Shown: positions 1 through 33,059 of the stretch, in pieces
How the letters are laid out: every line of letters starts with the position of its first letter
How positions within the stretch are numbered: position 1 is the first letter of the stretch
Source: an archaeon 13_2_20CM_2_53_6
GTDB taxonomy: Archaea; Thermoproteota; Bathyarchaeia; 40CM-2-53-6
Length of the DNA stretch: 33,059 bases
Assembly: GCA_001915065.1 (NCBI GenBank)
Contig: MNDT01000053.1
Location: 1-33,059, forward strand
Direction: 5' to 3'
Position numbers and translations under genes: made by a program
The notes under the pieces: generated by a model
What the model was told of the DNA's origin: nothing
Seen by the model: only the letters and a program-made list of their open reading frames with translations
Database searches by the model: none

Positions 1-423
1 CTCGAACGGGTCTGCGCAGCAGCCATGCGCTCATGCTACTCGCCACATCCAGGCTATCAGCTGTTCGCTTACACCTCACCCGACAAGGCACTGGAGGGAG
101 AGAAGGTCTTCGACCATGAACGAATAACGGGGCTGTTGAAGCGCTCTCTGGAACTGGGACACTATGACATCCTAGAGCACAACAGCATAACATGGCTCGT
201 CGAGGCAGGCGAGAAAGACGTTCTCTCCCTCATGAACTCGTCAAAATTCTTCGAGACAAGCAGAGTTGACGAGGAGAGATGGATCGTAACAACAAACCTC
301 AGAGTACTCGTTGAGCTGGCCCGAGCCAAGAACCAGACACTCCTCAGCAAGGAGCTTGTATCCACGCTAAACTCTGCGGCTCCAAACATCGCCTCCGCCC
401 TCGCCCCTACCCTGAAGAGTTGA
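1..423 (+). CDS. ThyX-like domain protein, 5'-truncated by window edge; lacks the RHRxxS motif
   Basis: Frame open from base 1 (LERVCAAAMRSCYSPHPGY resembles the ThyX N-terminus; GHYDILEHNSITW resembles the GHxSxxEH motif); RHRxxSxxxxSQRY absent; directly followed by a full ThyX ORF. Confidence 0.7.
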   Translation, partial: LERVCAAAMRSCYSPHPGYQLFAYTSPDKALEGEKVFDHERITGLLKRSLELGHYDILEHNSITWLVEAGEKDVLSLMNSSKFFETSRVDEERWIVTTNLRVLVELARAKNQTLLSKELVSTLNSAAPNIASALAPTLKS

Positions 424-1157
424 GATCCACGACTACCAAGGTCATACTGTTCAGTTACACCAACTATCCCAGCCTCATCTGCAACCTTGAGAAGGAGGGC
501 GTCAAGATGACCCAGGACGATCTGTTACGCCACGGAAGCTTCACCTTCGACCTCCAAGGCGTCAGCCGCGCCGCGAGCCACCAGATAGTCCGGCATAGGA
601 TAGCCTCCTTCAGCCAACAATCACAAAGATACGTCAAGATAACACGGAGCTACGGATATCTCAAACCATCAGGAATCCCTGAGGATCTCAAGGTCCCGGT
701 CGAGATCCACGGCCGGAAGATGGAGCTGAGCTTTGCCGATGTCATGGACCTGACACGTCAGGCCGAGGAGGGCCTTGTGGCTACGGGAATCAAGGCCGAG
801 GACAGCAGGTATCTCCGACCGAACGCGGCGACGACAAACATTGTCATGAGTATGAGTCCCCGGCAGCTGATCCACTTTTTCAACCTCCGATGCGCCCCTG
901 ACGCCCAGTGGGAGATCCGAGACGTGGCATGGTCAATGTACGGCGCGGTAAGCCTCGCCGCCCCTAGAGTCTTCGGTCCCCTCCCCGCGGCCGAGGAGAG
1001 CGAGTTTGTCAGGAAACGGGTCATGCTGATAAACGAGCTCGTACAGAAACAGGACTCCGCCTTCGAGAAGACACCTCCCGGAGAGCTCTTCCACCTTGAA
1101 CTATCACCACAACTCGACTTTTCCCACCCTGTCGAAAGTTTCGTCCGAAGATACTAG
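420..1157 (+). CDS. thyX: Flavin-dependent thymidylate synthase (catalytic copy)
   Basis: RHRIASFSQQSQRY signature, later NLRCAPDAQWEIR; TTG start overlapping the upstream stop. Confidence 0.9.
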   Translation: MRSTTTKVILFSYTNYPSLICNLEKEGVKMTQDDLLRHGSFTFDLQGVSRAASHQIVRHRIASFSQQSQRYVKITRSYGYLKPSGIPEDLKVPVEIHGRKMELSFADVMDLTRQAEEGLVATGIKAEDSRYLRPNAATTNIVMSMSPRQLIHFFNLRCAPDAQWEIRDVAWSMYGAVSLAAPRVFGPLPAAEESEFVRKRVMLINELVQKQDSAFEKTPPGELFHLELSPQLDFSHPVESFVRRY

Positions 1158-1160
1158 CCA

Positions 1161-1376
1161 TTGACCCCGAAAGAGCGGGAGCTGCTGACCGGGATGGGCA
1201 ACTGCTACGCGGCATGCCATGCAAACTTTGAGGAGACGGTAGAGATGGTGGGCAACGCGCGAGGATTAAAGCCCGAAGAAGTCAAAAGTACTCTGGCCAG
1301 AATTCGCGAAAAGAATCTCGCTGAGGACGAGTATAGAAAGCTCCGGAGCCGAATGCCCGAAGACTTTCCGGTATAA
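1161..1376 (+). CDS. Small conserved-looking protein of unknown function (71 aa)
   Basis: TTG start 3 nt after thyX; coding-like composition; CYAACH motif and a helical C-terminus. Confidence 0.6.
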   Translation: MTPKERELLTGMGNCYAACHANFEETVEMVGNARGLKPEEVKSTLARIREKNLAEDEYRKLRSRMPEDFPV

Positions 1377-1394
1377 ACGGTCGTGATCTAGGAC

Positions 1395-2294
1395 CTGACC
1401 AAGTGTCCCTGCTGCGGCGCCAGTTTCAAGCCCGGCGATACTACCCGGCTAGGTGAACACTTCTATGCTCAAGCGCTTGCGAGCGACGCTGTTCACGTGA
1501 TGTGGCTTAACCGGAACATCACGAAGACAAAGACCGATGCGAAGAGCCTCTCAATGCTCTTTGCAGAATTCTTCAAAGTTCGAAAAGGTGGACTTCAAGA
1601 CTGGGTCAAACGACGGTTCGTTGAGAAGTTTTACGGTTCTCGGCCTCACCCGTTTGTGCTAGCACTTCAGCACCCCAACCGCGGGACCTTGTTGGGCTAC
1701 GTGGTAGAGCACCAGCACTTTCTCAGGCAGTGGGTCCGATCATGCTCGTTCATAATGGCCCGGACCGACGCGACGGACGTGATCTTGTACGAGCTGGACA
1801 ATATCAATACAGAGTTTGGAGGGTCGGGCCCTAAACAGCCCAGCCACTATGAGCTGTTGCTCAGGATGGGCGAGAGCCTGGGTCTCGATAGAACAAAGAT
1901 TCTAGCAACGCCAGCACTGACCGATACTGTCGAGGCGATCCAAGTCTGGGATAATATCTGTCAACAGGATCACTGGGTCGAGGCGATGGTGGCGATGCAC
2001 GGACTGGAGCTTATTGCCAACCGTAATCTCAGGAAGGAAGGAGCAAGGATGCACTATTTCGATCCAACAATCCTGGAAACGAGAGAGGTCACGGACGCGA
2101 CTCGGGCTTTCCTGCGAGAAGGCTACGAGGCCGATGTTGGACACTCCGAAGAAGCGTTGGACCTTGCCGCAAAGTATGCAGACCGATTTAGTATTGTCGA
2201 GCATGTCCAGGCCACCTTCATGAGGTCGATCGACGCCTTCGACCGTTATCTTATGGCCAGACTCGAGAGGGGTAGACAGTTTGAGAGTGCCTGA
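1395..2294 (+). CDS. Heme-oxygenase-like (PqqC/TENA-like, putative iron-dependent) protein with N-terminal zinc-ribbon segment; probable CTG start
   Basis: ORF 1497..2294 extends upstream in frame to TAG at 1389 and encodes LTKCPCCGASFKPGDTTRLGEHFYAQALASDAVHV; GTGATC SD-like motif at 1383-1388. PqqC-like features: VVEHQHFLRQW, HGLELIANRNLR, EADVGHSEEALDLA. Confidence 0.65.
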   Translation: MTKCPCCGASFKPGDTTRLGEHFYAQALASDAVHVMWLNRNITKTKTDAKSLSMLFAEFFKVRKGGLQDWVKRRFVEKFYGSRPHPFVLALQHPNRGTLLGYVVEHQHFLRQWVRSCSFIMARTDATDVILYELDNINTEFGGSGPKQPSHYELLLRMGESLGLDRTKILATPALTDTVEAIQVWDNICQQDHWVEAMVAMHGLELIANRNLRKEGARMHYFDPTILETREVTDATRAFLREGYEADVGHSEEALDLAAKYADRFSIVEHVQATFMRSIDAFDRYLMARLERGRQFESA

Positions 2295-2613
2295 GAAAGG
2301 CTGCGTGCTCTGCGAGGCTACTTGGGGAGACTACTGGGAGGAAGTAGAGGGGCAGAGGATGTTCTTCTGCTGCGACATCTGCGCGGTCGAGTTCAAGAAC
2401 ATGATCCGAGAAATCAAGTCTCGCACAGGATGGAAGAGCATCGACGAGGTCAAGATTGAGGGGGATTATCGGGGACGAGACTGCATCGCTCTGAAAGGTG
2501 ATAAGCGATACGGCTTCTTCGTCAGATTTGATTCAAAGGGTCAAGTCCAAGATTTCAACAATCGTCCGATTACCGAAGCTCGTGTCGGGCCGCAAAAGTC
2601 TAAGGCTGTTTAG
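2281..2613 (+). CDS. Ta0938-like Zn-binding protein
   Basis: CVLCEATWGDYWEEVEGQRMFFCCDICAVEF with paired CxxC; overlaps the upstream gene by 14 nt. Confidence 0.6.
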   Translation: MRVPEKGCVLCEATWGDYWEEVEGQRMFFCCDICAVEFKNMIREIKSRTGWKSIDEVKIEGDYRGRDCIALKGDKRYGFFVRFDSKGQVQDFNNRPITEARVGPQKSKAV

Positions 2614-3175
2614 GCCAGATCTTCTTTGCGCTGATCACGAATCTTCCTGCAAAGGTCAACAGAATGCTCTCGAAGTTGGATAGAAGCGCAGGCACGCCGA
2701 GAAACGTTGTAAAGCCCCATAGAATAGGTATTCTTACGAGCAGGTCGGCGGACGCGACTGAATTGAAGAATGCAAAACGTCCCAAAAAGCCGGCCACGCC
2801 CTTCCTACCCCTGAAAACCAATCCTTCGTTGAGGAGGAAGTTGACCATGACTGCGCCTTGGCTGCTGATGATCGCGTAGACGATGTAGAAGGAGCTTCCG
2901 AGTACGCTTGTGAGTAGACCAGTAAGTGCGTTGACCTGGGTAAGGATGTACATGATGTAGACGTTGAGGAATAGCCCGAGTCCCCCTACGAAGCCGAACT
3001 TGAAGACGAGCCAGGCGGCGGGTCTTAGGCGGCTGGGCTTGACGGGGGGATACATTCCGAAACCAGAGGAGAAGCGGGCGTCGGCCAGCGCCGCCCGGTA
3101 CAAGGCGGCCTGAGTGTACGGCCTCCGCGCGATCGTTTGGTCAAACGGGTTGCGGAGACGATCTTCCACTGTCAA
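2600..3175 (-). CDS. GtrA-like family membrane protein
   Basis: Four hydrophobic segments; FGFVGGLGLFLNVYIMYILT and NFLLNEGLVFRGR resemble GtrA proteins. Confidence 0.75.
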   Translation of the reverse strand: MTVEDRLRNPFDQTIARRPYTQAALYRAALADARFSSGFGMYPPVKPSRLRPAAWLVFKFGFVGGLGLFLNVYIMYILTQVNALTGLLTSVLGSSFYIVYAIISSQGAVMVNFLLNEGLVFRGRKGVAGFLGRFAFFNSVASADLLVRIPILWGFTTFLGVPALLSNFESILLTFAGRFVISAKKIWPKQP

Positions 3176-3339
3176 GGCTCTATCCGAGCAGATGGGAAGA
3201 GTATCCGCTTACCGCGATATAACCGATACTCCCTCAGCCGATAGTCACGGCCACGGTCATGTGGAATGATCTATACGCTTTCGTAGCTAGAACGTTGATG
3301 TCGTTAGTCAAAGGTTGCGTTGAACAGGGCTGTCGCCGT

Positions 3340-6300
3340 TCAGGATGCGAGTACGGGAATCTCTGGCAGTGGAGGAGTTGAGCCTATCAGCTGCTCAAAG
3401 TCTCGTCTTGCTTTTTCCATCTTTGGATAGATTACTTCTCTGAAGCCGGTGACGGCGAACTCGCTGGGCCTGTAGGGGTCGTTGATGACTCGCAGTCCTC
3501 GGAGGGCAAGCTCATAGCTCTTGTTTGCTGTCTTGAGGAAGAATCCTATCACTTCGTCGTTGTACCAGTCTCGGAATCCCAGCTCTCTCTTGTGCCATCC
3601 CCAGCGGGTAAGGATGCTCCGCGTGAATCTAGCGTGTTTGAAGATGTTCATCAGCCAGTTGTGGGCAAGCCATTGTGGAAGATTGAACCGCACCTGTTTT
3701 CCGAGGATCTCAAACTCGGGACGGTTGAGATGGACGTACTTGATCCTGTCCCCGTTCTCCTCGTCAACGTTGTATCGTATCTTGTCTCTCTCCAGCTTCT
3801 CCTCATCCGTCAGGAGTAGTGGGGTGTAAATCTCATCTTTGATCGCGTTGACCTTGGCCAGGTTCATTATCACCGTTTTGGTCGCTTGGTAATCTTTGTC
3901 GGCGCGATCGACCATGAACACTTCTAGGACCCTGTCAACGTACTTCCGAGCATAGTCTAGGCCTCCCCACATTACCATGTCGTAGACCCGCCGGGCTAGG
4001 TTCCGGTTCGTCTCCTCGTCGAGGTTCATCTTTGACACCGCGTCCTGGACGATGCTCCGGTAGGCTTCGGCGGCTGTTCTGCCTTTCCAGAACATCCAGA
4101 AAGAGTGGAGTATCGTGTCAGACTTTCTGTCCAATAACTGCTGGTAGGTCTCTTTGGCCCCGAAGAGCTGGAGAATCTTCTCGTCAGCAACGATGTTCTT
4201 GAACTCTAACAGTTCAGGCTCCACCACGAGCTTTCGTCCAAGCCGAAACGCTTCCATGTTCCTGTTTCTCTGGCTCGCGCTGACTGTCTCCATGATCGCG
4301 TCGACGAGGTTCTTCTCGCTCACTGGTATGAGGCCTTTCTGGAAGGCCATTCCGAGCAGGATGATGTTTGTGAAGAGCTTGTTACCGTAGAAGAGTTCCG
4401 ATATTTCTCCGATTCTTCCGCTAAAGTACTCGTCCGAGTTTGTATGCTTCCGAATATTGTCCTCCACATCGGATGGATAGTTCATCATTCCCGCAAGCAT
4501 CGGTATGGTTGGTATGATGCTACTGTTTACAACGGCTGTTGTCCGGGCACGGCTGGCGTAGATGAGGCTTCTCTCCGCCTCGAGCATGTCGAGGCCGACG
4601 AGCAGATCTGCTTTACCGTTGGGTACGATTGTAGATATCTTGGCTCTGTCCTTGGCGTAGTTGATGTGGGCGGATACTGCTCCGTTTCTGATGGCGAGTC
4701 CTTTCTTGTCGTTGAACTTTACGGTGTAGCCTTCCTTGGTGCCTGCTCTAGCGAGCGTTGAGGAGAGCACTCCGACCCCCATTCCTCCGATCCCGCTGAC
4801 GAAAGCGCTCCAAGTGTCAGTGAAACCGTGCTGGTTTGGGGGTGGGATATCGTCGAGGGAGATCTTTCTGACGCGGGGTCTCGGAGGCTTGTTTCTTGTG
4901 ACTATCACTTTCTCGAAGCTGGGGCAGGCCATTATCTTGGTGCAGTAGGTGTCGCTGACGCATGTGGACTGGTCTATGCCTATCTTCTCGCCATAGTCCG
5001 TGTCTATGATCGTCAGTCCCGGACAGCCGGTGTTCTTTGTGCACTCGCGACAGTTTTCGCAGACTTCTTGTGATATGTTGACGAACTCTTCGCGGGGGAT
5101 GAATCCCTGCCGATCGATAATCCGGTTTCTCTCGGCGCGTTTTCGTTTGTGGAATGTTATTCCGCATTCCTTGTCTGCGATGACTACTTTGACGCCGGGT
5201 ATGGCGAAGGCCTTGTCGAGTTCTTTCATGTACTTCTCCCGGTTTGAGGGAGGCATCTTCCTGACGTAGATCTGTCCTTGTCCCATTGCTCGGACGATGC
5301 TCTCGATGTCTTGGGCGGTGGTCTTGTCGCCCATGATGTTGTGGCCCGATTCGGGGGTGGGCTGGTGGCCGGTCATGGCCGTGTTCTTGTTTTCGAGTAT
5401 GATGTAGAGGATGTCCTGGGCCTCCTTGATGCTGTTGGAGATGGCTGTCATGCCTCTCCAGAAGAATGTCGAGTCGCCCATCAACGCGTACTGCTTGTTG
5501 GTTACGAACGGGTCCATGCCGCTCCCGGCAGCGCCGCCCAGCGCCATGGCGGTTAGGTTGTGCATCTCACCGAAGGGCGGGAGGAAGCTCATCGAGTAGC
5601 AACCGATGTCTCCGTGGGCGAAGATGTCCTTGTGAGCCGGCTCTTCTCTCATCGAGTGGACTGCGCTGAGCGTCTCTCTATGGGGACAGCCGGCGCAGAA
5701 TCCCGGAGACCGAGGAGGTACCAGTATTCCGTATGCTTTGATCTCTGTCAGGAGATCTAGTTCGCTTTGGATCTTCTTCTCATCATACTTCGCGATCCGG
5801 TCTCCGATATCGAGGATTAGTCCCCCGATCTTCTCGATGAGGGTCGAGGGAGTTAGTCCGCTCTCCTCAGGAAACCCGTCCTCGTCCTTCGGGAATACTT
5901 TTCCCCAGACGTTGGGTTCCTTGGTGATCTTTCCGTCTTGGACCATGTCTCGGAGGATTGTCTTGATCTGGTTCTCGATTATCGGCCCCTTCTCCTCCAC
6001 AACCACGATATTATCGGCGAGTTTCGAGAATTGCTCTAAGATTTCGGGGTCTATGGGGAAGGTTACGGAAAGTTTGAGGATTGGGAACTGTTCGTCGCAG
6101 CCCAGCTCCCAGAGAGCCTGTTCCAGGTAGCTGTAAGAGATTCCCGCAGCGACAAAACCGATGTTATGCTTCTTACCGTCTGAATAGAGAATCTTGTTCA
6201 GAGCATGCTCTCGAACGTACTCGTGGACTCTCGGAAAACGGTCCCGAATAATCTCCCTTTCAAGATCCCACGTGTTGGGTGGGATGCTGACTTTCCGTTT

Positions 6301-6948
6301 GATGTCGACTTTCGAGATGTCGAGGGTGATTGGGTGTTTGAAGCTGATCTCAGGGGATTTGTTCTCGTAGAGCTGAACGTTTCCACCTCCTTCGGCTAGG
6401 TAGGTTGTGATGAGGTAGCCTACGACCAGGTTCGAGTGGGCTGAGAGTCTGAGGGCTTCTCCAATCCAGTCCTTGATCTCCTGCGGATTGCTAGGTTCTA
6501 TGATGGGCATCTTCAGATGCTCCATCAACGCGCGGCTGTCTCCGGCTACCTGGGTACTGGAGGCGTGGGGGTCGTCGCCGCATACGACGACTGCTCCTCC
6601 CTTCATCCCGCTCAGACCGTACTTGTCTGAGTAGTTGATGATGTTGATGGGGTCGGCGGCGACGTTTAGTCCAACGCTCTTCATGACGGCTATCGCGTTC
6701 ACGCCTACATCCATGGCGCCACTGAGGGCAGCCGCACCCTGCGACTCGTCGTTTGTCATCTCGCCCCAGAGTCCAACCTCACGGAGAATGTCCGCGTTCT
6801 CCTCCAGAATCGTGAAGATTTCTGCTACGGGTGATCCAGGGTAGCCTGCTATGAGGCCAACCTGGCTTTCCAGTGCGCCTTTTACTATTAGCTCGTTTCC
6901 GTTAAAGGCGTCGATACCGGACTGTTGGACAAATCGCTTGTCCGACAT
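3340..6948 (-). CDS. Indolepyruvate ferredoxin oxidoreductase, fused alpha/beta subunits with C-terminal DUF6537-like region
   Basis: GYPGSPVAEIF, CAGCPHRETLSAV, GDIGCYSM, MGDSTFFWRG (TPP domain), Fe-S Cys cluster CENCRECTKNTGCPG...CVSDTYCTKIMACPSF, then gamma domain GIGGMGVGVLSSTLARAG. Start likely the internal Met MSDKRF rather than 7047. Confidence 0.88.
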   Translation of the reverse strand: MSDKRFVQQSGIDAFNGNELIVKGALESQVGLIAGYPGSPVAEIFTILEENADILREVGLWGEMTNDESQGAAALSGAMDVGVNAIAVMKSVGLNVAADPINIINYSDKYGLSGMKGGAVVVCGDDPHASSTQVAGDSRALMEHLKMPIIEPSNPQEIKDWIGEALRLSAHSNLVVGYLITTYLAEGGGNVQLYENKSPEISFKHPITLDISKVDIKRKVSIPPNTWDLEREIIRDRFPRVHEYVREHALNKILYSDGKKHNIGFVAAGISYSYLEQALWELGCDEQFPILKLSVTFPIDPEILEQFSKLADNIVVVEEKGPIIENQIKTILRDMVQDGKITKEPNVWGKVFPKDEDGFPEESGLTPSTLIEKIGGLILDIGDRIAKYDEKKIQSELDLLTEIKAYGILVPPRSPGFCAGCPHRETLSAVHSMREEPAHKDIFAHGDIGCYSMSFLPPFGEMHNLTAMALGGAAGSGMDPFVTNKQYALMGDSTFFWRGMTAISNSIKEAQDILYIILENKNTAMTGHQPTPESGHNIMGDKTTAQDIESIVRAMGQGQIYVRKMPPSNREKYMKELDKAFAIPGVKVVIADKECGITFHKRKRAERNRIIDRQGFIPREEFVNISQEVCENCRECTKNTGCPGLTIIDTDYGEKIGIDQSTCVSDTYCTKIMACPSFEKVIVTRNKPPRPRVRKISLDDIPPPNQHGFTDTWSAFVSGIGGMGVGVLSSTLARAGTKEGYTVKFNDKKGLAIRNGAVSAHINYAKDRAKISTIVPNGKADLLVGLDMLEAERSLIYASRARTTAVVNSSIIPTIPMLAGMMNYPSDVEDNIRKHTNSDEYFSGRIGEISELFYGNKLFTNIILLGMAFQKGLIPVSEKNLVDAIMETVSASQRNRNMEAFRLGRKLVVEPELLEFKNIVADEKILQLFGAKETYQQLLDRKSDTILHSFWMFWKGRTAAEAYRSIVQDAVSKMNLDEETNRNLARRVYDMVMWGGLDYARKYVDRVLEVFMVDRADKDYQATKTVIMNLAKVNAIKDEIYTPLLLTDEEKLERDKIRYNVDEENGDRIKYVHLNRPEFEILGKQVRFNLPQWLAHNWLMNIFKHARFTRSILTRWGWHKRELGFRDWYNDEVIGFFLKTANKSYELALRGLRVINDPYRPSEFAVTGFREVIYPKMEKARRDFEQLIGSTPPLPEIPVLAS

Positions 6949-7166
6949 CAGACCACTTGGATATCCGTATAGAATGGAATAGCCACGCTGTAGATAAGCC
7001 CGCCGTTCAATTCTGAACGTAGGACAGGTCCATGGTCCAAAGGTCAACGGTTTCGAGCGACAATCCTTCGTCGCTTCTTCTACTCGACATCAGAGTGTCT
7101 TTCGAAAACTGCCCCAAAGAGTAAAGAAATAGGCCGAGAGTTCGGCGTCGAGAGAGTGCTTCCTGA

Positions 7167-8417
7167 GTGAGCTGGGTTCGAGCTAGCTACGCGATCCTAA
7201 TCCTCACGTCTATAGTTGGAGTGGCTGTTGTCATCACGCTCGAAGAGTTCTCCGCCTCGTACTCTTCCCTGACCTATCTGGTCGCGCTCTTGACATTTGT
7301 CGCTGTGGTTTCCGCCGCTATGATGATTGCCTGGGCGGCAGAGGCTTCCCAGTTCTCGATAAGCCAGGGTCTTGCATTAGCGATAGTTGCTATTGTACAG
7401 ACTCTTCCCGAGTTCTTTGTCGAGGGGGCGATCACGTGGAATGCCGGCAAGGACCCTGCTAACTGGCTTCCCAATGTCACCGCGAACTTCACCGGGGCCA
7501 ACAGGCTGCTGACAGGGCTCGGGTGGCCACTGATCCTGTTCACCGCGATAGTTCAGAGGCGTAGGAATGGGTTGAAGGGTAGCGGCGTGATTGCCCTTCG
7601 GAGAGAACAGAGTGTAGAAATTGCATTCATGCTGACTGCGACCGCCTTCTACGCGATCATCTGGTTCAGAGGAGCCCTGGACCTTCTTGATACAGGTGTG
7701 CTCCTTGCAATCTTCATTGTCTACATGACGATCTTGTCAAGACTTCCCTCTGAAAAGGAGGATCCCGAAGAGGTTTTGGACGCGCCTCCCAAGGCGATAG
7801 TAAGACTCCGTGGAAAACGTACCAGGATAGGGGCTATTGTAGGATTGTTCCTTCTATCTGGTCTGGTTTTCGTGTTCATATCACAACCGTTCGTTGATTC
7901 GATCAACACTATCGCGGTCGCACTTTTCGGCGCGGGAGCTGGCTTCTTCTTCATTCAGTGGATTGCCCCGTTCTTGTCGGAATTTCCCGAGAAAGTGACC
8001 GCTTTTCACTGGGCTAGAAAGATCAAGCTTGCGCCCATGGCATTGCTCAACTTTGTCTCATCTGCTGTCAGCGAGCTGACCGCCCTTGTGGCGATCATCC
8101 CCGTGGTCTTTGCATTTAGTCTCGGTGCATTAGACTCCGTGCCGATTCTGGCGCATCGGGACGAGGTCTTGCTGACGATGACCCAGTCGCTGTACGCGTG
8201 CATGTGTCTCTTGGATCTGGAGTATGATATGAGGAACGCGACAATCCTCTTCGGACTATGGCTCGCCTCTACGGTCCTTGTCCAGATCAGGTTCTGGGTC
8301 GCGATACTCTTTCTAGCCCTTGCCATAGTCGAGGTCCTGATTCACAGGAAGCGGATAACAGTCTTCTCTTCCTTCAAGTATACCCTGACCCGGACCTTTA
8401 CCAAGCCTAAGGAGTAG
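7167..8417 (+). CDS. CaCA (Na+/Ca2+ exchanger)-like membrane protein, divergent
   Basis: ~10 hydrophobic segments; two alpha-repeat-like blocks IVQTLPEFFVEG...NVTANFTGANRLL and APFLSEFPEKVTAF...NFVSSAVSELTALVAIIP; GTG start. Confidence 0.6.
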   Translation: MSWVRASYAILILTSIVGVAVVITLEEFSASYSSLTYLVALLTFVAVVSAAMMIAWAAEASQFSISQGLALAIVAIVQTLPEFFVEGAITWNAGKDPANWLPNVTANFTGANRLLTGLGWPLILFTAIVQRRRNGLKGSGVIALRREQSVEIAFMLTATAFYAIIWFRGALDLLDTGVLLAIFIVYMTILSRLPSEKEDPEEVLDAPPKAIVRLRGKRTRIGAIVGLFLLSGLVFVFISQPFVDSINTIAVALFGAGAGFFFIQWIAPFLSEFPEKVTAFHWARKIKLAPMALLNFVSSAVSELTALVAIIPVVFAFSLGALDSVPILAHRDEVLLTMTQSLYACMCLLDLEYDMRNATILFGLWLASTVLVQIRFWVAILFLALAIVEVLIHRKRITVFSSFKYTLTRTFTKPKE

Positions 8418-8426
8418 CGATTACTA

Positions 8427-9119
8427 TTAGTCTGAACGGTTCTCTTTGGAAGGGTCCGAGTCCTCTTGTGAGCCCCTTTGACGGCCTCTTTGCCGTCGAA
8501 CTAGACTCTTCAGGAGTCGACGGAATGCGCCTTTACGGCCCGCAGCCAGCACTTCTTCCCAGTCTATTCTCATCATGAGTATTGCGATAATGATAACCGC
8601 TCCAGCTGAGGCTATGGAGGCGAAGAGGCTCCCTCCCGTGAGAACGTCGAGGAAGCCGCTGGAGGTCCGAGCGACGTACGCGATCAAGAGGGTGAGGACA
8701 AACTTTCCGGTGAACAGGGAGACGAATGTCTTGACCGGGCTGTATCGCATTACACCGAGCGGGATGAAGATGACGTCGTCCGGCAGAGGCAGTGCGGCGA
8801 ATGCGAAGGCTGCAAGGAAGGCGCTTCCACCGAGCAGTTTTCTGAGCGAGTCAAACTTGGTCTTGCTACCAGAGAAGGCTCGGCCGGCTCCGTATCCAAG
8901 GGTGTAGCTTGTGAACTTTCCGATAGAGGCGCCCAAGGCGGCGATTGTTGCGACCGGTATGAGGCTAAGGCCGGTGTCTGTCGAGGCGACGAAGACGACG
9001 AACAGCAGGTATGGGACGGGAAAGAACGGAATAACATTGCCAATTATGCTGGTGACAAAGATGCCTAGCAGAGGGTTCGTACTGATGAACTGGTTGAGAC
9101 TCTCAATGAGATCAGTCAT
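8427..9119 (-). CDS. VTT domain (DedA/SNARE-associated) membrane protein
   Basis: GKFTSYTLGYGAGR and FAALPLPDDVIFIPLGVMRYSPVKTFVSLFTGK match the VTT family pattern. Confidence 0.75.
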   Translation of the reverse strand: MTDLIESLNQFISTNPLLGIFVTSIIGNVIPFFPVPYLLFVVFVASTDTGLSLIPVATIAALGASIGKFTSYTLGYGAGRAFSGSKTKFDSLRKLLGGSAFLAAFAFAALPLPDDVIFIPLGVMRYSPVKTFVSLFTGKFVLTLLIAYVARTSSGFLDVLTGGSLFASIASAGAVIIIAILMMRIDWEEVLAAGRKGAFRRLLKSLVRRQRGRQRGSQEDSDPSKENRSD

Positions 9120-9246
9120 CGAAGGACACGGTTCTTTCGCTAGCGGATGAAGTCGCTATTCGACAAATGAGCCGTATAAGAGGCTCTAGGATGCTCATCC
9201 CGCGGCTATCTGAGAATAGTCAGATGTACCCGGAACAGTTTTATGC

Positions 9247-10752
9247 TTGTCAGAAGACCCAACCTCGACTACAAAATTGTTCATAAAATCATACATGACA
9301 CTAGTCGGTGCTTTCACTCTCCTGTTGCTCGCGGTAGCTCCCGTCTATGCCGCGCCGCCGTTGAGTCTGGGCTCCTCGGCCTCCTACAATCTGACGGGAA
9401 AGATCCAAGTCAGCCAGAGTTGCACTTCCGATCCGGCAATTTACACACCCCAGGCCTGCGCACCCCCCTCAACGGGTAATCCCACCCTGGCGAACGTCAC
9501 AATCATGGACGACGGTAGCTGCTCATCCAGCGGGGACCCAGCTTGTAGCTTCAGCCCAATGTTCGCCCCTGTATCGCAAGGAGGCATGGTAGTCTGGACG
9601 AATCTGGGGACACTTCAGCATGATGTAAAATCCAACGCTACAGCCAACATCGGTCTTCCCAACTTCTCAGGCAACATCACAAGCGGGGGCAGCCTCCGAG
9701 TAAGCTTCCTGCAACCGGGCGTCTACCAGTACTACGACCTAGCCTACAGTTGGATGAGAGGAACGATAGTCGTTACTCCCGCTGCCTCTGCTCCAGTGGT
9801 CCCGCCCTTGCCAAGTTCGTTCCAAGTAGACCTGGGCGGAAATCTTGGGTGGAATGTAGTGGGTTTGAGCACCAGTCAGGGCAACCTCAACGTCTCTCAC
9901 CAGATCAGCCTGTCCGTGTCGCCCCTCCCCGGAATCAGCTTCACTCCGGTCACAGAATCGGGTAGCTACGAACAGTCCATCAATCTGTCGACACGCGCAG
10001 AGTCACCAAGCACAGCGACTGGCATAGTCGAGTCTTTCTCGACCTCATTAGCCTCAGCACTGGCTGGAGCCACATTCGCGACTGGCGTCACTAGCCCGGT
10101 ATTTCAGAGTACGCTCTTAGCCTCCAATACCCCAGACTATACCACGTGGTGGGTCAACGCACCCTTGTCCCTCGGAAGCCCAGTCCAGATACTGCACGGT
10201 TGGAGTAGCGTCACGGGTAGTGAGAGCTTGAACCTCCCCGGGAGCATCGGGACGAGGTCGGCCTGGATCGTCACAAGCCAACTCTTTCAGTCTATCAACA
10301 TAAGCATACCCGACCCGAGCAATCCGCTCAGCTCTACCACTTCCACAGCGGCCGTGATCCTCAAGCTCCTCTGGAGCTATGACAAGAGCACGGGCCTGCT
10401 ACTCCGCAACGATAATGCGGCCAGTCTGACGACGCACAGCGTGGCCCAAACGACCATCGGCACGATTACAGGTCCAGTCCCAGTTACAGTAACTCGGGAC
10501 ATGGCTCTGACAATCGACATTGCTCTCCGTCTCTCAACGACCAGCCTTAGCCTGCCCAAGTCCCCATCACGGACATCAACTCTCATGGGTCTGCTGTCCG
10601 CCATGCCATGGGTGCCGCTTGGAATAGCGGGACTAGCCGCTGGCGTCGCTGCGGCTCTAATCGTCTGGTTCACTCGAAGAGCCAAGGGAGCGACGCTGCC
10701 CGGGTCCGCCCCAGCCACAGCCCCGATACCTTCTCCAACAACGCCTTCCTAG
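9247..10752 (+). CDS. Surface-anchored cupredoxin-like protein with degenerate copper site
   Basis: Signal peptide (FTLLLLAVAPVYAAPP), cupredoxin-like block WTNLGTLQHDVKSN...PGVYQYYDLAYSWMRGTIVV, Ser/Thr-rich stalk, C-terminal TM (LGIAGLAAGVAAALIVWFTRRAK). Confidence 0.75.
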   Translation: MSEDPTSTTKLFIKSYMTLVGAFTLLLLAVAPVYAAPPLSLGSSASYNLTGKIQVSQSCTSDPAIYTPQACAPPSTGNPTLANVTIMDDGSCSSSGDPACSFSPMFAPVSQGGMVVWTNLGTLQHDVKSNATANIGLPNFSGNITSGGSLRVSFLQPGVYQYYDLAYSWMRGTIVVTPAASAPVVPPLPSSFQVDLGGNLGWNVVGLSTSQGNLNVSHQISLSVSPLPGISFTPVTESGSYEQSINLSTRAESPSTATGIVESFSTSLASALAGATFATGVTSPVFQSTLLASNTPDYTTWWVNAPLSLGSPVQILHGWSSVTGSESLNLPGSIGTRSAWIVTSQLFQSINISIPDPSNPLSSTTSTAAVILKLLWSYDKSTGLLLRNDNAASLTTHSVAQTTIGTITGPVPVTVTRDMALTIDIALRLSTTSLSLPKSPSRTSTLMGLLSAMPWVPLGIAGLAAGVAAALIVWFTRRAKGATLPGSAPATAPIPSPTTPS

Positions 10753-10845
10753 AGACTTCTCATTTTTTCTCTTCTCTCCGCCCTACGACAGTCTCAAAGC
10801 TCATCGATATCACCTGAGGAAGGATTTCTCAAGATTGTTGCTTTC

Positions 10846-12489
10846 CTACTTTGCAAGTAAAACTACTCGATTTTCAAGATCCTCCTCGATTCTTTGCCTC
10901 TCTCGTTTCTTCGGTCTCCCATAGCCTCCGCCTCCCGCGGTCTTGATTTCGATGATGTCTCCTTCATCGAGGATGACAGTGGTTTTCACTGGTAGTCTAA
11001 TCGTCTCTGACCGGCCTCTCTTTTTCTTGTAGAGAGAAACTTCTGTTCTCGCTCCGGGTCCGCCTCCGGAGAGCCCTTGTGGCCGGTTTCGTCCTCTCTC
11101 TGCAAGAACTGTTACTGTAATCTCATTGGTTAGTGCTTGGTAGGATCTGATGATTCCCGTGCCTCCGCGGTGGCGTCCGGGTCCGGAACTGTCAGGTCGT
11201 AGCTCGTACTGTCTGACGAGTAGTGGGTAGGATCGTTCAATCTCCTCTATCGGCGTGTTCATCGTATTGGTCATGTTTGCTTGTATGCCGTCGATGCCGT
11301 CGCGGTCGCGTTGTGCTCCGAGGCCTACTCCTATTGTCTCGTAGAAGGCCCACCTCCTTCCCCTCCATCTTCCACCCATCATGACGTTGTTCATGGACCC
11401 GCCCGAATCCGCTGGGACCTTGTCCGGGACCGCCTGGCTGAATGTGCGATATAGGAGGTCAGCGTTCCGCTGGCTCGTCTCCACGTTGCCGCCCGCCACC
11501 GGATGGGGATAGGTTGGGTTGAGGATTGTTCCTTCGGGTGCGTGGACTTGGATCGGTGCGAAGGCTCCGTGGTTTGCGGGGACATCGTCTCCTGTCAACG
11601 TTCGGGTGACGTAGTATACGCCTGAGAGGGTTACTCCGAAGACCGCGTTGAGTGGATTAGATACCTGTTTGTCGGTGCCGGTATAGTCAACTTTCAGGCT
11701 CCCTTTGGAGAGCGTGATATTGACCGACAGTAGGATATTCTCTCCGTCCGGGTCTTCGAGATAGTCTTGGGCTTGGTATGTGCCGGTTGGCATCTTTGAG
11801 AGTCGCAGCCGGGCGAGCTGCTCTGTCTTCCTCAACGACTCCGTGCAGGCTTGCCTGAATGTTTCGAGTCCGTGTTTCTTTACAAGTTCGAGGACCCTAC
11901 GTTCTCCTGTAATGTTGGCCGCTGTTTGGGCTTTGAGGTCGCCCATCCGCTCTTTTGGAGTGCGAGATCTTGAGGATAGAACTCTAACTGCGCTTTTGAT
12001 AATCCAGTTTTTCCGGATCAGGTATCGAGGGTCTATGACGACGCCTTCGTCGAAGAGAGTCTTGGCGTCTACGGATATGCTTCCTGGGACTCTGCCTCCG
12101 ACGTCGGAGTGATGAGCCTTGTTGGCGGCGTAACCTACAAGTCTGTTGGAGTGGTAGACTGGCCTGATGACGGTTACGTCGTTCAGGTGTGTCCCGGCGA
12201 TGTATGGATTGTTGACCATTATCATTGACGAAGGTTCGAGATCGATATTTTCTCTTTCGCAGTAGTCGAGTGTCCTAGCGAGTCCCCATGGCAGGGAGCC
12301 TAGATGTACAGGTATGTGTTCCGCCTGGGCGAGTAGTCTTCCCTCCTCGTCGAAGATTGCGGCCGAGTGGTCCATTCTCTCGCGGATATTGGGGCTGTAG
12401 GAGGTGTTTCGGAGGGCTATGCCCATCTCTTCGCTCGAATAGACTAGCGAGTTTCTGACGATCTCCGTCGTCGTCGGGTCCAGAAGCAT
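10846..12489 (-). CDS. hyuB: Hydantoinase B / oxoprolinase (N-methylhydantoinase B family)
   Basis: Full-length family pattern: RNTSYSPNIRERMDHSAAIFD, NNPYIAGTHLNDVTV, AHHSDVGGRVPGS, GGNVETSQR, GGGGYGRP. Confidence 0.9.
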   Translation of the reverse strand: MLLDPTTTEIVRNSLVYSSEEMGIALRNTSYSPNIRERMDHSAAIFDEEGRLLAQAEHIPVHLGSLPWGLARTLDYCERENIDLEPSSMIMVNNPYIAGTHLNDVTVIRPVYHSNRLVGYAANKAHHSDVGGRVPGSISVDAKTLFDEGVVIDPRYLIRKNWIIKSAVRVLSSRSRTPKERMGDLKAQTAANITGERRVLELVKKHGLETFRQACTESLRKTEQLARLRLSKMPTGTYQAQDYLEDPDGENILLSVNITLSKGSLKVDYTGTDKQVSNPLNAVFGVTLSGVYYVTRTLTGDDVPANHGAFAPIQVHAPEGTILNPTYPHPVAGGNVETSQRNADLLYRTFSQAVPDKVPADSGGSMNNVMMGGRWRGRRWAFYETIGVGLGAQRDRDGIDGIQANMTNTMNTPIEEIERSYPLLVRQYELRPDSSGPGRHRGGTGIIRSYQALTNEITVTVLAERGRNRPQGLSGGGPGARTEVSLYKKKRGRSETIRLPVKTTVILDEGDIIEIKTAGGGGYGRPKKRERQRIEEDLENRVVLLAK

Positions 12490-12580
12490 TGTCCAAGCGA
12501 TCAGATGGTTCGTGTTGTTTGTTATTCAGTTTGCTAGGGCTCCGCTGGTTGTAGTCAAAGAAAGAATGGAGTTGTGAGAT

Positions 12581-12772
12581 CTAGGCGATCTGCTTTATCC
12601 TAGGCACTTCGAAAAAGGGCGCTATAGTCGCCTTCACAGCCACCTGCGCTTCTGGTGTAAGATCCTCGAAGCCCTTTCCACAGTGAGGACAATCTTCGAA
12701 TTCTCCACGATTGGCCTTCTTGACGAACCATTCTCCACAGTGCCAACACTTCACAACTGGAGTGACACACAT
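12581..12772 (-). CDS. Small zinc-ribbon protein (63 aa)
   Basis: CWHCGEWF...CPHCGKGFEDL; 5 nt after the upstream membrane-protein ORF. Confidence 0.7.
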   Translation of the reverse strand: MCVTPVVKCWHCGEWFVKKANRGEFEDCPHCGKGFEDLTPEAQVAVKATIAPFFEVPRIKQIA

Positions 12773-12777
12773 TTCTC

Positions 12778-13479
12778 CTACCTCACCTCCTTTCGGATCC
12801 TCTCTGCTATGTCGAGTCTGCCTCCGAGTGCCGATTTAAGGGCAACGATTCCCGTTGCGCCTCCGAACGTGGCTATTGTCCGTTCCAAGTACATTAGAGG
12901 CGTAATTCCTAGCCATACTGGTCCTGTGAGGCTTAGGAGGCTTATGCTGAGAATGTTGAGTGTGACCTGTTCGGTCATGGCCGTGTAGAATGTTAGTATT
13001 CCGATTCGTGGGTTTTCCTTCAGTCGAAAGGCCGCGGGGAGGGAGATGATCACGAGGAGGTATGGTATGAGCCAGAAGAGTGTTCCGCCTCTGGATAGGG
13101 CGATGTAGTATGTTGCGCCCGCTAGGACGTAGGCCCATGGTAAGATGGGTCCAAGGCCATAGTGGAAAGCAACGCTTCCGGCTCCTGCGGCGATCATGGG
13201 AACCAGGAGTCCTGGTAGCCCGAAGGCTTGGTAGAAACTGGGCTGGCCGAGTGCCATTCCCAGGCTGCCTACGAATGCGGTGGCGAGTGCCGGTATTGGT
13301 CTCAGTACTGCGGCTATTACTGGGAGCATGACGATTTCGAGGGTGATGAAGGCGGGCCCGCCGATGAATGGCGTCAACGGAATGAAGGTAGTGATGACGT
13401 AGGTAGCTGCCAGGCCAGCGGCGAGTGTTAGTTCGGCGGTTCTAGGAATCCATTGTCTTGTGATTGCTTGCGTATGCAT
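12778..13479 (-). CDS. Polytopic membrane protein, possibly ECF-transporter S-component-like
   Basis: Start chosen at MHTQAITRQW; ~6 hydrophobic segments with LEIVMLPVIAAVLRPIPALATAFVGSLGMALG. Confidence 0.55.
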   Translation of the reverse strand: MHTQAITRQWIPRTAELTLAAGLAATYVITTFIPLTPFIGGPAFITLEIVMLPVIAAVLRPIPALATAFVGSLGMALGQPSFYQAFGLPGLLVPMIAAGAGSVAFHYGLGPILPWAYVLAGATYYIALSRGGTLFWLIPYLLVIISLPAAFRLKENPRIGILTFYTAMTEQVTLNILSISLLSLTGPVWLGITPLMYLERTIATFGGATGIVALKSALGGRLDIAERIRKEVR

Positions 13480-13658
13480 TCTGCCTCCCGACTCCGGGGT
13501 TTTCTTATGGCGCAACGGGTGGGAGGCCCCACTCACGCGCCCTGATGTCCAAGGCGGAGAGAGGGGTTTTGTTTTAAGACTTACCTGTAGATGTCTACTG
13601 TAGAAACGGTGAGCAGCTAGTGGCTAGGATTATGCAAGCGAGACAATGAGATCTTTGG

Positions 13659-13973
13659 TTGCCGAGAAGCTTGAACGGCAATAAGGATGTGTGGGCAATG
13701 GTCATAGCACCCGGAGGCGAGGCTGGTTATGTGAAGAGGTCTCGCATACATTTTGAGAGAGGCATCTGTTTTGTTGTGGACCCTGGCAGGAACATGTTCG
13801 AGGTGGTTCCGAAGAAAATAGAACGCGTAGACGCAGTAACCCTAGTTGCCTCTACCGGCTTTTGGCATTATGGGGATGTTAGAATGATTTTCGACTCCTC
13901 AGCAGACGCGGATATAATCGAACAAAAGCTGAAATCAGAACTTTCCAAGAGTAAAGGGAAGAACCTAGGCTAG
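13659..13973 (+). CDS. Hypothetical protein (104 aa)
   Basis: TTG-start ORF between two minus-strand genes; regular, amphipathic, coding-like protein; stop shares CTAG with the convergent gene. Confidence 0.5.
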   Translation: MPRSLNGNKDVWAMVIAPGGEAGYVKRSRIHFERGICFVVDPGRNMFEVVPKKIERVDAVTLVASTGFWHYGDVRMIFDSSADADIIEQKLKSELSKSKGKNLG

Positions 13974-14413
13974 CCCGAAACCGGTGGCACCTCGCCCTGC
14001 GTTGCACCCGGTTTCAGCCAGTCCGCTACTTTACTCGCGTCTTCAGTCGACGCAAAGAACAGAATCATTTTCTTGGAGGCTAGCCTCTCGCCCCAACGCT
14101 CCACATAGAGACTGGTCGGACTGGTAAATTCGACTTTTGAAGCAACCATTATGCCGGAGTCTGCAATACCGGTGATCAGCAGTCTCTCTCCGTCACGCTT
14201 GATCCCGATCGGGATCCATCTACTGCGCAGATAGAATCCGGAGATTGTGGCGGCGGCCAGAGCAAACGCGACAAAAAAGAAAACCCCGAATAGGCTGTTA
14301 GGCAGGTCGGCCCAAGCTCCGGCACCTAAAACTAGAAAGACAAGGCTGGCGACAACCCAGCGCCATAAGGTCATAATGGGCCTCGCTTTCGCGTAGACCT
14401 CATAGCCTGGCAT
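13970..14413 (-). CDS. Membrane protein with two N-terminal TM helices and a PH-like C-terminal domain
   Basis: ORF open to 14572, but the internal Met (MPGYEVYAKARPIMTLWRW) avoids a ~100 nt overlap with the helicase; hydrophobic LWRWVVASLVFLVLGAGAW. Confidence 0.6.
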   Translation of the reverse strand: MPGYEVYAKARPIMTLWRWVVASLVFLVLGAGAWADLPNSLFGVFFFVAFALAAATISGFYLRSRWIPIGIKRDGERLLITGIADSGIMVASKVEFTSPTSLYVERWGERLASKKMILFFASTEDASKVADWLKPGATQGEVPPVSG

Positions 14414-14474
14414 GGCATCCCGCTGATCCTTCTTCGCTTTCTTGTTCAAACGGGATACTCGTCCGTCTGACTTC

Positions 14475-15749
14475 TCAGCGTCGTCGGTGGCGTCTGAACC
14501 TGCCAGCGTCCCTGGACCTCTTCTGTCTTCCACGATGGTCTCTCTTCCTTCTGCCTCCCCCGCGACCGCCAAACCTTGCAGGTCGCGAAGGTAGTAGGAA
14601 GCGTGTTCGAGCGGTTCCTTCCAGCGCGAACCTCCCGTCCTGTTCGATGGTAGTCCCCGTCATGTTCTTGATGTTGTTGAAAATATCGTGGTCTTCACGG
14701 CTGACAAGCGAGATTGACGTTCCTTTCTTCCCTGCTCGTGCCGTCCGTCCCACTCGGTGAAAGTACATGAGTGGATCGTCTGGCATGTCATAGTTGACCA
14801 CATGGCTGACCCAAGGTATATCGAGACCTCTGGCGGCAACGTCCGTTGCGACGAGTACGTCGATCCGTCCCTGGCGGAAGGCCTGTGACACAGCGTTTCT
14901 CTGGCTTTGAGACATGTCGCCATGCAGGGCTTCAGCATTGACATTGTTTCTTGCAAGTGCTTCGGCGAGATGAGCTGCTCTGATCTTTGTTGAACAGAAG
15001 ACTAGTGCTCCCTCCATTCTCTCTGTCTTGAGTATGGCGATTAGAACGGGAAACTTTGCGTCTTCTTCTGCCGTGACGTAGGATTGGCGAAGTGATTCCA
15101 CGGCGATCTCCTCGCTGTCGACGAATACTCGCAGAGGGTTGGACAGATACCGTTGGGAGAGTTTGACCACCTCGTTGGGCATTGTGGCTGAGAACAGTGC
15201 CGTCTGGTGGCCTCGGGGTACATTCTCGAGGATCGACTTGACATCGTCTATGAAGCCCATGTCCAGCATCCGGTCAGCCTCGTCGATAACGACGAACTTG
15301 GCACCGTGTAGATCGACGGTTCTACGCTTCAGGTGGTCGAGTAATCTGCCTGGCGTGGCTACGACTATTTTCGCATAACCGCGACGTAACTGCTCGATCT
15401 GCATTCTCATGCTTGAGCCACCATAGATTGGCATCGTCCGTGATGGAAGATGCTTGGCAAGACGTTCGAACTCGCCCGCGACCTGCACAGCAAGCTCTCT
15501 GGTTGGAACTAGTACCAGTCCTTGGATTTCGCGTGAGTGTGGCTCGACCCTCTGCAGCATCGGCAACGCATAGGCCAGTGTCTTGCCGGACCCGGTCTGG
15601 GCTTGTCCGATCAGGTCTCTGCCCTTCAAGAGTGGTGCTATTGCTTCTGTTTGTATCGGGAATGCTTCGTGGAAGCCCATCTCCCGGACGGCCTGGAGGA
15701 GACGCGGATTCAAGCCGAATGATTCGAAGCCTTGAGCCAATTTGTTCAC
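14475..15749 (-). CDS. DEAD-box RNA helicase with Gly/Arg-rich tail
   Basis: AQTGSGKT, PTRELAVQV, DEADRMLDMGF, SATMP, ATDVAARGLDIPWVSHVVNYDMP, HRVGRTARAG. Confidence 0.95.
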   Translation of the reverse strand: MNKLAQGFESFGLNPRLLQAVREMGFHEAFPIQTEAIAPLLKGRDLIGQAQTGSGKTLAYALPMLQRVEPHSREIQGLVLVPTRELAVQVAGEFERLAKHLPSRTMPIYGGSSMRMQIEQLRRGYAKIVVATPGRLLDHLKRRTVDLHGAKFVVIDEADRMLDMGFIDDVKSILENVPRGHQTALFSATMPNEVVKLSQRYLSNPLRVFVDSEEIAVESLRQSYVTAEEDAKFPVLIAILKTERMEGALVFCSTKIRAAHLAEALARNNVNAEALHGDMSQSQRNAVSQAFRQGRIDVLVATDVAARGLDIPWVSHVVNYDMPDDPLMYFHRVGRTARAGKKGTSISLVSREDHDIFNNIKNMTGTTIEQDGRFALEGTARTRFLLPSRPARFGGRGGGRRKRDHRGRQKRSRDAGRFRRHRRR

Positions 15750-15926
15750 TCCAAAGGATTGCCGACTAAGATGTCTAGTTTGTGATCGTGAATCTGTATC
15801 GGATCCGTTGCGTGCTGGGCATTATCGGGGTAAAAGTTTCCGCGCTCTTCATAAATGTCTTGGCCGTTGATGGGAAACTGAGCGTTCCGTTAGAGGAGTA
15901 ATGCGGCCGGATTAGGATGAGCCATC

Positions 15927-17183
15927 TCAAAGAGCGATCAAGCCAAACCAGGCCATTGCTACAGCTACATATCCGGCCGCGATCAGAAACGTAGTCGGAT
16001 GATTGATTACCCTGCCACGACACTTTGCATGGAACGAAAAAACCGCCATATAGCCCACAGCAGTGAAGAATATCGCGTCGAACGCGAAGGCATACCAGTT
16101 GAGTTCTTGCGAGACGTTCCCGCAACTAAGGATTTCTCGCCAAGTGAATGGAAACCCGTATCCCCAGAATCGAATACAGGTAAGTCCTAGCCAACCTTGC
16201 CATACCAAGATGAGACCTGTGGCAAGTGTGACTATGACTCCGATGGATACGAGGCTTGAAACAAGGACGACGTTCTCGACTATCCGGGTGAACTTGGGGT
16301 TGTTGTTGACTCTCGGAAAGACGATCCCGGTTCCTAGTGAGGATAATGCGACTGCAGCTGAGAGGATTGTAATGGATGACCAAACACTCGGAAAGCATGT
16401 AGGGCAGGCGGGCAGTGGCGGGTCCACAGTGAGTGTCAAGGCTTCCGTATGAGTTATCGAGCCATTGGTGGCTGTTAGAATGCCAGTGTAACGGCCAAGC
16501 GTCGCGTTGGCAGGTACTCGGAACGTGATAGTCGGCTCGACCATTCCAGCCTCGGGAACAATGAGCGTGGATGGCTTGATGGAGACTTTCACATTGAGGT
16601 TGAGGGTTGCGGTCAGGTTTACCTTGCCGGAGAAATGGTTGATGCTCGTCACCCAGCCCCAGGAAGTGTAGTTTTTCACCCGCTGCTACACGGCCCATAT
16701 TCCCATTGCCGAGGGAGAAGCAACAATCGATGCTAAAATCAGCGGGAAGAGGCTGGGCCTCGAAAATTACAGGCACCGAATGAGAGAGCGGGCCGCTTAC
16801 TCCCGTTATGGTTATGGTGAAATTACCGCTAACATACGAGGTTGCGAAGAGGGGTGTAGACGCTGATCCACCCGCCGGCAAGTCTAGGATAACACTCTGG
16901 CTCGAGACGCCACTGGTCAGTGAGACACTAGGACCAGAAGGATAGACAGAGGCTGAAACGTTCACACTGCCCGAGAAACCTCCTAGACTGGTGAGAGTAA
17001 TGGTAGAACTCAACGATGGGCCTGCCACTGAGGACGGATTGGCGGATATACCAAAGTCAGGAACGCCTTCACGGGAACTAGAAACGCCACTAAGACTAGT
17101 ACCCCAACCAGCGGCAGAAAGCGTCCTAGGAACCTCGTCGTCCTCAAAGGCTCATTCAGACTAGCCTTTCTATTCTGACCCAC
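15927..17183 (-). pseudogene. Surface protein with signal peptide, Ig-like repeats and C-terminal TM helices, interrupted by two compensating frameshifts (or sequence errors)
   Basis: Signal frame from GTG 17183: MGQNRKASLNEPLRTTRFLGRFLPLVGVLVLVAFLVPVKA; Ig-like part in a second frame (PDFGISANPSSVAGPSLSSTITLTSLGGFSGSVNV...ADFSIDCC); remainder (NYTSWGWVTSINHFSGKVNLTATLN...) back in the first frame. Confidence 0.65.
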
Positions 17184-17241
17184 TTGAGTCTGCTGAAACT
17201 CGATTGATCGTTGCGCTGGATATTGAGTGTGTTCTCTGTCT

Positions 17242-17721
17242 CTAGAGGTTTGCCCCGCATTCGGAGCAGACGGCGCTCGACGCGAGGTTTTTGCGCCCGC
17301 AGTATTGGCAGTAAACGTCTTGGCTGATAGTTTCTAGGGCTTTGACGGATGGTTCTGGTATCCAGCCGAGGCTCATCAGGTGGTTGCCCGAGTTCGGGTC
17401 TAGGACCTCGACATGGAAATTCTCGACTGGTTGCGATGACCTGCCCCTCTCGTCACGCCGGGGCGCTTTCGTTACGCGAAGGAAGGACGAGAGACTCTTG
17501 CCTCGGAAGATTTCTCTTGAGATCTGCGCGACGATGCTTCCTTTCTTTACTCTGACGAGTCTGAAGCTTGTTAGATAAAATCGGATACCGCCCTGTATGA
17601 TCCCCTGATAGGTAAGTGGGATTCCGATGATCATGAATAGGAGTCCGAAAGCAGCCATGATTAGCGCTGTGGCGAATACTCCTACGGCTAGGAAGAATCC
17701 TCCGAAGAGGACGAGGACCAT
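17242..17721 (-). CDS. Membrane protein with C-terminal zinc ribbon (PH-like region)
   Basis: Two TM helices, LTSFRLVRVKKGSIVAQISREIFRGKSLSSF, C-terminal CQYCGRKNLASSAVCSECGANL. The frame is open further upstream (EEIVWVGQTQYGSRGWGGG), so the start is uncertain. Confidence 0.7.
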   Translation of the reverse strand: MVLVLFGGFFLAVGVFATALIMAAFGLLFMIIGIPLTYQGIIQGGIRFYLTSFRLVRVKKGSIVAQISREIFRGKSLSSFLRVTKAPRRDERGRSSQPVENFHVEVLDPNSGNHLMSLGWIPEPSVKALETISQDVYCQYCGRKNLASSAVCSECGANL

Positions 17722-17962
17722 TCCGCCTCCCCATCCTCGGGAGCCGTACTGTGTCTGTCCAACCCAGACTATCTCTTCATGCGCCTGCAGCCACTGCGGT
17801 GGCGCTGACGCAATATTTGACTGGAAGTCTCATCACCTTAGCTGATGCGGACATGATCGATGCGAGGGTCCGCTCTAGCTTAATGATGCGTCAGGAGCTG
17901 ACAGATATTCATTCAGTAACGTCTGCGAATCAGGCTTGAGCACGTTCGAGTAGACTCTCAGA

Positions 17963-19324
17963 ATGTCCGACCCCTGTTGTCCAAAAACGCCAAAGCCTTT
18001 TGGGATTGACTTAGAAACCGGACAGCGCACACTTCGTCCCATGAACGCTCAGGTCGGTCTTGTAGCTTCACAAGACTGGAGAAAGTGGGTGGCGATAGTG
18101 GCTGTTGGTCTCTCGCTGTTTCTCTCCGCTCTCGACGCAACAATCGTAGCGCTTGCGCTACCGCCAATTGCAAGCCGTTTCCAACTCTCGGACAGCATTG
18201 CTGCCGCTATAACACTCTCATATGCGATACCCTTGACCCTGCTAGTTCTTCCGTCAGGAGCGTTGGTTAGCCGATTCCGCGCTCTTCCAACGTTCCTCGT
18301 CTCGATCCTCGGATTTGTGCTCGGGAGTGTTGCATGTGGTTTGGCACCAAACTTCCTCGTCTTACTAACCGGTCGAATAGTCCAGGGCGGATTCGCCGCA
18401 TTGATCGCGACGCAAGGAGTCGCCCTCGCTGCCGCAGTGGTCCTGCCAAAGGAGAGGGGTCGAGCCATGGGAATCGTCGGCACTATTGCTCCTCTCGGAG
18501 GAGTAGCAGGTCCAGGGATCGGCGGCCTGCTCCTAGCTAACTTTGGATGGTCCTCGATCTTCTTCGTAAACGTACCAGTAGGGCTGCTGGCATCATTGCT
18601 TGGCTTTCTTAGCCTACGAGGCGTGAGCCTGGGACATCAGGGACCAGCTAACAACGTCTACCATCAAATGGCTGGGCTATTGCGCAGACCACAGTTCCTG
18701 GTGGCGCTTATCGCGTTTTTCTCGAGCGTATCCGCTAGTGTCGCACTCTACTATCTCTTGCCGTTTGACCTAAGTGAGATACAACACATCGACCCCGCTC
18801 TTTCGGGTCTGGTCCTGCTCTTCGTCCCTCTTGGCATGATGACAATGGGGATAACTGGTGGATATCTTTCAGACCGTTATCACGCTAGGCCGTTCATGCT
18901 TGCTGGGTCTGGACTGCTACTCATTGGCAGCCTCGCTCTTTCACTCGTCGTCTCCTCGACAACCTCTTGGATGGATCTCGCCTGGCGTCTCTTGCTTGTT
19001 GGGATGGGGATCGGTCTCTTCTCAAGTCCTACAATGACTTTGATAATGGGCGTGGGACGGGATATGATGGCAGCCGCAAGCACTGTATCGAATCTTGTAG
19101 CGCGTCTGGGCACCGTCTTTGGTCCCATCGTGATGGGAATTACATGGACGATTGTTACGAGTCTCTCCACTCAAATGGTGGCTGGAATTATAATCGTGGA
19201 CATTCTAGCTTCGGCGACTCTGATCTTCGCTTATCTCTCGGCAAGCTGGCTAGACCGGAATCCAGATCGACCACAGGTCCAAACCGGGACGCCAATGGCA
19301 ATCAAGACTCCAGACCATCACTGA
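17963..19324 (+). CDS. MFS transporter, DHA2/EmrB-like
   Basis: SALDATIVALALPPIASRFQLS, LVLLTGRIVQGGFAALI, GGVAGPGIGGLLLANFGWSSIFFVNVPVGLLA. Confidence 0.9.
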   Translation: MSDPCCPKTPKPFGIDLETGQRTLRPMNAQVGLVASQDWRKWVAIVAVGLSLFLSALDATIVALALPPIASRFQLSDSIAAAITLSYAIPLTLLVLPSGALVSRFRALPTFLVSILGFVLGSVACGLAPNFLVLLTGRIVQGGFAALIATQGVALAAAVVLPKERGRAMGIVGTIAPLGGVAGPGIGGLLLANFGWSSIFFVNVPVGLLASLLGFLSLRGVSLGHQGPANNVYHQMAGLLRRPQFLVALIAFFSSVSASVALYYLLPFDLSEIQHIDPALSGLVLLFVPLGMMTMGITGGYLSDRYHARPFMLAGSGLLLIGSLALSLVVSSTTSWMDLAWRLLLVGMGIGLFSSPTMTLIMGVGRDMMAAASTVSNLVARLGTVFGPIVMGITWTIVTSLSTQMVAGIIIVDILASATLIFAYLSASWLDRNPDRPQVQTGTPMAIKTPDHH

Positions 19325-19617
19325 CTCTTCGACCGGGTCGTCAGATCAAGATTCTCGTACCCGTCGACAGTCCAAGACCAGTGCTTTCCAATCACTGTGG
19401 TCGAGTCGTATTCTTCAACGATGCACGGGCCTTTACCGTACACTCCTGCCCACAATGTCTCCCGGCTGTAGACTGGAACCTTCTGCCAGGCACCTAGCAG
19501 CGACATTCTTCTCGACGAGATAGCAGCCGGTGGTCTGGATGGTCGGAGACCCTTCTTGGCAAGTCTGGCTTTCGGAGTGGGGATAACGGCTCGTAGTCTT
19601 GCGTTTACCGCTTCCAC
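19318..19617 (-). pseudogene. C-terminal fragment of hydantoinase A (hyuA 3' part)
   Basis: VEAVNARLRAVIPTPK...VPVYSRETLWAGVYGKGPCIVEEYDSTTVIGKHWSWTVDGYENLDL matches the HyuA C-terminus; +1 frame relative to the upstream fragment. Confidence 0.75.
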
Positions 19618-19621
19618 AGTG

Positions 19622-21223
19622 TTAGGTCGTAAAGGCTTCTTGTTTCAACGATCTCCTTGCTCGCTCTCTCAGCTGTGTGAATGTTCTTTCGACACTGGCA
19701 GTGACAGGTCTGAGGATAGGTTGCGTGAATGTCCTAGAGAGCTCTGCCGTGAGGAGACCGAAGGCTGAGAAGAGACCTGGGTGCAATGGTATGACTATCC
19801 GCTTGATTCCAAGCTCTTCTGCCAAGTCGCAGGCGTGTAGCGGCCCAGCACCACCGAAACTGATTAGTGTGTATTCTCTCGGGTCTCGGCCGCGTTCTAT
19901 GCTCACGAGTCTGAGAGCTCTGCTCATGTTGTTGTTGACTATCCGGAGAATGCGTTCAGCCATCTTTTCGACTGATATTCCAAGCGTCCGACTCAAACGT
20001 CCGATGGCTTCGACGGCTAGATCATAGTGTAGTTGGAGATTGCCGCTTAGGAGTTGGGTGGGGTTGATTCTTCCGGCGACTATGTTTGCGTCGGTTACTG
20101 TCGCCTGTCGTCCAGCCTTGCCATATGCTGCGGGTCCCGGGTCTGCACCCGCACTCTCTGGTCCCACTTTGAGCCCTCCGGTCTCGTCTATCGATGCGAT
20201 TGTTCCGCCTCCAGCGCTCACTTCTGCCAGGTCGATGAACGGTTGTCTTACTGGGTAGCCGCTGCCCTTGATTGACCTTCCGTGGTAAGTTCTTGCTGCG
20301 GCTTCGAATTCGTAGGCGAGGTCTGGTCTGCCGTTGATGATAGTCCCTGCCTTGGCGGTCGTCCCGCCCATGTCGAAGGTGATTGCTTTCCTGCATCCCA
20401 GAACACTCGCCAAGCTCTTTGAGGCGAGGACTCCAGCTGCAGGGCCGGACTCGATAATGGAGACTGGACGCTGTGAGGCTTGCGTTATGGTACTCGCGGT
20501 CCCGTCAGAATTCATGACGTAGAGGGGACAGTGAAATCCTATCAGTCGCAGCTCTCTTTCCAGCCTTGTCAGATACTTCGAGACTAAGAGGCTGAGTACG
20601 GAGTTGACGACGGTGGTGCTTGTTCTTTCATATTCACGATACTCTGGGTCGATTTCGCTGGAAACATCAACGTGCCCACTGAAGCCTGCCTCTCTCAAGA
20701 CATCGCGCACCTTATTCTCGTGAGCTGGGTACGCGTAGGAGTGGAGCAGTGAGATGGACACTGCTTCGAATCCCGACTGAATTATTCGTTGGGCAAAGGT
20801 TCTGAGATCTTCATTGTTGAGTTGCTCGAGTTGGCTTCCATCCACTCTCATCCTTCCTCTAACAGTAAACCGATCTCTTCTCCGGACCAATGGCACTGGT
20901 CGCTGGGTCCTCAAGTTGTAGAGTTCGGGTCTTCTCTGCCGTCCGATTTCTAGGATATCTCTGAATCCCTGGTTGGTGATGAGTGCTGTCTTCGCGAGTC
21001 CTGTGCGAGTAAGGAGGGCGTTTGTGCCGACCGTTGTGGCATGGGATAGTAGCGAGACACTTTGAGCTTTTCCCTGATACCGTCTTAGCCCTTCGACCAC
21101 TGCCTTTTCCAGCTCGTTGGCGTCTGTGGAGACTTTGACGATCTCAACGTGTTGCGGTGCATTCTCGTCAAAGACGACGGTGTCGGTGAATGTCCCTCCT
21201 ATGTCGACGCCTACGTAGATCAA
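19622..21223 (-). pseudogene. hyuA: Hydantoinase A N-terminal/central part, truncated (533 aa)
   Basis: [63 protein letters not shown]-like block, FGGAGPLHACDLAEELG; ends at LKQEAFTT* before the expected C-terminal domain. Confidence 0.8.
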
Positions 21224-21362
21224 TTAGCCTTGACTCTCTGGCGCGAACTGAGATTTCGGGGCGTTTGTTTGTTAAAAAGGGACGCGTGGATTGACCGGTC
21301 CCCGGTGGGCGTCTGTAGGTATCTATTTAGCGATCTGAATCATATTCTCTTCTGGGAGTAAG

Positions 21363-21653
21363 ATGGCAAAGAAGGTCGAGGAAGCGAAGAATCCGAAGAA
21401 GCAGAGTGAGGTTGCGAAGGCGGCGAAGGGTCTCTTCTATGGGATGGCTCTGCATGGGATGGTGACCTACGCTTTGAGGTTGAGGATGCATATGGAGAAC
21501 CTGTTCATGCTGATAACCATGGGAGACATGCTGGGAATACCCGTGCTGCCTCCATACTACAGTCTCAGACTCCTGCCTTACGCGGTTCCGTCGTTGAAGA
21601 CTTGGAAGCAGACCCTGCTTAGGGATCGTGACATTACCGACTCATTATACTAG
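21363..21653 (+). CDS. Small putative membrane-associated protein (96 aa), first gene of the ArsA cluster
   Basis: Basic N-terminus, then hydrophobic GLFYGMALHGMVTYALRL and NLFMLITMGDMLGIPVLPPYY; SD-like GGGAG before ATG; 14 nt before arsA1. Confidence 0.65.
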   Translation: MAKKVEEAKNPKKQSEVAKAAKGLFYGMALHGMVTYALRLRMHMENLFMLITMGDMLGIPVLPPYYSLRLLPYAVPSLKTWKQTLLRDRDITDSLY

Positions 21654-21667
21654 TGAGGTGCCGGTGA

Positions 21668-22672
21668 ATGGCCATGAGCACTACCATCAGGGCGGACATG
21701 GCCGATTACTTTGCATCAAACCCTGAGATCAAGTACATTCTCTTCGGCGGCAAGGGTGGACTGGGAAAGACTACCCTATCAGCGGCGACGGCCTACTGGC
21801 TTGCGCGGAAGGGCAAGAGGGTCTGCGTGTTCTCAACCGATCCCCAGGCCAGTCTATCGGATATTTTCGAAAGGAAAATTTTCGGACAGGGAGAGGTTGA
21901 ACTTGCAGGCAACCTCTACGCTGTCGAGATAGACGCTGACCGGAGGATAGCAGAGTATCAGGACGAGATCAGGAACAAGATCAAGGACATGTACAAGATG
22001 GATACGATTCCCGAGGAAGTCGAGGACTACATCAACTCATCAGCAGCGGAGCCAGCCATGGCGGAATCGGCCACATTCGACGCGATGGTTGAACTGATGA
22101 CCGCTGGCAAATTCGACTATTACGTGTTCGACATGATGCCGCATGGACACGCGATAAGATTCCTGGGCATGGCTGATATTCTGGACCAGTGGGTCGAGAA
22201 AATTGTCAGCGTGAGAAAGAAAGCAGGAGAATATGGCGACGCTGCGACAGTCATGGGCAGCAAGGGAGGCTTGGCCCAAGAAGACCTTGTACTGAAAGAG
22301 CTCGAGTTCATCCGGGGAAGGCTGAACTTTGTAAGCACCATGGTTCGCGACCGCGAACATACCGCGTTCTTCTATGTTCTGATCCCGGAACTCATGCCAA
22401 TCCTAGACACGCGAAAGGCACTGGAGATGTTCCGCGAGTTCAACGTGACAGTCAGTGGAGTGGTGCTCAACCAAGTATACCCGAAGGAGCTGAGAGACCA
22501 GACGGATGTTCCAGGGTTCTTGAAGAATAAGATATCGTCCCAGCAAGAATACATGCAACAAATCCGGAACGAGTTCGGCAGTCTCATCAGAGGAACTGTG
22601 CCGATGCTTGACCGAGAACCGAAGGGCCTCAGCATGATATCGAAAGTAGCGGACATACTGTACGGACCCTAA
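21668..22672 (+). CDS. ArsA/Get3-family ATPase, copy 1
   Basis: FGGKGGLGKTTLSAATA P-loop, FSTDPQASLSDIF switch I, FDMMPHGHAIRFL switch II. Confidence 0.9.
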   Translation: MAMSTTIRADMADYFASNPEIKYILFGGKGGLGKTTLSAATAYWLARKGKRVCVFSTDPQASLSDIFERKIFGQGEVELAGNLYAVEIDADRRIAEYQDEIRNKIKDMYKMDTIPEEVEDYINSSAAEPAMAESATFDAMVELMTAGKFDYYVFDMMPHGHAIRFLGMADILDQWVEKIVSVRKKAGEYGDAATVMGSKGGLAQEDLVLKELEFIRGRLNFVSTMVRDREHTAFFYVLIPELMPILDTRKALEMFREFNVTVSGVVLNQVYPKELRDQTDVPGFLKNKISSQQEYMQQIRNEFGSLIRGTVPMLDREPKGLSMISKVADILYGP

Positions 22673-22678
22673 TTTACT

Positions 22679-23701
22679 ATGGAGACAGCGAGACCGAGCA
22701 CATCGTTTCCGTCTTTCATAGCCGGAAAGAAGAATCTGAAGTATCTCTTCTTCGGTGGAAAGGGAGGGGTCGGAAAGACAGCAATCGCCGGCGCAACAGC
22801 ACACTATCTCTCAGAGAAGCTAGAGAGGAAGACCCTGATCTCATCCACCAACCCGGTCCACAGCCTGTCAAGCCTCTTTGGCCAAGACTTATGGAAGAAA
22901 GGGACCCAGAGGATTCAGGGAACCAAGAACCTCTATGCGAATGAGATAGACATCTCTTCGACCATAGAGAGATACAAGGGAGAGATCAAGGAACGCCTCG
23001 TCCAGTTCCTGAAGTTCGCAGATATTCCCGTCGACATTGAGCCGTTTATCGAAATCGCGACGACCAATCCTTCCTTCGAAGAGTCTGCCATGTTCGACGA
23101 CATGGTCGACTTGATCCTGAACGAGAAATATGACGCGTACATCTTCGACACAGCACCGGTTGCACATACCTACAGACTGCTGGGTATGTCTAAAGTCTAC
23201 AACCTCTGGCTCAACAAGATGATCAAGAGTCGGGAAGAGTCAATGTCTCTACGAGCAAAGCTTTCTTTCAGGAAGGAGAAGATAATTCAGGAGCTGAGAA
23301 AGGACCCGCTGCTAATCTCGCTTGCCGGGACCAAGAAGAAGACAGAGGAGGCTCGAACGCTACTCACGGACTCAGAGAAAACCGCATTCTTCTTTGTAAC
23401 GCTTCCACTAGCCCTCCCGATCGCGGTGATTGAACGGTTCATCACATGGGTCCAAGCCTTCCAGATTCCCGTCGGGGGAGTCATTGTCAACGAAGTCATT
23501 CCGAAGGCCGACATGGAAAAATTGTCGCCGTATGTCGCGAACCGGATGGAGGAACAGATGGGCTACTTGAAACTGGCCGAAGAGAAGTTTCCCGGGATGA
23601 TCCGGGCGGTATTGCCGCTGTACGAGAAGGAAGTTAACGGTCTGGAGATGGTTTCGAGGATGGCTCAAAGCCTATCTTTAGGCTCGGAAAGCAAAATCTG
23701 A
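22679..23701 (+). CDS. ArsA/Get3-family ATPase, copy 2
   Basis: FGGKGGVGKTAIAGATA P-loop, ISSTNPVHSLSSLF switch I, FDTAPVAHTYRLL switch II. Confidence 0.9.
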   Translation: METARPSTSFPSFIAGKKNLKYLFFGGKGGVGKTAIAGATAHYLSEKLERKTLISSTNPVHSLSSLFGQDLWKKGTQRIQGTKNLYANEIDISSTIERYKGEIKERLVQFLKFADIPVDIEPFIEIATTNPSFEESAMFDDMVDLILNEKYDAYIFDTAPVAHTYRLLGMSKVYNLWLNKMIKSREESMSLRAKLSFRKEKIIQELRKDPLLISLAGTKKKTEEARTLLTDSEKTAFFFVTLPLALPIAVIERFITWVQAFQIPVGGVIVNEVIPKADMEKLSPYVANRMEEQMGYLKLAEEKFPGMIRAVLPLYEKEVNGLEMVSRMAQSLSLGSESKI

Positions 23702-23787
23702 ACGCTTTCTCGCCTTTTATACCTTATAAAGCCCCAATTTACCCGGTATTCTTATATTTCTGGCCTGATTCGGCCACACGATCCTGG

Positions 23788-25605
23788 TTGTATGAATCGC
23801 TCATAGTAATGCTGAGCGGTATCGTCGTCTACGGTATCGTCTACCAGTTCTATGTGAAATGGTTCGACAGGAGCGTCGTCCAGTCTGACCCGAATCGCCC
23901 CACACCTGCGCACACATATCTCGATGGTGTTGAGTTCTTTCCATCCAATAAGTATGTCATGCTGGGGTGGCACTGGAAAAGCATAGCCGCCCTTGGCCCC
24001 GTAACCGGTCCAGCCCTAGCAATAGTCTGGGGGTGGCTTCCCGGATTTCTCTGGATACTCATCGGAAATTCGCTACTTGGATGGTTACACGATTACAATT
24101 CGATGGTCTCATCCGTCAGGAACGAGGGCGCGTCCCTCGGACCTCTAACATACCAGCTGATAGGAACTAGGGCCAGAAAGGTCCTCGTTGCATTTCTCGC
24201 ATTCTACTCGATTCTCATCTTCTCAGCCTTCCTCGGAGCACTCCTCCCCGTCGTCAAGGGCACGGGCGCCGGAGGCGCTGCTGCGATGGTCTCATTCATC
24301 CTAATCGCAGTAATCGGAGTAGCGTCAGGCTTTTCAATATTCAGGGCCAAGATCAACGTAGTTGCGGTCACTGGAATTTCTCTCGCCGCGGTCGCCCTTT
24401 CGGTATATCTCAGCCAAGTCGTGTTTGGGAGCACGATCAACTCGGCCTTCAACTCGGCCGTTCCGAATGCACAGCTGCAGGAAGATATTCTGTTGATTTC
24501 CATGTTAGGGTTCAGCTTTCTCGGAGCGGTCTTGCCCTTGTGGAGTTTTGCCATGCCGATAAACTATCTGGGATTCTACGTGGCCTACTTCGTTATCGCC
24601 GCGATCATAGGGAGCTCCTTTGTCGCTCCGCAAACTTTCGCTCAACCTCTCTTCACAAACTGGTTCGCGCCGGTCGCGATAGGCGCTAACACGGCCGGCG
24701 CTTCCGCTATCACCTCAATCTCGTTCCCGCTATGGCCTCTCCTCTTCGTTACAATAGCATGCGGAGCATGTTCGGGTTGGCATGGACTAATCGGCTCATC
24801 ACTCTCCTCCAAGCAGCTGGACAATGAGGCTGACGCGCATTTCGTCGGTGGAGGAGGGATGCTACTGGAGGGGATCCTGGGTCTCACGTCGGTTGTAGCG
24901 GTGGGGATAATTGCCAACACGACGGGAATCGGCGCTCTGTCACTCTACGTTAAGGGAGGAGCTATTTACCTGAGCAACCTACTGATCCCGTCAGCGGCGT
25001 CAACGGCTATTATGGCGCTGATGGTCCTAATACTTGGACTTACTTTGACCCAGCTTGCCTTGCGGTTTGCCAGACTTGCAATCTCAGAAATGGTTGGGGC
25101 GCGTTTTCTCAAGAACATCTACGTGACCTCCATCATAGTGTCGATAATTACCTTCGTGCTTACAAGCTCTAGGTTCAGCGCACCGTGGGGTTTCATCTGG
25201 ACACTGTTCGGAGGCTCCAACCAGTTACTCGCAGGAGTAACACTCCTCGTCACAACACTCTGGCTAGCGAAGATAAAGAGGAATACATTCCTGACGGGGA
25301 TACCGGCTATCTTCATGCTGGGCACGACGATCGTTGCGCTGAGCTACACTGCCTATGCTACGCTCGACATTGCCGCCACGACAAACACTCCACTGAAGGT
25401 GTATGGGAATGCTGTTGCTGGTGGAATCGCTGTGATACTCACGATTCTCGGCATAGTTTTGTCCTATGACGGCTTCCGCGCTTACCGGCGGATCAGAGTC
25501 GGGGGCGTGAGCACGCCCTCGATGACTCCGGGACCGGTCCTCGCCAAGGCTGCTGGATCGGAGACGCCTAAACCAGCCTTTACCGGGGAACTCGCTGAAA
25601 CCTAG
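23788..25605 (+). CDS. cstA: CstA-family carbon starvation/peptide-pyruvate transporter
   Basis: WKSIAALGPVTGPALAIVWGWLPGFLWILIGNSLLGWLHDYNSM; CGACSGWHGLIGSSLSSKQL; many TM helices; TTG start. Confidence 0.88.
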   Translation: MYESLIVMLSGIVVYGIVYQFYVKWFDRSVVQSDPNRPTPAHTYLDGVEFFPSNKYVMLGWHWKSIAALGPVTGPALAIVWGWLPGFLWILIGNSLLGWLHDYNSMVSSVRNEGASLGPLTYQLIGTRARKVLVAFLAFYSILIFSAFLGALLPVVKGTGAGGAAAMVSFILIAVIGVASGFSIFRAKINVVAVTGISLAAVALSVYLSQVVFGSTINSAFNSAVPNAQLQEDILLISMLGFSFLGAVLPLWSFAMPINYLGFYVAYFVIAAIIGSSFVAPQTFAQPLFTNWFAPVAIGANTAGASAITSISFPLWPLLFVTIACGACSGWHGLIGSSLSSKQLDNEADAHFVGGGGMLLEGILGLTSVVAVGIIANTTGIGALSLYVKGGAIYLSNLLIPSAASTAIMALMVLILGLTLTQLALRFARLAISEMVGARFLKNIYVTSIIVSIITFVLTSSRFSAPWGFIWTLFGGSNQLLAGVTLLVTTLWLAKIKRNTFLTGIPAIFMLGTTIVALSYTAYATLDIAATTNTPLKVYGNAVAGGIAVILTILGIVLSYDGFRAYRRIRVGGVSTPSMTPGPVLAKAAGSETPKPAFTGELAET

Positions 25606-25641
25606 ATAGCATTCTATCACAGCAATCTCCTAGTATTCATC

Positions 25642-26280
25642 TTGGTCTTCTCAGACATCGAGATCGTCGCTGCCCTAGCAACAGTTCTTGTCGTCGTCTA
25701 TTTTCTCGGGACCTACTGGAAACACAGAACTCTCAGAAGATACGCTCACTGGTTTGATGAAGGATTCTCCCGTAAGGCGAAAGTGAAGTATGCATCCTTC
25801 GGACACGCCGGGCTTAGGATCAAATGTGAGATGAACAGTTCTTCTGACGGCTTCAAAGAGCTAGAATTCGCGCTGACACTCGGCGCGAGAGAGAATCTGA
25901 TCTACTATCCATACCGTGTGGTGACGAGAGATTTTGACAAGCTGAACTGCTGGGCTGCCTTGACGGACCCGGTAAAGTTCCAGGTCGAGATTACGAGGCA
26001 GAGGAAGAAGGTGAAGGTTACCTGGGATACGGCAGGTATTGAAGAGGTCAAGAATCCACAACTCGAGGAGCTAGGCTACAGAGTCTACTCAACGGGCCCC
26101 GAATTCGCAAACCGATTGGTCGAGCGAAGTGGAGTAATTGCGAGGCTGAAAGAACTGAGCAATGTTGAGTCTCTTGAGCTTCAGGAAGAACCGTCGAGGA
26201 TCCATCTCGTGGCGCGGCTGGATATGGACGACTTGGCTAAGGTGATTGATCTTATCTCTCTGGTCGGACGGTCGATCTAG
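25642..26280 (+). CDS. Membrane-anchored protein of unknown function (212 aa)
   Basis: TTG-start ORF, one N-terminal TM, soluble C-terminal domain; codirectional with cstA, 36 nt gap. Confidence 0.65.
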   Translation: MVFSDIEIVAALATVLVVVYFLGTYWKHRTLRRYAHWFDEGFSRKAKVKYASFGHAGLRIKCEMNSSSDGFKELEFALTLGARENLIYYPYRVVTRDFDKLNCWAALTDPVKFQVEITRQRKKVKVTWDTAGIEEVKNPQLEELGYRVYSTGPEFANRLVERSGVIARLKELSNVESLELQEEPSRIHLVARLDMDDLAKVIDLISLVGRSI

Positions 26281-26705
26281 CGAGGGACCTGAGTCGAGGC
26301 CAAATGGCCGGAGAGCTCCAACGCTTCTAGTATCTTTGCTCTCAGCTCGTCATAGCTCGGAAGCTTGCTGAATAGCTTCTTTCCCTGAATCAATATGCAA
26401 GGGGTCTTCAGGATTCGGTGTCTGATCGATAACCAGACGCCTTGCGGCGATGCAGAGTCCACTGGGTCGAATACTACCCTGCCGTCGAACTCTGCCTTGA
26501 GCTTCTGGGCGATCTCTGAGAGCTGGAAGTATTGTTTCTTGACATCTTCCGGGTAGCCTTCCAGCTGTTCCGAGTAGGGAGCCATGCCGGTCGCGTGCAT
26601 TACCTGCATACAGTGTTGGCAGTGAGCGAAGAGCGTGGGCATGATGCCGACAAAAGTAACCTTCAAGGGACCACCGCCCCGTGAAGAGTATTGGCCTGAT
26701 CTCAC
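26277..26705 (-). CDS. Thioredoxin-fold protein (CxxC)
   Basis: FAHCQHCMQVM active-site-like CQHC and KTPCILIQGKKLF cis-Pro-like strand; real start uncertain (TTG before KVTFVG or ATG at MPTLFAH). Confidence 0.6.
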   Translation of the reverse strand: MRSGQYSSRGGGPLKVTFVGIMPTLFAHCQHCMQVMHATGMAPYSEQLEGYPEDVKKQYFQLSEIAQKLKAEFDGRVVFDPVDSASPQGVWLSIRHRILKTPCILIQGKKLFSKLPSYDELRAKILEALELSGHLASTQVPR

Positions 26706-26883
26706 ACTATTCGTTTCTTCGGTCCGCGATATAAGTGCTCATCACGATACGCGATCTGGCTGTACCTTGGTCGAGTGAGAATCTGAGAATGATGATAACG
26801 CGCCGTGGCGTGGACGTAAGGGTACGGTTTCTTTCGGAGGCGATAGTTACTGCTTAATACATGACGGATTCTACATTCTGCTC

Positions 26884-27027
26884 ATGCCTGATCAGAGCGG
26901 CAACTGGAAGATTCGAGTGAAGAAGGGGAGCTATGAGGTAGAAGTTGAGGGTCCAACTCCCGAGCGTGTGGAAAGGATGTTTGATGAACTCGTGAAGAAA
27001 TATATGAAGAGAATCGCCAAGCCGTAG
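26884..27027 (+). CDS. Small protein, 47 aa (below the ORF-track cut-off)
   Basis: ATG...TAG: MPDQSGNWKIRVKKGSYEVEVEGPTPERVERMFDELVKKYMKRIAKP; beta-strand/helix alternation, coding-like. Confidence 0.5.
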   Translation: MPDQSGNWKIRVKKGSYEVEVEGPTPERVERMFDELVKKYMKRIAKP

Positions 27028-27225
27028 CCTGTGCATTATTGGGCCGGCATGGCCCTTCGAATCGTCATGTCTACGAGGCTACTCCGGACCAGAACCCTTC
27101 CATTATGTAGTTTCTAGTTTGTAGAGACGAGGCTTTCGGTCCAGTCTACTGATTCTCCACACGCAGGTACACGGAGTCAGCACTGTTTATCTTCCTCTGT
27201 TACGACCTAGTCGGCCTAGATTCGA

Positions 27226-27852
27226 ATGGTGCTTAGAGAACTCCTCATCCCTAGAGAGAAGATCTTCTTCCAGCTCTTGGAGCAGGAATCCAAGAACGTG
27301 CTCGCAGGGGCCCATGCACTGAATGATCTCATCCAGAACTTCGACCGGTTGGCTGAGAAGCGGAACAAGATAAAAGACATTGAGCATGACGGGGACAACA
27401 TCGTTCATTCCATCTGGGACCATCTGGTCAAGACGTTCATCACTCCCATCGACAGAGAGGATATCAGCAAACTCGCCTCCCTCTACGATGATGTTCTCGA
27501 CTACATCGAGGCAGTCGCCAACCGTCTGTACCTGTACGAGGTCCGCTCTCCAACCGAACCCATGAAGAGGTTTACGGATATAGTGGTAAAGTCCGTGCAG
27601 GAGATCGACTTCGCCTTTGCGAGCATTCAGAAGATCAAGGCGCCCGAGGTGGAGAGCAGGATCATCGAAGTGGACAGGTTAGAGAATGAGGCTGATGTGG
27701 TACTCAACGAGTCAGTCGCAGCACTTTTCAAGACCAATGATGCGATAGCGATCATCAAGCTGAAGGAGATCTATGAGCTGATGGAGACGATCACGGACAA
27801 GTGTGAGGACGTTGTGCAGGTGATCCGCGACATCATTCTCGAATACTCCTAA
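27226..27852 (+). CDS. DUF47/PhoU-like phosphate transport accessory protein
   Basis: KIKDIEHDGDNIVHSIWDHLVKTFITPIDREDISKLASLYDDVLDYIE; next to a PiT transporter. Confidence 0.9.
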   Translation: MVLRELLIPREKIFFQLLEQESKNVLAGAHALNDLIQNFDRLAEKRNKIKDIEHDGDNIVHSIWDHLVKTFITPIDREDISKLASLYDDVLDYIEAVANRLYLYEVRSPTEPMKRFTDIVVKSVQEIDFAFASIQKIKAPEVESRIIEVDRLENEADVVLNESVAALFKTNDAIAIIKLKEIYELMETITDKCEDVVQVIRDIILEYS

Positions 27853-27865
27853 CCGAGAAAACCCG

Positions 27866-28879
27866 ATGTCGACGGTAATAGTTCCCTTCGCGATAGTTGT
27901 ACTGGTCGTTATTGTCGCCCTGTTTTTCGATTTCATGAACGGCTTTCATGACGCCGCCAACTCGATAGCAACCGTAGTCTCAACCCGGGTCCTTACGCCT
28001 AGACTAGCAGTGCTCTGGGCCGCCTTCTTCAACTTCGTCGCCGCCTTCCTCTTCGGTGTAAACGTTGCTTCTACAATCGGAAAGGGGACGATCGATCCGA
28101 GTATCGTGACAGCCTGGCTTCTCCTAGCAACCCTGCTAGGCGCGACCGCCTGGGACATCATAACTTGGTGGTTCGGCCTACCCACGAGCTCTTCACACGC
28201 GCTAGTCGGCGGGCTCATCGGGGCAGGCGTCGTAAAGGGAGGATGGGGAGTAGTTCAAGTTGCGGGAGTGAACAAGATACTCCTCTTCATCATCCTCTCT
28301 CCACTCATCGGCCTATTGGCCGCGATAGGCCTCGTCCTTTTGACGGCTCGAATCGGAATGCATTTCCACCGTTCAACAGCGGACCACGCTTTCCGTCGCC
28401 TCCAACTCGTATCCGCAGCCCTCTACAGTCTGGGACACGGAACGAATGATGCTCAAAAGACGATGGGCATCATCGCCGCACTACTTTTCGCGCAAGGTAT
28501 CCTAGGCCCGAGCTTCTACGTTCCGTACTACGTCATAATAATGGCTGGAGTCGCCATGGGCTTGGGAACATGGTTTGGAGGCTGGAGAATAGTCCGGACT
28601 ATGGGCATGAAGATAACAAAGCTCCACCCTTTCGGCGGCTTCAGCGCCGAGACCGCGGCGGCATCTACCCTCTTCGCCACCGCATCTCTGGGCATTCCGG
28701 TGAGTACGACTCACACGATCGCGGGAGCCATAATGGGCGTTGGTGCCACTAGACGACTGTCAGCGGTAAGATGGGGAGTGGCAAGGAGAATAGTCTACGC
28801 ATGGGTCTTGACAATACCAGCAGCGGCCGCGATCGCAGCACTCCTTTACTCTCTCCTGTCCCTTGTAGGGTTGAGATAG
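27866..28879 (+). CDS. PiT-family inorganic phosphate transporter
   Basis: DFMNGFHDAANSIATVVSTR, LPTSSSHALVGGLIGAG, GTNDAQKTMGII, GIPVSTTHTIAGAIMGVG. Confidence 0.95.
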   Translation: MSTVIVPFAIVVLVVIVALFFDFMNGFHDAANSIATVVSTRVLTPRLAVLWAAFFNFVAAFLFGVNVASTIGKGTIDPSIVTAWLLLATLLGATAWDIITWWFGLPTSSSHALVGGLIGAGVVKGGWGVVQVAGVNKILLFIILSPLIGLLAAIGLVLLTARIGMHFHRSTADHAFRRLQLVSAALYSLGHGTNDAQKTMGIIAALLFAQGILGPSFYVPYYVIIMAGVAMGLGTWFGGWRIVRTMGMKITKLHPFGGFSAETAAASTLFATASLGIPVSTTHTIAGAIMGVGATRRLSAVRWGVARRIVYAWVLTIPAAAAIAALLYSLLSLVGLR

Positions 28880-28984
28880 AGAGAAGTCCGGGCGGTAGCG
28901 AATCCGAGCGGAAGAGGTTACGGGATTCCGCGCAGGTCAATCATATTATACTCGTTCATTGAACCCACGGAAGCAGGTTTAGAG

Positions 28985-29623
28985 ATGAAAGTGGGTATTC
29001 TGGGCAGCGGTGATGTGGGCAAGACCCTGGGTAAGGGATTTGTGAGCCACGGCCACAGTGTCAAGCTGGGATCTCGAACACCTGATAGCGAGAAGCTGAA
29101 GGTCTGGCGGAAGGAGGCTCAAGGAGAGAGCTCGACCGGAACCTTTTCGGAAGCAGCATCCTACGGAGATATGCTAGTCTTTGCCCCGCTAGGATCAGCA
29201 GTTGACGACGTGATCGGTCTAGCGGGCGCCAAGAACTTTGCCGGCAAGATAGTCATTGACACGACGAATGCTCTTGATTTTTCGAAGGGAATGCCCCCGG
29301 GACTTTTCACTGGACTCGCGGATTCTCTCGGTGAGCAGATTCAGCGGAAACTTCCCCAAGCGAAGGTTGTAAAGTGCTTCAACACGGTGCCCAACTCGCG
29401 TATGATCAGCCCTGGCGATAAGACTGCGGAGATGTTGATCTGCGGGAATGATACTGAGGCGAAGCATAAAGTTACTCAGATTCTGAAAGAGTTCGGATGG
29501 GCTGGCGCGATAGACATCGGCGGAATCACTGAAGCCAAGTGGCTGGAGGCTCTCGTGCCATTATGGGTAAGAGCAGCTGTCTCTCTAAACTCGTGGAACG
29601 CCATGTTCAAAGTACTGCACTAG
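28985..29623 (+). CDS. NADPH:F420 oxidoreductase-like / coenzyme F420-dependent NADP oxidoreductase
   Basis: MKVGILGSGDVGKTLGKGFVSHGHSVKLGSR Rossmann motif; VIDTTNAL; KCFNTVPNSRM. Confidence 0.85.
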   Translation: MKVGILGSGDVGKTLGKGFVSHGHSVKLGSRTPDSEKLKVWRKEAQGESSTGTFSEAASYGDMLVFAPLGSAVDDVIGLAGAKNFAGKIVIDTTNALDFSKGMPPGLFTGLADSLGEQIQRKLPQAKVVKCFNTVPNSRMISPGDKTAEMLICGNDTEAKHKVTQILKEFGWAGAIDIGGITEAKWLEALVPLWVRAAVSLNSWNAMFKVLH

Positions 29624-29773
29624 GAGAATTGGGCTGAAACGATTGACAAATGCTGACAGTTTTTACCTGACACTGGTTCTTGTCGATTAGCCTCAAACAA
29701 CCGACTGGTCTGTGAAAGATAATGATCTTTTCTTGAACCCTCCAGTCACTCACCATCATGACGTAGACGTGAA

Positions 29774-30352
29774 TTGAAGGAAACTCCTGCCAGCAGGTGT
29801 GAGTGGGCGACCTACAGCAACAGTCCGCTCATGATTCACTACCATGATAAGGAATGGGGAGTCCCGGTGCATAACGACAGAATCTTGTTCGAGTTCCTTA
29901 CACTGGAGGGGGCTCAAGCAGGACTCAATTGGCAAACCATTCTCAACAAACGTGAGAACTATCGCAAAGCTTTCCACGCCTTCGACCCCGCGAAGATCGC
30001 GCGCTACAACAAGAAGGATGTCCAACGACTCCTCCATGACTCTGGCATCATACGCAACCGTCTCAAAATCGAGGCGACTATCACAAACGCTAAACAATTC
30101 CTGGAGACGCGGAAAGAATTCGGTTCTTTCGATGGTTACATGTGGCGATTTGTCGGCGGTAGGCCGATCAGGAACGCGGCCAAATCGCTCAGTGAGATTC
30201 CTTCGACTACTAGAGAATCCGATGCTATGAGTAAAGAGCTGCGTAAAAGAGGCTTCAGGTTCGTCGGCCCGACTATCTGCTACGCGTTCATGCAGGCAGT
30301 TGGAATGGTAAACGACCACACTACGAAATGCTTCAGATACAACAGAGTATAG
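29774..30352 (+). CDS. tag: DNA-3-methyladenine glycosylase I
   Basis: YHDKEWGVPVHNDRILFEFLTLEGAQAGLNWQTILNKRENYRKAFHAFDP; GFRFVGPTICYAFMQAVGMVNDH; TTG start. Confidence 0.92.
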   Translation: MKETPASRCEWATYSNSPLMIHYHDKEWGVPVHNDRILFEFLTLEGAQAGLNWQTILNKRENYRKAFHAFDPAKIARYNKKDVQRLLHDSGIIRNRLKIEATITNAKQFLETRKEFGSFDGYMWRFVGGRPIRNAAKSLSEIPSTTRESDAMSKELRKRGFRFVGPTICYAFMQAVGMVNDHTTKCFRYNRV

Positions 30353-30561
30353 CCGGAGGCTTCGAATCCCTTTCCCGAGTCTTGTGAAGTCCACGCACTC
30401 ACGGGTCATGAGACTTGTCTTGATGAATGGATCCTGCTGACGAAAGCCGAGGAAAGATGGTAGCATTGCTCCATTCCGTCGATCTCCTCCCAGCATCTCA
30501 GGTCCGTAACGGCGTTCGAGCATACTACAAGTCTTATAATACGGAATGCTAACGGCGCATC

Positions 30562-30936
30562 ATGCCTTCAGCCAAGATGGAAGTGAAACATCTCAATTCT
30601 CCAGACGAGGTCCGAAAGTTCGAGAAGGGCAAGATCGACCTTGTCAAGATCGGCGGAGCTACTGTGGGCCGAGCACGGTTCGAGCCTGGATGGAAATGGT
30701 CCAAGCATGTGAAGCCGATAGCGAACACGGAGAGCTGCGAGGCACCCCACTTTCAATACCATATATCCGGCGTACTTCACATTGTAATGGATGACGGTAC
30801 CGCGAAGGATGTCGGACCCGGAGAAATATCACTGGTGCCCACGGGCCACGATGCGTGGGTCGTCGGAAATGAGCCAGTCGTCGTAGTCGATTTCCAAGGC
30901 ATGGTGGACTACGCGAGACAATCCTCCAAGAAATAG
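30562..30936 (+). CDS. Cupin-domain protein
   Basis: RARFEPGWKWSKHVKP...HFQYHISGVLHIVMDDG...GPGEISLVPTGHDAWVVGNEPVVVVDF. Confidence 0.8.
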   Translation: MPSAKMEVKHLNSPDEVRKFEKGKIDLVKIGGATVGRARFEPGWKWSKHVKPIANTESCEAPHFQYHISGVLHIVMDDGTAKDVGPGEISLVPTGHDAWVVGNEPVVVVDFQGMVDYARQSSKK

Positions 30937-30986
30937 AGCTTCGAAGCACATTCGCCCGACACTAGCCGCATGGACCCGTAGCCTCG

Positions 30987-31005
30987 TCAGGCTTCGTCAG
31001 CCTGA
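30987..31005 (+). terminator. Hairpin downstream of cupin gene (7-bp stem, 5-nt loop)
   Basis: TCAGGCT-TCGTC-AGCCTGA perfect inverted repeat; function not shown. Confidence 0.35.
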
Positions 31006-31087
31006 GTAGTCAAACAATCATATTTGATTGGCCAATGTTGGTCGGAGTCAGGATCAGTCTAATCATATTTGCAAATAGGAACGCTGG

Positions 31088-31732
31088 GTGGAAAGAATAG
31101 TGAACGATGATCAGGCGCGTCACTCTACCAGTCTGGACCCTTCGATGAAGAAGTCGTCGGACCCTGCGGACATGGTTCTGCGAGAGATCGAGGAGATGGG
31201 CAAGAAATCCTTCATCCCATCAATCGGCCCCCTCAAGGGACGGATACTCGCCGATATCGTCAGAGAGCACAAGCCGAGGCTGATCCTCGAAGTAGGTGCT
31301 CTCTACGGATACTCGGCCATCCTCATCGCCAAGAACAGTCCAGCCCATGCACAAATCACAACTGTCGAGAAAGACCCGAAGAACGCCCGCATTACCCAGG
31401 AAAACGTCGCGCGTGCTGGCCTGGACGACATGATCGAGGTCATTCAGGGAGACGCGATCATAATTCTCCCCGAGCTCCCCGGACCCTTCGACCTAGTATT
31501 CCTGGATGCCGAGAAGATCCAGTACCTAGCGTACTTGAAAGCGATTGAAGCGAAGCTGCACCAGGGCAGCGTCATAGTAGCCGATAACGTAGGCGTATTC
31601 CGTGACCAGATGATGGACTATCTCAACTATGTCAGAACCACCGGCCGATACAGGAGCCGTACAGTAGAGACCCTGCTGGAATTCTCAGAGACAACAAAGG
31701 ACGCAATGGAGATCAGCGAAAAACGATACTAG
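31088..31732 (+). CDS. SAM-dependent O-methyltransferase (class I, COMT-like)
   Basis: RLILEVGALYGYSAILIAKN (motif I), VIQGDAIIILPEL, FDLVFLDAEK, GSVIVADNV; GTG start. Confidence 0.88.
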   Translation: MERIVNDDQARHSTSLDPSMKKSSDPADMVLREIEEMGKKSFIPSIGPLKGRILADIVREHKPRLILEVGALYGYSAILIAKNSPAHAQITTVEKDPKNARITQENVARAGLDDMIEVIQGDAIIILPELPGPFDLVFLDAEKIQYLAYLKAIEAKLHQGSVIVADNVGVFRDQMMDYLNYVRTTGRYRSRTVETLLEFSETTKDAMEISEKRY

Positions 31733-32302
31733 AAGATCATTGCCGAGACCCTCGCAGGACCCGAGTCGGGATCTTAAGCTCCACTGCAACATTCCGCTCG
31801 GAGACTACCTGCCAGTCCATCCGACGCGGTTCATCAAGTCCTGAAATCCCCGAAATAGTTGGCGCAAGAGCCGAGACAGGCGCAGAACACGCCCTGATCG
31901 GAAATCCGGGCGGCCGATTTGACCTCGCGCAGTTTTCACGCTGACCTGCACGCTGGCCTCCACGATATCCAAAACGCTCGACCAGCCGATTCTGCGCGAG
32001 AAACAGGAATCAAAGCGCAGACCGGGTTCAACTGGCGGAGACCCCCTCCAGAAAATCTCAAAAGCAGTTGCTCCCCGCGACACAAAGGTGCTCTTTGGGC
32101 GTCCTCCGGAAAGAGAATGATCAGTTTCCATCCATATTCCCATAATGGCAGACAAGCTTTCGGTTGGAATCGATCATGACAGACCCAGCGAATCCTAGAA
32201 TGAGAAATTATTCCACTTTCCCACTATCTCTTCTCTTTCTGTTATCTATTTCTCGACCCCCCCGGGGAGCATACATTCTCTCCAGAAACCCTTCATACTT
32301 TT

Positions 32303-32640
32303 GATGGGTGGCGTGTCGGCCGTAACCCACCTTCTGTTCGTAGCAGCATCTGTCTAATCGGGGAACCCGCGCCTCCGGCGGAGGATCACAGGCGTCTACA
32401 TCCCCTTTCACAGCGCAGCAGGAGCCCGTTTCATCCCGCGTCCAGCCCTCCATCAGGGACGCCCGGGAGAACATCCCATCATCGTCACACGGTACCGGCC
32501 GGGTATCGTTTCTGCGCTCCCACACAGGCTCTCGCCAGACACGTTACGTGTTACGCTTCCGCCATGTGGGTGGAGTTTCCTCAGAACAACGCCGTGTTAT
32601 CGACGCTGTTCTGCGACTGCTCACCGACTCGCCACCCAAA
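32303..32640 (-). ncRNA. rnpB: RNase P RNA, archaeal type A-like
   Basis: Read on minus: GAGGAAACTCC (CR-I), GGATGAAACGG, GGTTCCCCGATTAGACAGATG, ACAGAAGGTGGGTTA (CR-V). P1: TGGGTGGCGAGTCGG (32624-32638) pairs with CCGACACGCCACCCA (32305-32319), one mismatch. P3: CAGAACAGCGTCG/CGGCGTTGTTCTG. P4: AAC(T)CCACC/GGTGGGTT with single bulged T. Confidence 0.9.
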
Positions 32641-32771
32641 CCGGAAAACACGAGACCTGCTAATAGACTGATCAGAACAAGCACACAGAATAATCATGAG
32701 AGATGCCGTGTAGATTCCGCCTCAGACGTTGATATCGCTCCGAACGTGGGCTCCACCAGGGACCAGCACCT

Positions 32772-33059
32772 TGGGCGATTGGGGATCGCGGGCTGAACGT
32801 CTCGACCGAAGTCTCGACGCGTACACCCCGATTCCATCAACCCCATCTTCTGTGGGAGCCCTCGTCCAGTCCGAACACGCTGTCGCCAGCGTGCCAAGTG
32901 GACCGGAATGGTTGCCTATTTTCGGGAGAGGTTTCAGGCTTAGATGCTTTCAGCCCTTATCCTCGATAGCGTGGCGGCCCGGCAGTGCCCTGTCGGACAA
33001 CCGGTAAACTAGAGGCTACGATACCCCGTTCCTCTCGTACTAGGGGCGCCTTCCCCTCA
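32772..33059 (-). rRNA. 23S rRNA, 3' end (continues beyond window)
   Basis: Minus strand reads CTAGTACGAGAGGAACGGGG (sarcin-ricin loop) then ACCGGTTGTC...GGGCTGAAAGCATCTAAGCCTGAAACC...GGGGTGTACGCGTCGAGACTTCGGTCGAGACGTTCAGCCCGCG. Exact 3' end approximate. Confidence 0.95.

What the first reader, a model, noticed from the sequence alone, without database searches (positions are those of the whole stretch)
32303..32771. RNase P RNA gene directly downstream of 23S rRNA on the same strand
The 3' end of 23S is followed after roughly 130 nt by a foldable RNase P RNA in the same orientation, in the place where a 5S or tRNA gene is often found. This suggests possible co-transcription of two ribozyme-class RNAs. 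The P1, P3 and P4 pairings were found by hand in this sequence. The linkage being unusual is my inference.
Basis: partly seen in the sequence, partly recalled or inferred. Interest (0 to 1): 0.62.

Follow-up and report, generated by a model that had tools for sequence, protein, structure and literature searches.

The report
RNase P RNA gene behind 23S rRNA
In an uncultivated soil archaeon the gene for the catalytic RNA of RNase P really does sit about 126 bases behind the 23S ribosomal RNA gene; this order is rare among archaea in general but is the normal layout in this organism's own order, and whether the two are made as one transcript remains undecided.

Summary
Window 32311-32632 (-) is a complete archaeal RNase P RNA (RF00373, 139.5 bits) and 32759-33059 (-) is the 3' end of an archaeal 23S rRNA, 126 bp apart. 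The genome is a bathyarchaeial soil MAG with one rnpB and no detected 5S; relatives keep 5S on other contigs. The linkage is typical of the clade: 21 of 23 testable genomes of the order have 23S then rnpB on the same strand within 500 bp, and a 22nd has them 1.4 kb apart. An exact-pattern scan hit only 7 of 398 genomes of the phylum, six of them from this order. The spacer holds the 3' arm of a bulge-helix-bulge-like 23S processing stem, then a short leader. In most linked families outside the window's genus a BRE/TATA-like box sits where unlinked bathyarchaeial rnpB genes have theirs, so a separate rnpB promoter is likely there. In the window's genus no box is statistically detectable, although the same genus has clear boxes at 5S. 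Read-through from 23S is therefore possible but unproven. Verdict: a real, mostly ordinary gene in a conserved gene order that I did not find described; transcription could not be tested.

The parts
32759..33059 (-). 3' end of archaeal 23S rRNA gene (rest lies beyond the contig end)
   Evidence: RF02540, 231.3 bits, model 2732-2987
32703..32758 (-). 3' arm of the 23S processing stem (bulge-helix-bulge-like); the 5' arm lies outside the window
   Evidence: Aligns with the arm that pairs with the 23S upstream flank in relatives; in the window itself inferred by homology
32660..32676 (-). Candidate promoter island TCTGATCAGTCTATTAG; TATA-like CTATTAG at 32660-32666, about 25 nt before the P1 5' end
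   Evidence: Kept next to rnpB in L001, L017, L018 and L019 although L017-L019 have different inserts upstream; not significant by matrix score. Role inferred
32305..32638 (-). RNase P RNA gene (rnpB) including a 6-bp extension of P1; Rfam model covers 32311-32632
   Evidence: RF00373, 139.5 bits, full length; covarying pairs

Best explanation
A genuine, single-copy archaeal RNase P RNA gene that follows 23S rRNA as part of a gene order conserved in one order of Bathyarchaeia. The 23S precursor is presumably excised through the processing stem whose 3' arm fills the first part of the spacer (stem shown in relatives; cleavage inferred). rnpB is most likely transcribed mainly from its own promoter in the rest of the spacer: supported in most linked sister families, weak and only inferred in the window's genus. 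Some read-through from 23S is possible. The linkage need have no functional consequence.
For: Full-length RF00373 match, single copy. Linkage in 21 of 23 testable genomes of the order. Nine linked loci of sister families have their best BRE/TATA match at -42 to -46, the place used by unlinked rnpB genes. In the window's clade a short island stays next to rnpB although different DNA, two pieces with open frames, is inserted between 23S and rnpB; two of these spacers have T7 runs after the stem arm.
Against: In the window's genus no box reaches significance in the window or its nearest congeners, although 5S genes of the genus have clear boxes. In seven congeners (L020-L026) only about 35 nt separate the stem arm from P1. 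The island rests on four sequences. No RNA data.
Confidence: 0.6

Rival explanations
1. rnpB is expressed by read-through as the last gene of the rRNA transcript in this genus; excision of 23S at the processing stem by the splicing endonuclease frees the rnpB precursor, which is then trimmed. RNase P output would follow rRNA output.
For: Same strand, short spacer, no detectable promoter box in the genus, very short leader after the stem arm in seven congeners, detectable boxes at 5S of the same genus.
Against: Box at the expected place in most linked sister families; in L018 and L019 sequence with an open frame and T7 runs lies between the genes; absence of a motif match is weak evidence.
Confidence: 0.33
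2. A degenerate second copy of rnpB, the working copy being elsewhere.
For: The score (139 bits) is lower than in many other Bathyarchaeia (up to 231), and the MAG is only 80% complete.
Against: Only copy found; congeners score alike (128-146); conserved blocks such as GAGGAAACTCC, GATGAAACG and ACAGAAGG are intact and pairs covary.
Confidence: 0.03
3. Misassembly joined 23S to an unrelated rnpB contig.
For: The window lies at a contig end in a MAG, and rRNA genes often break assemblies.
Against: The same junction with a homologous spacer occurs in many independent assemblies.
Confidence: 0.01

Closest known systems
Archaeal RNase P RNA (Rfam RF00373)
   Same: Full-length model match, conserved blocks and helices
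   Different: Lower score in this genus (128-146 bits); variable P3; P1 longer than the model by 4-6 bp
Archaeal 23S processing stem with bulge-helix-bulge, cut by the splicing endonuclease (PMC12918454)
   Same: Flanks of 23S pair in a long helix with bulges on both strands in relatives
   Different: The 3' arm is followed directly by rnpB instead of 5S, tRNA or nothing
23S-rnpB linkage in a Methanomethylicota MAG (L127/L165) and a 'Thermococci' MAG (L120)
   Same: 23S then rnpB, same strand, spacers of 125 and 70 bp
   Different: Isolated cases: 1 of 40 genomes searched in the Methanomethylicota class. Common origin or independent gain not resolved

Membership tests
Archaeal RNase P RNA (RF00373) | Covariance model match above the curated cut-off over the full length | tested here: met
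   139.5 vs 84 bits, model 1-288
Archaeal RNase P RNA (RF00373) | Conserved core and helices kept by covariation | tested here: met
   22 of 56 pairs with both-side changes in 21 sequences
Archaeal RNase P RNA (RF00373) | Catalytic cleavage of pre-tRNA with its proteins | not testable with these tools
   Needs a biochemical assay
Archaeal 23S rRNA (RF02540) | Covariance model match of the 3' end | tested here: met
   231.3 bits, model 2732-2987
Bulge-helix-bulge 23S processing stem | Flanks of 23S pair with bulges on both strands | tested here: met
   Met in relatives with whole 23S; the window lacks the 5' flank, so inferred there
rRNA operon member (co-transcribed gene) | No own promoter | tested here: inconclusive
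   Box in most linked sister families, none significant in the window's genus
rRNA operon member (co-transcribed gene) | Continuous transcript with 23S | not testable with these tools

The most novel reading that the evidence does not exclude
In the window's soil bathyarchaeial genus rnpB has lost its own promoter after becoming linked and is now an rRNA-operon gene. Its 5' side would derive from the cut that excises 23S, so RNase P output is set by rRNA transcription.
Probability: 0.3. Interest if true: 0.6.

Novelty: new variant of a known kind. Interest (0 to 1): 0.33.

Why it matters
Both genes are known. New, as far as the searched papers show, is that one order of Bathyarchaeia keeps them next to each other, with a promoter-like box present in most sister families and undetectable in the soil genus. 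That offers a natural series for asking how an independently transcribed catalytic RNA could become an rRNA-operon gene. Practically, the linkage helps to find rnpB in fragmented MAGs.

Tried and rejected
A 23S blast against plasmids only returned distant rRNA. I first suspected a Thermoplasmata or haloarchaeal origin; the named relatives are Bathyarchaeota MAGs. The Lysobacterales hit of the collection scan is 23S followed by 5S, a chance pattern match. The G034 RNase P hit (72.5 bits, below cut-off, bacterial-looking) was left out as likely contamination, and G016 because its rnpB is cut by the contig end. tRNA upstreams as a second promoter control gave only three genes. A search centred on L120 was not possible. 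Paper searches for 23S-rnpB linkage in archaea found nothing relevant.

Full report
OBSERVATION. cmscan places a complete archaeal RNase P RNA at 32311-32632 (-) and the last 301 bases held of an archaeal 23S rRNA at 32759-33059 (-); nothing else in the 33-kb window matches Rfam at the gathering cut-off. The spacer is 126 bp. P1 extends 6 bp beyond the model, with T-A, C-G and G-C alternatives across relatives. The window is contig C41 of a 1.79-Mb, 80%-complete assembly with one rnpB. ARAGORN finds no tRNA in the window.

WHOSE GENOME. The class is therefore taken to be Bathyarchaeia; that the source is soil is my reading of those sample names.

HOW COMMON IS THE LINKAGE. Among relatives with an archaeal rnpB and enough upstream sequence, 21 of 23 in the window's order have 23S on the same strand within 500 bp: 11 of 11 in the window's genus plus ten in families f2-f5. 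Spacers are mostly 80-130 bp; three congeners (L017-L019) have about 310-480 bp. The two exceptions are G025, where 23S lies 1.4 kb upstream on the same strand, and G019 of the window's family, where rnpB lies 4.3 kb from a 16S gene and points away from it. Two more families of the class (f7, f8) are linked. One genome each of f9 (G160, two loci) and f12 (G050, spacer 275 bp) is linked too, whereas G040 of f9 has them on different contigs, and G046 of f12 has rnpB divergent from 23S at 303 bp. None of the 30 further rnpB loci fetched from the class has 23S in the upstream sequence held, up to 1.5 kb. An exact pattern for 23S followed by the rnpB core at the right distance hits 7 of 398 genomes spread over the phylum, six in the window's order and one in another class. 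The pattern is strict and misses the window itself, so this is a lower bound. In the named collection it hits 11 places, ten with archaeal titles; of the five checked with Rfam, four are real 23S-rnpB pairs (one Thermococci-labelled, one Methanomethylicota, two Bathyarchaeota) and one bacterial hit is chance.

5S. None was found in the window's incomplete genome. 32 of 41 genomes searched have a 5S, always on another contig than 23S where both were located. So rnpB does not replace a 5S at this place.

ANATOMY OF THE SPACER. In relatives with whole 23S, the upstream flank pairs with the first 40-60 nt after 23S in a long helix with 3-nt bulges on both strands, and both arms differ together between species (L037, with little downstream sequence, is weaker; the far ends of the printed duplexes are not meaningful). 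G040, whose rnpB is unlinked, has the stem too, so it belongs to 23S. Window 32703-32758 aligns with this 3' arm. Archaeal 23S is excised by the splicing endonuclease at such motifs and circularized; the paper's survey includes Bathyarchaeia (PMC12918454).

PROMOTER TEST. A matrix learnt from 30 unlinked or loosely linked bathyarchaeial rnpB genes gives CAAAACATTTATT starting 37-48 nt before the model start. In linked loci of f2-f5 and f7, nine have their best match at -42 to -46 with scores 4.7 to 9.4 and shuffle p from below 0.001 to 0.07; L009 and L013 have none, and L029 (f8) has one at -57. In the window's genus the scores there are -5.1 to 3.6. As a control, the 5S genes of the same genus carry GAGAAGGCTTATC-like boxes at -40 to -45, scores 4.7 to 9.3, p at most 0.03. 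A matrix from those boxes plus three tRNA boxes finds no significant site before rnpB in the window or its three nearest congeners (p 0.16 to 0.7); two of the others reach p 0.03-0.05, inside the stem arm. The only hint is the island TCTGAWYAGYCTA shared by L001, L017, L018 and L019 right before rnpB although L017-L019 carry different inserts upstream of it, two with an open frame; L018 and L019 also have T7 runs after the stem arm. Its TATA-like part would lie about 25 nt before the P1 5' end (by eye).

INTERPRETATION. Shown: both genes, their order, its conservation in the order, the processing stem in relatives, and the box in most linked sister families. Inferred: a separate rnpB transcript as the main route, and the promoter role of the island. 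Not excluded: read-through in the window's genus. The matrices are small and the sequences related, so the p-values are only a guide. No transcript evidence could be obtained, and 'not found described' means only that the searched open-access library returned nothing.

Noticed in passing
L158 (G039:C6:90000-100288): Two different rnpB genes on one contig flank the rRNA genes: rnpB - 16S - 23S - rnpB, all on one strand (L158 7927-8205, 6173-7672, 2955-6019, 2531-2851); both score over 190 bits.
   Followed up: partly
L163 and L164 (G160): One genome bin has two 23S loci, each followed by its own rnpB; two rRNA loci or a mixed bin.
   Followed up: no
L042, L038, L041, L037: 23S genes 3.8-4.8 kb long against about 3.07 kb in others, suggesting 23S introns or inserts.
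   Followed up: no
L018 and L019, between 23S and rnpB: Unrelated inserts of roughly 350 bp, each with a short same-strand open frame (about 110 aa in L019).
   Followed up: partly
window 9247-10752 (+) and 29756-30523 (-): Long open frames (501 and 255 aa) without a Pfam match at E 0.001.
   Followed up: no
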